64,000 bases of DNA from NCBI RefSeq assembly GCF_024448895.1, contig NZ_JAMOIC010000007.1, forward strand, positions 186,001-250,000, written 5' to 3'. This document shows positions 1 to 64,000 of the stretch, in pieces. Position 1 is the stretch's first letter, and each line of letters starts with the position of its first letter. A program made the position numbers and the translations under genes. The stretch is from Stutzerimonas stutzeri. Lineage in GTDB: Bacteria; Pseudomonadota; Gammaproteobacteria; Pseudomonadales; Pseudomonadaceae. Under the pieces are notes generated by a model. It was not told the DNA's origin. It searched no databases and worked only from the letters and a program-made list of their open reading frames with translations.

Positions 1-1
1 C

Positions 2-208
<207 letters not shown>

Positions 209-275
209 TCGCTCCGCCATCCGTGCGGCAGCGATTTCCGATAAACTGCGCGGCCACCTTTCCGAGTCGCCGCGC

Positions 276-1292
276 ATGCCTTCTCTCCAACAGGCGCTGC
301 GCGCCGCCATTAACGAGCGTGAAGCCCTGCTGGCCGAGCTGCATGCCCAGGGCACCGACTGCTACCGACTGTTTCACGGCAGCCAGGAAGGCGCCCCAGG
401 CCTGACCGCCGACCGTTACGGCCCGCTGTTGTTGGTTCAGAGCTTTCATCAGCCCCTCGAGCGCGACGCGCTCCTGGCCATGCATCAGCAGGTGTGCAAC
501 AGCCTCGGTGAACCCTTGTTGCTCGTTTACAACGACCGCTCCCAGGGCAACTCACGTATCGATCGCGACGACTCGGTGTATCGCGCCGATCCCGCCGCGC
601 TTGGCGAACAGATTGGCCATGAGTGGGGCCTCCGCTATCGGATTCGCGCGCGTCATAGCGGTCAGGATCCCTTGCTGTTTCTCGACCTGCGAGAAGTTCG
701 CGGGTGGATCAAGGGCAACAGCGCTGGCAAGTCGGTACTGAACCTCTTCGCTTACACCTGTGGCGTGGGTCTGTGCGCGGCAGCGAGTGGCGCTCGTGAG
801 GTGGTCAATCTCGATTTCGCCGAGAGCAATCTTGCGGTGGGCCGAGAAAACGCTGCACTCAACCCTGAGCTGACACCGATGCAGTTCATCCAGTCGGACT
901 ATTTCCCTGCAATCCGCCAGCTAGCCGGCATGCCGATCCCGCAGCGTCGTGGGCGGGCGCTTCCAGACTATCCGGAACTGACACCCAAGCAGTTCGACCT
1001 GGTGCTGCTCGATCCGCCGGCATGGTCGAAAAGCGCGTTTGGTACGGTCGATCTGCTGCGTGACTACCAGAGTTTGCTCAAGCCTGCGCTGCTTGCGACC
1101 ACGGACGGCGGCACGCTGGTGTGCTGCAACAACCTGGCGAAGGTCAGCCTGGAAGACTGGCGCGAACAGGTGTTGCGGTGCGCGACGAAGACCGGTAAAC
1201 CCGTACGCGATTGCCAGGTGCTGTCACCGGGCCTCGACTTCCCGTCCGCCGATGGCCGACCGCCATTGAAGGTGCTGCTGCTGCAGCTGTGA
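276..1292 (+). CDS. Class I SAM-dependent methyltransferase, RlmI/RlmL-like
   Basis: A 338-residue protein. I chose the ATG at 276 because the frame upstream overlaps the thiolase end and has no family similarity. Near residues 32-47 there is HGSQEGAPGLTADRYG, typical of the PUA-linked COG1092 family. SAM motif I is VLNLFAYTCGVGLCAAA (about 155-172), and the catalytic-loop motif LVLLDPPAW lies near 255. This architecture matches 23S rRNA cytosine-C5 methyltransferases (RlmI) and the C-terminal half of RlmL; the exact target base cannot be read from the sequence. It stands alone, 84 bp before the DUF748 gene. Confidence 0.8.
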   Translation: MPSLQQALRAAINEREALLAELHAQGTDCYRLFHGSQEGAPGLTADRYGPLLLVQSFHQPLERDALLAMHQQVCNSLGEPLLLVYNDRSQGNSRIDRDDSVYRADPAALGEQIGHEWGLRYRIRARHSGQDPLLFLDLREVRGWIKGNSAGKSVLNLFAYTCGVGLCAAASGAREVVNLDFAESNLAVGRENAALNPELTPMQFIQSDYFPAIRQLAGMPIPQRRGRALPDYPELTPKQFDLVLLDPPAWSKSAFGTVDLLRDYQSLLKPALLATTDGGTLVCCNNLAKVSLEDWREQVLRCATKTGKPVRDCQVLSPGLDFPSADGRPPLKVLLLQL

Positions 1293-1376
1293 CTTGCGGC
1301 CGCAACCGGTACCTCAGAGGAACCCAGGTGCCGTGCCATACTCCAAGGCAATCCACCGCCCGGAATGTAGGTCCGC

Positions 1377-4334
1377 ATGCCCAATGGAATGAAGCGCGTG
1401 TTCATCGGCCTGATGACCGCACTGGTCGTTTACTGCCTGCTCGGCTTTCTGATCCTGCCCGGCGTCGCCCAACGCGTCGTCAATCAACAGCTGATCCAAT
1501 ATGCAACCGTTCCGGCACGCCTGGAGCGGATCGAGTTCAATCCTCTCAGTCTCGAACTGAGCCTGTACGATCTGCACCTCGGCGAAGCGGATCAGCCGCA
1601 ACTCGGCTTCGAACGCCTTTATGTCGATCTGCAGTGGAGCAGCCTGTGGCGCCGTGCTCTGCAGATCGAAAACATCGAGCTTGTGCAGCTACACACGGAA
1701 GTCGTGTTCGACAAGAATGGCTCGCTCAACCTGGCGCGACTATTCGACCTGCCCGCTAGCGAAAAAGAACCTGCCGAGACCGAAGGCGACCCTTTTGCCT
1801 TGCGCATCGGCCGCCTGCAGCTCGTAGAGGGCTCGGTGCGTTTTGCCGATCAACGCCCTGCCGAGCCCATCGACTTCCTCCTCGATTCTCTCAACTTCGA
1901 GCTGCTGAACTTCGCTACAAGGTCCGATGACGCCGCCGACGCTGTGCTGGTTGCAACCGGCCCCAGCGGCGCGCGCGTTGACTGGAACGGGCAGATCAAT
2001 CTGTCGCCGATCAGCTCTTCCGGACGTTTAGCAATCAGCAACCTGCAACTCAAGGACTTCTGGTCCTATGCGCGGGACGCCGTGCCGTTGCAGTTGAATA
2101 AAGGCCGCCTGAATTTTGCCAGCGATTACCGGCTGGACCTGGCTGAGCGCACCGATCTACAGCTGAGCAACCTGAGCGCCGAGTTGGCGCCGCTCAGTCT
2201 CGATACAGTCGAAGGCCAGCCACTCGTGCGACTGGAGAACATCCAAATAAGTGAGAGCTCGCTGGATCTGGCCAAGCAGCGAGTAGTGATAGGCAAAGTG
2301 CGTAGCCGCGCATTGGAGACTTGGGTTACACGCGAGCGCGACGGCGAGTTGAACTGGCAGAAGCTGCTAGCGCCCTCTTCCCCCGACAAGGGCGGCGACG
2401 GCCAAGACCAAGACCAAGACCAGCCTCAGCAAGCCACATCACCTACGCCCGAGACCAATACCGAGCAAGCAACTGCCCCCTGGCAAGTCGTGCTGAAGGA
2501 CACCCAGCTGCGTGACTATCAGCTACACCTGAGCGACCGTGTACCGGCGGAAGAAGTCGATCTGGAACTGGGGCCACTTGATCTCGATGTATATGACTTC
2601 GACAGTCTTGGCACCTCCCCCTTCAAGCTGGACCTGAATACTCGGGTGGGCAACCAGGGCGTAGTCCAGGCTGCGGGGCAGTTGCAGCTTCAACCCGCCA
2701 CGGGGCAATTGAGCATCAGCACCCAGGACATCGACCTGCGGATCGCTCAGTCCTACCTGACGCCCCTGGTGCATCTGGAACTGCGCAGCGGAATGCTAGC
2801 CAGCCAGGTGCAGCTTGAGCTGACCGGGACAGAGCCACTGGCGTTCGAACTCGCTGGCGCTGCGCAGGTGACACAGCTGCATACACTGGACACGATCAAC
2901 AACCGCGACTTCGTGAAATGGGAGCGCCTGGAGGTCGACCGTCTACGGTATCAACATCCAGAAATCTTGCAGATCGAGCGCTTGGATCTGAACCAGCCCT
3001 ATGCTCGCTTCATTATCAATCCCGACCTCACCACCAACATCAACGATCTGCTGGTGGACAAAACTGCAGCCGTCACTGCCGCGCCCGAGGCAAAGTCAGA
3101 AGCTGATGCGCAGGGCGGGGAACAGGTCGAGCCGCTGGCGATTCGCATCGGCGGTGTCAATATCAACAACGGCTCAGCCAATTTTTCCGACCTCAGCCTG
3201 CGACCTCCTTTCATTACCGCGGTAGAAGAGCTCAACGGCCGGATTGGCGAGATCAATAACCAGGCGCAACGGCCGGCTACCGTCGATGTAACGGGCAAGG
3301 TCGACCGTTACGCACCGGTCAGCATCAAGGGCAGCCTGACGCCGTTTGATCCCATGCAGAGCCTGGATATCGCAACCCAGTTCCGCCAGGTCGAACTGAC
3401 TACCTTGTCGCCCTACTCCGGGAAATTCGCCGGCTACCGCATTCGCAAGGGCCGAATGGACCTGGATTTGCACTACCGTATTAATCAAGGAAAGCTGAAC
3501 GCCGAGAACAAAGTGGTGCTGCAGCAGCTGCAGCTCGGCGAACAGGTGGACAGCCCGGAGGCAGTCGACCTGCCGGTGCGACTGGCGGTCGCGTTGTTGA
3601 AGGACAGCCGGGGCACCATCGCGCTGGAACTGCCCGTTCAAGGTGACCTGAACAATCCTCAATTCGACGTCATGCCCATCGTTTGGCAGACATTGCGCAA
3701 CCTTGTCAGCAGAGCCGTCAAAGCGCCTTTCAAGTTTCTCGCGGGTATTGGCGGCGGCGAAAAGAGCGATCTGAGTCAGGTGCTCTTCGCGCCTGGCAGC
3801 GGCGAACTTCAAGCGCAGGCGCGCGGCAATCTCGACACCCTTGCCCGTGCACTGCAGGAACGTCCGGTACTGCGTCTGGAAGTGGAAGGTCAGAGCTCAC
3901 CAGCCGCCGATGGACCATTGCTGGCCGAGCAGTGGCTCCAGCGTGAGTATCAGCAGACCTGGTACAAAATCCTGCAAAGGCGCGGTGACAAGGTGCCTGC
4001 TGACGCCGCAGAGCTGGAAATTGGCGACGAGGAGAAAGCAGCCATGCTGGAAGGCATCTACCGCAGTCGCTTGGGCCAACAACCTCCCACTCAGTGGAAT
4101 GATCTCGATGAGCAGGCACGCAGTGAGAAACTGCGCGAAGCGGTTATTGCCAGTCGGGCTGACAGCACTGCACTGCTGCGGCGACTGAGTCGCGCTCGCG
4201 CCTCATCGATCAAGGACTATCTCGTGGATAATGCCGGCCTCAATGATTCGCGCGTCTACCTTTTGGACACCGGCATAGCTCAGGACGTGGAGAACGATCA
4301 GGTGCCCACTATTCTGCATCTGGGGGTTGAGTGA
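1377..4334 (+). CDS. DUF748 / AsmA-like envelope protein
   Basis: A 985-residue protein with an N-terminal transmembrane anchor (about residues 8-28), then a long beta-rich periplasmic body typical of DUF748 proteins, relatives of AsmA/TamB-like inter-membrane proteins. Near residue 800 an OmpA-like segment begins (FAPGSGELQAQARGNLDTL). A low-complexity linker near residue 345 is encoded by a repeated CAAGAC hexamer (DQDQDQ). A second in-frame ATG four codons in is an alternative start. The gene ends one base before the next ATG, so it probably forms an operon with the two DUF2845 genes. A role in envelope lipid or cell-surface homeostasis is inferred from the family, not shown. Confidence 0.85.
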   Translation: MPNGMKRVFIGLMTALVVYCLLGFLILPGVAQRVVNQQLIQYATVPARLERIEFNPLSLELSLYDLHLGEADQPQLGFERLYVDLQWSSLWRRALQIENIELVQLHTEVVFDKNGSLNLARLFDLPASEKEPAETEGDPFALRIGRLQLVEGSVRFADQRPAEPIDFLLDSLNFELLNFATRSDDAADAVLVATGPSGARVDWNGQINLSPISSSGRLAISNLQLKDFWSYARDAVPLQLNKGRLNFASDYRLDLAERTDLQLSNLSAELAPLSLDTVEGQPLVRLENIQISESSLDLAKQRVVIGKVRSRALETWVTRERDGELNWQKLLAPSSPDKGGDGQDQDQDQPQQATSPTPETNTEQATAPWQVVLKDTQLRDYQLHLSDRVPAEEVDLELGPLDLDVYDFDSLGTSPFKLDLNTRVGNQGVVQAAGQLQLQPATGQLSISTQDIDLRIAQSYLTPLVHLELRSGMLASQVQLELTGTEPLAFELAGAAQVTQLHTLDTINNRDFVKWERLEVDRLRYQHPEILQIERLDLNQPYARFIINPDLTTNINDLLVDKTAAVTAAPEAKSEADAQGGEQVEPLAIRIGGVNINNGSANFSDLSLRPPFITAVEELNGRIGEINNQAQRPATVDVTGKVDRYAPVSIKGSLTPFDPMQSLDIATQFRQVELTTLSPYSGKFAGYRIRKGRMDLDLHYRINQGKLNAENKVVLQQLQLGEQVDSPEAVDLPVRLAVALLKDSRGTIALELPVQGDLNNPQFDVMPIVWQTLRNLVSRAVKAPFKFLAGIGGGEKSDLSQVLFAPGSGELQAQARGNLDTLARALQERPVLRLEVEGQSSPAADGPLLAEQWLQREYQQTWYKILQRRGDKVPADAAELEIGDEEKAAMLEGIYRSRLGQQPPTQWNDLDEQARSEKLREAVIASRADSTALLRRLSRARASSIKDYLVDNAGLNDSRVYLLDTGIAQDVENDQVPTILHLGVE
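2403..2420 (+). repeat. In-frame CAAGAC hexamer, three copies
   Basis: Three perfect head-to-tail copies of CAAGAC inside the DUF748 gene encode the DQ dipeptide linker. Gain or loss of a copy would change length by two residues without breaking the frame. Confidence 0.9.
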
Positions 4335-4335
4335 G

Positions 4336-4632
4336 ATGTTGGCCGTCGTCAGCCGTACATTGCTGGTTTTGAGCCTCGTGGCGCCTTTGGCGCATAGCCA
4401 GACGCTACGTTGCGGCACTCAGCTAGTCAGCACAGGAGACAGAGCCTTCGAGGTCGAGCGTAAATGCGGCGCGCCCCTGCAGCGTGACCTGGTCGGTTAC
4501 ACCCTCGGCGCTTATGCCAGACAGGAATTCGTCGTCGAAGAATGGATATACGGCCCTAACAACGGCATGCTCAGCATCCTCACCTTCGAAGGCAACCGCC
4601 TTAAGCGCATAGAAACCCGACGCGCTAATTGA
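4336..4632 (+). CDS. DUF2845 secreted protein (first paralogue)
   Basis: A 98-residue protein with a signal peptide (about 1-20, cleavage near AHS-Q) and a mature part with the DUF2845 pattern: LRCG near the mature N-terminus, a second Cys in ERKCGAP, then EEWIYGPNNGM and a C-terminal FEGNRLKRIE. The two Cys probably form a disulfide in the periplasm. The ATG at 4336 is one base after the DUF748 stop, suggesting translational coupling; a TTG at 4327 would overlap and is less likely. About half of its residues match the next gene, so the pair is a tandem duplication. Function unknown. Confidence 0.85.
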   Translation: MLAVVSRTLLVLSLVAPLAHSQTLRCGTQLVSTGDRAFEVERKCGAPLQRDLVGYTLGAYARQEFVVEEWIYGPNNGMLSILTFEGNRLKRIETRRAN

Positions 4633-4646
4633 TTACAGGGAGTTCC

Positions 4647-4955
4647 ATGTCTCGGTTACCGCTCCTCATCGGGTTAGGCACGCTGGTATTCGCCTGTGCA
4701 GCCCAAGCAGCTTCTACTCACCGATGTGGTAGTGCGCTGGTCAGTCTCGATGCTTCCACTGGCGAGGTCCGGCAAAAATGTGGCGATCCGACCGATGCAG
4801 CAGCGGTCGGCTACAAGGAGGTGCTGGACGATTATGGGTTCCGCCATGAGGTCCAGATCGAAGAATGGACCTATGGTCCAAGCAATGGGATGTACCACTT
4901 CCTCCGATTCGAAGGTAATCGCTTGCGCCGTATCGAAAGCCAACGCGGCCGTTGA
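4647..4955 (+). CDS. DUF2845 secreted protein (second paralogue)
   Basis: A 102-residue protein, same family as the upstream gene: signal peptide ending near AQAAS, then HRCGSALV, QKCGDP, EEWTYGPSNGMY and FEGNRLRRIES. The start at 4647 is preceded by CAGGGAG at good spacing. It lies 14 bp after its paralogue and is followed by a hairpin terminator, so the three-gene unit DUF748-DUF2845-DUF2845 probably ends here. Biochemical role unknown. Confidence 0.85.
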   Translation: MSRLPLLIGLGTLVFACAAQAASTHRCGSALVSLDASTGEVRQKCGDPTDAAAVGYKEVLDDYGFRHEVQIEEWTYGPSNGMYHFLRFEGNRLRRIESQRGR

Positions 4956-4963
4956 AATGGCAT

Positions 4964-4991
4964 AAAAAAGCCCCGCCGAAGCAGGGCTTTT
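4964..4991 (+). terminator. Rho-independent terminator after DUF2845 genes
   Basis: Inverted repeat AAAAGCCC...GGGCTTTT with a short GC-rich loop and a T-rich 3' side, directly after the second DUF2845 stop. It faces the end of the BON gene and may serve both strands. Confidence 0.8.
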
Positions 4992-5029
4992 GCAGATGCA
5001 TCGCTTACGCGAGGACCTACGTCCAAAGC

Positions 5030-5404
5030 TTAGTCAGCAGCTTTCAGACCATCAGCCGAGACTTCGCGAACGCCTTCGATCGCTTTTGCCTTACCGATGG
5101 CGGCTTCACGCTCTGCTTCGGTGGCTACAGTGCCGGAAAGCGATACAACACCTTCATTGGTTTCGACCTCGATGTCCATGCCAGGGGTGGCATCTTCAGC
5201 GAGGAGGGAAGATTTGACCTTGGTGGTGATCCAAGTATCGGAGGTGGCGTCGCCAGCATCCTTCATAGTGTCGTTGGCGGCCAGCATGACCGTATCAGCC
5301 TTATCCAGCGCTGGGGTGGTGTCGGCGAAAGCGGCACCAGCCATCGGCAGGCTCAAAGCAGCGGCGACGGCAGCGGCGGTCAGGGAATTCTGGATCATGT
5401 TCAT
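5030..5404 (-). CDS. Periplasmic BON-domain protein (OsmY-like)
   Basis: A 124-residue protein with a signal peptide (about 1-28, AGAAFA cleavage region) and one BON domain in the C-terminal half (TSDTWITTKVKSSLLAEDAT through GVVSLSGTVATEAERE). BON domains bind phospholipid or stabilise the envelope under osmotic stress; OsmY of E. coli carries two, this protein one. The start at 5404 follows an AGGAGT Shine-Dalgarno; a more upstream ATG in frame has none. It is a single gene whose stop faces the DUF2845 terminator. The specific function is inferred from the domain only. Confidence 0.85.
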   Translation of the reverse strand: MNMIQNSLTAAAVAAALSLPMAGAAFADTTPALDKADTVMLAANDTMKDAGDATSDTWITTKVKSSLLAEDATPGMDIEVETNEGVVSLSGTVATEAEREAAIGKAKAIEGVREVSADGLKAAD

Positions 5405-5650
5405 AGTGGCACTCCTGTTTTCTTCAGATGTCTGCGGCATCAATCCGACCGCAGATTCATAATAGATATCGCAATCGACGTGCCATCTTGGATATATAAA
5501 ATATCCTTAACAATCAAGTAGTTGAAAAACACAGTAGCTTAACGCCACTAGCACACTGCAAGTTTCCGCTTTGTGAGGCGTGCGATTTGCATGACCTGCA
5601 CCGACTTTCCAACCGGATACAGCTGCAAACTCTCTTAAGTTGCCATAACG

Positions 5651-5677
5651 AAAAAAGGACCCGAAGGTCCTTTTTTC
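5651..5677 (-). terminator. Rho-independent terminator of pnp
   Basis: AAAAAAGGACC CGAA GGTCCTTTTTT, a stable short stem with a T-run on both sides, lies 18 bp beyond the pnp stop. It ends the rimP-to-pnp transcript on the minus strand. Confidence 0.9.
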
Positions 5678-5694
5678 TACCGCATGACTCAGGC

Positions 5695-7800
5695 TTACGC
5701 GCCTGAAGCTTCTGCAGCGGCCACGTCCTTGATGGACAGCTTGATGCGGCCGCGGTTGTCCACGTCCAGCACGAGCACCTTCACTTCCTGGCCTTCCTTC
5801 AGTACGTCGGTAACCTTCTCCACGCGCTGATCACTGAGCATGGAGATGTGCACCAGGCCGTCCTTGCCCGGAAGGATGTTGACGAAGGCACCGAAGTCAA
5901 CGATGCGCTCGACCTTGCCGACATAGATCTTGCCGATCTCAGCCTCTGCAGTGATGCCCAGAACGCGCTGCTTGGCAGCCTCTGCAGCCTCTTTGGTTTC
6001 ACCGAAGATCTTGATCGAGCCGTCGTCCTCGATGTCGATCGACGCCTTGGTCTCCTCGCAGATGGAGCGAATGGTGGCGCCACCCTTGCCGATGACATCG
6101 CGGATCTTGTCCTGATCGATCTTCATCGCAATCATGGTCGGTGCGTTAGCCGAGAGCTCATTGCGCGACTGACCAATGACCTGATTCATCTGACCCAGGA
6201 TGTTCAGGCGCGCTTCCAGCGCCTGGCCCAAGGCGATTTCCATGATCTCTTCGGTGATGCCCTGGATCTTGATGTCCATCTGCAGCGCAGTCACGCCCTT
6301 TGCGGTACCGGCTACCTTGAAGTCCATGTCGCCCAGGTGGTCTTCGTCACCAAGGATGTCGGTCAGCACGGCGAATTTTTCACCTTCCTTGACCAGACCC
6401 ATGGCGATACCGGCAACGGGCGCCTTCATCGGCACACCGGCGTCCATCAGTGCCAGGGAAGCACCGCAGACGGAGGCCATGGAACTGGAACCGTTGGACT
6501 CGGTGATCTCCGAAACCACGCGAATGGTGTAGGGAAACTCATCAGCGCTCGGCAGCATTGCTGCAACCGAACGACGGGCCAGACGGCCGTGGCCGATTTC
6601 GCGGCGGCCGGTAGCGCCCATGCGGCCACATTCGCCCACCGAGTAAGGAGGGAAGTTGTAGTGCAGCATGAAGGGGTCTTTCTTCTCGCCTTCAAGGGTG
6701 TCCAGCAGCTGCGCGTCACGGGCAGTACCGAGGGTGGCCACGACCAGCGCCTGGGTTTCGCCACGGGTGAAAAGCGCTGAACCGTGAGTCTTGTCGAGTA
6801 CGCCGACTTCGATGTTCAGACCGCGCACAGTGCGGGTGTCACGACCATCGATACGCGGCTTGCCGTTTACGATGTTCTCGCGAACTGTACGGTATTCGAT
6901 TTCACCGAAGGCTTCTTTGACTTCGCCGGCGGAGGGCTGGCCTTCTTCACCGGAGAACTTGGCAACGACCTGGTCTTTCAGCTCACCCAGGCGCGCGTAG
7001 CGGTCCTGCTTGATGGTGATGGTGTACGCCTGCGAGATGGCCTCGCCGAATTCGCTACGAATCGAGCTGAGCAGCTGAGTGTTTTCAGCCTTTGGCTGCC
7101 AATCCCAGGTTGGCTTGCCGGCTTCGGCTGCCAACTCGGTAACAGCCTGAACGACTGCCTGGAATTCGTCGTGAGCGAAGAGCACCGCGCCCAGCATCTG
7201 GTCTTCGGTCAGCTCTTTGGCTTCCGACTCGACCATCAGTACGGCATCTTTAGTACCGGCGACGACCATGTCTAGGCTCGAGGCCTTGAGCTGCTCATAG
7301 GTCGGGTTCAGCAGGTAACCGGTTTCTGGGTGGAAAGCCACACGAGCAGCGCCGATCGGGCCGTTGAAAGGAATACCGGAGATCGCCAGCGCGGCGGAAG
7401 TACCGATCATCGCAGCGATGTCCGGATCGGTTTTCTTGCTCGTCGATACGACGGTGCAGATGACCTGGACTTCGTTCTGGAAACCTTCCGGGAATAGCGG
7501 ACGGATCGGACGGTCGATCAGGCGCGAGGTCAGGGTTTCCTTTTCGGAAGGACGCGCTTCACGCTTGAAGAAACCGCCAGGAATCTTGCCCGCTGCGTAG
7601 GTCTTTTCCTGATAGTGGACCGAAAGAGGGAAAAACCCCTTGCTTGGATCGGCAGTCTTGGCACCGGTGACGGCGACCAGAACGGCCACGTCGTCATCAA
7701 CGGTGACCAGAACAGCACCACTGGCTTGACGGGCGATACGGCCAGTCTCGAGGGTTACGGTCGACTGACCGAATTGAAATTTCTTGATTACCGGGTTCAC
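5695..7800 (-). CDS. pnp: Polyribonucleotide nucleotidyltransferase (PNPase)
   Basis: A 701-residue protein, the usual length. It degrades RNA 3' to 5' using phosphate and is part of the RNA degradosome. Order: first RNase PH domain (from [19 protein letters not shown]), second RNase PH domain with the FPPYSVGE and [11 protein letters not shown] active-site blocks, KH domain ([12 protein letters not shown]), and C-terminal S1 domain ([18 protein letters not shown]). The start is a GTG at 7800 preceded by AAGGA; translation further upstream would run into non-homologous sequence. It follows rpsO, as in most gammaproteobacteria. Confidence 0.97.
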
Positions 7801-7942
7801 GGTGGTTCCTTCTCTATGTTGCCTTGGGGGAAGCTTTTCGCACGCCTCGCGGGCCATGCCACGCGCGAAGCGCTTTTTCGAATTCTTGGGCAATGTCGGG
7901 TATCGAACCCGGACGCTGTCCAGAGGGTGTATCTCTGAAAGG

Positions 7943-7980
7943 CAAAAGCTGGAAGCAGGGACGAGCCCCACTTCCAGCTT
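7943..7980 (-). terminator. rpsO-pnp intergenic hairpin
   Basis: Ten-base-pair inverted repeat AAGCTGGAAG (7947-7956) with CTTCCAGCTT (7971-7980), followed on the minus strand by TTTTGCC. It sits between rpsO and pnp where E. coli has an attenuating terminator and RNase III site, so partial termination or processing is likely (inference). Confidence 0.6.
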
Positions 7981-8007
7981 TAGCATTCAGCTTCGCACCA
8001 GCATCGC

Positions 8008-8277
8008 TTAGCGACGCAGACCCAGACGACCGATCAGGGTGCTGTAACGAGTAGTGTCTTTGCCCTTCAGGTAATCCAGCAGCTTGCGGCGCTGGTTAAC
8101 CATACGGATCAGACCACGACGCGAGTGGTGATCTTTACCGTTGGCCTTGAAGTGACCTTGCAGCTTGTTGATGTTGGTGGTCAGCAGGGCAACCTGCACT
8201 TCCGGCGAACCGGTATCACCTTCAGCTTGCTGGTACTCGCTAACGATCTGAGCTTTTTCTTCAACGCTAAGTGCCAT
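8008..8277 (-). CDS. rpsO: 30S ribosomal protein S15
   Basis: An 89-residue protein with the full S15 sequence: the start [16 protein letters not shown], the conserved [14 protein letters not shown] block, HHSRRGL and the [12 protein letters not shown] helix. It binds the central domain of 16S rRNA early in 30S assembly. The start has a GGAGC-type ribosome site. It is flanked by truB and pnp in the standard order. The 118-bp leader upstream of the ATG would be the place for S15 autoregulation, but I could not identify a specific fold. Confidence 0.98.
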
Positions 8278-8395
8278 GATGGGCTCCTTCTATGAACAGG
8301 CCGGGACATGTCCCGTGTTTTAAAAGAGGTGTGACCGTGCCTGCCAACAGCCAACCTCGTAGCGCGGCGCACCCCAAGGGCGCACCACGTATCGG

Positions 8396-9313
8396 TCATT
8401 CCGACCGAATCAGTCGACGCGGCGCAATGCGCCCGTCTTCGCTCACTTCACCAATACCAATGAAGCGACCATTGTGATCCTGCACCCGCAGCATGCCGAA
8501 CTTCGGCGCTTCAGGTGCACGTACCGGCTGACCGTGAAGCCAATAAAACGAGCTGTGCTCAGAAAGCTGCAGCAGCGGCCAGTGCTCAAGTCCGCTATCG
8601 ACCGGCTTGAGGAAAGCGTCTACCGCCTCTGCCCCGCCATCGGCGTGAACCCGCTCCAGCTCTTCAAGGCTAACTGTTTGAGATAAATCAAAAGGCCCGG
8701 CCTGAGTTCGTCTCAGTTCGGCCACATGAGCACCACACCCTAACGCATGACCTATATCTTCGACCAAGGTCCGGATATAGGTACCCTTGGTACAGGCGAC
8801 AGCTAGACGCGCCCGGTCCGCTTCAAACGACAGCAAATCCAGGCGGGCAATGGTAACAGAACGAGGCTCACGCTCCACTACCTCTCCTGCGCGTGCAAGC
8901 TTGTATAACGGCTGTCCGTCACGCTTGAGCGCCGAGTACATCGGCGGCACTTGCTGCAGATCGCCACGGAACTGCGGCAGTAGCGCCTCGAGCTGCGCCT
9001 GGGTTGCTGTGACGGCCTTACGCTCGATCACCTCTCCCTCGGCATCGGCTGTAGTTGTGGTGACACCAAGCTGGGCAACGGTTTCATAACCCTTGTCAGC
9101 ATCAAGCAAATACTGCGAAAACTTGGTCGCTTCCCCAAAACACAACGGCAGCACACCAGTTGCCAGCGGATCAAGACTACCGGTGTGCCCGGCCTTCTCG
9201 GCATTGAGCAACCAGCGAACCTTCTGCAAGGCGGCGTTCGAAGTGAAACCACGAGGTTTATCGAGAAGAATGATGCCACTGACCGCGCGGCGTACACGTT
9301 TTACCTGGGCCAA
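8396..9313 (-). CDS. truB: tRNA pseudouridine(55) synthase
   Basis: A 305-residue protein that isomerises U55 in the T-loop of tRNAs. The catalytic motif [15 protein letters not shown] holds the nucleophilic Asp; [13 protein letters not shown] is the second conserved block, and the C-terminal 60 residues are PUA-like. The start codon is TTG at 9313, 3 bp after the rbfA stop; GGAG six bases upstream supports it and there is no nearby ATG. It is co-transcribed with rbfA and infB. Confidence 0.96.
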
Positions 9314-9316
9314 ACC

Positions 9317-9706
9317 TTACTCTCCAAGATCGTCGCTGTGCTTGCGGTCTTCCGCTACCGCCCGCTCAATGAGCGACGTCAATTCGACACCTCGACGCAC
9401 ACTGGCGTCATAGTTGAAATGCAGTTGAGGCACGGTACGTAGCTTCATTGCCTTGCCTAGCTGCATCCGCAGGAAACCGCTGGCATCGTTGAGGATCCGA
9501 AGATTGCCCTTGACCGCATTTTCGTCATCGTCCTTGCCCATGACAGTGATGAAGATCTTGGCATGGGAAAGATCACGACTGACCTCGACTGCCGTGATGG
9601 TTATCAGGCCCAGACGAGGATCCTTTACTTCACGCTGAATGAGCTGCGCCAATTCACGCTGCATCTGGTCGCCGATACGCTGGGTACGGCTGAATTCTTT
9701 GGCCAT
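9317..9706 (-). CDS. rbfA: Ribosome-binding factor A
   Basis: A 129-residue protein, a single KH-like domain with the signature [25 protein letters not shown] (shown here only as landmarks EVKDPRLG and DLSHAKIF). RbfA binds the 16S rRNA 5' end late in 30S maturation and is important at low temperature. The start is the ATG at 9706 with AAGGCAG upstream; an ATG seven codons earlier is non-homologous. It lies between infB and truB, 3 bp from truB. Confidence 0.96.
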
Positions 9707-9758
9707 TAAATCTGCCTTGAGCAGCAAGCTGCTAAATCTGAAAACTTAGTGCTGCAAA

Positions 9759-9810
9759 GGCAAACGGCAAGCTTCCAGGATCGCGCCTGAGAGCTTGCCG
9801 CCGATTTGCC
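9759..9810 (-). repeat. Long inverted repeat between infB and rbfA
   Basis: GGCAAA-CGGCAAGCT (9759-9773) pairs with AGCTTGCCG (9792-9800) and TTTGCC (9805-9810) with a small bulge. There is no clear U-tract, so it is more likely an mRNA-processing hairpin or a REP-like palindrome than a strong terminator. Confidence 0.5.
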
Positions 9811-9822
9811 TAACAGCTGCTG

Positions 9823-12318
9823 TTAGAGCGAACGCGCCACTTCGACCTTCTCGAACACTTCGATCTTGTCGCCAGCCTTGACGTCGTTATAACTCTTCAC
9901 CGCAATACCGCATTCCATGCCAGCCCGGACTTCGGCAACGTCATCCTTGAAGCGACGCAGAGATTCCAGCTCGCCTTCGAAAATGACCACGTCGTCGCGC
10001 AGGACACGAATCGGACGGTTGCGATGCACCATACCCTCGGTGACCATGCAGCCCGCCACAGCGCCGAACTTAGGCGAACGGAAGACGTCGCGCACTTCGG
10101 CGATGCCAAGGATGTTCTCGCGAACATCGCTGCCCAGCATGCCGGTCAGCGCTTTCTTGACGTCTTCGATGATGTCGTAAATCACGTTGTAGTAACGTAG
10201 ATCCAGACCTTCTTGCTCAACGATCTTGCGCGCACCAGCATCGGCACGGACGTTGAAGCCGAACAGCACGGCATTGGATGCCAGCGCCAGGTTTGCATCA
10301 CTCTCGGTGATACCACCAACACCACCACCGATCACGCGCACCTGGACTTCATCGTTACCCAGGCCGCCGAGCGACCCCTGCAACGCCTCGAGCGAACCGC
10401 GGACGTCGGATTTGAGGACAATATTGAGCGTCTTCTTTTCTTCCTGGCCCATGTTCTCGAAGATGTTTTCCAGCTTGCCGGCATGTGCACGGGCCAGTTT
10501 CACTTCGCGGAACTTGCCCTGACGGAACAGGGCCACTTCACGTGCCTTCTTCTCATCAGCCAAAACGCTGAGCTCGTCGCCCGCATCCGGCGTACCATCG
10601 AGACCGAGAATCTCGACAGGGATAGACGGCCCGGCTTCCTTGATCGACTTGCCATTCTCGTCAAGCATGGCGCGGATACGACCGTAATTGGAGCCGACCA
10701 ACACCATGTCGCCTTGACGCAAGGTGCCTTCCTGAACCAGGACCGTTGCAACCGGCCCACGTCCCTTGTCGAGACGCGATTCAACCACAACGCCGCGCCC
10801 TGGAGCGGACGGGGTTGCCTTGAGTTCGAGAACCTCAGCTTGCAGCAACACCGCTTCGAGCAGGTCGTCAACGCCGGTACCCATTTTCGCGGAAACCGAT
10901 ACGAACGGGGTGTCGCCGCCCCACTCTTCGGAGGTAACGCCGTGCGCTGATAGCTCGCTCCGGATCCGGTCCAGATCAGCCCCTGGCTTATCGATCTTGT
11001 TAACTGCAACGACCAGCGGGACACCTGCAGCGCTGGCGTGCTGCACAGCCTCAATGGTCTGCGGCATCACGCCATCGTCGGCCGCGACTACCAGGATGAC
11101 GATATCGGTAGCCTGAGCACCACGGGCACGCATTGCGGTAAACGCGGCGTGGCCAGGGGTGTCGAGGAAGGTGACCATGCCGCGATCCGTTTCCACATGG
11201 TAGGCACCGATGTGCTGCGTGATACCGCCCGCTTCGCCAGCAGCCACCTTGGCGCGACGAATGTAGTCGAGCAGCGACGTCTTACCGTGGTCGACGTGAC
11301 CCATAACGGTCACAACCGGAGCACGTGTAATCGCCTCACCTTCGAATTTCAACAGCTCAGCCAGCTGCTCTTCAAGCGCGTTGTCGCTGACCAGTTTGAC
11401 CTTGTGGCCGAGCTCTTCGGCGATCAGCTGGGCGGTTTCCTGATCAAGCACCTGATTGATGGTCACCGGGGTGCCCATCTTGAACATGAACTTGATCACT
11501 TCGGCCGCTTTAACCGACATTTGCTGAGCCAAATCGCCAACCGTGATGGTTTCACCGATGGCAACTTCACGAATGACCGGACCGGTCGGGCTCTGGAAGC
11601 CATGCGCGTTGCGCTTCTTCAGCTTCGATTTGCCACGCCCACCGCGACGGAAGCCGTCAGCGTCGTCTTCGCCGCTACGCGCAGTACGCGACAGCGGCGC
11701 CTTTGCTTTCAACGAAGGACGATGTTGAGCCTGCTTGCGATCACGACGTTCGTCGTCTTCACTACGGGCCTTGTCCGGACGACGTGGCTCATCCTTTTTG
11801 CGATCCTCAACAGGAGCAGTAGGCGTAACCGGTACGGACTCAGGCGCAACAGCTGCGACAGGCTCGGGAGAGGCGGCGGCTGGCGTTTCAGTCTTGGAAG
11901 ACTCAGCCTGACGGCGCGCTTCTTCCTCGGCCCGCTGCCGTGCTTCTTCTGTCGCCTTTTGACGAGCAGCTTCCTCGGCGGCGCGCTGTTCTTCCATCTC
12001 GCGCTGCTTCTCGGCTTCGATCTCATCAGGGCTGCGCTTGACGAAGGTCTTCTTCTTGCGCACTTCAACGCTGATGGTCTTGCTATTACCCACTTTCAAC
12101 TTGGTCGTGGTCTTGCGCTGCAAGGTGATCTTGCTTGGCTCGGCCACTTTGGCCCCATGGCTGCTCTTGAGGTGCGCCAACAGGGCTTGCTTCTCGTTAT
12201 CGGTCACTACTTGCTCGGCGCTGGTGTGCGACAGTCCTGCCTCACGCATCTGCTGTAGCAGTCGCTCGACCGGTGTGTCGACCACCTGGGCCAGTTCTTT
12301 CACCGTGACTTGCGTCAT
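9823..12318 (-). CDS. infB: Translation initiation factor IF-2
   Basis: An 831-residue protein, GTPase that brings fMet-tRNA to the 30S subunit. N-terminal IF2_N ([20 protein letters not shown]), then a long charged linker rich in R/E/A (about 90-240), a second IF2_N, and the G domain near residue 340 with [13 protein letters not shown] (G1), DTPGHAAF (G3) and NKIDKP (G4), then domains II to IV. The linker [20 protein letters not shown] is a predicted charged helix typical of gammaproteobacterial IF-2. It follows nusA by 28 bp in the same operon. Confidence 0.98.
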
Positions 12319-12346
12319 GCATCTCTCTCCTCAGGCCGCTAATTAC

Positions 12347-13828
12347 TTACTCGAACCAATGGGCTCGGGCGGCCATGATCAGCTTGCCGGCACGCTCTTG
12401 ATCTATGCCGTCTATGTCGAGCAGGTCGTCAATCGACTGCTCGGCCAGGTCTTCGCGGGTGATAACACCTCGCATTGCCAACTCGACCGCCAGTTCCTTG
12501 TCCATGCCTTCCAACGCGAGCAAATCCTCGGCTGGCTGGGCGTCTGCCAATTTTTCTTCCGTTGCGATCGCTTTAGTCAGCAGGCGATCTTTAGCGCGGG
12601 TTCTCAGCTCATTGACGATGTCTTCGTCGAAGCCTTCAATGCCGAGCATTTCCTCCATTGGGACGTAGGCGATCTCTTCGAGCGAAGTGAAACCTTCCTC
12701 GACCAGTACTTGTGCCAGCTCTTCATCGACATCCAGCTCTTCGATGAAATTGCGCAGGATGTCGCCTGTTTCTTCCTGTTGCTTACTCTGTATATCCGCT
12801 TCGGTCATCACATTCAGCGTCCAGCCAGTCAACTGGCTGGCGAGGCGAACATTCTGGCCACCACGGCCGATGGCCTGAGCCAGATTGTCTTCGCCTACCG
12901 CGATATCCATCGCATGGGCGTCTTCATCAACGATAATCGCGGCTACTTCTGCCGGGGCCATAGCGTTAATAACGAACTGTGCCGGATTCTCGTCCCAGAG
13001 CACGATATCCACACGCTCACCACCGATTTCGCCAGACACAGCTTGCACTCGCGAGCCGCGCATACCAATGCAGGCGCCTTGCGGGTCGATGCGCTTATCT
13101 TTCGAGCGAACAGCAATCTTGGCCCTGGAGCCTGGATCACGTGAAGCAGCCATCACTTCAATCAGGCCCTCGGCAATTTCCGGCACTTCGATCCGGAAAA
13201 GCTCAATAAGCATCTGCGGCGCTGTACGCGAAAGGATCAGCTGCGGACCGCGATTCTCGGTGCGAATCTCCTTGAGCAGCGCACGCACTCGGGCGCCCAC
13301 ACGGAAGGTCTCGCGCGCAATGATATCTTCTCGGGCCAACAGTGCTTCGGCGTTGTTACCCAGATCAACGATCACGCTGTCACGGGTCACTTTCTTCACT
13401 GTGCCGGAGATGATTTCACCGAGCCGGTCCCGGTAAGCCTCGACGACCTGAGCGCGCTCGGCCTCGCGGACTTTCTGCACGATGACCTGCTTGGCAGTCT
13501 GAGCAGCAATTCGGCCGAACTCGATGGAGTCGATCTTTTCTTCCAGCACGTCACCAACCTTGGCATCGGCTTCTTGAGCCTGCTTCATGTCGGTGGTCAG
13601 TTGATGTGCCGGATCGTCGAAATCCTCTTCCTCAACCACAGTCCAGCGGCGGAAGGTTTCGTAGCTACCGTTCTGCCGATTGATCTCAACCCGCAAGTCC
13701 ACTTCGTCTTCGAAGCGCTTCTTGGTAGCAGTGGCAAGAGCCAGCTCCAATGCTTCAAAGATCACACTGGCCGGTACGCCTTTTTCGTTGGATACCGACT
13801 CCACAACCAGCAGTACTTCTTTGCTCAT
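12347..13828 (-). CDS. nusA: Transcription termination/antitermination factor NusA
   Basis: A 493-residue protein. It binds RNA polymerase and modulates pausing, termination and antitermination. N-terminal domain ([17 protein letters not shown]), S1 domain around 135-200, KH1 and KH2 with GPQLILSRT and [12 protein letters not shown], and two acidic C-terminal repeats ([16 protein letters not shown] and [15 protein letters not shown] regions), as in E. coli. Part of the rimP-nusA-infB operon, whose products act in early gene expression. Confidence 0.98.
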
Positions 13829-13876
13829 CGTACGCCTCGCCTATCGCAATCCATTGGGGTCCGCGGGATCCGCGAT

Positions 13877-14335
13877 TCACTCAAAACGGGGAATTATGTT
13901 GGTCTTGTCGATCATATCGATCGGCAACAGATATTCGTGATCGTCGACCAGCACCACCACATCCTGCTCCTCGATCCCGCGCAAAAGACCCTGGAAATTG
14001 CGCCGACCATCGAAGGGCGAGCGCAGCTTTATTTTGACTTGTTCACCAACGTTTGCCGCGTACTGCTCAAGCGTGAACAGCGGCCGATCCATTCCAGGAG
14101 AAGACACTTCAAGCGTGTAATCAGAGCTGATCGGATCTTCGACGTCGAGAATGCCGCTGAGTTGACGACTGACCTTTTCGCAGTCATCGACCAGTATCCC
14201 GTCAGGATGATCGATATAGACGCGTAATAGAGAATGCCGACCTTGTGAAATGAATTCGATGCCCCAGCATTGGTAGCCAAGAGCCTCGACTACTGGGGCC
14301 AACAAGGCCTGCAACTGTTCTAGCTTGCTCGACAT
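13877..14335 (-). CDS. rimP: Ribosome maturation factor RimP
   Basis: A 152-residue protein that assists 30S subunit maturation. Landmarks: [42 protein letters not shown] and [10 protein letters not shown], with a C-terminal SH3-like domain. I took the ATG at 14335 (MSSKLEQLQ) because upstream codons show no family similarity and the length then matches. It is the first protein gene after the tRNA-fMet gene, as metY precedes rimP in enterics. Confidence 0.96.
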
Positions 14336-14432
14336 CGAAGTCCCTCGTGCATGCCGTACAAATGAAAAATGGGCGAAACGCCCATCCATGATGGTCGCCT
14401 GTGAATGCCGGCGACCTGGCTTGAAGCTAATA

Positions 14433-14456
14433 AAAAGCCCCTCGACAGGGGCTTTT
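14433..14456 (-). terminator. Terminator between tRNA-fMet and rimP
   Basis: AAAAGCCCCT CGAC AGGGGCTTTT, a near-perfect stem with a T-run (minus strand TTTTTA) just 3' of the tRNA. It can release tRNA-fMet transcripts; readthrough would feed rimP-nusA-infB. Confidence 0.85.
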
Positions 14457-14463
14457 CATCAAC

Positions 14464-14540
<77 letters not shown>

Positions 14541-14593
14541 TCAAACTGGGCACGAATTATACGACCGCACCTAAACCAGGTCAACCCAAACCC

Positions 14594-14622
14594 TAAAAAC
14601 AAGAAAGCCCGCATATGCGGGC
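14594..14622 (-). terminator. Terminator after tRNA-Leu
   Basis: GCCCGCAT ATGCGGGC perfect palindrome followed on the minus strand by TTTCTTGTTTTT, immediately downstream of tRNA-Leu; it separates it from tRNA-fMet. Confidence 0.85.
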
Positions 14623-14631
14623 CTGCTTGTT

Positions 14632-14717
14632 TGGTACCGAGGAGGGGACTCGAACCCCTACAGCCTATGGCCACTACCACCTCAAGGTAGCGTGTCTACC
14701 AATTCCACCACCTCGGC
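14632..14717 (-). tRNA. tRNA-Leu (GAG)
   Basis: An 86-nt class II tRNA with a long variable arm and encoded ACCA end. The anticodon arm CTACC TTGAGGT GGTAG gives anticodon GAG, reading CUC/CUU. It lies 9 bp from the secG stop, as in many pseudomonads. Confidence 0.96.
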
Positions 14718-14726
14718 AAAAACCTT

Positions 14727-15110
14727 TTACTGCTGCCCTTCTACCTCCGGGACTTCATCTGCAGCCGCACCAGAAGGAGCGGACTCCAGAACCGGTACAT
14801 CCTCAACAGCTGGCTTGGCAGCCGGCACTTCCAGCACCGCCGGATTAGGCAGGCCTGCTTCTGACATCTGATCCGCCTGACGGGTTGCGAAAAAAGCAAG
14901 CCCCAAACTTGTCACGAAAAAAACGCCGGCAAGTATAGCAGTAAAGCGACTGAGAAAGGTAGAAGAACCTTGGCTTCCAAATACGGTCGCCGAAGCACCG
15001 GACCCAAAGGATGCACCCGCATCCGCTCCTTTCCCCTGCTGCAGCAACACCAGCACAACCACACCAATGGCAACCAGCAGATGCACCACAATCACAACAG
15101 TCTGCAACAT
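14727..15110 (-). CDS. secG: Preprotein translocase subunit SecG
   Basis: A 127-residue inner-membrane protein, part of SecYEG. Two transmembrane helices (about 3-23 and 55-75) flank the conserved [19 protein letters not shown] loop. The C-terminal tail (about 85-127) is Ala/Pro/Glu-rich and longer than in E. coli. Start at 15110 ([12 protein letters not shown]); the upstream in-frame ATG lies in the tpiA coding end. It follows tpiA by 4 bp. Confidence 0.96.
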
Positions 15111-15114
15111 CTGA

Positions 15115-15870
15115 TCAGTTCCCTGCGGCGCGACAAATCGCACCGAAATCATTCGCTTTCAGAGAGGCACCACCGATAAGCCCCCCATCGATATCAGCCA
15201 TTCCGAACAACTCCGCGGCATTCTCCGCTTTAACGCTACCCCCGTAGAGGAGACGAATGCCGTCGGCAATCCGCTGATCCTCGCGAGCTAGCTGAGCCCG
15301 AATAGCTGCATGCACTTCCTGGGCTTGCTGTGGAGTTGCCGTAAGGCCGGAGCCAATGGCCCAGACCGGCTCATATGCCACAACCGCATTCTCGAAAGCT
15401 TCAATGCCCGCATCAGCCAATACATGAGCAAGCTGACGCTCCACGACATCTACAGTCTGCCCGGCTTCGCGCTGCTCAAGCGTCTCACCGACACACAGCA
15501 CCGGAGTGATTCCGCATTCCAATGCTGCCATAAACTTCTTGCTTACCATCTCGTCACTATCGCCCAACACTAGGCGACGCTCAGAGTGCCCCACCAAGAC
15601 CCATTCACAACCAGCATCAGCCAATTGAGAAACAGACTCTTCACCTGTAAGCGCGCCGAACCCAACGTCCGTCGCACAATCCTGAGCGCCAACACCAATC
15701 GAAGTGTTAGTAAGCCCATCGACCACTTGCATCACGTGAAGAGAGGAAGGAAATACCACAACCTCAACTTCTGCAGGGAAAGCTTGCAAGCGAAGTGACT
15801 CGGTCAGCTCTGCGACGCTGGCGCGGGTACCGTTCATCTTCCAGTTACCAGCTACCAGTGGGCGACGCAT
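15115..15870 (-). CDS. tpiA: Triosephosphate isomerase
   Basis: A 251-residue TIM-barrel enzyme interconverting DHAP and glyceraldehyde-3-phosphate. Active-site landmarks are GNWKMNG (Lys), VGHSERR (His) and [12 protein letters not shown] (Glu), with the phosphate-binding YGGSVK near the end. Located between glmM and secG, the standard pseudomonad arrangement. Confidence 0.98.
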
Positions 15871-15936
15871 GTCTTACCTCGTCGGTCAAAGTGGGCGCAG
15901 ATGGTACTCAACGAAAACACCTCTGGCAAGCGGCAA

Positions 15937-17274
15937 TCACGCACAAACTTCAGTAACCGCATTCGCCAGCTCTTCAGCGTACAAACGAACCTGCTTTTCA
16001 TCATCGCCTTCGACCATTACCCGCACCAACGGCTCGGTGCCAGACTTGCGCAGCAACACCCGCCCGCGCCCCGCCATCCGCTCAGTGACACTGTCGCTAA
16101 CTGCTTGCACCTGAGCATGAGTGATCGGGTCCTGATTGCCGCTATAGCGCACATTGATCAGAACCTGGGGGCATTTCTTCCACGCTAGACGCTCATGTGC
16201 AAGGTTCTGGCCCCGACGCTTCAATGCCAGGACAACCTGCAACGCCGCAATTATTGCATCGCCAGTAGAAACATGCTGTGCGCAGACTATATGCCCGGAA
16301 TTTTCCCCCCCGAGCACCCAATCTCGCTCAAGCATCTCGGCCATCACGTAACGATCGCCCACCTTGGCGCGCACGAAGGGTATGTCCCGCGCCTGAAGCG
16401 CGAGCTCCAGCCCAAGATTGCTCATCAGGGTACCGACAACGCCCCCCTCCAAGCGATCCCGATCCTGCAGATCCGTCGCTATGATGTAGAGCAACTCATC
16501 GCCATCGACCTGAGCACCAGTGTGATCAACCATCATTACCCGGTCGCCGTCACCGTCGAACGCGATGCCAAGATCAGCTCCATGATCGACGACTGCTTTC
16601 TGAAGCTGCGCGACGTGAGTGGAACCGACGTCGGCATTGATATTCAAGCCATCGGGCTGCGCCCCGATAACCACGACGTCCGCACCTAGCTCTCGAAAAA
16701 CGCTCGGAGCCACCTTGTAAGTGGCGCCATGGGCGCAGTCAAGAACGATTTTCATGCCCGAAAAGTCGGTACTGGTCGGCACGCTGCTCTTACAGAACTC
16801 AATGTAACGACCAGCAGCATCATTGATTCGTGAAGCCTTACCAAGCTGGGAGGAGTCGACCACGGTCATAGGGGCATCGAGCAGCTCCTCGATCATTAAC
16901 TCAACCTCATCGGGCAACTTGGTTCCTCGGCCAGAAAAGAACTTGATGCCGTTGTCGTGATGAGGGTTATGAGAAGCGCTTATGACGATCCCTGCCTCTG
17001 CATGGAAAGTCCGGGTCAAGTAGGCAACTGCCGGCGTGGGCATAGGACCCAGGAGCAACACATCCGCGCCCGCAGCCGAAAGGCCCGCCTGCAGGGCGGA
17101 TTCGAACATATAGCCCGAGATACGGGTGTCCTTGCCGATAAGGATCCGGCACTTACCATGCTTTCGAAATGCCATGCCTGCTGCCCAACCTAACTTGAGC
17201 ATGAACTCCGGCGTAATTGGGAACTGGCCGACATGACCCCGGATGCCATCCGTACCGAAATATTTTCTACCCAT
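15937..17274 (-). CDS. glmM: Phosphoglucosamine mutase
   Basis: A 445-residue protein converting glucosamine-6-P to glucosamine-1-P for UDP-GlcNAc synthesis. N-terminal [10 protein letters not shown], active phosphoserine loop [14 protein letters not shown], Mg-binding DGDGDRV, sugar-specificity GGENSGH and C-terminal phosphate site [11 protein letters not shown] are all present. The ATG at 17274 gives the usual length; the upstream ATG overlaps folP. It follows folP by 7 bp. Confidence 0.98.
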
Positions 17275-17281
17275 GAAATCC

Positions 17282-18133
17282 CTATTCGGCCGCTTCAACT
17301 GCGGCAATCATTCGAACCACATCAACCGTTTCGGCCACGTCGTGCACTCTGAGAACGGACGCGCCCTTGGCGACAGCCAAGGCTGCCAGCGCGAGACTTC
17401 CGTTGAGACGATCGGCAACGTCGCGCTGCAATGTCTGGCCAATCATACTCTTGCGAGACACACCAACAAGCAACGGTCGGCCGAAAGCGTGGAGCCGCTC
17501 CATGTGCTTAAAAAGACTCAGATTGTGCGACAGAGTCTTGGCAAACCCGAATCCCGGATCAAGCATGAGCCGATCTCTCGGGATGCCAGCGGCAGCACAT
17601 GCATCCATCCTGTTGCGCAGGAAGCTCACGACATCGCTCGTGACGTTTTCATACCGTGGATTGTCCTGCATGTCACCAGGCTCGCCGAGCATATGCATCA
17701 AACACACCGGGAGACCCGAGGCGAGAGCCGCATCCAGAGCACCATCCCGACAAAGCGATCTTACGTCATTGATCAAGCCAGCCCCGAGACGCGCGGCCTC
17801 GCGCATCACCGCCGGTGTCGATGTATCAATGGAGATGATCACATCCAGCTCCCGAGCGATCGCTTCGACAACTGGCGCAACACGCTCCAATTCTTCTACC
17901 GGGGCGATCGGCCGAGCTCCGGGGCGAGTTGACTCCCCACCGATGTCAACAAGTGTAGCTCCAGCCTTGACCATGGATTCAGCGTGACGCAACGCCACGT
18001 CAATATCGACAAAGCGCCCACCGTCAGAGAACGAGTCAGGGGTGACATTCAGAATACCCATCACATGTGGGCGTGATAAATCAAGAACCCGGCTGCCACA
18101 AGGCAGCCGGGTCGGGTGCAACGTTCCAGTCAT
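17282..18133 (-). CDS. folP: Dihydropteroate synthase
   Basis: A 283-residue TIM-barrel enzyme joining p-aminobenzoate to dihydropterin pyrophosphate, the sulfonamide target. Signature 1 is [14 protein letters not shown], signature 2 is [11 protein letters not shown], and SRKSMIG and LRVHDV are the later pterin/phosphate-binding blocks. Sits between ftsH and glmM, the same order as in E. coli and Pseudomonas. Confidence 0.97.
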
Positions 18134-18149
18134 CTACTGCGGCCTTAGC

Positions 18150-20060
18150 TCAATGCTCGCCAGCGGGGCCGCCGATGGGTGTCTGAGGGCGACCGCCTTC
18201 AGGCTGGACGGGGGTGCCGGTCGGTCCGGAACCGTCCTGCCAATCCCTCGGCTCGCGGGGGGTGCGACCTGCCATGATGTCATCGATCTGATCGGCATCA
18301 ATGGTTTCATACTTCATCAATGTCTCAGCCATGACGTCTAGCTTATCTCGGTTATCTGCCAGGATCTGCTTGGCAGTGCCATAACACTGGTCAATGATGC
18401 TGCGCACTTCCTGATCGATGAGCTTTGCAGTATCACCGGACACGTTAGCGTGCTGGCTACCGGCACTGCGCCCGAGGAAGACCTCACCTTCTTCCTCTGC
18501 GTACATCAGCGGACCGAGCTTCTCGGACAAGCCCCATTTGGTCACCATGTTCCGAGCCAACTGAGTAGCGCGCATGATGTCGTTGGAGGCCCCAGTGGTA
18601 ACCCCTTCGAAACCTAGTGTCATCTCCTCAGCAATCCGCCCGCCAAACAGTGAGCAGATCTGACTGATCAACGCACGTTTGGAAAGACTGTAGCGATCTT
18701 CCTCTGGGAGGAACATCGTGACACCTAGAGCCCTGCCACGCGGAATGATCGAGACCTTGTAAACAGGATCATGCTCAGGGACAACACGCCCCACGATTGC
18801 ATGCCCGGCTTCGTGATATGCGGTGTTGAGACGCTCCTTGTCGGACATGACCATCGACTTGCGCTCCGCGCCCATCATGATCTTGTCCTTCGCCAGCTCA
18901 AACTCCTTCATTTCGACCACACGCTTACCAGCGCGGGCGGCGAACAGGGAGGCTTCGTTGACAAGATTCGCAAGGTCGGCGCCCGAAAATCCAGGCGTAC
19001 CACGAGCAATGAGTGCGGGCTCAACCGTGTCACCAAGCGGAACCTTACGCATGTGAACCTTGAGGATCTGCTCCCGCCCGCGAATGTCTGGCAGACCGAC
19101 CACGACCTGACGGTCGAAGCGGCCCGGGCGCAATAGCGCAGGATCCAGCACATCCGGGCGGTTAGTGGCGGCAATCACGATGATGCCATCGTTCATCTCA
19201 AAACCGTCCATCTCGACCAGCAGCTGGTTCAGCGTCTGCTCGCGCTCATCATGGCCACCACCAAGACCCGCACCACGATGACGACCCACTGCGTCAATCT
19301 CGTCGATGAAGATAATGCAGGGCGCGTGCTTCTTGGCCTGTTCAAACATGTCGCGAACACGACTTGCACCAACACCCACGAACATTTCAACGAAATCTGA
19401 ACCGGAAATAGTGAAGAAGGGGACTTTGGCCTCGCCAGCAACCGCCTTGGCCAACAAGGTTTTACCGGTACCCGGGGAGCCAACCATCAACACGCCACGC
19501 GGAATACGGCCACCCAGACGCTGAAACTTGCCTGGATCGCGAAGGAACTCTACCAGCTCCGTAACTTCTTCCTTTGCCTCGTCACAACCGGCTACGTCAG
19601 CGAAAGTAGTCTTGACCTGGTCTTCGGAAAGCAGTCGCGCCTTGCTTTTACCAAAGCTCATCGGCCCGCCCTTGCCTCCGGCGCCACCTTGCATCTGACG
19701 CATGAAGAACATGAAGACCGCAATGATCACCAGAATCGGGAAGCTGGCAACCAGGAGCTGAGTCCAGATGCTCTGCTGCTCAGGCTGTTTCCCTTCGATC
19801 ACCACATTGTTATTGATCAGGTCGCCTATCAAGCCGTTGTCCTGGATAGCCGGACGAATCGTCTTGAAGCCCTCCCCATCACTCCGCTTACCGGTGATGA
19901 CGAACCCATCGACGGTCACGCGCTCGACGCGACCCTCTTTGACCTGCTCGATGAAATCCGAGTAGTTGAGCGTTTGCGGCTCTGTCGGGCTGGAAAAGTT
20001 GTTCATCACCGTCACCAGGACAGCGGCAATGATCAACCAAAGGATCAGGTTTTTTGCCAT
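18150..20060 (-). CDS. ftsH: ATP-dependent zinc metalloprotease FtsH
   Basis: A 636-residue inner-membrane AAA+ protease that removes unassembled membrane proteins and regulators such as LpxC and sigma-32. Transmembrane segments at about 4-21 and 101-120 flank a periplasmic domain. Walker A GSPGTGKT is at 194-201, Walker B is IIFIDEID, then the SRH region, and the zinc site is HEAGH. The C-terminal tail is Gly/Pro-rich. The ATG at 20060 gives standard length. First gene of ftsH-folP-glmM. Confidence 0.98.
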
Positions 20061-20250
20061 GTCGTTCAATTCACTACCCTCTAGAGCAGGCGCGTAGTCG
20101 GGAGCCTGCATGACGGCCGATGGTTCGCTCTCGGCCTAACTTACTACACAACGTCGCTAAACGCGCAGCTTGGTCTGTAACCCGATATGAAACATCCTAG
20201 ACCGTAAAATCGACGGCGGTACCGGTCGGCCCGTATAAATCACATGCCCG

Positions 20251-20901
20251 TTAAGACCGCGGAAGATGCATCTCGTTGCCATCACCTTTATAGCCACGCG
20301 CTAACAAGTACTGTTCACGCGAGCGATCTCTCGAGGACAAGGGCTTTCGCATCTGCACCTTGTCGAAATTCTGCCGTACATCCTTCAGGTACGCATCAAA
20401 GCCGTCACCCTGGAATATCTTGATCAGAAAGTCGCCACCCGGTCGTAATACGCGCATTGCCAGATCCAGAGCCAACTCGCACAGAAACATCGCACGCGCT
20501 TGGTCAGCAACCTTCACCCCACTCATATTGGGGGCCATATCGGAAATCACAAGGTCCACCTGCGTATCGCCGATTGCATTGAGAATTTCGGCAAATACCT
20601 CGTCTTCCGTGAAATCTCCTAGAACGAAGGTCACATCAGCAATGCTGTCCATCGGCAGAATGTCAGACGCGATAAGGCGCCCACGATCACCAATGACACG
20701 ACTAGTAACCTGCGACCATCCACCGGGGGCGGCCCCGAGATCAACAACGGTCATACCGGGACGGAGGATCCGATCCTTCTCCTGAATTTCAAGCAGCTTG
20801 TAGCTTGCCCGGGATCGATAGCCGTCGCGCTGCGCCATCTTCACGTACGGATCGTCGAAATGTTCTTTCAGCCAACGCGGGCTGGTCTTGGAGCGTGCCA
20901 A
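20251..20901 (-). CDS. rlmE: 23S rRNA (uridine-2552-2'-O)-methyltransferase
   Basis: A 216-residue SAM methyltransferase (RrmJ/FtsJ) acting on the 50S A-loop. SAM site [14 protein letters not shown], catalytic Lys in [10 protein letters not shown], Asp in SDMAPNMSG, Lys in LIKIFQG. The start is a TTG at 20901 with GAGG eight bases upstream; no ATG fits. It is divergent from yhbY, and lies upstream of ftsH with a 190-bp gap, unlike tight coupling in E. coli. Confidence 0.96.
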
Positions 20902-20982
20902 GCTGATACCTCATCTGTGCGGCTCAGGGCGTGTCAGTTACACTAGCCGACGTTTTCAGGGTTCTGACGCAAGGGTCGAATT

Positions 20983-21294
20983 ATGCCGCTCACAAACGAG
21001 CAGAAGAAACAGTACAAATCCATCGGCCATCATTTGAAGCCGGTGTTGATCGTGTCGGAGAACGGCTTGACCGAAGGTGTCCAGGCAGAACTGGAGCGCG
21101 CCTTGAGCGACCATGAGTTGATCAAGGTCCAGCTTCGAATCACCGAACGTGACGATCGGCGAGCGTTAATGGAAGAGCTGTGCAAGATTGGAAGCTGCGA
21201 GCTGGTCCAGTCCATCGGCAAGATGGCGCTGATCTATCGTAAGAATTCGAAGGTCAACAAGCAGCTTTCCAACGTCCATCGCTTTCAGGCCTAA
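20983..21294 (+). CDS. yhbY: YhbY-type RNA-binding protein (CRS1_YhbY)
   Basis: A 103-residue protein with a single CRS1_YhbY (CRM) domain: LTNEQKKQYKSIGHHLKPV, then the GLTEGVQAELERALSDHELIKV block (abbreviated as landmarks) and the C-terminal GKMALIYRKNSK. In E. coli YhbY associates with pre-50S particles. Its divergence from rlmE, another 50S-maturation gene, is a conserved pairing. Confidence 0.95.
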   Translation: MPLTNEQKKQYKSIGHHLKPVLIVSENGLTEGVQAELERALSDHELIKVQLRITERDDRRALMEELCKIGSCELVQSIGKMALIYRKNSKVNKQLSNVHRFQA

Positions 21295-21316
21295 CCCCGC
21301 TGCAAAGCGGTTCCGG

Positions 21317-21718
21317 TCATGGCCGCTCCCTTCCAGGAGTGGCCTGCAGCACAAGAACCAGGCCGCACATGCCGATGACCAGATAACTGAACACCAGCCA
21401 GTATGGTGACTGAACTACCCCAGCACCCACCGCGAAATAACTTGCCGCAAGCAACAGTACCGTCAGCAGCAGCTGGCCGCGCAAGTCTTTCCAAAGGCTT
21501 TGCAAACCAGCGAGCTGAATCAGCACCACGGACTGCAGCACGACACAGAACGCCGCGAATCCCACCATTAACGGGCGAAGTGTGCTCCCAATTTCCTCGA
21601 TGAGCAGCGGCGCAAGGCCGATCTTACTGAGCGCCGGAAGCACGACGAACTGAAGCAGCCAAAGACCGCCGACCCAGAACGTCTGGGCCAGCTGCCAGCT
21701 TATCGTACCCGCGCGCAA
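21317..21718 (-). CDS. DUF4149 membrane protein
   Basis: About 133 residues, four predicted transmembrane helices starting in WQLAQTFWVGGLWLLQFVV. No ATG lies near the conserved N-terminus; I propose the TTG at 21718, 11 bp after the greA stop, so the start is uncertain (a longer frame would overlap greA). DUF4149 proteins are small integral membrane proteins of unknown function often found beside greA in pseudomonads. It faces yhbY. Confidence 0.75.
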   Translation of the reverse strand: MRAGTISWQLAQTFWVGGLWLLQFVVLPALSKIGLAPLLIEEIGSTLRPLMVGFAAFCVVLQSVVLIQLAGLQSLWKDLRGQLLLTVLLLAASYFAVGAGVVQSPYWLVFSYLVIGMCGLVLVLQATPGRERP

Positions 21719-21728
21719 CGGCTGACGC

Positions 21729-22205
21729 TCAGAGATGGCGAACCTCGACAATCTCGAATTCCACCAGACCGCCAGGAGTCTTGACCACCGCGACGTCACC
21801 CTCCTCCTTGCCGATCAGTGCGCGCGCGATAGGGGAGCCGACCGAAATTTTGCCCAGTTTGATTTCCGCTTCGTCCTCACCAACGATCTGGTAGGTCACG
21901 CGCTCATCGGTCTCAACATTGGCAATCTCGACTGTGGTGCCGAAAATCACTTTGCCAGTGTGCGGAATGCTGCTGACATCGATGATCTGAGCGTTCTGCA
22001 GACGCCCTTCTATGTCACGGATCCGCGCCTCGACCATGCCCTGCTGCTCACGAGCAGCGTGATACTCGGCGTTCTCCTTCAGATCGCCCAGTTCACGCGC
22101 CACACCAATATCGTGACTGAGTTTGGGTCGAAGGACCTTGGTCAGATGATGCAATTCTTCTTCCAGGGCGTGAGCGCCCTGAACCGTCATAGGGTATTTG
22201 GTCAT
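21729..22205 (-). CDS. greA: Transcription elongation factor GreA
   Basis: A 158-residue protein. N-terminal coiled coil (about 8-75) includes the [20 protein letters not shown] block with the acidic tip that reaches the RNA polymerase active centre and triggers transcript cleavage; a C-terminal FKBP-like domain carries [16 protein letters not shown]. The ATG overlaps the carB stop (ATGA), indicating translational coupling with carAB. Confidence 0.98.
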
Positions 22206-25200
22206 GCCTTGATTCCTGCATGGAGATCCTGCAAGCGGCGCACGGTCTTCTCAGGACCGAATTTCAGCGCCTCACAGATCGCTTGCCCACCAGCAAGAGT
22301 GGTGGTGCAGCAGATCTTGTGCTGCAGAGCGTTACGACGGATCGAGTAGGAATCAGCAATGGACTGACGCCCCTCGGTGGTATTGATGATCAGAGTGACC
22401 TCATCATTCTTGATCATATCTACAACGTGTGGGCGGCCTTCGGTGACCTTGTTCACCCGGCGAACTGGCAGGCCCGCCGCTTCGATGATCTTGGCCGTAC
22501 CCGCAGTGCCGACTACCTCGAAACCGAGTTCGATAAGATCACGCGCGACTTGGGCCACGAGAGGCTTGTCATCGTCACGCACGCTGATGAACGCACAGCC
22601 GCTGTTGGGCAGTATCTCGCTGGCGCCCAGCTGCGCCTTGGCAAAGGCTTCCGCGAAGCTGTCACCGACACCCATTACTTCACCGGTAGATTTCATTTCC
22701 GGGCCGAGGATTGGATCAACGCCAGGGAACTTGGCGAATGGGAAAACCGCCTCTTTCACGCTGTAGAAGTTGGGAATGATCTCTTCGGTCAATCCGGCCT
22801 CAGCCAAGGTTTTGCCAGCCATGACTCGTGCGGCAATCATCGCCAGCGACACGCCGATGCACTTGGACACGAACGGAACAGTACGCGAAGCGCGCGGATT
22901 CACTTCAATGACGAAGATGTCCTCGCCTTGAACTGCCATCTGAACGTTCATCAGACCGACAACACCCAGCTCAAGGGCCATTTTCTTGACCTGATCCCGG
23001 ATTTCGTCCTGGATATGCGCTGGCAGCGAATACGGAGGAAGCGAACATGCGGAGTCACCGGAATGCACGCCGGCCTGCTCGATGTGCTGCATGATTGCGC
23101 CGATTACCACATGCTCGCCGTCGCATACCGCATCGATATCGACTTCGATTGCGCAGTTGAGGAAGTGATCAAGCAGTACAGGACTATCGTTCGACACCTT
23201 TACCGCTTCACGCATGTAGCGGCGCAGCTCTTCTTCCTGATACACGATTTCCATCGCACGGCCGCCAAGGACGTATGACGGGCGCACAACCAGCGGATAT
23301 CCGATGACCTTGGACGCCGCCAGCGCTTCTTCCTCGCTACGCGCGGTTGCGTTTGGTGGCTGACGCAGGTTCAGGCGCTCGACCATCTGCTGGAAACGCT
23401 CACGATCCTCTGCACGGTCGATGGCATCAGGGCTGGTACCAATGATCGGCACGCCAGCCTCTTCCAGGGCGCGAGCAAGCTTAAGAGGCGTCTGGCCGCC
23501 GTACTGCACGATCACGCCCTTCGGCTGCTCGACACGCACGATTTCCAGCACGTCTTCCAGCGTTACCGGCTCGAAGTACAAGCGGTCGGAAGTGTCGTAG
23601 TCGGTCGAGACGGTTTCGGGGTTGCAATTGACCATGATGGTTTCATAGCCGTCGTCGCGCATAGCCAACGCGGCGTGTACGCAGCAATAGTCGAACTCGA
23701 TGCCTTGACCGATTCGGTTGGGACCACCGCCGAGAATCATGATCTTGTCGCGACTGGACGGGTTGGCCTCGCACTCTTCCTCGTAGGTCGAATACATATA
23801 GGCCGTATCGGTGGCGAACTCAGCGGCGCATGTGTCGACGCGCTTGTAGACCGGCAGCACCTTCAACTTGTGACGATGGGCCCGCAGATTCTTTTCGGTA
23901 ACGCCGAGCAGTTTGGCCAGTCGAGCGTCGGAGAAGCCCTTGCGCTTGAGCTTGTACATCACATCGCGATCGATGCTGGAAAGACCCATGGTCTTGATCC
24001 GCTCTTCTTCCTTGATCAGATCTTCGATCTGGACCAGGAACCACTCATCGATGCGCGTCAGATCGAACACTTCCTCGACCGTCTTGCCTGCACGGAATGC
24101 ATCGCCCAGATACCAGATACGGTCCGCGCCTGGAACGGTGAGTTCACGTTTGAGCGTGCCTTCGCTTTCCGGGTCAGAGAGGTCGAGCTTTGGATCGAAG
24201 CCGGCCACCCCAACCTCGAGCCCGCGCAGTGCCTTCTGCATCGACTCCTGAAAAGTACGCCCGATCGCCATGACTTCACCGACAGACTTCATCTGAGTCG
24301 TCAGGCGGGCATCGGCCTTGGGGAATTTCTCAAAAGCGAAACGAGGGATCTTGGTGACTACGTAGTCGATTGCCGGCTCGAAGGACGCAGGGGTACGACC
24401 TCCGGTAATGTCGTTCTGCAGCTCGTCGAGCGTATAGCCAACCGCGAGCTTTGCCGCAATCTTGGCAATCGGGAAGCCGGTGGCTTTGGAAGCCAGGGCA
24501 GACGATCGCGAAACACGTGGATTCATCTCGATCACGACCATGCGGCCGGTGTCCGGACAAATACCGAACTGCACGTTGGAGCCGCCAGTTTCAACGCCAA
24601 TTTCGCGCAATACCGCCAGCGAAGCGTTACGGAGGATCTGATATTCCTTGTCGGTGAGCGTCTGTGCCGGAGCGACAGTGATGGAGTCTCCGGTGTGAAC
24701 GCCCATCGGATCGAAGTTCTCGATGGCGCAGACGATGATGCAGTTGTCCTTCTTGTCACGGACCACCTCCATCTCGTATTCCTTCCAGCCAATCAGTGAC
24801 TCATCGATCAGCAGTTCGCTGGTCGGCGACAGATCAAGGCCGCGTGCGCAAATCTCTTCAAATTCTTCGCGATTGTAGGCGATACCACCGCCCGTGCCGC
24901 CCATGGTGAACGATGGACGGATGATGCAAGGGAAGCCGACTTTTTCCAGAACGCCGTAGGCCTCGTCCATGTTGTGCGCAATACCGGAGACCGGACAAGC
25001 CAGGCCGATATTCTTCATGGCCTTGTCGAAGCGTGAGCGGTCTTCGGCCTTGTCGATGGTATCGGCATTGGCACCGATCATCTCCACGCCGTACTTTTCA
25101 AGCACGCCGTGCTTTTCCAAATCCAGCGCGCAGTTCAGAGCCGTCTGGCCGCCCATGGTCGGCAGCAGCGCATCTGGGCGCTCTTTCTCGATGATCTTGG

Positions 25201-25423
25201 CAACCGTCGCCCACTTGATCGGCTCGATGTAGGTTGCATCCGCCATCGCCGGATCGGTCATGATCGTGGCCGGGTTCGAGTTGACGAGAATGACGCGGAA
25301 CCCTTCCTCGCGCAGCGCCTTGCACGCCTGAGCGCCGGAGTAATCGAACTCGCACGCCTGGCCGATAACGATCGGGCCTGCGCCGAGGATCAGAATGCTT
25401 TTGATGTCTGTACGTTTTGGCAT
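22202..25423 (-). CDS. carB: Carbamoyl-phosphate synthase large subunit
   Basis: A 1073-residue protein making carbamoyl phosphate from bicarbonate, ammonia from CarA and two ATP, for arginine and pyrimidines. Two homologous ATP-grasp halves: [19 protein letters not shown] near residue 11 and [19 protein letters not shown] near 560. The C-terminal MGS-like allosteric domain (about 935 onward) binds UMP/ornithine. It lies 30 bp after carA and overlaps greA by 4 bp. Confidence 0.99.
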
Positions 25424-25453
25424 GGTCTCTCTCGAATTCTGTGCTCGGCGGTC

Positions 25454-26602
25454 TTAGCGGCGCTTGGCCATGGCATCGATGAAGCGATCGAAAAGCGGCG
25501 CCACATCATGCGGGCCGGGACTCGCTTCGGGATGGCCTTGAAAACTGAAGGCGACTTTGTCCGTGCGTTCAATTCCTTGCAGCGTGCCATCGAACAGCGA
25601 CTTGTGCGTCGCGCGAAGATTGCTCGGCAGGCTGGCCTCATCCACAGCGAAACCATGGTTCTGGCTGGTGATCATCACCACGCCGGTGTCCAGGTCCTGC
25701 ACAGGGTGATTTGCACCGTGATGACCGTTGGGCATTTTCACGGTCTTGGCACCGGAGGCCAGTGCCAACAGTTGATGGCCAAGGCAGATACCGAAAACCG
25801 GGATATCGGTTTCTAGCACTTCCTGAATCGCCTTGATCGCGTAATCGCAAGGCTCCGGATCTCCCGGACCGTTCGCAAGGAAAACGCCATCCGGCTTCAG
25901 TGCCAGCGCTTCGCTTGCACTCGACTGCGCGGGCAGCACGGTGACACGGCAACCGCGCGCGACCAGCATGCGCAGGATGTTGTACTTCACACCGTAGTCG
26001 AATGCCACGACGTGATAAGGGAGTTCGCTGGCCGGGATTTCAGCGTGGCCATCATCCTTCAGGCACCAGACCGTGGAGCGCCACTCGTACGCTTCCTTGA
26101 CGCTGACTTCTTTGGCCAGATCCATCCCTTTCAGACCGGGAAAGCTGCGCGCCAGCTCCAGCGCCTTCTCTTCGGTGGCATCGACGCCTGCCAGGATGCA
26201 ACCGTCCTGGGCACCCTTCTCCCGCAGAATACGCGTCAACCGGCGCGTATCGATGCCAGCGATGGCAACGGTTCCGTTGGCTTTGAGGTAGTCAGGAAGG
26301 GATTGTTTTTCGCGCCAATTGCTCGAGGTCAATGGCAGGTCGCGGATCACCAGGCCCGCCGCCCAGATCTTCCAGGATTCGGCATCTTCCGGCGTGGTTC
26401 CGGTGTTGCCGACATGAGGATAAGTGAGGGTGACAATTTGCTTGGCGTAGGAAGGGTCGGTGAGGATTTCCTGATAGCCGGTCATGGCGGTATTGAACAC
26501 CACCTCACCAACGGTTTGCCCATCGGCGCCGATGGATTCGCCGCGAAAGATACTGCCATCGGCAAGGGCCAAAATGGCTGGCGTAGGGGCTGGCTTAGTC
26601 AA
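25454..26602 (-). CDS. carA: Carbamoyl-phosphate synthase small subunit
   Basis: A 382-residue protein, the glutaminase subunit supplying ammonia to CarB. Catalytic Cys in [13 protein letters not shown] and the His/Glu pair near [14 protein letters not shown]; the N-terminal half has [16 protein letters not shown]. The start is TTG at 26602: a strong GGGAGGT sits five bases upstream, and the first ATG is missing. A hairpin terminator lies 43 bp upstream, so carAB is either a new transcription unit or is attenuated there. Confidence 0.97.
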
Positions 26603-26644
26603 GAGACCTCCCAAAGATCAAGGCTGAAGCAGGCGCAGATTGTA

Positions 26645-26682
26645 AAAAAGCGGGATGACGTGTGAAGGTCATCCCGCTTTTT
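26645..26682 (-). terminator. Terminator between dapB and carA
   Basis: AAAAAGCGGGATGAC...GTCATCCCGCTTTTT, a 15-bp stem with an 8-base loop and T-runs on both strands. It ends dapB transcription on the minus strand and lies just upstream of the carA ribosome site. Confidence 0.9.
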
Positions 26683-26795
26683 GTTTGAGTCATTTCTGCG
26701 CAACTTTTAGTGGACACACTAAAACGGGAAGCTTACAGAAAACGCCTTTTGAGGTCTAGCCGAAATCAACCCGAACGCCCAGCCTAAGGCATCAT

Positions 26796-27626
<831 letters not shown>

Positions 27627-27636
27627 TCACGCTGCA

Positions 27637-27654
27637 GCGGCGCTTACGCGCCGC
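27637..27654 (-). repeat. Small palindrome between dnaJ and dapB
   Basis: GCGGCGC TTAC GCGCCGC perfect inverted repeat without a T-tract; probably a processing hairpin or a REP remnant. Confidence 0.5.
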
Positions 27655-27670
27655 ATGCAACCGCGCTGAG

Positions 27671-28798
27671 TTAAAGGTCGCCGAAAAAGCGCTTCATACC
27701 CTCGAACCAGCCGCTGGCCTTGGGCGAGTGGGAACTGTCGCTTTGCAACGTCTTGCGAAACTCGTCGAGCAGCTCGCGTTGGCGCTTACCGAGATTGACC
27801 GGTGTCTCAACCGCGACCCGACACAACAGATCCCCAGCGGCGCCGCCCCGAACAGGGGCCACGCCCTTGCCACGTAGTCGGAACTGTTTACCTGTCTGAG
27901 TCCCTTCCGGGATTTTCAGTTTGACGCGACCATCGAGCGTCGGCACTTCAAGCTCGCCACCCAAAGCCGCATCGGCGAAGCTGATCGGTACCTCGCAGTA
28001 CAGATGCTTGCCGTCGCGCTGGAAGATGGGGTGCTCGCGCACATTCACGACAACGTAAAGGTCGCCTGCAGGTCCACCTTGCGCCCCCGCCTCGCCTTCG
28101 CCGGTGAGGCGGATGCGGTCGCCCGTATCGACACCTGGCGGCACCTTGACCGACAACGTCTTCTGCTCTTCAACCCGACCCTGACCATGACAGCTTCCAC
28201 AAGGATCGGAAATCATCTTGCCGCTACCGTGGCAGCGCGGACAGGTCTGCTGGACGGAAAAGAAACCTTGCTGCATACGCACCTGGCCTATGCCGCCACA
28301 CGTGGTACATGTTACCGGGGCGGTACCTTTCTTCGCCCCAGAGCCATCGCACGGCTTGCACTCCACTAGCGTAGGCACACGAATGGTGACAGTGGTGCCG
28401 CGCACCGCTTCTTCCAGATCCAACTCGAGGGTGTAGCGCAGATCGCTGCCGCGTTGCGCGCCCCCACGCGAGCTGCCGCGCCCACCTGCGAAGAAGTCGC
28501 TGAACACATCGCCGAAGATATCGGAGAAGTTAGCATTGCCGTACGCAGCACCCGCACCGGCGCCCATCTGCGGATCGACCCCAGCATGACCGTACTGGTC
28601 GTAGGCCTGACGCTTGCTCGCATCCGACAGCACTTCATAAGCCTCGTTGGCTTCCTTGAACGAGTCTTCGGCGGCTTTGTCTCCGGGATTACGGTCCGGA
28701 TGATGCTTCATCGCAAGGCGACGATAAGCCTTTTTCAGCTCCGCCTCGCTGGCGCCACGCTCGACGCCCAGCACTTCGTAATAATCACGTTTGGCCAT
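27671..28798 (-). CDS. dnaJ: Chaperone DnaJ
   Basis: A 375-residue Hsp40 co-chaperone that stimulates DnaK ATPase. J domain 1-70 with HPD at 33-35, a Gly-rich stretch (about 73-110), a zinc centre of four repeats [24 protein letters not shown] and CGSCHGQG, then the substrate-binding C-terminal domains. Downstream of dnaK in the heat-shock unit. Confidence 0.98.
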
Positions 28799-28909
28799 AA
28801 ATTTCCTGAACCTTCAAATTCGTACCCTCCAGACACGCCGACGCGGGAGCAAGCCCCCGCGCGGCGATCAAACCCGTCACGGCAGCGCCGCTGGGTGTTG
28901 GAGCGAAAG

Positions 28910-28936
28910 GCAGCGGCCACCATTGGTGGCCGCTGC
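28910..28936 (-). terminator. dnaK-dnaJ intercistronic hairpin
   Basis: Twelve-base-pair stem GCAGCGGCCACC / GGTGGCCGCTGC with a 3-base loop, 34 bp after the dnaK stop. It lacks a U-run, so it more likely tunes dnaJ expression or protects the dnaK mRNA than ends transcription. Confidence 0.5.
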
Positions 28937-28970
28937 TCTCCCCCACGTCATGGGGGTCATAAGCCGCGGC

Positions 28971-30884
28971 TTACTTGTTGTCCTTGACCTCTTCGAACTC
29001 CGCGTCGACAACGTCGTCACCAGCTTGTCCACTGTCACCAGCCTGCTCGCCTTGGCCGCCCTGAGGCTGCTCGGCGTACATCTTCTGAGCCAGAGGCGTT
29101 GACGCCTGGGACACCGCTGCGATCTTGGCTTCGATCTCGGCCTTGTCATCGCCTTTGATAGCGACTTCCAGCTCGCCAACAGCCTTCTCGATGCTGGTCT
29201 TGTCTTCCTCAGAAGCTTTGTCGCCCGCTTCAGTCAGCATCTTGCGGGTTGCATGTACCAACTGATCACCCTGGTTGCGCGCGGTAACCAGTTCTTCGAA
29301 CTTGCGGTCTTCCTCGGCATTGGCCTCGGCATCGCGGACCATCTGCTCGATTTCTTCCTCGGACAGACCCGAGTTCGCCTTGATCACGATGGACTGGTGC
29401 TTACCCGTTGCTTTGTCTTTCGCAGATACATGCAGGATGCCGTTGGCGTCGATGTCGAAGGTGACCTCGATCTGCGGAACACCACGAGGGGCTGGAGGGA
29501 TCTCAGCCAGATCGAAACGACCCAGCGACTTATTCTGCCCCGCCTGCTTACGCTCACCCTGCAGCACGTGAATGGTCACCGCGCTCTGGTTGTCGTCAGC
29601 GGTCGAGAACACCTGCGACTTCTTGGTCGGAATGGTGGTGTTCTTTTCGATCAAGGCAGTCATCACGCCGCCCATGGTTTCGATACCCAGGGTCAGCGGG
29701 GAGACGTCGAGCAGCAGCACATCCTTAACGTCACCGGCCAGAACGGCACCCTGGATGGCGGCACCCATTGCCACAGCCTCATCCGGATTCACGTCTTTGC
29801 GCGCTTCCTTACCGAAGAACTCAGCAACCTTCTGCTGCACGAGCGGCATACGAGTCTGGCCACCGACCAGGATCACGTCGTCGATCTTCGACGCATCGAT
29901 GCCTGCGTCCTTCATGGCCATACGGCAAGGCTCGATTGTGCGCTGTACCAGGTCCTCGACCAGCGCTTCAAGCTTGGCGCGGGAAATCTTCACGTTCAGG
30001 TGCTTCGGACCGGTTGCATCTGCGGTGATGTAAGGCAGGTTGACGTCAGTCTGCTGGCTGGAGGAAAGCTCGATCTTGGCTTTCTCGGCAGCTTCCTTAA
30101 GGCGCTGCATCGCCAGCGGATCACCCTTGAGGTTCATGCCGCTTTCCTTCTTGAACTCGTCGACGAGGTAGTCGATCAGGCGAATATCGAAGTCCTCGCC
30201 ACCAAGGAAAGTGTCACCGTTGGTGGCCAATACTTCGAACTGATGCTCGCCGTCGACTTCGGCAATCTCGATAACCGATACGTCGAAGGTACCGCCGCCC
30301 AGGTCATAAACGATGACCGTGTGATCGCCCCGAGCCTTGTCCATGCCGTAGGCCAGCGCAGCCGCAGTCGGCTCGTTGATGATGCGTTTGACGTCCAGAC
30401 CGGCAATACGGCCCGCGTCCTTGGTCGCCTGGCGCTGGCTGTCATTGAAGTAGGCAGGGACGGTAATCACCGCTTCAGTGACCGGCTCGCCGAGATAGTC
30501 TTCGGCAGTCTTCTTCATCTTTTTCAGGATTTCGGCAGAAATCTGCGGCGGCGCCATCTTCTGACCGCTGACTTCAACCCAGGCGTCGTTATTGTCCGCC
30601 TTGACGATCTTGTAAGGGACCATCTGGATATCTTTCTGCACGACGTCCTCGTCGAAACGACGACCGATCAGACGCTTCACCGCATACAGCGTGTTGTGCG
30701 GATTGGTCACCGCCTGACGCTTGGCCGACTGCCCGACCAGGATTTCGCCATCATTGGCGTACGCGATGATCGACGGCGTGGTGCGGCCGCCTTCAGCGTT
30801 CTCGATCACCTTGGCCTTGCCGTTTTCCAGAATGGAGACGCAGGAGTTGGTCGTTCCCAGGTCGATACCGATAATCTTGCCCAT
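28971..30884 (-). CDS. dnaK: Chaperone DnaK (Hsp70)
   Basis: A 637-residue protein folding chaperone with ATPase domain 1-380 ([48 protein letters not shown]), the beta-sandwich substrate domain ([17 protein letters not shown]) and a helical lid with a Gly/Gln-rich disordered tail ending EEVKDNK. A sigma-32 type promoter overlaps the grpE stop upstream. Confidence 0.99.
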
Positions 30885-30957
30885 GTCTTTCTCTCCGAAC
30901 TTTGATTGGTCCGCGCCTGTTTACCGGCTGCGGGTAACACAAAAACGCTTGGCTACG

Positions 30958-30985
30958 AGATGGGGGTCAGTAGCCGAAATTCAAG
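30958..30985 (-). promoter_or_regulatory. Sigma-32 heat-shock promoter of dnaK
   Basis: On the minus strand CTTGAA (30980-30985), a 14-base spacer, then CCCCATCT (30958-30965). This fits the RpoH consensus CTTGAA-N13-15-CCCCATNT exactly. It lies at the end of grpE, so dnaKJ can be induced separately. Confidence 0.85.
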
Positions 30986-31550
30986 CCTTCTCATCAATCG
31001 AAGGCGGTGTTTCTGCTGGCGCCTTGCTGACGACGACCATGGCCGGACGCAACAAACGACCATTGAGCAGGTAGCCCTTCTGGAAGACTTTGAGCACGCT
31101 TCCAGGCTCGGCATGGGTGCTTTCTTCCATCGCCATAGCCTGATGGTGCTCGGGATTGAAGGGCTCGCCCTGAGGATCAAGCTGGACCAGCTGATGGCGC
31201 GCCAGGGTGTCGAGGAGCAACTTGAAGGTCAGCTCGACACCTTCACGCATCGGCTTGACCGCTTCATCGCTGGGGTTCGAAAGCTCCAGGCCGCGCTCAA
31301 GGCTGTCGGCCACGGCCAACAGATCACCGGCAAACTTTTCGAGGGCGAACTTGTGCGCCTTCTCGATATCCTGCTCGGCACGACGCCGAATATTCTGCAG
31401 CTCGGCGGCAACCCGCAGCGACTGGTCCTGCGCAGCAGCCAGCTGCTCCTCGAGGGACTGCACCCGTGCAGCCAGATCCTCGGTCATTTCGGCTTGCTCG
31501 CTTTCATTATCTTCGGGGGTCTGGTTGTCCAGGTTCTGCTCGTCGGCCAT
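30981..31550 (-). CDS. grpE: Nucleotide exchange factor GrpE
   Basis: A 189-residue protein that releases ADP from DnaK. N-terminal acidic disordered region and a long coiled coil (about 25-85), then the dimer/beta domain with [18 protein letters not shown] and the C-terminal [14 protein letters not shown]. First gene of grpE-dnaK-dnaJ. Confidence 0.97.
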
Positions 31551-31602
31551 GCGGTCCTCCTCATCGATACGTCTGCGGGCATTGGCCCGCTCTTGTGCCG
31601 CT

Positions 31603-31630
31603 ATATGGGGGCGGGAAATTCTGCTTCAAG
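31603..31630 (-). promoter_or_regulatory. Sigma-32 heat-shock promoter of grpE
   Basis: Minus strand CTTGAAG (31624-31630), 13-base spacer, CCCCATAT (31603-31610); close to the RpoH consensus. It lies 53 bp upstream of the grpE ATG. Confidence 0.85.
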
Positions 31631-31747
31631 GGCAGACTAGTAACTCGATCAGGACGCATAGAATCAGGCGCCACCGAGCAAAGCACCTGTGTGCGCTTTG
31701 TTTACAGAGCGCAAGACTCCTATCGCTTGAAGCGCCACGCAAAAGCA

Positions 31748-31763
31748 CTGTATAAATAGCCAG
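31748..31763 (+). promoter_or_regulatory. LexA (SOS) box of recN
   Basis: CTGTATAAATAGCCAG, the CTG-N10-CAG form of the LexA site with an AT-rich centre, 22 bp before the recN start. RecN is a classic SOS gene. Confidence 0.8.
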
Positions 31764-31785
31764 TCACCCACGCAGGAGTCCTGCC

Positions 31786-33462
31786 ATGCTGGTTCACCTT
31801 TCTGTTCACAACTACGCAATCGTCGAGCACCTCGACCTTGAGCTGAAGCGCGGCATGAGCGTGATCAGTGGTGAAACCGGCGCCGGCAAGTCGATCATGC
31901 TCGACGCATTAGGGCTGACACTCGGCGACCGCGCAGATAGCAGCGTCGTTCGAATCGGCGCTGACAAGGCGGACATCCTGGCCAGCTTCGATCTGGACGA
32001 TATCCCCGACGCCCGCGCATGGCTGGCGGAGCGTGATCTGGACAACGATGGCCCATGCATCCTACGGCGGGTCATTACGGCCGAAGGTCGTTCTCGCGGC
32101 TACATCAACGGAACACCGTGCCCCCAAGGCGACCTGAAAGCGCTCGGGGAATTTTTGATCGACATCCACAGCCAGCACGAACATCAATCCCTACTCAAGC
32201 TCGACACCCACCGACGCCTGCTCGACGAATTTGGCGGGAGCCAGGACTTGGCGCGACAGGTATATCTTGCAGCGCAGCGCTGGCGGCAGACTCGACAGAC
32301 GCTGGAGCGCCTGAGCAATAGCAGCGACGAGCAACGAGCGCGCCATCAGCTGCTGAGCTATCAGCTGGAGGAGTTGGAAACACTCGCCCTTGGTGAGAAC
32401 GAACTCGACCAGCTCGAGCAGGAGCACAAGAATCTCGCTAATGCCGAACACTTGCTGGGCGCCTGTCAGCAGGTGCTGGACCTATGCAGCGAAAGCGATG
32501 CGGGCAACGTGCTATCGGCGCTGACTTCGAGCCTTCAACGCCTGACCGCATTTCAGAATCAACCAGGAGCCTTGGGCGAAGCCGTCAACCTTCTATCCAG
32601 TGCGCAGATCCAGGTAGAGGAAGCCGTGGGCGAGCTGAATCGGTTTCTCGACCACTTCGATTCCGACCCGCAGCGCCAGCAAACGCTGGAGGAACGTCTC
32701 GACAGCATCTATACGCTGGCGCGCAAGCATCGCGTTAAACCGCAGGAACTTCCGACGCTGCAGCAGGGCTTGTTTGAAGAGCTGGAAAGCCTCAACGCCG
32801 ATGATGATGCGCTTGAGCGGCTGGGCGAAGAGTTGGCCGCATACGCTCAGCACTATCGTGAGAAAGCCGAGGAACTGAGCGCTGCTCGCCAACGTGCTGC
32901 TGAGTCACTCGCAGTTGCGGTCGAAGCGGAAATTCAACGACTAGGAATGCCCGGCGGCAAATTCAGCGTTGTGCTGAAACCCACATCAGTCGATGACCTG
33001 ATGCCGCAAGGACAGGAGCAGGTGGAGTTTCTCGTCAGCGCCAACCCCGGGCAGCCGCTGCGACCCCTGGCGAAAGTGGCGTCCGGCGGCGAGCTTTCAC
33101 GGATCAGCCTGGCCATTCAGGTGATTACCGCCCAGACCTCGAGGACACCGACCCTGGTATTCGACGAAGTCGACGTCGGGATTGGCGGCCCCACTGCCGA
33201 AGTGGTCGGCCAGCTGCTGCGTCGACTTGGCGAGCGCGGCCAGGTGCTAACTGTCACCCATCTACCTCAGGTGGCGGCGCAAGGGCATCACCATCTCTTC
33301 GTGCACAAGGCGCGCGGCCGGGACGAGACCCACACGGCAGTGGCGGCTCTTGAAGGCGCCGAGCGGGTCGAAGAGATCGCTCGGATGCTCGGCGGGGTTG
33401 ATCTGACCGAGCAGGCGCTAGCTCACGCCCGGCAGATGATCAGTTCTGCACAACCCTCCTGA
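31786..33462 (+). CDS. recN: DNA repair protein RecN
   Basis: A 558-residue SMC-like ATPase for double-strand-break repair. Walker A GETGAGKS at 29-36, a long coiled-coil middle (about 160-370), signature motif KVASGGELSRISLAI, Walker B TLVFDEVDVGIGG, and the H-loop VTHLPQVAA. Single gene with a GGAGT ribosome site and a LexA box, so damage-inducible. Confidence 0.98.
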   Translation: MLVHLSVHNYAIVEHLDLELKRGMSVISGETGAGKSIMLDALGLTLGDRADSSVVRIGADKADILASFDLDDIPDARAWLAERDLDNDGPCILRRVITAEGRSRGYINGTPCPQGDLKALGEFLIDIHSQHEHQSLLKLDTHRRLLDEFGGSQDLARQVYLAAQRWRQTRQTLERLSNSSDEQRARHQLLSYQLEELETLALGENELDQLEQEHKNLANAEHLLGACQQVLDLCSESDAGNVLSALTSSLQRLTAFQNQPGALGEAVNLLSSAQIQVEEAVGELNRFLDHFDSDPQRQQTLEERLDSIYTLARKHRVKPQELPTLQQGLFEELESLNADDDALERLGEELAAYAQHYREKAEELSAARQRAAESLAVAVEAEIQRLGMPGGKFSVVLKPTSVDDLMPQGQEQVEFLVSANPGQPLRPLAKVASGGELSRISLAIQVITAQTSRTPTLVFDEVDVGIGGPTAEVVGQLLRRLGERGQVLTVTHLPQVAAQGHHHLFVHKARGRDETHTAVAALEGAERVEEIARMLGGVDLTEQALAHARQMISSAQPS

Positions 33463-33470
33463 ACAGAGAC

Positions 33471-33497
33471 AAAAAAGGCGACCAATGAGGTCGCCTT
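33471..33497 (-). terminator. Terminator of fur (shared with recN)
   Basis: AAGGCGACC AATGA GGTCGCCTT stem with six Ts on the minus side, between the convergent recN and fur genes. Confidence 0.85.
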
Positions 33498-33518
33498 CGC
33501 AGTTTTGTCAGTCCGGAA

Positions 33519-33926
33519 TTAGTCAGCCTTCTTGCGGACGTAGAGCACCAGATTGTGATCTACCAGATCGTAACCATGGCGTTTGACGATCTCCTTCTGC
33601 AGCTTTTCGATCTCAGGATCGAAAAACTCGATAACGTCCCCGCTATCGACGCAGACCATGTGGTCATGGTGACCGCCGTCTGCCAGTTCGAACACCGCAT
33701 GGCCGCCATCGAAGTTATGCCGAACCACCAGGCCCGCCGCCTCGAACTGGGTCAGCACGCGGTATACGGTTGCCAGACCGACGTCTTCGCCGGCTTCCAT
33801 CAACGCCTTATAGACGTCCTCGGCGCTCATGTGGCGCTGATCAGTGGTATCCAGCATTTGCAGGATCTTGACCCGTGGCAGGGTTACTTTGAGACCAGCT
33901 TTTCGTAGTTCGCTATTTTCGACCAT
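33519..33926 (-). CDS. fur: Ferric uptake regulator Fur
   Basis: A 135-residue Fe(II)-dependent repressor. Winged-helix DNA-binding domain (1-80) with [17 protein letters not shown], then the metal site [20 protein letters not shown]. Only one Cys (92) of the structural CxxC pair is present, as in P. aeruginosa Fur. The ATG at 33926 ([15 protein letters not shown]) matches family starts. Divergent from bamE across 93 bp. A Fur-like box elsewhere in the window (48.1 kb) suggests one target. Confidence 0.98.
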
Positions 33927-34019
33927 GGTTGGCTTTCTCGCTGCTGCTGTTTCGCAGCCTCCTTCAATACGGGTATGATCCGGGCTTTGCCCAGCCAAGA
34001 TAGTGGAAGTCACCTACCG

Positions 34020-34532
34020 ATGCAAAACACCAAGCTCATGCTGTCCAGCCTCACGCTCGTGGGCCTGTTCGCACTCGCCGGTTGTTCATTCCCCGGGGTT
34101 TACAAGGTCGACATTCAACAGGGCAATGTCGTTACGCAAGACATGATAGACCAGTTGCGCCCGGGAATGACCCGTTCGCAAGTACGGTTTATCATGGGCA
34201 ACCCACTGATCACCGATACCTTCCATGCCAATCGCTGGGATTATCTGTACAGCATCCAGCCAGGTGGCAGCCAGCGTCAGCAGGAGCGGGTAAGCCTGGT
34301 GTTCAACGCCAATGACCAGCTGGCGGGTCTGGCCGGTGATTTCAAGCCAGGCGTAAGCCGCGACGAGGCCATCCTGGGCACTGATCGCAGCGATCGTCCG
34401 GCAACCGAAGCGCCTGCCCGTCCGGCACCGGAAGCGGTTGAGCCAGGATCTTTGCTCGATCAGATTCAGCGCGATGTGGATGCAGCCGAGCCCGTGCCGG
34501 TACCGACTCCGGACCGCCTGGAAACCAACTAA
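34020..34532 (+). CDS. bamE: Outer-membrane assembly lipoprotein BamE
   Basis: A 170-residue lipoprotein (OmlA/SmpA) of the BAM complex. Signal peptide with lipobox LAGC (19-22), then the SmpA/OmlA fold with [19 protein letters not shown] and NRWDYLYS. The C-terminal 60 residues are Pro/Ala-rich and probably disordered, longer than in E. coli. The fur-omlA divergent pair is conserved in pseudomonads. Confidence 0.96.
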
Positions 34533-34551
34533 GCAACACCTGCAGACACAA

Positions 34552-34575
34552 AAAAGCCCGGCTCGCCGGGCTTTT
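34552..34575 (+). terminator. Terminator between bamE and rnfH
   Basis: AAAAGCCCGG CTCG CCGGGCTTTT, symmetric, with T-runs on both strands between convergent genes. Confidence 0.9.
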
Positions 34576-34597
34576 CATTGCGCCACTCCGAGGCAAG

Positions 34598-34921
34598 CTA
34601 CCCCTTCGCAACGTCTTCAGCCTTGTTTTGCGCGGCCCTGGCTGCGCGCTGCTTTCGAACTTCTTTCGGATCAGCGATAAGTGGGCGATAGATTTCCACT
34701 CGCTCCCCCTCTTCTACTGCACGCTCGTTCGGCTTGGGTACCGCCTTGCCGAAAATCCCCAGTGGTGCGGTCGCGAGGTCCAGCCCCGGAAAAAAACCGT
34801 CCATGCTGGAACGCAACGCAGCTTCTCTAACGGACGTCCCTTCTGGTACAGCAATGCGCAGCAGCTTCTGCTTGTCGGCAAGCGCATAGACCACTTCCAC
34901 GGCGATCATCGGCTTATCCAT
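34598..34921 (-). CDS. rnfH: RnfH family (ubiquitin-like) protein
   Basis: About 107 residues with the RnfH/RatB domain: VEVVYALADKQKLLRIAVPEG, DLATAPLGIFGKAV and ERVEIYRPLIADPKEVRKQRA (the last only as a landmark). Beta-grasp proteins of unknown role, usually paired with ratA. Start could be 34921 or 34909; both overlap or abut the ratA end (8-bp overlap with 34921). Confidence 0.92.
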   Translation of the reverse strand: MDKPMIAVEVVYALADKQKLLRIAVPEGTSVREAALRSSMDGFFPGLDLATAPLGIFGKAVPKPNERAVEEGERVEIYRPLIADPKEVRKQRAARAAQNKAEDVAKG

Positions 34922-35348
34922 ACAGCTGCTTGGCCCGCTCACAGAACGCGTCGACTAGCGTATTAGCTGCCTGGTTGAACAACGGGCCAAGGGTTGCGCG
35001 GACCAATGGCCCGGCATAGTCGAAGGTCAGGTCGAGGCTGATCTTGCAGGCCTTCTCACCCAGCGCCTTGAACTCCCAGATGCCATGCAGATGACTAAAT
35101 GGACCCTCTTCCAGCGTCATCTCGATACGTTTGCCTGCCTGCAATTCATTGCGCGTCAGGAAGCGCTGACTCATGCCAGCCTTGGCTACCGTCATGCTGG
35201 CCTGCATCTGAGTCTCGCTGCTGGACAGGACTTCAGTAGCCGAACACCAGGGCAGAAATTGCGGATAACTGGCTACATCATTGACCATGTCGAACAGCGC
35301 GTGCGCCGGATAGGGCAGTAACGCTGAACGTTGAATATGCGTTGTCAT
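34914..35348 (-). CDS. ratA: RatA-type START/coenzyme Q-binding protein
   Basis: A 144-residue protein of the polyketide cyclase/COQ10 type: LLPYPAHALFDMVNDVASYPQFLPWC, then WEFKALGEKACKISLDLTFDY (landmarks). In E. coli RatA was reported to act as a ribosome anti-association toxin, while homologues of COQ10 bind ubiquinone; which applies here is unknown. Co-transcribed with rnfH and divergent from smpB. Confidence 0.93.
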   Translation of the reverse strand: MTTHIQRSALLPYPAHALFDMVNDVASYPQFLPWCSATEVLSSSETQMQASMTVAKAGMSQRFLTRNELQAGKRIEMTLEEGPFSHLHGIWEFKALGEKACKISLDLTFDYAGPLVRATLGPLFNQAANTLVDAFCERAKQLYG

Positions 35349-35561
35349 TCAGTCCCTTCTACTTCGTCAGTCGACAATCGGCAGCTGCAATCAAGGTCTA
35401 CAGCTTCTCGCCGAAGGCAAGCGTTGAACCCATATCCGCTAGAAAGCGCGCATTTGAGTATGAGCAAGCATAAAGATGCCCATTGTCGGGGATAAGCGCA
35501 CCCCTCTCAAGTTTCGTACCGTCGCAGCATGCAGGTTATCGCCAGCCGCAACGCGACTCCC

Positions 35562-35567
35562 TATAAT
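35562..35567 (+). promoter_or_regulatory. Putative -10 element just upstream of smpB
   Basis: A perfect TATAAT ends 9 bases before the smpB ATG. No clear -35 at 17 bp, and no Shine-Dalgarno follows, so transcripts from it would be leaderless or nearly so. Confidence 0.45.
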
Positions 35568-35576
35568 GCGCACCCT

Positions 35577-36059
35577 ATGGCCAAACAGAAGAAACAGTCC
35601 CCCGGGACCATCGCGCTAAACAAGAAAGCGCTACACGACTACTTCATCGAACAGAAATTCGAGGCCGGCCTCGTTCTGGCCGGCTGGGAAGTGAAAAGCC
35701 TTCGTGCTGGCAAGGCGCAGCTGGTGGACAGCTACGTCCTCCTCAAGGACGGAGAAGCCTGGTTGATGGGCTGTCACATTACTCCGCTTACCACGGCCAG
35801 CACCCATGTCATCGCTGACCCGACCCGAACCCGCAAGCTACTGCTCAACAAGCGCGAGCTGGGCAAATTGTTCGGTGCCGTGCAGCAGAAGGGCTACGCC
35901 TGCGTCGCGCTATCGATCTACTGGAAGAAGCACTTGGTCAAATGCGACATCGCATTGGGCAAGGGCAAGAAGGAGTTCGATAAGCGTCATACCGAGAAAG
36001 AGCGCGACTCTGATCGCGAGATTCAGCGCGCCATACGCAGCAAAGGTAAGGACGACTAA
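35577..36059 (+). CDS. smpB: SsrA-binding protein SmpB
   Basis: A 160-residue protein needed for tmRNA-mediated ribosome rescue. Oligonucleotide-binding beta barrel with [20 protein letters not shown] and [19 protein letters not shown] (as landmarks), and a basic C-terminal tail ([19 protein letters not shown]) that enters the empty mRNA channel. The ATG at 35577 lacks an obvious Shine-Dalgarno. Its partner tmRNA is also in this window (43759). Confidence 0.97.
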
Positions 36060-36123
36060 GCCCCGGTACGGAGCGGGTTCAGCCCGCTCGTACGCCAGCC
36101 ACGCCGCCACCATCACTGCCGAT

Positions 36124-36912
36124 TCAACTCTCCAGATTTTTCTCTGAACGCCCCTGTCGCCGCTGGGCTCGTGCCAAGCGCTGCGCCTCCTGCTGCCCTT
36201 CGGCCAGCACTTCCTGCACATAACTGATGTGTCGATGAATCACATCGCGTGCCTCGCTGGCGCGTCGCGCGATGATGGCGTCGTAGAGCTCCTGATGCTG
36301 GCTCATGAGCATGTCCCGCGTTTCATTGCGCAGCGCGTACATGCCACCGATGTTTGTCACAACGTTACGCTTGAGCAGATCAAACAGACCTCGGATCGTA
36401 TGCAGCAGAACGGCGTTGTGACTGGCCTCGGCGATCGCTAGGTGAAAACGCGCATCGGCGGCACCTTCCTCCGCGCGCGTCACCGTACCTTCGCGCTTGT
36501 AGCAATCCTGCAGCGCCGCGAATGCTTCTCCGAGACGCTGCTGGTCGACCTCCGTCGCTCGCAGCGCTGCGTAATAGGCGCACCTGCCTTCCAGAGTATG
36601 GCGAAATTCAAGTAAGTCACGCTGCGCATCGGCGTTATTTTCAAGCAAATGCAGCAGCGGATCACTGAAGGTCGAGCCCAGCGATTCCGCGACGAAATTG
36701 CCGCCACCATGACGGCTCACGAGCAACCCCTTCGCCGCCAGTTTCTGGATTGCCTCGCGCAGTGACGGCCTCGACACCCCGAACTGCTCTGCCAGGACGC
36801 GCTCGGCCGGCAGTCGCTCACCGGCCTTGAGCGTACCCTCTAGGATCATGGTTTCGAGTTGTTCGACGATGTTATCGGCCAGCCTTCGCTGACGCACCAT
36901 TCCTACTTCCAT
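36124..36912 (-). CDS. lldR: Lactate-responsive GntR/FadR regulator
   Basis: A 262-residue protein. N-terminal GntR winged helix (about 8-75: ILEGTLKAGERLPAERVLAEQFGVSRPSLREAI, landmarks only) and a C-terminal FCD domain (about 95-225) that binds effector and metal. Divergent from lldP with a perfect operator between them; therefore the L-lactate-responsive repressor LldR by context. ATG at 36912 has GAGAGG at good spacing; an ATG four codons in is the alternative. Confidence 0.92.
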   Translation of the reverse strand: MEVGMVRQRRLADNIVEQLETMILEGTLKAGERLPAERVLAEQFGVSRPSLREAIQKLAAKGLLVSRHGGGNFVAESLGSTFSDPLLHLLENNADAQRDLLEFRHTLEGRCAYYAALRATEVDQQRLGEAFAALQDCYKREGTVTRAEEGAADARFHLAIAEASHNAVLLHTIRGLFDLLKRNVVTNIGGMYALRNETRDMLMSQHQELYDAIIARRASEARDVIHRHISYVQEVLAEGQQEAQRLARAQRRQGRSEKNLES

Positions 36913-37055
36913 GCCGCCTCTCGATTGGTTTGACCACTTGCATGCAGCGAAGCGTAGCCAGCGACTGACGTCGCAGCAACCGCTACCCCTGCGACCAAAG
37001 TCTATAGCCCGCTAATTGACGAAGCTGTCAGACACCTCTTACGCTGGCCAGACTC

Positions 37056-37086
37056 AGCTGTAAATTGGTATTACCAATTTACAGCT
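37056..37086. promoter_or_regulatory. LldR operator, 15-bp perfect inverted repeat
   Basis: AGCTGTAAATTGGTA, one base, TACCAATTTACAGCT. The core AATTGGTATTACCAATT has the FadR-subfamily TGGT-N3-ACCA form known for LldR sites. It lies between lldR and lldP. Confidence 0.85.
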
Positions 37087-37115
37087 TGCAGTCACCAACA
37101 AGAAGAGGACACATC

Positions 37116-37190
37116 ATGCGGTCTCCAGCTGTCTGCACATTCCCGGTCCATTCCGGCCCCTGTTCACTTAATCCGATCATGGGAGCCTGA
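37116..37190 (+). CDS. 24-codon leader ORF upstream of lldP
   Basis: A short [18 protein letters not shown]... to GA, preceded by AAGAGGA at ideal spacing, ending with TGA one base before the lldP ATG (TGAGATG). The arrangement suggests translational coupling of lldP to the leader. I see no run of regulatory codons and no homologue I recognise; it could be a leader peptide or a chance ORF under a strong ribosome site. Confidence 0.5.
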
Positions 37191-37191
37191 G

Positions 37192-38886
37192 ATGTCTAAC
37201 GGTCTGCTCGCCCTGTTTGCCTTTACCCCGATCCTACTGGCCGCGGTGTTGCTGATCGGCCTGCGCTGGCCCGCCAGCCGCGCCATGCCCGTCGTGTTTC
37301 TGTTTACAGCCGCCATCGGCTTGTTCATCTGGGACATGAGCGTAACGCGGATCATTGCATCGACCTTGCAGGGCCTGGTTATTACCCTTGGCCTGCTCTG
37401 GATCATCTTTGGCGCAATCCTGCTGCTGAATACGCTGAAGCACTCGGGCGGTATTACCGCAATCCGCGCCGGCTTCACCACCATCAGCCCCGACCGCCGA
37501 ATTCAGGCCATTATCATCGCCTGGCTATTTGGCTGCTTCATCGAAGGCGCATCCGGCTTCGGTACACCGGCTGCGATCGCGGCGCCACTGCTCGTCGCGG
37601 TCGGTTTCCCTGCGATGGCAGCGGTGCTCATGGGCATGCTCGTGCAGAGCACCCCGGTGTCGTTCGGTGCCGTCGGCACTCCCATTGTGGTTGGCGTGAA
37701 CAGTGGCCTCGATACCGCCACCCTCGGCGAACAGCTGGTCGCTCAGGGATCAAGCTGGCCGATTTTCCTGCAACAGATCACCAGCAGCGTAGCAATCACC
37801 CATGCAATCGTCGGCACCGTCATGCCGCTGATCATGGTCATCATGCTGACGCGATTCTTCGGCAAGGAAAAAAGCTGGAAAGCCGGCTTTGAGGTGCTGC
37901 CTTTTGCACTCTTCGCGGGGCTGGCATTTACGCTCCCCTATGTGGCTACCGGTGTGTTTCTCGGTCCGGAGTTTCCATCGCTGCTGGGCGGCCTGGTCGG
38001 GCTGGCAATCGTCACCACTGCCGCCCGCTTCAACTTCCTGACGCCGAAGTCCACCTGGGATTTTGCCGACGCGAAAGACTGGCCTGCAGAGTGGATCGGG
38101 ACCATCGAGATGAAGCTGGACGAGCTCGCCGCCCGTCCCATGAGCGCCTTTCGCGCCTGGCTGCCCTATGTACTGGTCGGCGCGATTCTGGTGATCAGCC
38201 GCGTCTTCCCTCAGGTCTCCACAGCGCTCAAATCCGTTTCCATCGCTTTCGCCAACATTCTTGGCGAGACAGGCATCAGCGCCAGTATCGAACCGCTCTA
38301 CCTACCCGGTGGCATTCTGGTTGCAGTGGTCCTGATCACCTTCTTCCTGCACGGCATGCGCGCATCGGAACTCAAGGCTGCCGTCAAGGAGTCGAGCAGC
38401 GTGCTGCTGAGCGCAGGCTTCGTCCTGCTGTTCACCGTGCCGATGGTGCGCATCCTTATCAACTCCGGCGTCAACGCTGCCGACCTGCCGAGCATGCCGA
38501 TCGCCATGGCACGCTACGTAGCCGACAGCGTAGGCGGAATCTATCCGCTGCTTGCACCCTCCGTCGGCGCGCTGGGCGCATTCCTCGCCGGATCGAATAC
38601 TGTCAGCAACATGATGTTCAGCCAGTTCCAGTTCGGTGTGGCGCAGTCACTGGGTATCTCGGGGGCAATGATCGTCGCGATTCAGGCGGTAGGCGCTGCT
38701 GCGGGCAACATGGTCGCCATCCACAACGTGGTTGCAGCTTCGGCCACCGTTGGCTTGCTGGGCCGCGAGGGCATCACCTTGCGCAAGACCATATGGCCTA
38801 CCCTGTACTACGTGCTGGCTACCGGCGTGATCGGCATGATCGCAATCTACGTGATAGGCGTAACGGACCCACTGGTCGGCGTCTGA
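37192..38886 (+). CDS. lldP: L-lactate permease
   Basis: A 564-residue inner-membrane lactate:H+ symporter of the LctP family, with about 12-14 hydrophobic helices. Family landmarks: [36 protein letters not shown] and [13 protein letters not shown]. First structural gene of the lactate operon; GGGAG precedes its ATG, which overlaps the region of the leader ORF stop. Confidence 0.97.
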
Positions 38887-38897
38887 TGCAACGCGCG

Positions 38898-38923
38898 CTT
38901 TGCCCCGATCTATCGGGGCAAAG
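38898..38923 (+). terminator. lldP-lldD intercistronic hairpin
   Basis: CTTTGCCCCGAT / ATCGGGGCAAAG perfect 12-bp inverted repeat 12 bp after the lldP stop, weak T-tract. Probably an attenuator or mRNA stabiliser inside the operon. Confidence 0.55.
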
Positions 38924-39056
38924 CAGTTTGAATCTTCGACCCTGTACCCGTGCGCTGCGTCAGCCCGCTTACAGGGCAGCGTCATTTGAGACACCGCTTG
39001 CGTCCAAGACGTGAGCATCTCGGGACCTACTTCGTTTCACTCGGTGAGTACACACG

Positions 39057-40226
39057 ATGATCATCTCAGCCTCTACGGATTACCGCGCTGCCGCAAAACG
39101 CAAACTCCCCCCTTTCCTGTTCCACTATGTCGATGGCGGTGCCTACGCCGAGTACACGCTCCGTCGCAACGTCGAAGATTTGGCCAGCATTGCGCTGCGC
39201 CAGCGCGTGTTGCGCAACATGTCGGAACTGAGCCTGGAAACCCAACTGTTCGGTGAAACCCTGTCGATGCCGGTGGCCCTCGCGCCAGTCGGGCTGACCG
39301 GCATGCTTGCTCGCCGCGGCGAAGTGCAAGCGGCTCGGGCTGCGGACAAGAAAGGTATCCCCTTCACCCTATCCACCGTATCGGTCTGCCCGATCGAAGA
39401 GGTCGCTCCAGCAATTAAGCGGCCTATGTGGTTCCAGCTGTATGTGCTGAAAGACCGTGGCTTCATGAAAAACGCCCTGGAGCGCGCCAAGGCAGCCGGA
39501 GTCACTACACTCGTATTCACCGTGGATATGCCGACACCCGGCGCCCGTTACCGCGATGCGCATTCCGGCATGAGCGGCCCGAACGCCAGTATGCGCCGGA
39601 TGCTGCAAGCCATGACTCACCCACTCTGGGCCTGGGACGTGGGCCTGCATGGCAAGCCGCATGATCTGGGCAACATCTCCACGTACCGGGGCAACCCAAC
39701 GGGCCTGGAAGACTACATCGGCTGGCTGGCAACCAACTTCGATCCGTCAATATCCTGGAAGGACCTGGAATGGATCCGCGAATTCTGGGACGGCCCGATG
39801 GTAATCAAGGGCATCCTCGATGCAGAAGACGCTCGGGACGCCGTAACGTTTGGTGCAGACGGCATCATCGTGTCCAACCATGGCGGCCGGCAGCTGGACG
39901 GTGTGCTGTCCAGCGCCCGCGCCATGCCGGCCATCGCTGACGCGGTCAAAGGTGATCTGAAAATCCTGGCCGATTCTGGCATCCGCAGCGGTCTGGACGT
40001 CGTGCGCATGATCGCCCTGGGCGCCGATACCGTCATGCTTGGTCGCGCCTTTGCTTACGCCCTGGCGGCTGCTGGCGAAGCAGGCGTAACCAACCTGCTC
40101 GACCTTATCGAGAAGGAGATGCGCGTCGCCATGGTGCTGACCGGGGCCAAGTCCATCAGCGAAATCACCACCGACTCGCTGGTTCGCGAAATCGACCGCT
40201 ACCAGACCAGCCGCGTCGTGGACTAA
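39057..40226 (+). CDS. lldD: L-lactate dehydrogenase (quinone), FMN-dependent
   Basis: A 389-residue membrane-associated flavoenzyme oxidising L-lactate to pyruvate and reducing the quinone pool. TIM-barrel of the alpha-hydroxy-acid oxidase family: [34 protein letters not shown] and the active-site block [10 protein letters not shown] with catalytic His. Second gene of lldPD-dld; weak GGTGAG ribosome site. Confidence 0.98.
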
Positions 40227-40247
40227 GCAACACTGATACAAAGAGAA

Positions 40248-40272
40248 GGCCGCGCGGCACTCCGACGCGGCC
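40248..40272 (+). terminator. lldD-dld intercistronic hairpin
   Basis: GGCCGCG / CGCGGCC stem with an 11-base loop, followed by CGCTTTCC. Weak; partial termination at most. Confidence 0.4.
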
Positions 40273-40295
40273 CGCTTTCCTACCCGGAGCCTCTG

Positions 40296-43133
40296 ATGAA
40301 CGCGCCTGCCACCTTACCGACCGACTTCCTCACTGCAGTCGAAAAGCTGATCCCGGCCGAGCGGCGCTTCGATGACCCGTTATCGACGCTGGCTTTCGGC
40401 ACGGACGCCAGCTTCTATCGGCTCATACCCAAGCTGGTGGTGCGAGTCGAATCCGAGGCCGAAGTGACTGGACTGCTCAAGCTCGCGCACGACATGAGAG
40501 TGCCGGTAACCTTTCGCGCCGCCGGCACCAGCCTGTCCGGGCAGGCCATTTCCGATTCGGTTCTGATCGTCCTTGGCGATAACTGGAACGGCCGCGAGAT
40601 CCGCAATGGCGGAGAGCAGATACGTCTGCAACCCGGCGTCATCGGCGCCAACGCCAACGCGGTACTGCTGCCCTTTCAGCGCAAGATCGGCCCTGACCCG
40701 GCCTCGATCAACGCCGCCAAGATCGGCGGCATTGTCGCCAACAACTCCAGCGGCATGTGCTGCGGCACGGCGCAGAACAGCTACAAGACGCTCGCCGGTC
40801 TGCGCCTGGTGCTGGCCGACGGCACGGTAGTCGACAGTGAAGACGCCGCCAGTGTTGAATCCTTTCGCCAAAGCCACACCGCGCTGCTCGATCAATTGGC
40901 TGAACTTGGCCGGACGACGCGCGCTAACACCGAACTGGCGGCCAAGATTCGCCACAAGTATCGGCTGAAGAACACCACCGGCTTCTCACTCAACGCCCTG
41001 GTCGATTACGACGAGCCGCTCGACATCCTCAACCACCTCATGGTCGGTTCAGAGGGCACACTCGGATTCATCAGCGCAGTCACCTACGACACCGTGCCGG
41101 ACCACCCGCACAAGGCCAGCGCCCTGGTCGTATTCCCGGACGTGGAAACCTGCTGCCTTGCCGTCCCGATACTCAAGCAGCAACCTGTATCAGCGGTTGA
41201 ACTGCTGGATCGTCGCAGCCTGCGCTCGGTCGAAAACAAGGCCGGCATGCCTGAGTGGGTAAAGGGATTGTCGATCAATGCCTGCGCATTACTGATCGAG
41301 TCGCGCGCAGCGAGCCAGACACTGCTACACGAGCAGATCAACCTGATCATGACGTCCATCGCGCATTTCCCTGTGGAAAAGCAGGTCGACTTCAGTGAGG
41401 ACCCGGTCGTTTACAACCAGCTCTGGAAGATCCGCAAGGACACCTTCCCTGCCGTCGGCGCGGTGCGCCAGACCGGCACGACGGTCATCATCGAAGACGT
41501 GACCTTCCCCATCGAGCGCCTTGCCGAAGGCGTGAACCGGCTGATTCAACTGTTCGACAAGCATGCCTACAGCGAAGCGATCCTGTTCGGCCATGCACTG
41601 GAAGGCAACCTGCACTTCGTATTCACCCAGGGCTTCGAGGATCCCCAACAAATCGGGCGCTATGAAGCCTTCATGCAGGACGTCACCCAGCTGGTCGCCG
41701 TGGAATTTGGCGGCGCGCTGAAAGCCGAGCACGGCACAGGCCGCAACATGGCGCCCTTTGTGGAGCTGGAATGGGGCCATGAGGCCTACCAGCTGATGTG
41801 GCAGATCAAGCGGCTGCTCGATCCGCGGGGCATCCTCAATCCAGACGTGATCCTTAGCGAGGATCCGCAGATACACCTCAAACACCTGAAACCGATGCCC
41901 GCTGCTGACGAGATCGTCGACAAATGCATCGAGTGTGGATTCTGCGAACCGGTCTGCCCTTCAAACGGGCTGACCCTGACACCACGTCAACGTATCGTGG
42001 TCTGGCGCGATATCCAGGCGAAAAAACGCGCCGGTGTTGATACCGTTGAACTCGAGCGCCTCTATGACTACCACGGCGTCGAGACCTGCGCCGCAACCGG
42101 CCTCTGCGCTCAACGATGCCCAGTGGGTATCAACACCGGCGACCTGGTGCGCAAGCTCCGCGGCCGCAACGCCGACAATACCCGCGCGGCAAACTGGCTG
42201 GCCGGAAACTTCAGCACCGCCGTGCAAGGCGCACGCTTCATGCTGCATGTCGCCAACGGCGCGCACCTGATGATGGGCACTCGCCTGCTCGGCAAGACCT
42301 CCGCCGCGTTCTCCAAGGCCAGCAAAGGCCGAGTCCCGCAATGGACGCCGGCGATGCCCCAGCCATTGCAGCGGCTGCACTTGCCTAAACCGGCAACGGA
42401 CGACCAGCGACCGCGCGTGGTCTATCTCGCCGCCTGTGTTTCCCGAGCCATGGGGCCCGCAGCGCGAGATCAGGAACAGGAGCCGTTACTCGACACCACC
42501 CGCACGCTTCTGGAAAAAGCGGGCTATCAGGTCGTCTTTCCGGAGGACCTGAATGATCTCTGCTGCGGCCAACCCTTCGCATCCAAAGGCTATGCCGAGC
42601 AAGCCGAGCAAAAACGTCAGGAGATGCTCGATGCGTTGCTCAAAGCCAGCCGCGGAGGACTTGACCCCATCTACTGTGATACCAGCCCCTGCACGCTACG
42701 ACTGGTACAAGACCTGGCAGATGAGCGGCTACAGATTTTCGACCCGGTGCGCTTCATCCGTACCCACCTGCTCGACAAGCTGGAGTTTGAGCCGCAGGCC
42801 AGTCCCATAGCTGTGCACGTCACTTGCAGCACGCATCATCTCGGCGAAGCCCAGGCGCTGATCGACATCGCGCGCCGCTGCGCCAGCGAAGTGGTGGTGC
42901 CAGAAGGTATTCATTGCTGCGGCTTTGCCGGCGACAAAGGTTTCACCACCCCAGAGCTCAACGCCCACTCGCTGCGCAGCCTCAGGGACGCGGTGCAGAC
43001 CTGCGAAGAAGGCATCTCCACCAGCCGCACCTGCGAGATCGGCCTGTCTCAACATGGTGGGATTGATTATCACGGACTGGTCTATCTGGTTAACCGAAAC
43101 AGCCGAGCCAGAGCGGGTACAGCGCCGGATTGA
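40296..43133 (+). CDS. dld: FAD/Fe-S D-lactate dehydrogenase (Dld-II type)
   Basis: A 945-residue fusion. N-terminal PCMH FAD domain (about 40-270, VTFRAAGTSLSGQAISDSV), FAD-oxidase C domain (to about 530, with KAEHGTGRNMAPFVE), then two 4Fe-4S motifs CIECGFCEPVCPSNG and CAATGLCAQRCPVG, and two cysteine-rich CCG domains (CCGQPFASKG, CCGFAGDKGF). This is the YdiJ/GlpC-like architecture of quinone-linked D-lactate dehydrogenases in Pseudomonas. Position after lldPD supports D-lactate as substrate; 2-hydroxyglutarate is a possible alternative for this fold. Confidence 0.9.
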   Translation: MNAPATLPTDFLTAVEKLIPAERRFDDPLSTLAFGTDASFYRLIPKLVVRVESEAEVTGLLKLAHDMRVPVTFRAAGTSLSGQAISDSVLIVLGDNWNGREIRNGGEQIRLQPGVIGANANAVLLPFQRKIGPDPASINAAKIGGIVANNSSGMCCGTAQNSYKTLAGLRLVLADGTVVDSEDAASVESFRQSHTALLDQLAELGRTTRANTELAAKIRHKYRLKNTTGFSLNALVDYDEPLDILNHLMVGSEGTLGFISAVTYDTVPDHPHKASALVVFPDVETCCLAVPILKQQPVSAVELLDRRSLRSVENKAGMPEWVKGLSINACALLIESRAASQTLLHEQINLIMTSIAHFPVEKQVDFSEDPVVYNQLWKIRKDTFPAVGAVRQTGTTVIIEDVTFPIERLAEGVNRLIQLFDKHAYSEAILFGHALEGNLHFVFTQGFEDPQQIGRYEAFMQDVTQLVAVEFGGALKAEHGTGRNMAPFVELEWGHEAYQLMWQIKRLLDPRGILNPDVILSEDPQIHLKHLKPMPAADEIVDKCIECGFCEPVCPSNGLTLTPRQRIVVWRDIQAKKRAGVDTVELERLYDYHGVETCAATGLCAQRCPVGINTGDLVRKLRGRNADNTRAANWLAGNFSTAVQGARFMLHVANGAHLMMGTRLLGKTSAAFSKASKGRVPQWTPAMPQPLQRLHLPKPATDDQRPRVVYLAACVSRAMGPAARDQEQEPLLDTTRTLLEKAGYQVVFPEDLNDLCCGQPFASKGYAEQAEQKRQEMLDALLKASRGGLDPIYCDTSPCTLRLVQDLADERLQIFDPVRFIRTHLLDKLEFEPQASPIAVHVTCSTHHLGEAQALIDIARRCASEVVVPEGIHCCGFAGDKGFTTPELNAHSLRSLRDAVQTCEEGISTSRTCEIGLSQHGGIDYHGLVYLVNRNSRARAGTAPD

Positions 43134-43299
43134 ACCCAAGCGTAAGCGGCAGCGCTCAACTTCAATGAAACGCTCGAGCGGAGCCGCAGTCCGATATTGG
43201 GAGCCCAGGAAACGAAACGGGCTCAACTCACCTCGGCGCCGCCACGTATTTGCAGAATCAGGCAGGCCCGCCGGGAAGTTAACCCCCTGGAGGACTCTC

Positions 43300-43608
43300 A
43301 TGAAAAAATTCGCCCTACTCGCCGCCGCAGCTCTGATCGCCAGCCCCGCTGCGTTTGCCGCCGACAAGGATCTCTGCCAGCTCAACATGCAGGAGATCGA
43401 CGACAACATGACCACCAACCAGGCCACACTCGGCGAGCCTGCTCGTACCGAAATCGAAGATCTGGTCAGCCAAGCCAAACAGGCTCAGCAAGCCGGCAAC
43501 ACCGAAGAGTGCATCGCCCACTCCACCAAAGCACTGCAGGAACTCAAAGGCCCAGGTAGCACTGGCTCGGGCGGCACTGCTGGCTCAGGCTCAGGCTCGA
43601 GCAACTAA
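43300..43608 (+). CDS. Small secreted protein with Gly/Ser tail
   Basis: A 102-residue protein: signal peptide (1-21, cleavage after AFA), a helical middle with QLNMQEIDDNM and two Cys (DLCQL, EECIAH), and a low-complexity Gly/Ser tail from residue 85. GGAGG lies at good spacing before the ATG at 43300. I do not recognise a named family; similar short periplasmic proteins occur in pseudomonads. It sits between the lactate operon and tmRNA and has its own terminator. Confidence 0.75.
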   Translation: MKKFALLAAAALIASPAAFAADKDLCQLNMQEIDDNMTTNQATLGEPARTEIEDLVSQAKQAQQAGNTEECIAHSTKALQELKGPGSTGSGGTAGSGSGSSN

Positions 43609-43617
43609 GTCGCACAG

Positions 43618-43647
43618 GGCAAGGCCGCTCCGCTATTCGGCCTTGCC
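43618..43647 (+). terminator. Terminator after the small secreted protein
   Basis: GGCAAGGCCG / CGGCCTTGCC 10-bp stem with a 10-base loop, followed by GGTTTC; moderate terminator. Confidence 0.6.
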
Positions 43648-43758
43648 GGTTTCACCCTTGAAAATCGACAGACTACCCTTATCTATTGCATCAAGCGTTC
43701 GACGTAACTCCTGTGGAGGCGTACACTGCGCAACACATGAGGCTGCTACACGCTTCAT

Positions 43759-44150
43759 GGGGCCGATTAGGATTCGACGCCGGTAACAAAGCTCTAGGTG
43801 CATGCCGAGTTGGTAACAGAACTCGTAAATCCACTGTTGCAACTTTCTATAGTTGCCAATGACGAAAACTACGAGGGCTACGCTCTCGCTGCGTAAGCGG
43901 CGCGACTAGTCCTTCTGGTAGCTTCGGCTCCAGCGATCACTAGGGGATGCCTGTAAACCCAAAGTGATTGTCACGTAGAACAGGATCGCCGCGTAGTACG
44001 TTGTGGACGAAGCGGCTAAAACTTACACAACTCGTCCAAAGCACCCTGCCAGTCGGGCGGCTGCGGATTAACTTAATAGACACGGCTAAGCATGTAGTAC
44101 CGACAGTGGAGAACTGGCGGACGGGGGTTCAAATCCCCCCGGCTCCACCA
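43759..44150 (+). ncRNA. ssrA: Transfer-messenger RNA (tmRNA)
   Basis: A 392-nt RNA. The 5' end GGGGCCG pairs with the 3' end CGGCTCC-ACCA to form the tRNA-Ala-like acceptor, with GGATTCGACG at the 5' side and the T-arm GGGGGTTCAAATCCCCC at the 3' side. An internal resume frame encodes the proteolysis tag. It rescues stalled ribosomes with SmpB. Confidence 0.97.
43855..43896 (+). other. tmRNA tag reading frame
   Basis: Resume codon GCC, then a frame ending in TAA that encodes ANDENYEGYALAA. The ALAA end is the ClpXP/ClpAP degron. Thirteen encoded residues, compared with ten in E. coli (ANDENYALAA): the extra three are EGY. Confidence 0.92.
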
Positions 44151-44154
44151 AATT

Positions 44155-44190
44155 AAAACCCCTGACTTTTCGCGAAGTCAGGGGTTTTTT
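44155..44190 (+). terminator. Terminator of tmRNA
   Basis: AAAACCCCTGACTT ... AAGTCAGGGGTTTTTT, a 14-bp stem with a six-T run, five bases after the mature CCA end. Confidence 0.95.
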
Positions 44191-44260
44191 GCGTTAGGGG
44201 TTAAGGATTGCACCGATACATGGCTTTCACGGCTACTTCGCAAGCCGACCGCTCCATGTA

Positions 44261-44998
44261 TCACTCGTATTGCCCCTGGATTCGCTCCAGCTCACCCAGA
44301 CGTCTCAACTGCTCTAACGCCCCGGCCCAGGCTGCTACTACCTCGTCATCGCTGTCTTCGCTGAAGGCTATATAAAGCGACGCGCGATATATCTCTACTG
44401 GTACCCGGCGCAGAGTATCGGGAGGCATGCCCATTAGGCGGGTGTAGTGAGCAACCCCTGCATCGGTATCACCGACGACTATTTCGGCGCGCCCTGCTAA
44501 CAGCATGCGGTAGAGCTGCGGGCTTCGCGCTGCGCTTTTATCGAGATTGTTGAAGCCCATCGATTCAAGTAAGTCTGGCACTAAGCCAGCATGTCGAGTT
44601 GTGATTTTCGGGACGGATTGCAAATGCGCTAGGGAATTCACCGGCCGGGGCGTATTAGCCAACTGGTAGGGATGAATAGACACTTCGACAATAGGGCCAA
44701 CCCACTTGTACAGCGGCTCGCGCCCCGCTGTCAGGAACAACGAGTACATGATTGTCTTGGGCCGATTCTGCAAAGCATGAGCGGATCGCATACTGGGCAG
44801 CATTACCATCTCAAAGTCATCACCGGTTAGGGCCATGATTGCCCGAACGATCTCGGTAGCCATCCCGGTGAGCTGGTTGTTCTCGAGATAATTGTATGGA
44901 GCCCACTCTTCGGTAACGACCCGATACTGATCGGCCCTGGCGAAAGTGCCGAACAGCAGCAAGCAAAGCAACGCAGCGATGAGTGTCAGAAGCTTCAC
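44261..44998 (-). CDS. Periplasmic substrate-binding protein (SBP_bac_3)
   Basis: A 245-residue protein with a signal peptide (1-22) and the type II solute-binding fold of amino-acid/polyamine binders: YRVVTEEWAPYNYLENNQLTG (landmark), GDDFEMVMLPSMRSAH, and LLAGRAEIVVGDTDAG. No permease or ATPase gene is adjacent, so it is either an orphan binding protein or a sensor partner. Start is a GTG at 44998 with a weak ribosome site. Confidence 0.85.
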   Translation of the reverse strand: MKLLTLIAALLCLLLFGTFARADQYRVVTEEWAPYNYLENNQLTGMATEIVRAIMALTGDDFEMVMLPSMRSAHALQNRPKTIMYSLFLTAGREPLYKWVGPIVEVSIHPYQLANTPRPVNSLAHLQSVPKITTRHAGLVPDLLESMGFNNLDKSAARSPQLYRMLLAGRAEIVVGDTDAGVAHYTRLMGMPPDTLRRVPVEIYRASLYIAFSEDSDDEVVAAWAGALEQLRRLGELERIQGQYE

Positions 44999-45084
44999 GT
45001 GGTGTGCCTGTTGTGCCGTGCGGTTTTTGATAAACCCCGTTCACTGGGTCATACAAGCATAGACCCTGCACGCGCCTGAGGGCC

Positions 45085-45899
45085 TCAGCGCTCGGCGTCT
45101 ACTTTCAGGCTCTCCAGCGCCCGCGCCAGGCTCGCTTGGGACAGTTCCCCCAGGTGACTGCCGATCTGGCGCCCTTCGGCGTCGTAGAACAGCGTCGTTG
45201 GCAACGCCGATGAGCCGATGTGCTGGCCAAGCCGCCCGCCGGTGTCGAGCAGCACGTTATCCAGCCCGTATCGCTCCCCCTGCAGAAATTCATTGATGAG
45301 CTGTGCCCCTTCCCCCTGATTGACGAAGAGGAAGGTCACGTCTGGCTCGTTGCGCTGTGCTTCGGCCAGTACTGGCATTTCCCGGCGACACGGCGGACAC
45401 CAGGTCGCCCATAGATTGATCACCAGGGGTTTGCCGATGAAGTCATGCAAGGCGACCGGCGCTCCCCGATGGTCCCGTAGGCCGATATCGGGTAACCGCG
45501 TGCCCTGCTCGAAGGCGTGATAGGCAAAGGTACCGAACCCCCAGCTCATGACGCCGACCGCGAGTGCCCATCCCAGCGGCTTGCGCAGCGTGCCCTCGCG
45601 CCAGCAGAGCCGCACGCCAAGAAACAAGGCGACCAGCACACCCGGCCAGGCAATGAGCCGCCATCGCGGATATCGATCACGCGCCAGGGCTCGTCACGGA
45701 AATGCTCGACGTAGACCAACACGAACGCCAGCCGAGCGATCAGCAGCGCCACCAGCAGCAACCGGAACAGCTGCTGCTCGGGGTTGCGTTCGCTGCGGCG
45801 CCCGACCCACCAGCCCGTCAGCATCGAAAGAAACAGACTCACAAGTAACAGGACATGAGGCACGGCCAGCGCCAGAGGCCCCACATTGATGGTCAACAT
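45085..45899 (-). pseudogene. Membrane-anchored TlpA-like thioredoxin, frameshifted
   Basis: Two frames make one family-like protein. From ATG 45899: an N-terminal part with several membrane helices (LTINVGPLALAVPHVLLLVS; LFRLLLVALLIARLAF) up to VIDIRDGG. The other frame continues IAWPGVLVALFLGVRLC and ends with a TlpA/ResA thioredoxin domain with WCPPC and LPTTLFYD. The join is near 45668-45673; restoring one base after GGCGGC would give GGFIAWPG, the expected family wording. So a one-base deletion splits it. It may be a real mutation, an assembly error, or two separately translated pieces; no slippery heptamer is obvious. Confidence 0.8.
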
Positions 45900-46231
45900 C
45901 CGACTCGCGTCATCATTTGAATCCAGAATGAGAAAATGCGGTGAGTGCGTCACCGGGGCACGCACGCATCAAGCATACCGGCAATGCAGGCGTCAGCTGC
46001 CTATACGCCCAGGCGGAACCATTACCGAATTTCACCGGACTGGACGCCAGTGCAGCGTTTCCACGAGAGGAAAACGTGAACGCGGGGAGACCACGTCAAG
46101 ACCTAACCGTTCAGCGGGAAACCACCTTCAGGCGATGAGCGGATGCTGCCAAACGATCGCCAGCTGTCAGAATGACATCACGGCTGCAGAGGCGCAGCCA
46201 TTCTTCTGAATCGAGCACGAGCCTGCTAACC
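45900..46231. other. Intergenic stretch without a recognised feature
   Basis: About 330 bp between the frameshifted TlpA gene and the next plus-strand ORF. No convincing ORF, RNA, terminator or known binding site was seen. Confidence 0.6.
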
Positions 46232-46447
46232 ATGTCTTCCGAAAAACTCTACACCATTGTCCTGGAGCACAGCCTGGAGGTACTTCTCGAGGCCGCCACG
46301 ATGGAGCAGGTCGAGGCGTTCTGGGATGCGTATGACACGCGCTACTTTGGTCTGCGCATGGAGGAAGAGAACAGCCACCACGCGCGCGTGATCGTGACTG
46401 ATGAAATCCCCGAGGAGGAGGAGGAGGCCGAGCTCTGCATCGGCTGA
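46232..46447 (+). CDS. Small acidic hypothetical protein
   Basis: A 71-residue protein: MSSEKLYTIVLEHSLEVLLE, then EQVEAFWDAYDTRYFGLRM, and a very acidic C-terminus with EEEEEAE. The ATG at 46232 is favoured because upstream residues look like translated intergenic DNA; no strong ribosome site. No family recognised. Convergent, 7 bp from the MFS transporter stop. Confidence 0.6.
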   Translation: MSSEKLYTIVLEHSLEVLLEAATMEQVEAFWDAYDTRYFGLRMEEENSHHARVIVTDEIPEEEEEAELCIG

Positions 46448-46454
46448 CCCCACG

Positions 46455-47864
46455 TCATTCCTCGTCGATAAGTCGCGCTGCCATGGTCTGCTTGCTGTCC
46501 AGCTGAAAGAACAATGTTGCAGCCAGCATCGACATCGCACCGATGCAAAGGAACGTCAGGTGGAAGGCGTCCAGCACCGCCTCCCCGTCTGCTCCCGGCA
46601 CGGTGAAGCCACCCAACAGCGCTCCCGCCGACGCTACACCCAGACTCATCGACAGCTGTACCACGACCGAGAGCAGGCTGTTGCCGCTGCTGGCGTTCTG
46701 GTTGCTGAGCCCGACCAGGGTCACGGTATTCATCGCAGTGAACTGCATCGAATTGACCATACCGATCAGGCTAAGGTGCACCAGCAGCAGCGCTGTAGCC
46801 GTGTCAGCGTCGATGGTCGCCAGACTCGCGATCAGGCTGCCCAGTAGCAGCGTGTTGCCGATCAGGATGCGCCGATAGCCGAGGCGATCAATCAGCGGCT
46901 TCGCCAAAGGCTTGATTGCCATCGCGCCGAGGGCCAGCGGGATCATTGTCATACCGGCCTGCGCCGGCGAATATCCCAGCGCAACCTGCAGCAATAACGG
47001 CAGCAAAAACGGCAATGCGCCGCTGCCCAGCCGGGCGAACAGGTTGCCGAAGATGCCGACAGCAAAGCTTCTGGTATGGAACAGCGTTGGGCTGAACAGG
47101 GGTTTATCGATGTGCCCGGCGCGAAGCCAATAAGCGGCCAGGCATGCAGCGCCGATCACCATCAGCAGCAGAACGCGTGCATGCGGCATATGCATCTCGC
47201 CGAGGCCTTCGAGGGCGATGGTTATCAGCACCATCGCACCGCCGAACAGCAGAAAACCCACGGTATCGAAGCGGATCCGCTCGGCGCTTTTCAGATCTGG
47301 CATGAACCGGAACGCTGCGATGCAGCCGATCAAACCCACCGGCAGGTTGATCAGGAATATCCAGTGCCAGGATGCGTATTCCACCAGCCAGCCGCCCAGT
47401 GTGGGGCCAATCAGTGGACCGACCATTCCCGGCAGCGCGATAAAGGTCATCACCCGCACGAATTCGCTTCGCGGGTAGGCCCGCAATATCACCAAGCGCC
47501 CCACCGGCAGCATCAGCGCGCCGCCCACCGCCTGCACGATCCGCGACATCACCAGCTGGTTGAAGCTATCGCTGATCGCGCAGAGTAACGAGCCAAGCGT
47601 GAACAGCAGAATGGCGGAGAAGAATATCCGCCGCGTGCCGAAACGATCCGCCATCCATCCGGACGCCGGTATCAGCAAGGCCACCGTCAGCATGTAGGCG
47701 ATGATCACGCCCTGCATGCGCAACGGGTCTTCGGCGAGATCGCGTGCCATGGCCGGCAACGCAGTGTTGAGAATGGTGCCGTCGAGGGTCTGCATGAAGA
47801 ACGCAATGGCGACCAGCCAGGGCAACACACGGGCAGTTCGAGCGTCCAGCACAGCGGTTTGCAT
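46455..47864 (-). CDS. DHA2-family MFS multidrug exporter (MdtD/EmrB-like)
   Basis: A 469-residue inner-membrane transporter with about 14 helices. DHA2 landmarks: FFMQTLDGTILNTALPAMA in TM1, the motif-A region GWMADRFGTRRIF, and motif C-like LPGMVGPLIGPTLGGWLVEY. Probably a drug:H+ antiporter; substrate unknown. No regulator or membrane-fusion partner adjacent. Divergent from the ftr operon, 319 bp apart. Confidence 0.9.
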   Translation of the reverse strand: MQTAVLDARTARVLPWLVAIAFFMQTLDGTILNTALPAMARDLAEDPLRMQGVIIAYMLTVALLIPASGWMADRFGTRRIFFSAILLFTLGSLLCAISDSFNQLVMSRIVQAVGGALMLPVGRLVILRAYPRSEFVRVMTFIALPGMVGPLIGPTLGGWLVEYASWHWIFLINLPVGLIGCIAAFRFMPDLKSAERIRFDTVGFLLFGGAMVLITIALEGLGEMHMPHARVLLLMVIGAACLAAYWLRAGHIDKPLFSPTLFHTRSFAVGIFGNLFARLGSGALPFLLPLLLQVALGYSPAQAGMTMIPLALGAMAIKPLAKPLIDRLGYRRILIGNTLLLGSLIASLATIDADTATALLLVHLSLIGMVNSMQFTAMNTVTLVGLSNQNASSGNSLLSVVVQLSMSLGVASAGALLGGFTVPGADGEAVLDAFHLTFLCIGAMSMLAATLFFQLDSKQTMAARLIDEE

Positions 47865-48183
47865 GAAATCTCCCGGCTCGAAAAAATGCCTATGGTAGGC
47901 GATGCCAGACCCGAGTTGCCGCAGAAAAAGGACATCCGTTACTCACTCGGTACATCACCAAGCAGGAAATGCGCAGCGTCATCAGGGTGTGACAACGCAA
48001 CGCACCATAACGCCTTCAGCACCCATGAGCCGCGCGCTTGAGCGGTTCAGCCCCCGCCTTCGACCCGCAATCCGGGTATACGTAACAAACTATTTCCTAC
48101 AGAATTGACGCGAATCATTATCGTTAACCCTCGCGAATGCGAACCTCTGTTCGTCATTCCACAACGCCCCTTCTGGAGGCCTC
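47865..48183. other. Intergenic region between MFS exporter and ftrA
   Basis: No gene seen. It contains promoters of two divergent genes and a Fur-like box near 48104-48123 close to ftrA. Confidence 0.6.
48104..48123 (+). promoter_or_regulatory. Fur-like box upstream of ftrABCD
   Basis: ATTGACGCGAATCATTATCG. The right half AATCATTATC is identical to the Fur consensus; 13 of 19 bases match GATAATGATAATCATTATC. It lies 61 bp before the ftrA ATG. Confidence 0.6.
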
Positions 48184-48717
48184 ATGCGCATTCCCGCAAC
48201 ACTCGCCATCGCTTCGTTGCTCCTCACTCCCCTCGCTCAGGCCAAGGAGTACCCCATCGGTGAACCTCAGCAATGCGGCGGTATGGAAGTCGGTGCGGTG
48301 TATCTGCAACCGGTCGAGATGGAGCCCGCAGGCATGATGCTCGATGCCGCCAAATCCGACGTTCACCTTGAAGCCGACATCGCTGCGACCGAAGACAACC
48401 GTAACGGCTGGCAGGAAGGCAGCTTCGTCTCTTACCTGAACATCCGCTATTCGCTGAGCAAGAAAGGCTCGGACGAGAAGATCGAAGGCGACTTCCATCC
48501 GATGGTCGCCAACGACGGGCCGCACTACGGCGACAACGTCAAGCTGATGGGTCCAGGCAAGTACTCGCTGACCTTCACCATTTCCCCGCCGGGCGGTGAT
48601 CACGCCATGTTCGGCCGTCACGTAGACAAGGAAACCGGCGTCGCCCCCTGGTTCGAACGCTGCGAGCTGAACTACGAGTTCACCTACGCCGGCATCGGCA
48701 AGAAAGGCGGTTACTGA
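48184..48717 (+). CDS. ftrA: Periplasmic iron-binding P19/FtrA protein
   Basis: A 177-residue protein with a signal peptide (1-20) and the P19/Tp34 fold: YPIGEPQQCGGMEVGAVYL, an acidic/Met-rich metal site (EMEPAGMMLDAAKSDVHLEADI as landmark) and FGRHVDKETGVAPWF. P19 proteins bind Cu and Fe in the periplasm and feed an FTR1 permease. First gene of a four-gene unit that matches FtrABCD of Bordetella and Brucella. GGAGG ribosome site. Confidence 0.93.
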   Translation: MRIPATLAIASLLLTPLAQAKEYPIGEPQQCGGMEVGAVYLQPVEMEPAGMMLDAAKSDVHLEADIAATEDNRNGWQEGSFVSYLNIRYSLSKKGSDEKIEGDFHPMVANDGPHYGDNVKLMGPGKYSLTFTISPPGGDHAMFGRHVDKETGVAPWFERCELNYEFTYAGIGKKGGY

Positions 48718-48730
48718 GCCGGAGGTCAGC

Positions 48731-49063
48731 ATGCGACGCGTCCTGCTTCCTGCCCTCGCCCTGCTCGCTGCTGGCTTTGCCGGCGGCGCCCAGGCCGGGC
48801 TGCCCACCTACGAGCTGACCATTCGCGACGGCCACTTCGAGCCGGCAACCATCGAGGTACCGGCTCGCCAGCGCTTCAAGATCGTCGTGATCAATGCCGG
48901 CTCCGGCCCAACCGAATTCGAGAGCACGCCCCTGCGGGTAGAAAAGGTGCTCTCGCCCGGCGTCACCTCGTTTGTGGTTATCCATCCGCTCAAGCCGGGC
49001 CGCTACCCCTTCTTTGACGAATTTCACATGGATCTCCCGGAAGGGGAAATCATCGCCAAGTAG
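48731..49063 (+). CDS. ftrB: Periplasmic cupredoxin FtrB
   Basis: A 110-residue cupredoxin-like protein with signal peptide (1-22): YELTIRDGHFEPATIEVPA, VVINAGSGPTEFES, and the C-terminal YPFFDEFHMDLPEGEI. It resembles the N-terminal domain of EfeO. Proposed to oxidise Fe(II) or hand it to the permease. 13 bp after ftrA with GGAGG. Confidence 0.9.
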   Translation: MRRVLLPALALLAAGFAGGAQAGLPTYELTIRDGHFEPATIEVPARQRFKIVVINAGSGPTEFESTPLRVEKVLSPGVTSFVVIHPLKPGRYPFFDEFHMDLPEGEIIAK

Positions 49064-49150
49064 TTCCCATGGTCTGCCGGGCCGTGGCGTCGTGACAGGG
49101 ATGCGAGACGCCACAGCCAAACCGTCAGGCCATACATCTGGAGACACGAC

Positions 49151-50008
49151 ATGGGCCAATCAATGTTCATCGTCTGGCGCGAAAGCGTCGAGGCCCTGCT
49201 GGTCATCGGCATTCTGCATGCCTGGCTGAGTCAGCAACCGGACAATCGCCACGCGCTGCGCATGCTCTGGGGCGGCGTGGTCGCCGGGCTGGGCCTGGCT
49301 TCGTTGCTGGGCTGGGGCATCCTCAGCGCAGGTGACTGGCTGGCAGGCCCGGCAGGTGAATGGTTCCTGTGCGCCATGCTGCTGGTCGCCAGCCTGCTGA
49401 TCCTGCAGATGGTCGGCTGGATGCATCATCACGGGCGCGACCTCAAGCGCAACCTGATCGACAACGCCGCTGCAAAGCTCAGCCAGGGCAGCGGCGTCGG
49501 GCTGCTGGTGCTGGCGATGTTGGCAGTGGCTCGCGAAGGCAGTGAAACCGTGGTGTTTCTCTACGGCATCGGTCACCAGCAACAAGGCTCGGACCTGACC
49601 GGTTTCGTCATCGGGGGCGTGCTCGGGTTCGTGCTCGCGTTGGCTAGCTATTTCGCTCTGCAGGCCGGTAGCCGGCTGTTCTCCTGGAAACGCTTCTTCG
49701 CTGTCAGCGAAGCGCTTTTGCTGTTGCTCGGTGCAGCCCTGCTGATGGCCGGGCTGGACCGTTTCAGTGGGCAGTTGATGGGCATGGATGTGCCTGAATT
49801 CTTCTATACATTTCTTGGTGATCCGCTGTGGGACACCTCAGCACTGCTCGATGACGGCGGCACGCTGGGCAGCACCATCGCCGGACTGACCGGTTACCGC
49901 GCCATGCCCTCCACGGCAGCGGTAGGGCTAACAGCACTTTACTGGCCGGCAGTCTGGCTCTGGTTGAGACCACGCGCGCAACCCCGGCTGGAGGCTCAGC
50001 CCGCATGA
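49151..50008 (+). CDS. ftrC: FTR1-family iron permease FtrC
   Basis: A 285-residue inner-membrane protein with about seven helices and the two FTR1 motifs: WRESVEALL near residue 9 and REGSETVVFLYG near 118 (RExxE). FTR1 permeases take up iron coupled to oxidation. Overlaps ftrD by 4 bp (ATGA). Confidence 0.95.
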   Translation: MGQSMFIVWRESVEALLVIGILHAWLSQQPDNRHALRMLWGGVVAGLGLASLLGWGILSAGDWLAGPAGEWFLCAMLLVASLLILQMVGWMHHHGRDLKRNLIDNAAAKLSQGSGVGLLVLAMLAVAREGSETVVFLYGIGHQQQGSDLTGFVIGGVLGFVLALASYFALQAGSRLFSWKRFFAVSEALLLLLGAALLMAGLDRFSGQLMGMDVPEFFYTFLGDPLWDTSALLDDGGTLGSTIAGLTGYRAMPSTAAVGLTALYWPAVWLWLRPRAQPRLEAQPA

Positions 50009-51387
50009 TTGCCGCCTCGTCGTGGCTGGCGCGGGCGGGTGACCTGCTGCGCCAGCATGCCCGAACCATCCGGCTGATTCAGTGGCTGGTGGTGGGTTTC
50101 TATCTGGTGCTGCTGCTGGTTCCAGCGTTTCTTTCGCTGCCGCCCTCCGAGGCGCGCATGCTCGACAGCGTTACGGTGTTCGCCCAGTTCTTGTTCTGGG
50201 GGCTCTGGTGGCCGTTCGTGCTGCTTTCGATGGTGCTGTTCGGGCGCCTCTGGTGCGGTGTGCTCTGCCCTGAAGGTTCGCTCAGCGAATGGATCAGCTG
50301 GCGTGGGCTGAACAAGCGCACCCCGCAGTGGATCCGCTGGAGCGGCTGGCCGACCATCGCGTTCGTGCTGACCACGGTGTATGGCCAGCTGATCAGCGTT
50401 TATGACTATGGCCAGGCCGCAGCGCTGATCCTTGGCGGCTCCACCGTAGCGGCGATGGTGGTGGGCTTTCTGTACGGCCGCGGCAAACGCGTCTGGTGCC
50501 GTCACCTGTGCCCGGTCAGCGGTGTATTCGGGCTGCTGGCGCGGCTGGCGCCGGTCTATTACAAGGTCGATGAAGAGCGCTGGCAGGCCAATCAGGGCCC
50601 GCATTTGCCGACTCCGAACTGCGCGCCACTGATCGACATTAGGCGGATGAAGGGCAACAGCGAGTGCCACGCCTGCGGCCGTTGCAGCGGTCAGCGTGGC
50701 GCGGTCACGCTGGCGGCGCGCTCGCCTAACGCCGAGATCATCATTGCCAGTGACCAAGGTGCGCGCGAGCATCAGCACTGGGACAGCACCCTGCTGCTGT
50801 TCGGCATGATCGGCCTGGCCATGGGCGCCTTCCAGTGGACGGTCAGCCCCTGGTTCATCACCCTCAAGCAGACGGCTGCCGAGTGGCTGGTGGATCGCGA
50901 GATCTTCTGGCCGCTGGAGGCAAACGCGCCCTGGTGGCTGCTGACTCACTACCCACAAGCCAACGACGCCTTCACCTGGCTCGATGGCGCGGCGATCCTC
51001 ACCTATATCGGCGCTTGCTCACTGCTGATCGGCGGCGCGCTTTGGCTGTTGCTGCGTGCCGCAGTGCGCCTGATGAACCGTGATGATCGAGTATTCCAAC
51101 ACCTGGCCCTCACGCTGACGCCGCTGGGCGGAGCCGGGCTGTTCCTCGGCCTCTCGGCGACGACCGTCAAACTGCTGCGCTACGAAGGCTTCATCCTGGC
51201 CTGGGCGCAACCCGCCAGAGCGCTGTTGCTGGCGGGCGCCATCGCCTGGAGCCTTTATCTGGCCTGGCGCGTGATCAGCCGCTATGGCTCCGATGGTCTG
51301 CATCGGCTGTCGGCGTTTGGTTGCGTGGGGTTGGCCACAGCGGTGGTTGGTTACGGCTGGTACCTGCAGTTCTGGGGTTGGAGCTGA
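50005..51387 (+). CDS. ftrD: Polytopic ferredoxin-like membrane protein FtrD
   Basis: A 460-residue NapH/NosR-like membrane protein with about six to eight helices and cysteine motifs WCGVLCPEG, WCRHLCPVSG and CHACGRCSGQRG. In Bordetella FtrD is thought to accept electrons from iron oxidation during transport. Translationally coupled to ftrC. Its last 36 bases have a decayed copy at 52522, in the REP island. Confidence 0.9.
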   Translation: MIAASSWLARAGDLLRQHARTIRLIQWLVVGFYLVLLLVPAFLSLPPSEARMLDSVTVFAQFLFWGLWWPFVLLSMVLFGRLWCGVLCPEGSLSEWISWRGLNKRTPQWIRWSGWPTIAFVLTTVYGQLISVYDYGQAAALILGGSTVAAMVVGFLYGRGKRVWCRHLCPVSGVFGLLARLAPVYYKVDEERWQANQGPHLPTPNCAPLIDIRRMKGNSECHACGRCSGQRGAVTLAARSPNAEIIIASDQGAREHQHWDSTLLLFGMIGLAMGAFQWTVSPWFITLKQTAAEWLVDREIFWPLEANAPWWLLTHYPQANDAFTWLDGAAILTYIGACSLLIGGALWLLLRAAVRLMNRDDRVFQHLALTLTPLGGAGLFLGLSATTVKLLRYEGFILAWAQPARALLLAGAIAWSLYLAWRVISRYGSDGLHRLSAFGCVGLATAVVGYGWYLQFWGWS

Positions 51388-51657
51388 TTTCTACAATCCG
51401 AACGGTGGGCTGAAGCCCACCCTACTTGGCTGCAGCTGGAGCCGGGCGCCACGTAGGATGGCGTTGAGCGAAGCGATACCCATCGTTATCGCAGCCCACC
51501 CAGCCCGCCGGCGCTAGCACCTGAATTAACAGTCTATGCAGGACTTCGGCGAGCGCCTCGGGTCTCTCCAGCCACAGGGTCGGCGAGGCCGCTGCCACGG
51601 ATTGCAAGCAGCGTGATGCGCGGGATACCTTGCAGCATTCCTCTGCGAGTCAGCGCC
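51388..51657. repeat. REP-containing intergenic region after ftrD
   Basis: Contains AACGGTGGGCTGAAGCCCACCC at 51401-51422 (copy 1 of three in the window) and a second REP-like stretch GTAGGATGGCGTTGAGCGAA near 51454. No gene seen. Confidence 0.75.
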
Positions 51658-52116
51658 ATGCCAATCAACTGGATCTGCAAACACCATTCCGAACTCGACA
51701 CGCAGCAGCTCTACGCAATTCTTCGTCTGCGCGCGGAAGTCTTCGTGGTCGAACAACAATGCGTGTACCTGGATGTGGACGGCCAGGACTTGCTGGGCGA
51801 CACCCACCACCTGATGGCTTGGCAAGCGCAACAATTGGTCGCCTACCTGCGCCTGCTCGATCCGATCCAGCAAGGCGGCGACGTGGTCATCGGCCGCGTC
51901 GTCACCGCGCCTTCGGTACGCAGCCAAGGCATCGGCCGTGAATTGATGGTGCAAGCACTGGAGCATGCCGAGAGATATTGGCCGGGCGAGCCGATCTACC
52001 TGTCAGCTCAGGCCCACCTGCAAGGCTATTACGGCCGTTACGGCTTCGAACCGGTGGGCGAGGTGTATCTCGAGGACGGGATTCCGCACATTGGCATGCG
52101 CCGGGATCTCGGATAA
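51658..52116 (+). CDS. ElaA-type GNAT acetyltransferase
   Basis: A 152-residue GNAT-fold protein: ILRLRAEVFVVEQQCVYLDVDG is the ElaA N-terminal signature, and the acetyl-CoA loop is SVRSQGIGRELMVQAL, followed by YYGRYGFEPVGE. The acceptor is unknown for the family. The ATG at 51658 fits family length; there is no clear ribosome site. Flanked on both sides by REP sequences. Confidence 0.88.
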   Translation: MPINWICKHHSELDTQQLYAILRLRAEVFVVEQQCVYLDVDGQDLLGDTHHLMAWQAQQLVAYLRLLDPIQQGGDVVIGRVVTAPSVRSQGIGRELMVQALEHAERYWPGEPIYLSAQAHLQGYYGRYGFEPVGEVYLEDGIPHIGMRRDLG

Positions 52117-52521
52117 ATCACGCAGAAGGCCGATTGGGACCCAGCATCGTCTGGCAACTGGATAACAAGACCGGCTGCCGCCAAAGGGACAGGCCTGAAG
52201 GCTGTATCTGGTCAGAAGCTAATCGGCCCATGGCGCTAAGGGACCGTAGACCGTTCACGCAGAACGGTGGGCTGAAGCCCACCCTAACTGACTGATCGTC
52301 AGTCCCATCCCTTGTAGGAGCCAGCTTGCTGGCGATCTTTGTCGAGCGACTTAAAAGCCGTGCAATCATCCTGATTGCGAGCGAGCTCGCTCCTACGAAA
52401 AGCAGCCTGTGAGTGCCGTTCCCTGAAGGCTGTACTGACAAGAAGGTAATCGGCCGCACGGCGCCCAAGGGGCCGTGAATCGTCCACGCAGAACGGTGGG
52501 CTGAAGCCCACCCCACCTGAC

Positions 52522-52557
52522 TACGGCTGGTATCTGCAGTTCTGTGGTTGGAGTTGA
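52522..52557 (+). repeat. Decayed copy of the ftrD 3' end
   Basis: Matches 51352-51387 (the last 11 codons and stop of ftrD) at 33 of 36 bases. It would read YGWYLQFCGWS-stop against YGWYLQFWGWS-stop. Displaced by 1170 bp, with elaA in between. Confidence 0.9.
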
Positions 52558-52664
52558 TCGTCAGTGCTACCCCTGTAGGAGCCAGCTTGCTGGCGATCTT
52601 TGTTCAGCGACTTAAGAGCCGTGCAAGCACCCTGATCGCGAGCAAGCTCGCTCCTACGAAAAGC

Positions 52665-52696
52665 CCGCAATGCCGCAATGCCGCAATGCCGCAATG
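52665..52696 (+). repeat. Tandem octamer CCGCAATG, four copies
   Basis: Four perfect head-to-tail copies of CCGCAATG directly after REP unit B and 13 bp before the nrdG stop. Confidence 0.95.
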
Positions 52697-52709
52697 ACGA
52701 CCTTCTCCC

Positions 52710-53405
52710 TTACCCCCGCAGCACGAACGACGGAAACAGGCGCCCCATCCGGTCCCACAGCTTCTGCTGGTCATACGGCGGACGGCTATCGGCAAGGGAA
52801 TCGTCGAGCATTCGAGCGGTGCGCACGCATTGCACGGCAAAGCGTTCGACACCCAGAGCACGCAGCCGCTGAGCCATGTCCCAGAGTCGGTCGGCATCGA
52901 ACAGCTGCCAGTGCACCGTGGTTCTGCATTCGTGGGCAACGTTGCTTTCCAGCAGGTGCTCAAGGCTTTCCCAGTTGGCCTTGCCGCTGCCCTCGACACC
53001 AGTGATCAGCGTGCTGTGCTCGGGCAATGCCTTGATATCGAAGCCCACCCAATCCACCAGCGGTAGCACCTGATTGAACAGTCTGGGCTTGATCCCGGCG
53101 CTGTGCAGTCCGATCTTGAAGCCCATCGCGCGGACTTCTGCGATCGCCTCGGGTAGCGCCAGCTGCAGGGTCGGCTCGCCGCCGCTGAAGACAACCGCCT
53201 CCAGCAACCCGACCCGCTCTCGCAGAAAGCACAGAATGTCTTCCCAAGGCTTTTCCTGCTCACCGCAGGCCGGGATCAGTCCTGGATTGTGGCAATAGCG
53301 ACAGCGCCAACCGCAGCCCTGGCAGAACAGCACGCAGGCCAGATGATCGGGAAAATCCAGTGTGGTCAGGGGGACTAGCCCCCCGACCCTCAGTCTCGCG
53401 TTCAC
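52710..53405 (-). CDS. nrdG: Class III RNR activase NrdG (radical SAM)
   Basis: A 231-residue radical-SAM enzyme that installs the glycyl radical on the anaerobic ribonucleotide reductase. FeS motif CQGCGWRCRYCHN contains CX3CX2C, then VVFSGGEPTLQ and the C-terminal SAM-binding strands. Start is a GTG at 53405 that overlaps the stop of the small radical-domain ORF (GTGA), so the two are translationally coupled. Confidence 0.95.
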   Translation of the reverse strand: MNARLRVGGLVPLTTLDFPDHLACVLFCQGCGWRCRYCHNPGLIPACGEQEKPWEDILCFLRERVGLLEAVVFSGGEPTLQLALPEAIAEVRAMGFKIGLHSAGIKPRLFNQVLPLVDWVGFDIKALPEHSTLITGVEGSGKANWESLEHLLESNVAHECRTTVHWQLFDADRLWDMAQRLRALGVERFAVQCVRTARMLDDSLADSRPPYDQQKLWDRMGRLFPSFVLRG

Positions 53406-53569
53406 GCAACGCTTACCCGCGCCGCCTGTTCGGTGAAATGCGTGCGCTCCCGATGCTCCGACTGTTTGCCGGGATTGAAGGCGGTAACCGGGCGGTGATA
53501 GCCCATGACGCGAGTCCAGACTTCACAGCGCTGGCGTTGGGCTTCGGGTAGTTGAGTGGCTTGGGTCAT
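53402..53569 (-). CDS. Small stand-alone glycyl-radical domain of NrdD
   Basis: A 55-residue ORF with a strong AAGGAG before its ATG. The central part RVMGYHRPVTAFNPGKQSEH matches the C-terminal radical loop of E. coli NrdD (RVCGYLGSP...RPFNAGKQEE), and Gly23 aligns with the radical glycine. The large NrdD upstream ends at its zinc site and lacks this motif. So the radical glycine would be supplied in trans, comparable in concept to GrcA/YfiD for pyruvate formate-lyase. Homology is from motif comparison by eye; function is inference. Confidence 0.8.
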   Translation of the reverse strand: MTQATQLPEAQRQRCEVWTRVMGYHRPVTAFNPGKQSEHRERTHFTEQAARVSVA

Positions 53570-53639
53570 GTGTCGCTCCTTCAGTAGTGGATGGTTTGTT
53601 GTAGGGGCTAGGGTCGATGCGTCGGCTGACGCATCAGGT

Positions 53640-53664
53640 GATCGCCAGCAAGCTGGCTCCTACA
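53640..53664. repeat. REP half-site between nrdD and the radical-domain ORF
   Basis: GATCGCCAGCAAGCTGGCTCCTACA, the reverse complement of the REP arm at 52313 and 52574. It lies in the 154-bp gap between nrdD and the small ORF. Confidence 0.85.
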
Positions 53665-53723
53665 GGTTGGTCCTTGTGCATCTATGCCGCAGCGCGCAAC
53701 CGAGGCGCCCCAGCCCCACTGAC

Positions 53724-55730
53724 TTAGGCGCAGCAGCTTTGTTGCTTGGCGATAAGCACCTCGTCGCATTTCGGGCAGAACTCGTGTTCGCCGCTCAGGT
53801 AGCCGTGCACCGGGCAGATGGAAAACGTCGGGGTAATGGTCAGGTAAGGCAGGCGGAACCGGCCGAGTGCTTTGCGAACCAGGTTCTTGCAGGCCTGCGC
53901 CGAGGAGATCTGCTCGGCCATGTACAGGTGCAACACCGTGCCGCCGGTGTACTTGGTCTGCAGCTCGTCCTGTAGCGCCAGTGCTTCGAAGGGATCGTCG
54001 GTAAAGCCAACCGGAAGCTGCGAGGAATTGGTGTAGTACGGCGCGTCCGCTGATCCGGCCTGAAGAATGTCCGGGAAGCGTTTGCGGTCCTCTTTGGCGA
54101 ATCGGTAGGTCGTGCCTTCGGCGGGCGTCGCTTCGAGGTTGTAGAGGTGGCCGGTCTCTTCCTGAAAGCGCACCAGCACCGCGCGAACATGATCGAGCAG
54201 CTCGATGGCCATGGCGCGGCCTGCCGGCGTGTGAATCCCCTCGGCATCTTCGGTGAGGTTGCGGACCATCTCGTGCAGACCATTCACACCGATGGTGGAG
54301 AAATGGTTGCGCAGCGTGCCGAGGTAGCGCTTGGTGTAGGGATAGAGCCCGGCATCCATGTGATGCTGGATCACCTTGCGCTTGACCTCGAGGCTTTGCA
54401 TCGCCATCTCGAGCAGTGCATCGAGATGCTCGAAGAGCCCCTTGCGATCACCCTGATGCAGATAGCCCAGCCGCGCGCAGTTGATGGTCACCACGCCCAG
54501 CGATCCGGTCTGCTCAGCGGACCCGAACAAGCCGCCGCCACGCTTGAGCAGCTCGCGCACGTCCAGCTGCAGCCGGCAGCACATCGAACGCACCTGGTTG
54601 GGCTGCATGTCCGAGTTGAGAAAGTTCTGGAAGTACGGCAGACCGTAGCGCGCCGTCATCTCGAACAAGCGGTCAGCGTTTTCGCTATCCCAGGGGAAAT
54701 CGTGAGTGATGTTGTAAGTCGGGATCGGAAACGTGAAAACCCGGCCCAGCCCGTCGCCCGCCTGCATCACTTCGATATACGCACGGTTGATCAGCTCCAT
54801 CTCGGCCTGCAGGTCGCCATAGGCGAACGGCATCTCTTCGCCGCCGATGTACGGAATCTGCTCGCGCAGGTCTTCCGGGCAGACCCAATCGAAAGTCAGG
54901 TTGGTGAACGGCGTCTGCGTGCCCCAGCGCGACGGCACGTTGAGGTTGTAGATGAATTCCTGAATGGCCTGGCGAATCTCGGCAAAGCCCAGGTTGTCCT
55001 TGCGCACGAACGGTGCGAGGTAGGTGTCGAAGGAGCTGAACGCCTGAGCGCCGGCCCACTCGTTCTGCAGCGTGCCAAGAAAGTTGACCATCTGCCCCAA
55101 GGCGCTCGACAGATGCCTGGGTGGCCCTGCCTCGACGCGTCCTGGAATTCCGTTGAAGCCTTCATTGAGCAAGGTACGCAGCGACCAGCCGGCGCAGTAG
55201 CCGGCCAGCATGTCCAGATCATGGATATGCAGGTCGCCTTCGCGGTGCGCCGTGCCAATCTCCGGGCTGTAGACCTCATCCAGCCAGTAGTTGGCCGTGA
55301 CCTTGCCCGAAACGTTGAGGATCAGCCCGCCGAGCGAATAGCCCTGATTGGCGTTGGCACGCACGCGCCAGTCCTCGCGGGAAAGGTATTCGTTCATCGA
55401 TGAGGCGACATCGACGATCGCCTTGTGGTCGCGGCGCAGCCGGCCATGCTGCTCACGGTAGACGATATAGGCCCGTGCAGTCCCGTAATGGCCAGCCTCC
55501 ATCAAGACACGCTCAACCGCATCCTGAGCCTGTTCCACCTCCACTACCCGCTGCGTCAGGCGTGTCAGTACATGAGCGGCCAGCGTCTGGGCCGTGACCT
55601 GATCGAGCTCGCCTGTGGCCAGGCCGGCAGCCTCGATGGCGGCGCCAATCTTTTCCAGCTCGAAGGGCACCAGACGCCCATCCCGCTTGCGCAACGACAC
55701 CGGTCGATTAACTTGATCAAGCCCCAGCAT
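53724..55730 (-). CDS. nrdD: Anaerobic ribonucleoside-triphosphate reductase, large part
   Basis: A 668-residue protein. Converts NTPs to dNTPs without oxygen. ATP cone at the N-terminus (SLRKRDGRLVPFELEKIGAA), catalytic barrel with HIHDLDMLAGYCAGWSL, SRWGTQTPFTNL and SMCCRLQLD, and a C-terminal zinc site CPVHGYLSGEHEFCPKC. It stops about ten residues after the zinc site, with no RVxGY radical loop. Start at 55730 with GGAGGCGTA upstream; a longer upstream frame is not supported. Probably operonic with the radical-domain ORF and nrdG. Confidence 0.96.
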   Translation of the reverse strand: MLGLDQVNRPVSLRKRDGRLVPFELEKIGAAIEAAGLATGELDQVTAQTLAAHVLTRLTQRVVEVEQAQDAVERVLMEAGHYGTARAYIVYREQHGRLRRDHKAIVDVASSMNEYLSREDWRVRANANQGYSLGGLILNVSGKVTANYWLDEVYSPEIGTAHREGDLHIHDLDMLAGYCAGWSLRTLLNEGFNGIPGRVEAGPPRHLSSALGQMVNFLGTLQNEWAGAQAFSSFDTYLAPFVRKDNLGFAEIRQAIQEFIYNLNVPSRWGTQTPFTNLTFDWVCPEDLREQIPYIGGEEMPFAYGDLQAEMELINRAYIEVMQAGDGLGRVFTFPIPTYNITHDFPWDSENADRLFEMTARYGLPYFQNFLNSDMQPNQVRSMCCRLQLDVRELLKRGGGLFGSAEQTGSLGVVTINCARLGYLHQGDRKGLFEHLDALLEMAMQSLEVKRKVIQHHMDAGLYPYTKRYLGTLRNHFSTIGVNGLHEMVRNLTEDAEGIHTPAGRAMAIELLDHVRAVLVRFQEETGHLYNLEATPAEGTTYRFAKEDRKRFPDILQAGSADAPYYTNSSQLPVGFTDDPFEALALQDELQTKYTGGTVLHLYMAEQISSAQACKNLVRKALGRFRLPYLTITPTFSICPVHGYLSGEHEFCPKCDEVLIAKQQSCCA

Positions 55731-55741
55731 TACGCCTCCAT

Positions 55742-55786
55742 CACCATATGTAGTTAAAACAGACTGGTTAAACACAAGATGATGGG
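55742..55786 (-). promoter_or_regulatory. Two phased NrdR-like boxes upstream of nrdD
   Basis: CACCATATGTAGTT at 55742-55755 and CACAAGATGATGGG at 55773-55786 start exactly 31 bp apart, the helical phasing of NrdR box pairs. Against CACWATATWTWGTG they match 11 and 10 of 14 positions. NrdR represses nrd genes when dNTP is sufficient. Confidence 0.6.
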
Positions 55787-55815
55787 GAATGTAGGCAATT
55801 GCGGCAGAGAACGAA

Positions 55816-55829
55816 TTGACCATCGTCAA
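55816..55829. promoter_or_regulatory. ANR/DNR-type box between nrdD and dnr
   Basis: TTGACCATCGTCAA inside a longer perfect palindrome GAATTGAC CATC GTCAATTC. It fits the FNR-family form TTGAY-N4-RTCAA. Centred about 41 bp from a TACATT -10-like hexamer (minus strand 55788-55793) toward nrdD. Confidence 0.7.
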
Positions 55830-55965
55830 TTCGACCCGGATGTATTTCAAAGGACGCGGCAAGCGGCGGTGGCCGGCAATCTTGTCCGTGATCAAGGAGG
55901 CAGGTGGACGCGTGCTTCTAGGATGCAATCTCGAACAATCCCGGACGCGTACCGGTGGAGGAAAC

Positions 55966-56643
55966 ATGCTGACCGAAACATCCCTCGTTGCGGACCTTCG
56001 CCGGCACCACCTGTTCAGCCGGCTACCCGAGGCGGCGCTGCAGGAAGTGTGCACCTCCGCCAATCTCAAGCGACTACCTGCTGGCGCCTCGCTGTTTCAT
56101 CAAGGCGACAAAGCCGAGCGTTTCTACTTTCTCTTCAGCGGCCAGGTGAAATTGCATCGGGTGGTCTGCGATGGCCAGGAAAAACTGGTAGAGGTCATCC
56201 GGGCTGGCGAATCCTTCGCCGAAGCCTTGCTGTTCACCGGCGCGCCGAACTATCCCGTCAGTGCCACGGCGCTCAAGGCCAGCCTCGTCGCCAGCCTCAA
56301 CGGCCCGCACTACCGACGCATGCTCGAACAGCACCCGAGCATCTGCCTGGACATACTCGGCACCCTGAGCATCCGCCTGCATCAGCGCCTGAACGAGATC
56401 GACACCCTGACACTGGCCAACGCCAGCCATCGTGTGGTGCGCTTTCTCTACCAGTCGCAGGAGGACGACAGCGGCGTGGTGACTCTTGATGTACCCAAGC
56501 GTTTGATCGCCTCCAAGCTGGGCATCCAGCCGGAGACCTTTTCGCGCATCCTGCACCGCCTGATCGAGTCGGGAATGATCAGCGTGCAGCGACGACGCAT
56601 CGAGATTCTCGACAGCCGGGGCCTCGCCGCCTATCACGATTGA
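55966..56643 (+). CDS. Crp/Fnr regulator, Dnr type (probably DnrS)
   Basis: A 225-residue protein: cyclic-nucleotide-like sensor domain (FHQGDKAERFYFLFSGQVKLHR as landmark), dimer helix with SIRLHQRLNEIDTL, and winged-helix with LIASKLGIQPETFSRILHRL. The N-terminal cysteine cluster of FNR/ANR is absent, so it is a haem/NO-sensing type rather than an Fe-S oxygen sensor. About half identical to the Dnr gene at the end of the window. P. stutzeri has several such paralogues (DnrD, DnrE, DnrS); its position by nrdD suggests DnrS, from memory. Confidence 0.88.
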   Translation: MLTETSLVADLRRHHLFSRLPEAALQEVCTSANLKRLPAGASLFHQGDKAERFYFLFSGQVKLHRVVCDGQEKLVEVIRAGESFAEALLFTGAPNYPVSATALKASLVASLNGPHYRRMLEQHPSICLDILGTLSIRLHQRLNEIDTLTLANASHRVVRFLYQSQEDDSGVVTLDVPKRLIASKLGIQPETFSRILHRLIESGMISVQRRRIEILDSRGLAAYHD

Positions 56644-56667
56644 TCTGCGGCGGATTGCCCCAGCTTC

Positions 56668-56681
56668 TTGATGATCGTCAT
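56668..56681 (+). promoter_or_regulatory. Degenerate DNR-like box upstream of the DGC gene
   Basis: TTGATGATCGTCAT: left half perfect, right half GTCAT instead of RTCAA. Sited 60 bp before the start of the next gene, plausible for activation. Confidence 0.35.
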
Positions 56682-56740
56682 GGGTCACCAGGCGTTCGCC
56701 CGAGATACTGCCGTCAGTCTTTTCTGATCGGGAGAACAAC

Positions 56741-57136
56741 ATGACCACGCCTCGCCTGCCCCTGGTGTATTCCTGTTCGGGCTGCTCCAACGTCGCGCAA
56801 CTGGCCAACACCCTCGCGGTGCGGCTCGACCGCGCCGGGCTGGCAGAAATGTCCTGCATCGCCGGTGTGGGCGGACGGGTCAGTTCGCTGGTCAACAAAG
56901 CCAACTCTGGCCGGCCGATCCTGGCAATCGACGGTTGTCCGCTGCACTGCGCACGCGCCTGCCTGGCCCAGCACGGCGTGATCGCCGACGTCCACATCAC
57001 GCTCAGCAGCTACGGCCTGCGCAAGCGCTATCGGGACGACTGTTCCGAGGCCGAAGCGAACGCGCTTTTCGAAGACATGTGCAACATCATCGCCAGCGAC
57101 CGCATGAAGCCGCGGCATCGGCTGCATTCGGTCTAA
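56741..57136 (+). CDS. DGC-domain putative zinc-binding protein
   Basis: A 131-residue protein of the DGC family, named for the DGC motif: VYSCSGCSNVAQLANTLAVR near the N-terminus, AEMSCIAGVGG, and AIDGCPLHCARACLAQHG near residue 68. The cysteines look like metal ligands. Function unknown; homologues often sit beside anaerobic respiration genes. GGGAG precedes the start. It faces ubiT. Confidence 0.85.
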   Translation: MTTPRLPLVYSCSGCSNVAQLANTLAVRLDRAGLAEMSCIAGVGGRVSSLVNKANSGRPILAIDGCPLHCARACLAQHGVIADVHITLSSYGLRKRYRDDCSEAEANALFEDMCNIIASDRMKPRHRLHSV

Positions 57137-57179
57137 CGCAGGGCTGGGCAGGCGAACATCGGCGGCTCGACACATCCAA

Positions 57180-57674
57180 TCACGCGTTCGCCGGCTGCGC
57201 ACGGCCGGCTTGAGCCACCTCTTCCCCAGCGCCTTGCAGTAGCTTCCACAGCCACGGCGGCAGCATGTCCGGGTCCAGGCTGTCGATCAGGTTCTTGATT
57301 GCCAGGCCCAGTTCAGTGTCGCCTTCGATCACCAGCCGTCGCCGGAAGAACAAGGTGTCCGGGTCCTCCTGACGGCTGGCGAGCAGCAGAAATTCCCGCC
57401 AGTTGCCGCGTATGGTCACCTGCACGGCGGCCTGCTCGGTGATGCGCAGTTTCTGACGGTCGCACGTCAGGCACCAGGCGAGCTTAAGATCGGCGACTTC
57501 GAGCCGCATCCAGTTACCTTCAAGCGCCTCGAACGCCCCCTCGGCCAGCGGCTCCGCAAAGACTTGATTGAGGCTGCGCTCGAGCGCAATGCGTTGCAGC
57601 AGAAACGGCGTTCGCGCCGCCAGCGGCAGCAGATGCTCGCTCAGCTTTAGGAGGTGTGCACGGGGCTTCAGCAT
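57180..57674 (-). CDS. ubiT: Anaerobic ubiquinone accessory factor UbiT
   Basis: A 164-residue protein with an SCP2 lipid-binding domain (YhbT): LRITEQAAVQVTIRGNWREF and RRRLVIEGDTELGLAIKNLI (landmarks). UbiT binds ubiquinone precursors in the O2-independent pathway. The ATG at 57674 overlaps the ubiV end by 7 bp; third gene of ubiU-ubiV-ubiT. Confidence 0.93.
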   Translation of the reverse strand: MLKPRAHLLKLSEHLLPLAARTPFLLQRIALERSLNQVFAEPLAEGAFEALEGNWMRLEVADLKLAWCLTCDRQKLRITEQAAVQVTIRGNWREFLLLASRQEDPDTLFFRRRLVIEGDTELGLAIKNLIDSLDPDMLPPWLWKLLQGAGEEVAQAGRAQPANA

Positions 57675-58558
57675 AATCCGGCCTCCTCGGCACGCAGCAT
57701 CCCAGGCTGGCCGTGCCAGTAGCCGTTGCAACCGTCCACGGCGAGCGGCGGCAGACCGCCATTGCGAACCGCGTCGAATGCCTGCACGACCTCGATCATG
57801 CCCGATGCGCGCGGGCTCAAACGCAGCAGGTCGGCACCACTGTCCACCAGGGCAGGATAATCAGCCAGCAGGTTACTAACCGAAGCCGACATGGTCTGGA
57901 TGCCATTGATAGTGAACAGCGCCTCGCCTTCCTGGCTCAGCAGCGGGATGCCTTCTGGGTAGTTTTGGCAGCAGAACTGGCAATCATCCTTTGGCCGATT
58001 CTCCGCACGGGCCGTGAAGCAGCGGGCCGAATAGGCCAGCGGCAGATGACCGTAGGCAAATATCTCGATCTCCGGCATCGCGACACCCAGCTGGGACAGC
58101 TGCTCGCGGGCGCTGCTGATCATCGCTCCGGAAATTTCCACCGGCGGCACCCAGCGCCGCATGCCGCTGTTGACCAATTCAGCCAGCGCATAGCCGTTGT
58201 AGAGATTCAGTGCCGGGCCACCGACAAAGGGCAATCGCTTCTCGGACAGGTACTGCACGGCGCCCATGTCATTGGCTTCTACCAGCAGCTCACCGTTGTC
58301 GCAGAGCCGCCGCAGGCTGGATAGCTCGGACGCGGCCTCGACCAGCGTCAGGCCGGACAGCACCAATTCGGCGCTCGACTGCTGCGCCAGCTCGCGCGCC
58401 AGCCCGAGCCAGTCGTCCAAACCCATGTCACGCCGCTTGGAGCAGACGGTTTCGCCGAGATAGATGACATCCAGCGACATGCCCACCATGTCGGCGTAGA
58501 AGTCCAATGTTTGCTGGCGATCCCAGTAAAACAGCACGGGCCCGAGGCTGAGCTTCAT
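57668..58558 (-). CDS. ubiV: O2-independent ubiquinone hydroxylase subunit UbiV
   Basis: A 296-residue peptidase-U32-like protein. Cysteines at 39, 180, 193 and 197 (TVCSKRR; ARCFTAR; DDCQFCCQNYPEG) coincide with the four 4Fe-4S ligands known for E. coli UbiV. With UbiU it hydroxylates the ubiquinone ring using prephenate instead of O2. 23 bp after ubiU. Confidence 0.94.
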   Translation of the reverse strand: MKLSLGPVLFYWDRQQTLDFYADMVGMSLDVIYLGETVCSKRRDMGLDDWLGLARELAQQSSAELVLSGLTLVEAASELSSLRRLCDNGELLVEANDMGAVQYLSEKRLPFVGGPALNLYNGYALAELVNSGMRRWVPPVEISGAMISSAREQLSQLGVAMPEIEIFAYGHLPLAYSARCFTARAENRPKDDCQFCCQNYPEGIPLLSQEGEALFTINGIQTMSASVSNLLADYPALVDSGADLLRLSPRASGMIEVVQAFDAVRNGGLPPLAVDGCNGYWHGQPGMLRAEEAGLC

Positions 58559-58581
58559 GATTGATTCCTTGCAGAAGTGAG

Positions 58582-59577
58582 TTACTGCCACGCGCGGTGG
58601 TAGGCGCCGAGAGTCGTTTGCGAGCCTTCCGAGAGTCCGTCAAGCACCTCGCGCCAGCCAGGCTGCACGGCATAACGCTGGGGCGCCCGCAGGTAGGCAT
58701 CCAGCGCTGATCGCCAGACGCGGGTGACCTGCTCGACGTACGCCGGGCTGCGCTGCCGGCCTTCAATCTTCATGGCGGTCACACCAATGCTGGCAAGCTC
58801 GGGGATCAGGTCCAGGGTATTGAGGCTGGTGGGTTCTTCCAGCGCATGAAAGCGTTGGCCATTGACCATGAAGCGACCCTTGCACAAGGTCGGGTAGCCG
58901 GCAGACTCGCCCTCGGCGTAGCGGTCGATCAGCACATTGTTCAACCGCGAGGTCAGGCCCTCGGGCTCCTCGCTCCAACGCACCGCCTTGGCCGGGGAGC
59001 ACACGCCACAGAGGTTCGGCGATTCGCCTGTGAGGTAGGAGGATAGGTGGCAACGTCCTTCGGCCATGATGCACAGGCTGCCGAACGCGAAGACTTCGAT
59101 GGGCACCGGGCTGCCGGCAGCCACCTGTTTGACCTGCTTGAGCGACAGCACCCGCGGCAGCACTGCGCGTTTGATGTTGTAGCGCTGCTGATAGAAGGCC
59201 AACGCGGCGGCATTGGTCGCCGACCCCTGAACTGAAAGGTGCAGATTCAGTTGCGGGTGACGCTTGGCCGCGTAACCGAGCACGCCGGGATCAGCCGCGA
59301 TCAATGCATCGACGCCCAGGTCGGCCGCCTGATCCACCGAGCGCTGCCAGCGCGCCCACCCCTCCGGCTGGGCATAGGTATTGACGGCGATATAGAGCTG
59401 ACGACCTTTCTCGCGGATCAGTTGCAGCCCCTTGTCGAGCTGCTTGGCATCCATGTTGAGGCCGGCAAAATGACGGGCATTGGTGTCGTCGCGAAATCCG
59501 ACATAAACCGCGTCGGCACCCTGCTGAACGGCAGCCTTGAGCGCGGGCAGGCTACCTGCTGGACAAACCAAGTGCAT
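58582..59577 (-). CDS. ubiU: O2-independent ubiquinone hydroxylase subunit UbiU
   Basis: A 331-residue peptidase-U32-like protein. Cysteines 169, 176, 193 and 232 (GSLCIMAEGRC; CGVCSPAKAVRW; TLCKGRF) match the 4Fe-4S ligands of E. coli UbiU. Partner of UbiV. First gene of the unit, downstream of a Dnr-type box, which fits expression under denitrifying conditions. Confidence 0.95.
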   Translation of the reverse strand: MHLVCPAGSLPALKAAVQQGADAVYVGFRDDTNARHFAGLNMDAKQLDKGLQLIREKGRQLYIAVNTYAQPEGWARWQRSVDQAADLGVDALIAADPGVLGYAAKRHPQLNLHLSVQGSATNAAALAFYQQRYNIKRAVLPRVLSLKQVKQVAAGSPVPIEVFAFGSLCIMAEGRCHLSSYLTGESPNLCGVCSPAKAVRWSEEPEGLTSRLNNVLIDRYAEGESAGYPTLCKGRFMVNGQRFHALEEPTSLNTLDLIPELASIGVTAMKIEGRQRSPAYVEQVTRVWRSALDAYLRAPQRYAVQPGWREVLDGLSEGSQTTLGAYHRAWQ

Positions 59578-59959
59578 GGCAACTCCTAGACATGCGAACT
59601 CATGCGCACCGCATCAGTAACAGCGGTGGCCGTCCGGGTCGGACGGAAAGCGGGCAGTCTAGGTAGGCCTCACCCGACGGGCATTGATAAAGGTCAAGGG
59701 TGACACGGCGGGCGAAAGCGAGGACGAGCGGGTGCTGCTGGAAACGCCTGGACGGGGGAAAAGGCGTGAAGTGCGCTCGTGAGCGATACCTTTGCCCAAT
59801 GGGCGAGTAAGTTCGCTGCCTGCTCGGCGTCGGCGCTACAACCGTAGCCCCGATGCCGAGATTGCATCCAGCGACTCACAGCTCCTCCGAGGGGAAGATC
59901 TGGCTACCGAAATTCTATTCGCTGGGCACCCGCAAGCAGGCGCGGACTTCACGACGTCT
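59578..59959. other. Intergenic region upstream of ubiU
   Basis: About 380 bp without a convincing gene. It holds the Dnr box at 59684-59697 and a TAGACT -10-like hexamer on the minus strand (59656-59661). The part from 59700 to 59959 shows nothing recognisable. Confidence 0.6.
59684..59697 (-). promoter_or_regulatory. ANR/DNR box of the ubiUVT operon
   Basis: TTGATAAAGGTCAA on the plus strand (TTGACCTTTATCAA on minus), a TTGAY-N4-RTCAA FNR-family site. The TAGACT -10 hexamer is about 30 bp downstream, consistent with class II activation. Confidence 0.8.
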
Positions 59960-60169
59960 TCAGACCCCCTCGCTACCTTCGAACTCTTCTGTGGCCCGGG
60001 CAACTGCCTGCCGCCAGTCTCCCGACTCTTCGGCCAGCATGCGCATGGCCTTGAGGCTGGCTTCGAACGCCTGCTGGTAGTGCTGTGGATTGTTCTCGCT
60101 GGCGGCCCGATCAGCATGCGCCTGGGCCTCTGTCAGTAGTGTTTGAAACTGGTCACGGTCCAAAGCCAT
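59960..60169 (-). CDS. Small hypothetical protein
   Basis: A 69-residue, mainly helical and acidic protein: MALDRDQFQTLLTEAQAHAD, then HYQQAFEASLKAMRMLAEES and a short acidic end. GAGGAGA lies at good spacing before the ATG at 60169, which argues that it is translated. No family recognised. Located between ubiU and norR, same strand. Confidence 0.65.
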   Translation of the reverse strand: MALDRDQFQTLLTEAQAHADRAASENNPQHYQQAFEASLKAMRMLAEESGDWRQAVARATEEFEGSEGV

Positions 60170-60282
60170 GGGAATCTCCTCGATCATAGTGGTTGGATCT
60201 TAGACCACCACGACGCTCGGACGTCCCGGCCGCTTGGCGGTGCGGCCTGCCGACCTTGCCCGTTCCGGCCCTGGCATCTAGA

Positions 60283-61812
60283 TCATTTCAGCTTGAGCCG
60301 TCTTGCCAGCTTGTGCAGGTTGCTGGAGTCGACTTCGAGCAAGCGCGCAGCCTTTGCCCAGTTCTCACCGCTGGCCTCCAGCGCCCGCACGATGGCCTGG
60401 CGCTGAGCATTGTCGACAGCCTCACGCAAGGAGACGATTTCTGCCTCGGTCGGCACCGGCGGCGTATCGGCCAGCGGCACCAGTGCGCCGGTGTGCTCGC
60501 TGTCCAGATCCAGCAGGTCCGGCTCCAGAGTCAGAATATCGCTGCGCGACGCCCCCCGGCTGAGCAGGCGCAGGGCGGCACGGCTGATCACATGTTCCAG
60601 CTCCCGAACGTTGCCCGGCCAGGCGTAGCCGAGCAATGCACGCTCGGCGGCTGGCGACAGGCGCATGCTGCGCAGCCCTAGCCGCGCACGATTGAGCTCC
60701 AGGAAGTAGCCGGCCAGGATCAGCACATCGTTGTCGCGCTCGCGCAACGGCGGAATCGGTGCCGGATAAACGGACAGGCGGTGATAGAGATCAGCGCGAA
60801 AATGGCCGTCACGCACGCTTTCGCGAAGGTTGCGATTGGTGGCCGCGATGATGCGGACATCCACCTGACGCGGCTTGTCGGCGCCGAGGCGCTGGATCTC
60901 GCCGTTCTGCAACGTGCGCAGCAATTTGGCCTGAACCACCAGCGGCAGCTCGCCCACTTCGTCCAGCAGCAGGGTCCCGCCGTTGGCCGCATCGAAGCGT
61001 CCCGGTCGGTCGGTGGTCGCGCCTGAAAACGCACCCTTTACGTGCCCGAACAGCTCGCTCTCAGCCAGGGATTCAGGCAGCGCGGCGCAGTTGACCAGCA
61101 CCAGCGGCTTATTGCGCCGGCGGGAATGTCGATGCAGCCAGCGTGCAAACAGCTCCTTGCCGACACCGGTTTCGCCAAGCAGGAGCACCGGCAATTCGGA
61201 ATCGGCCACCACTTCCAGTTCACGTAGCAGCTCGCGGATTACTACGCTCTGCCCGAGGATTTCACCGTCCCCCGGGAGCGGAGTGGTTTCCAGTACGTCA
61301 CTGCGGGCCAGACGCAGACCGCGGTTCTCATGTTCGAGACGGGTGATGCGGATAGCGGCCTCGATGACCAGCGTGTAGCGCTGCAGATCGCGCCGCGCAT
61401 CGTCATCGAAGGTGCCCGCATGCAGTGCATCGAGGGTCAGCGCGCCCCACAGCTTGCCCTCGACGTACAGGCTGACGCCCATGCAGTCATGCACCGGCAA
61501 CGGCTCACCCACATGGGCATCGAGCAGCCCGTCATAGGGATCGGACAAGCGGCTATCGGGCTCGAACCAGGTGGGCTCGCGCTGCGAAAGGATGGCAGCC
61601 AGACGTGGATGCTGAGCAACGACGAAGCGCCTGCCGAGCGCCTCTTTCACCAGCCCTACCGCTGCCAACGGACGCAGCGTGTCGTCATCCAGGCGCAACA
61701 ACACTACCGCGCCACAGCGAAAGCGCTGATGCAGCGTATGCACCAGGCGTTGCAGGCGAACCGCATTCGGCAACTCGGTCACAAGGTCGGCTAGCAGCGC
61801 TTCTTCCATCAT
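60283..61812 (-). CDS. norR: NO-responsive sigma-54 activator NorR
   Basis: A 509-residue bacterial enhancer-binding protein. N-terminal GAF domain (1-170) that would carry the non-haem iron NO sensor, with DPYDGLLDAH, VHDCMG and TLDAL in the ligand region; AAA+ domain with Walker A GETGVGKE (213-220), GAFSGA loop (260-265), Walker B LLLDEVGEL (281-289); C-terminal Fis-type HTH (NWAKAARLLEVDSSNLHKL). The sigma-54 contact loop is GAFSGA rather than GAFTGA. Start 61812 or 61809. Divergent from dnrN. Confidence 0.95.
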   Translation of the reverse strand: MMEEALLADLVTELPNAVRLQRLVHTLHQRFRCGAVVLLRLDDDTLRPLAAVGLVKEALGRRFVVAQHPRLAAILSQREPTWFEPDSRLSDPYDGLLDAHVGEPLPVHDCMGVSLYVEGKLWGALTLDALHAGTFDDDARRDLQRYTLVIEAAIRITRLEHENRGLRLARSDVLETTPLPGDGEILGQSVVIRELLRELEVVADSELPVLLLGETGVGKELFARWLHRHSRRRNKPLVLVNCAALPESLAESELFGHVKGAFSGATTDRPGRFDAANGGTLLLDEVGELPLVVQAKLLRTLQNGEIQRLGADKPRQVDVRIIAATNRNLRESVRDGHFRADLYHRLSVYPAPIPPLRERDNDVLILAGYFLELNRARLGLRSMRLSPAAERALLGYAWPGNVRELEHVISRAALRLLSRGASRSDILTLEPDLLDLDSEHTGALVPLADTPPVPTEAEIVSLREAVDNAQRQAIVRALEASGENWAKAARLLEVDSSNLHKLARRLKLK

Positions 61813-61830
61813 GGTTCTGAATACCCTCAA

Positions 61831-61868
61831 GGTTTTAATAACCCTATACCTTTCAGGTAAATTTCACC
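61831..61868. promoter_or_regulatory. Two NorR enhancer sites (GGT-N7-ACC)
   Basis: GGTTTTAATAACC (61831-61843) and GGTAAATTTCACC (61856-61868) both have the GT-N7-AC core of NorR sites, 25 bp apart. A weaker GT-N7-GC at 61875 could be a third. They lie 40-80 bp upstream of the sigma-54 promoter, between norR and dnrN. Confidence 0.75.
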
Positions 61869-61908
61869 AACAGAGTATTTTTAGCTAAAACAATCAATAA
61901 CTTAGAGA

Positions 61909-61923
61909 TGGCACAAGGCTTGC
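61909..61923 (+). promoter_or_regulatory. Sigma-54 promoter of dnrN
   Basis: TGGCAC-AAGGC-TTGC: GG at 61910-61911 and GC at 61922-61923 with ten bases between, a near-consensus RpoN promoter. The expected start of transcription is near 61934, 28 bp before the dnrN ATG. Confidence 0.88.
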
Positions 61924-61961
61924 GATGTACATGTGGATCTTTCACTCACGGATACGCAACC

Positions 61962-62633
61962 ATGACGACCGCGCTTACCGAGCAAACCCTGGGCAGCCTG
62001 GCTTGCCTTATCCCTGGTGCGACCCGCGTGTTTCGCCAGTACAAACTGGACTTCTGTTGCGGCGGCAACACGCCGCTTCGCGATGCTGCCTTGCAGCGCA
62101 ATCTCGATGCCCAGGCGATCGCCGACGAGCTCGCCTCGCTGACAACGAACCCTGAGTCAGACCCTGACTGGCGCAACACATCGGCAAGCGAGCTGATCGA
62201 ATTCATCCTCGCGCGTTATCACGAGCGGCACCGCGACCAGCTCCCCGAGCTGATTCGCCTGGCCAACCGCGTCGAACAGGTGCATGGCAACAAGGCAGAC
62301 TGCCCGGTCGGGCTCGCCGAACACCTGTGGAACATGCAGCAGGAGCTCGAAAGCCACATGCTCAAGGAAGAGCAGATCCTCTTTCCGATGTTGAGACGCA
62401 ACGTTCAACTGCCGCAGACCCAGGGGCCGATCGCCGTCATGCGCTACGAGCACGATCAGCACGGCGCTGCACTGGCGCGCCTGGCCGAGCTGACCAACGA
62501 CATCACCCCGCCGGCAAACGCCTGCAACACATGGCGCGCGCTCTATCGCGGGCTCGAGGAGTTACGCGGAGATCTCATGCAGCACATCCACCTGGAGAAC
62601 AACATTCTGTTCGCCCAGGCCGCCGCACAGTAA
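61962..62633 (+). CDS. dnrN: Di-iron Fe-S cluster repair protein DnrN (YtfE/ScdA)
   Basis: A 223-residue protein repairing nitrosative damage to Fe-S clusters. N-terminal DUF542 with LDFCCGGN, then a haemerythrin-like four-helix domain with His/Glu ligands (YHERHRDQL, VEQVHGN, HMLKEEQILFP, YEHDQHG, HIHLENNILF). ATG at 61962; a weak ribosome site. NO induction through NorR is indicated by the sigma-54 promoter and sites upstream. Confidence 0.93.
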   Translation: MTTALTEQTLGSLACLIPGATRVFRQYKLDFCCGGNTPLRDAALQRNLDAQAIADELASLTTNPESDPDWRNTSASELIEFILARYHERHRDQLPELIRLANRVEQVHGNKADCPVGLAEHLWNMQQELESHMLKEEQILFPMLRRNVQLPQTQGPIAVMRYEHDQHGAALARLAELTNDITPPANACNTWRALYRGLEELRGDLMQHIHLENNILFAQAAAQ

Positions 62634-62688
62634 AGCCAGGCCATCATTGCGAGCCCTGGCGCCCGCCCCTGCTGTACCGGAGGTGAAT

Positions 62689-63198
62689 ATGAAAGCAGTC
62701 ATCCAACCCATGGCCTGGGGTCTCGCCATGGCCTCGATGCTGGCACTGGCCAGTGGTGTAGCACTTGATGTGGTCGTGGGCAGCACGCAAGCGGCTGTCA
62801 TGCATGACGACCATGCTACCCATGCCGCGCCGCCTACCGGGGATCATCAGCAGTGGCCAACCGATGCAGCGCTGCGCACTGGCATGACGCGCCTGCGCGA
62901 AGCGGTCGACCGTGCAATGCCAGTCGATCCGGCGGAGACGCTGGATGAGCGCCAGGCGCTGCGGTTGAAGAAGGAGGTCGAGGACAGCGTCTCCTACTTG
63001 ATCGCCAACTGCGAGCTGTCCGAGCAGGCGGACGCGGCGCTGCACGGACTGCTCGCCGATCTGCTCAAAGGCGCGAAAGCACTGGCCGAGCCCACTGAGC
63101 GGGCAGCGGGATCCCGGCAGATCGTTGACGCGCTGCAGCACTACCCAGCCCTGTTCGCCCCACCGCACTGGAGCGGCCAGCTCGAAGCGGCGCATTGA
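62689..63198 (+). CDS. dnrO: Exported protein of unknown function, DnrO-like
   Basis: A 169-residue protein with a signal-anchor (about 5-30, WGLAMASMLALASGVALDVV), a His-rich stretch (HDDHATHAAPPTGDHQQW) and a helical region EVEDSVSYLIANCELSEQAD. It follows dnrN by 55 bp with a strong GGAGGTG site. In P. stutzeri the gene after dnrN was named dnrO; I assign that from context and memory. No enzymatic motif seen. Confidence 0.65.
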   Translation: MKAVIQPMAWGLAMASMLALASGVALDVVVGSTQAAVMHDDHATHAAPPTGDHQQWPTDAALRTGMTRLREAVDRAMPVDPAETLDERQALRLKKEVEDSVSYLIANCELSEQADAALHGLLADLLKGAKALAEPTERAAGSRQIVDALQHYPALFAPPHWSGQLEAAH

Positions 63199-63460
63199 AT
63201 GCCGGTCCGCCCAGGGCCTGCCGCTCGTATGCTTACCTGTCCACCCCTCTCCACCGAGGGTGGGCTAGGTAAATCTGCAAGGCCAGGCAGTCATTCGACC
63301 CGTCCTGCATCAATACTTGGGGCATGGCAATTGGGCTAGGCTCTGTAAGGACAAATAACTGCGCTGCGGTGACATCGCTTACGGCGACCCGCTGCCAGTC
63401 AACTTTGCGCACCGCCGCTCACAGGCGGGCAGCTAATTATTAGAAACAGGATGCCTTTGC
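63199..63460. other. Upstream region of dnrD
   Basis: No gene. Contains a CCACCC/GGGTGG imperfect hairpin (63241-63262). TTG-N8-CAA at 63320-63333 (TTGGGGCATGGCAA) is too degenerate to call a regulator site. Confidence 0.5.
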
Positions 63461-64000
63461 ATGGTGCTTCACCGCGTACACAACCAGATCCTCCGCAGCC
63501 ACCACCTCTTCGAACCCCTGAATGACGAACAGATGGACGAGCTGATGGGCGCGAGCCAGCTGCTCAATCTCGACAAGGGCGACAACCTCTTTCACCAGGG
63601 CGAACCGGCTCATGCCTTCTACTTCGTGATTTCCGGCGCGATCAAGATCTACCGGCTGACTCCGGACGGGCAGGAAAAGGTGTTCGAAGTCATTGGCAAC
63701 CGCCAGACCTTCGCCGAAGCCATGATGCTGATGGACACGCCCAACTACGTCGCCTCGGCCCAGGCCGTATGCCCGACGCAGGTGTACCGCTTCTCTAACG
63801 CGGCGTACATGCGCCTGTTGGAAGCGAACCAGAAGCTGTCATTCGCTCTGCTCGGCAAACTGAGCGTGCGCCTGCATCAGCGCATCAATGAGATCGAGAC
63901 GCTGTCGCTGAAGAACGCCACCCACCGCGTAGTGCGCTATCTGATGACGCAGCTGGCGCGATTGAAGGACGAAGGCAACAGCTTTGAACTGCCGATGGCC
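63461..64000 (+). CDS. dnrD: Crp/Fnr-type NO-responsive regulator Dnr (DnrD-like), 5' part
   Basis: The first 180 codons; the end is outside the window. Strong similarity to P. aeruginosa Dnr: RVHNQILRSHHLFEPL, FHQGEPAHAFYFVISGAIKIYRLTP (landmark), FAEAMMLMDTPNYVA and LSVRLHQRINEIETLSLKNAT. No FNR cysteine cluster. Controls denitrification genes with NO bound through haem. Location after dnrNO suggests DnrD. I saw no clear Dnr box in its 262-bp upstream gap. Confidence 0.9.
   Translation, partial: MVLHRVHNQILRSHHLFEPLNDEQMDELMGASQLLNLDKGDNLFHQGEPAHAFYFVISGAIKIYRLTPDGQEKVFEVIGNRQTFAEAMMLMDTPNYVASAQAVCPTQVYRFSNAAYMRLLEANQKLSFALLGKLSVRLHQRINEIETLSLKNATHRVVRYLMTQLARLKDEGNSFELPMA

Follow-up and report, generated by a model that had tools for sequence, protein, structure and literature searches.

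Glycyl-radical enzymes are known to carry their radical domain at the C-terminal end of the catalytic chain itself, from which it has to flip out for activation. One-chain class III ribonucleotide reductases (RNRs), such as those of T. maritima (4coi, 4u3e), P. copri (8p23) and T4 (1h78), have the same core, zinc segment and radical loop as the enzyme described here. For pyruvate formate-lyase (PFL), both a host and a phage are known to supply spare-part proteins (PMC8683613), and the available text of that paper poses the question of spare parts for glycyl-radical enzymes other than PFL. In the accessible part of the literature searched, which includes few subscription journals, we found no description of an NrdD whose radical domain is a second polypeptide.

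Stutzerimonas stutzeri and many of its relatives appear to keep the radical of their anaerobic RNR on a separate 55-residue protein, not on the enzyme's own tail. Within the window (the whole 64,000-nucleotide stretch of S. stutzeri DNA analyzed), the locus comprises the following features:

53724-55730, minus strand: NrdD large (catalytic) chain, 668 aa from ATG (open reading frame, profile searches)
55443-55691, minus strand: ATP-cone region of NrdD, residues 14-96 (PF03477, E 3e-20; coordinates from residue numbers)
54576-54584, minus strand: finger-loop MCC, Met383-Cys384-Cys385, double-cysteine class (sequence read)
53763-53816, minus strand: zinc-finger segment CPVHGYLSGEHEFCPKCD, with C639, H642, C652 and C655 (sequence read)
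53570-53723, no strand: 154-nt spacer from the NrdD stop to the small-ORF start (sequence read)
53642-53663: REP-like palindrome within the 154-nt spacer
53576-53581, minus strand: Shine-Dalgarno AAGGAG, 6 nt from the ATG of the small ORF
53402-53569, minus strand: stand-alone glycyl-radical-domain protein of NrdD, 55 aa, ATG start (PF13597 positions 531-562)
53501-53503, minus strand: codon of Gly23, the predicted radical glycine in RVMGY
52710-53405, minus strand: nrdG, NrdG2-type radical-SAM activase, 231 aa, GTG start (TIGR02495, 210 bits, cut-off 131)

The first-pass annotation had described an NrdD with ATP cone, barrel and zinc site that then ends without RVxGY, and the open reading frame and Pfam agree with it. 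The Pfam NRDD family (PF13597, 562 positions) matches the large chain over positions 2-528 with 580 bits, placing an NRDD core at residues 126-656, and NF006126/PRK08270 matches with 1128 bits over positions 4-649 of 684. The finger-loop cysteine of class III RNRs is present (MCC, 383-385; an MCCR class of finger loop is described in the accessible text of PMC9669993), as is the dedicated radical-SAM activase. A putative zinc site of the pattern C-x2-H-x9-C-x2-C, read from the sequence, occupies residues 639-655, and the chain stops 13 residues beyond it. No further PF13597 match was found by profile search of the 5.39-Mb genome, making this the sole NrdD. The radical glycine expected in the C-terminus of the same chain is absent, and the loop lies on the separate 55-aa ORF; the S. 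stutzeri NrdD is thus a two-chain variant and not a standard class III member.

The small ORF, translated as RVMGYHRPVTAFNPGKQSEH, lies between nrdD and nrdG with its own Shine-Dalgarno sequence, and its last 4 nt, GTGA at 53402-53405, are the first 4 of nrdG, an arrangement proposed earlier and read directly in the sequence. It matches NRDD at positions 531-562 with 34.6 bits (cut-off 26.2), so that the NRDD match divides between the two chains (2-528 large, 531-562 small), and NRDD is the only Pfam family matched at E 0.1. Over 45 aa the protein shares 71% identity with the C-terminal end of L171, a natural one-chain relative. Aligned through this relative, Gly23 falls on the glycine of the RIVGY motif in 4coi, the T. 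maritima NrdD. Counting back from where the alignment ends, that glycine is position 621, and the available text of PMC4493059 gives Gly621 as the radical site of T. maritima NrdD. No solved structure matched the small protein alone at E 1. Among 29 diverse copies, 13 positions are invariant, including the radical glycine (29/29), and a pN/pS of 0.066 for the core (58 unsaturated pairs from 12 distinct sequences of the genus) indicates purifying selection.

Across a large NrdD subfamily, the two-gene arrangement is the norm. In the genus, 45 of 56 genomes searched (our own included) have NRDD, and all 45 have both pieces. The first-pass annotation had called for a search for co-occurrence of the small ORF with radical-less NrdD, and the two were found together in 147 of 147 sampled genomes, with the small ORF seen directly, as a match or in a fetched locus, in 138 and by match count alone in 9. 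This sample leaves out an NrdD fragment at a contig end (G129) and weak or partial cases (G636 and G694, weak/partial; G1103, weak), and keeps G097 and G105 though their NrdD is incomplete or broken across contigs. For G603 and G641 the small match scores too low for the family cut-off, and for G624 it reaches the cut-off only together with in-frame neighbours; the small ORF is nevertheless visible at their loci (L074, L065, L066). Some MAGs labelled Chloroflexota, Omnitrophota or Micrococcales (L179, L146, L159) have loci of proteobacterial type, possibly through mis-binning.

Across 155 subfamily chains, three of them partial (L114, L117, L157), MCC is found in 154 (the exception, L117, is on a partial contig) and the zinc-site pattern in 153 (the exceptions being L046, a variant, and L100, where it lies in another frame). 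In L100, from a Bradyrhizobium plasmid, the NrdD match is spread over two frames and the C-terminus is unreadable, leaving 154 readable chains. A radical motif inside the large chain would have spoken against the proposed split; it is absent from 147 of these 154, and the other 7 are one-chain forms bearing their own loop.

Recoding or splicing could in principle restore a single chain by read-through, frameshift, bypass or an intron. The two pieces do share one frame, with at least one stop between them, in 8 of 100 family genomes with a match (G070, G083, G085, G094, G159, G168, G188 and G243). However, at 68 adjacent loci the small-ORF start uses frames 0, 1 and 2 relative to NrdD about equally (23/24/21), and the spacing ranges from -38 to 483 nt. 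The small ORF has its own ATG and mostly its own Shine-Dalgarno sequence (63 of the 68, where the start was chosen partly by its Shine-Dalgarno). In G1080, the small gene and nrdG are found upstream of nrdD at a distance of ~8.4 kb, with ORFs of the opposite strand in between, a layout that rules out recoding in that genome. The 154-nt spacer has no Rfam match, and Rfam matched no intron in 52500-56500. Based on the Rfam result, the G1080 layout and the frames and spacing of the 68 loci, we reject recoding and introns, and regard a fused product as highly improbable. In the spacer region 53560-53760, no structured RNA was evident (fold z = -1.2; 24 of 200 shuffles fold equally well). With up to 2 mismatches to the consensus TTGATNNNNATCAA allowed, the window contains 42 FNR/Dnr-type boxes versus 16.3 expected; the two 5′ of nrdD, at 55816 and 55882 with 2 mismatches each, are unconvincing by themselves.

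Published proteomics also argues against a fused chain. Digest-free MS of S. stutzeri ATCC 14405 reported a 51-aa "oxygen-sensitive reductase", QOZ94689.1, with 22 peptides and 113 PSMs and only under O2 limitation (available text of PMC10433244). In S. stutzeri 24a13, the small ORF encodes exactly 51 aa. By length, name, species and condition, and not by sequence, these data support QOZ94689.1 as the product of the small ORF; a length, a name and a condition from a published proteome likewise support the separate small protein being made in cells.

A different reading leaves the radical on the large chain, at the glycine of its HGY motif (Gly643 here, Gly650 in C. necator), and makes the small ORF an accessory. 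Siedow et al. 1999 reportedly observed loss of function on mutating the H16 NrdD (G650A), and are said to have placed the radical at G650. The H16 chain has a computed mass of 76.19 kDa, its Gly650 is the HGY glycine, and this glycine is retained in 153 of the 154 readable chains. Yet it sits in the zinc finger, where loss of a residue could by itself kill the enzyme, and it is also present in one-chain relatives that bear RVxGY (L044, L046, L047, L048, L139). Locus L074 has Asn at this position and its small ORF still retains RVMGY, and the radical-loop glycine of T. maritima aligns with RVMGY, not HGY. We therefore consider a radical at HGY highly improbable, and the comparison suggests that the C. 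necator assignment, the only mutational one known for the subfamily, should be redone.

The class III RNR holoenzyme very probably consists of a catalytic NrdD and a separate 55-aa radical protein that docks onto it and is perhaps exchanged. Co-occurrence is the basis on which we infer that the small protein completes the larger enzyme. The small protein would dock non-covalently beside the NrdD zinc finger, and its RVMGY loop would enter the barrel. NrdG would turn Gly23, the site predicted by homology, into the glycyl radical, probably while the subunit is docked and flipped out, and the radical would then move from Gly23 to a finger-loop cysteine for nucleotide reduction. Docking before activation seems likelier than the order proposed earlier, in which the radical would be made on a diffusible subunit and inserted afterwards, because YfiD, the closest case studied, stays inactive without a PFL variant, being activated only when one is present (available text of PMC8683613). 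Oxygen may cut the small protein at the radical glycine, and the damaged copy could be exchanged; in facultative anaerobes such an exchange would save the 668-aa chain.

The split could also be a simple old gene fission without function, in which the small chain is made 1:1 with the large one and remains attached for good, with no exchange. The operon order nrdD-small ORF-nrdG, and the overlap of the small-ORF start with the NrdD stop in 12 of the 68 adjacent loci, suggest coupled synthesis. Set against this are the small gene away from nrdD in G1080, extra small-gene copies in G729, G1181 and G1185, genomes with their own split NrdD, and lone copies at viral loci that suggest action as a free part; we find such a fission unlikely. 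As to origin, three alphaproteobacterial NrdDs (L139, L154, L171) have both parts in one ORF and nest within the split group in the tree, the enclosing forks having supports of 84-93 and none being starred; they look like natural re-fusions. In the tree, L043 and L101 fall outside the main split group, so a single fission event is not proven. Apparent fusions within the genus (G011, G030 and G049, open frames of 743-792 aa) were discarded, as their loci show separate stop-to-stop frames. The earlier proposal that a separate radical protein is the normal state is strongly supported by co-occurrence, the G1080 layout, the re-fusions, purifying selection and the right-length protein in print.

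The best 80 of 246 viral relatives were fetched, and all 80 are lone copies of the small protein. Scanning used the patterns RVMGY[HI]RP and FNxGK[QKR][SGA]E[HFY]; R[VC]MGY is found in 79 of 79 viral cores, partly by construction of the scan, and 1 of the 80 falls outside the regular expression. Of these 80, 31 were searched as whole records, which are possibly fragments, and each has one NRDD match, within positions 513-562 (31/31). NrdG2 was found in none of the 31, nor was an NrdD core. Among isolated phages, a tblastn search for the S. stutzeri small protein produced 5 weak matches, all under 50% identity; of these, 3 carry an anaerobic RNR annotation and 2 lie in unannotated records. A search with a viral copy gave none at E 0.01. 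PHROG 4132 profile positions 113-162 match 29 of 29 members of alignment A1 and 10 of 10 further proteins (8 viral). There is about an even chance that the radical subunit is a mobile, exchangeable cofactor, which uncultivated phages and prophages carry alone to repair, boost or take over the split RNR of the host. The extra copies in G729, G1181 and G1185, beside a split NrdD of their own, fit this reading. Against it, the phage-like copy of G437 occurs where the sole NrdD is of the one-chain type, none of the 31 records is known to reach 90% completeness, and no close lone copy turned up in isolated phages. If true, it would be the first RNR spare part known and would give PHROG 4132 a function.

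The two-chain enzyme concerns anaerobic DNA-precursor supply across a broad set of proteobacteria, and, with phages carrying lone copies, its radical portion resembles an exchangeable spare part of an enzyme that is essential, which bears on whether spare parts exist beyond PFL. A naturally detached radical domain would also allow activation, docking and radical transfer to be studied as separate steps, and a testable function is offered for phage family PHROG 4132, which matches the small-protein family and is annotated as unknown function. A 2008 survey of mini-proteins may already hold this family: its group23 (pfam-B_49955), with 22 conserved members in Bacteroidetes and alpha-, beta-, epsilon- and gammaproteobacteria, is labelled oxygen-sensitive ribonucleoside-triphosphate reductase or hypothetical (available text of PMC2602986), and from name and range we infer that the two are the same.

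Class II NrdJa/NrdJb of Pseudomonas also place an RNR on two polypeptides in the same bacterial group, according to the accessible text of PMC9669993 and PMC4860495, but belong to a different RNR class. Among one-chain class III RNRs, T. maritima 4coi aligns along the natural fusion L171, RVMGY/RIVGY included, whereas the S. stutzeri chain ends past the zinc site and its radical loop is the product of another gene. YfiD/GrcA and T4 Y06I are likewise small stand-alone radical domains serving a large enzyme without a working one (available text of PMC8683613). The likeness to GrcA noted earlier holds as an analogy of mechanism and fails for sequence family, as the small protein matches NRDD alone and lacks the PFL-type radical-domain sequence. 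It would serve RNR rather than PFL, with 55 aa versus ~14 kDa for YfiD/GrcA and Y06I, and whereas YfiD mends an enzyme that has its own domain, the large chain of S. stutzeri never has one.

The anaerobic ribonucleotide reductase (NrdD) of the window is encoded in two pieces, next to the gene of its radical-SAM activase:

53724-55730, minus strand: nrdD, large chain
53402-53569, minus strand: small ORF, 55 aa, a stand-alone glycyl-radical domain
52710-53405, minus strand: nrdG, activase of the NrdG2 type

The large chain carries an ATP cone, the NRDD core, an MCC finger loop and a zinc segment (C-x2-H...C-x2-C), and stops 13 residues past the latter. The Pfam NrdD family (PF13597, NRDD; 562 positions) is divided between the two products, the large chain accounting for positions 2-528 and the small ORF for 531-562. 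A Shine-Dalgarno sequence, AAGGAG, lies 6 nt 5′ of the ATG of the small ORF, which ends in a GTGA whose GTG is the nrdG start. The early stop after the zinc site, the small ORF’s own Shine-Dalgarno sequence and the GTGA overlap, all put forward in the first-pass annotation, are thus borne out. A PF13597 profile search found no further NRDD match in the genome, which has two matches to PF02867, the catalytic family of other ribonucleotide reductase (RNR) classes. The spacer between nrdD and the small ORF holds a REP-like palindrome (53642-53663), the core of which is repeated at 8223, 52322 and 52583 of the window. Judged by eye from translation, an ORF of a Crp/Fnr-type regulator (55816-56643) is divergent from nrdD, and UbiT-like and UbiV-like ORFs (oxygen-independent ubiquinone synthesis; 57180-58591) lie beyond it; similar ORFs stand between nrdG and nrdD in another locus, L039. 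Across the whole window, Fnr/Dnr-type boxes with at most two mismatches number 42 versus 16.3 expected, with none of 100 shuffles giving as many.

Split NrdD and the small ORF occur together well outside this genome. In the genus, 45 of the 56 genomes searched (own included) match NRDD, and the match is in two pieces in 45/45. The family sample has matches in 100/248 genomes, 99 split and one a contig-end fragment; both pieces share one frame in 8 of the 99, with at least one stop between, and the small ORF is separate in each of these eight loci when read individually. Matches in the order sample (35/244) comprise 21 split NrdDs, with the small ORF in 21/21, and 14 one-chain NrdDs. The class sample (37/370) yields 29 split (small ORF in 29/29), six one-chain and two weak or partial matches, and the phylum sample (54/348, with genome G1005 assigned from its locus) 12 split (small ORF in 12/12), 41 one-chain and one weak. 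Without double counting, the small ORF and radical-less NrdD, a co-occurrence that the first-pass annotation had marked for checking, are found together in 147 genomes; nine of these, all of them family members from outside the genus, have a second match that is known from match count alone. The association is neither chance nor a local accident. Among the best 80 of 581 loci from genome contigs, the small ORF adjoins the large chain in 75, four are one-chain (L139, L154, L171 and L159, the last on a partial contig), and L175 is a lone copy in a genome that has a complete split set as well. One genome with the split system, G048, has an extra one-chain NrdD (L011, G048:C2:132500-137500) on a 0.9-Mb second contig.

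The arrangement of the genes was parsed in 72 loci, three one-chain loci being left out for lack of a motif fit: the radical-domain ORF adjoins a split NrdD in 68, is far away in one, is lone in two and is part of a one-chain NrdD in one. In the 68 loci, small-ORF starts fall in frames 0, 1 and 2 relative to nrdD in 23, 24 and 21 cases, spacing ranges between -38 and 483 nt (median 33), every chosen start is an ATG, and the proteins are 48-76 aa long. A Shine-Dalgarno sequence (at least GGAG or AAGGA, 4-10 nt) precedes 63 of the 68, an upper figure because the start was picked partly for it; in a similar window, the background is 529 of 14058 ATGs. Recoding or splicing would be an unlikely alternative. 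In genome G1080 the small gene sits beside nrdG, some 8.4 kb upstream of nrdD and separated from it by opposite-strand ORFs, and any such model is therefore excluded there.

In a quick tree of 48 rows (enclosing forks 84-93, not starred), most split NrdDs cluster in a single large group that includes L139, L154 and L171, which are Maricaulis/Marinicaulis chains in which one ORF encodes both the large and the small part. A 156-row FastTree needs three changes of state, all three forced by starred branches. Because they are nested inside the split group, these three chains look like natural re-fusions, which argues that the large and small proteins work as one. The last 45 residues of L171 share 71% identity with the window small protein. 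A single fission is not proven, since L101, the split NrdD of Sulfuricurvum, has the one-chain L044 as its partner in the tree and another split NrdD (L043) sits on a long branch. Elsewhere, a NrdD ORF of 1021 aa (L051:333-3396, genome G604) is interrupted by about 313 aa where residues 272 and 273 of the window chain would meet; starting CVDAETECLTDRGW and ending TGN before T, this insert looks by eye like an intein.

The 35-codon core of the small ORF gives pN/pS values, from unsaturated pairs only, of 0.066 in the genus, 0.17 in the Pseudomonadaceae set, 0.30 in the wider set of loci from genomes and plasmids, and 0.41 in the viral copies. Invariant in 29/29 diverse copies are R12, C15 (codon at window 53525-53527), R20, M22, G23, R26, P27, N32, G34, K35, E38, R42 and F45. 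Gly23, the predicted radical glycine of RVMGY, lines up via L171 with the RIVGY glycine of T. maritima NrdD (4coi), position 621 by counting, and Gly621 is the glycyl radical site there (PMC4493059). The annotated NrdD large chain of C. necator H16 has 676 aa (76.19 kDa) and is followed by a separate 66-aa ORF with RVMGY, annotated nrdD. A 1999 study of that strain reportedly proposed Gly650 of NrdD as the radical site, from a G650A mutant. Gly650 is the glycine of CPTHGYLAGEHPFCPRC, inside the zinc finger; its equivalent is conserved in 153 of the 154 readable chains (Asn in L074) and is also found in one-chain relatives that have the radical loop too. We take Gly650 to be structural.

The small-protein alignment, used as query against viral contigs, retrieved 246 relatives, and the best 80 of these are all ORFs with neither a NrdD large chain nor NrdG in the locus. 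Thirty-one of these 80, examined as whole viral records that may be fragments, have one NRDD match each within positions 513-562 (30/31 above cut-off) and no NrdG2 match (0/31). Ten neighbour proteins on eight viral contigs include six that match portal, virion-structural, tail-fibre, tape-measure, DNA-polymerase or replication-initiation families, one that matches a phosphoesterase and three without a match. PHROG 4132, annotated as of unknown function, matches all 29 aligned copies and 10/10 further proteins. In several phage ORFs as read (e.g. L194, L198, L205, L213, L214, L232), a Cys-rich segment precedes the radical domain. Two bacterial genomes carry lone radical-domain ORFs in phage-like stretches, with gene names assigned by eye:

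L030:2601-2798, genome G437: a single copy
L041:2303-2578, genome G729: a second copy in this genome, close to ORFs that resemble RecT and SSB

G729 has its own split NrdD. The G437 copy misfits a partner model because the sole NrdD of that genome is one-chain, and would fit if the copy were a relic. A close lone copy was not found among INPHARED phages.

Expression of the small protein is probably already in print. Passages of PMC10433244 report from S. stutzeri ATCC 14405 a 51-aa ‘oxygen-sensitive reductase’, QOZ94689.1, found only under oxygen limitation, with 22 peptides/113 PSMs by digest-free MS and 3/28 by bottom-up. In S. stutzeri 24a13 the small ORF encodes exactly 51 aa, as do its counterparts at five loci of the window’s genus (including L010 and L012); by length, name, species and condition, QOZ94689.1 is probably its product. 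The small protein is already in databases by name, as nrdD on pHG1, and is probably in a 2008 mini-protein table. Searches of an open-access library yielded no description of an NrdD whose radical domain is a chain of its own, of the breadth of this arrangement or of the phage copies. Passages of two RNR phylogeny papers describe class III chains as ending in the glycyl-radical domain (PMC9531940, PMC9669993).

Split NrdD is a variant of class III RNR and not a separate new kind of enzyme. Its finger loop belongs to the double-cysteine class, which includes MCCR and, in N. bacilliformis, SCCR, a member that takes electrons from thioredoxin (PMC9669993). The small subunit would dock on the large chain first, NrdG would activate it when docked, and it could be exchanged after oxygen damage. 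This order is preferred by analogy with YfiD, the spare-part protein of pyruvate formate-lyase (PFL), for which PMC8683613 describes no activation without a PFL variant; its authors suggest that spare parts are possible for other glycyl-radical enzymes. YfiD with cleaved PFL is the nearest mechanistic model for split NrdD.
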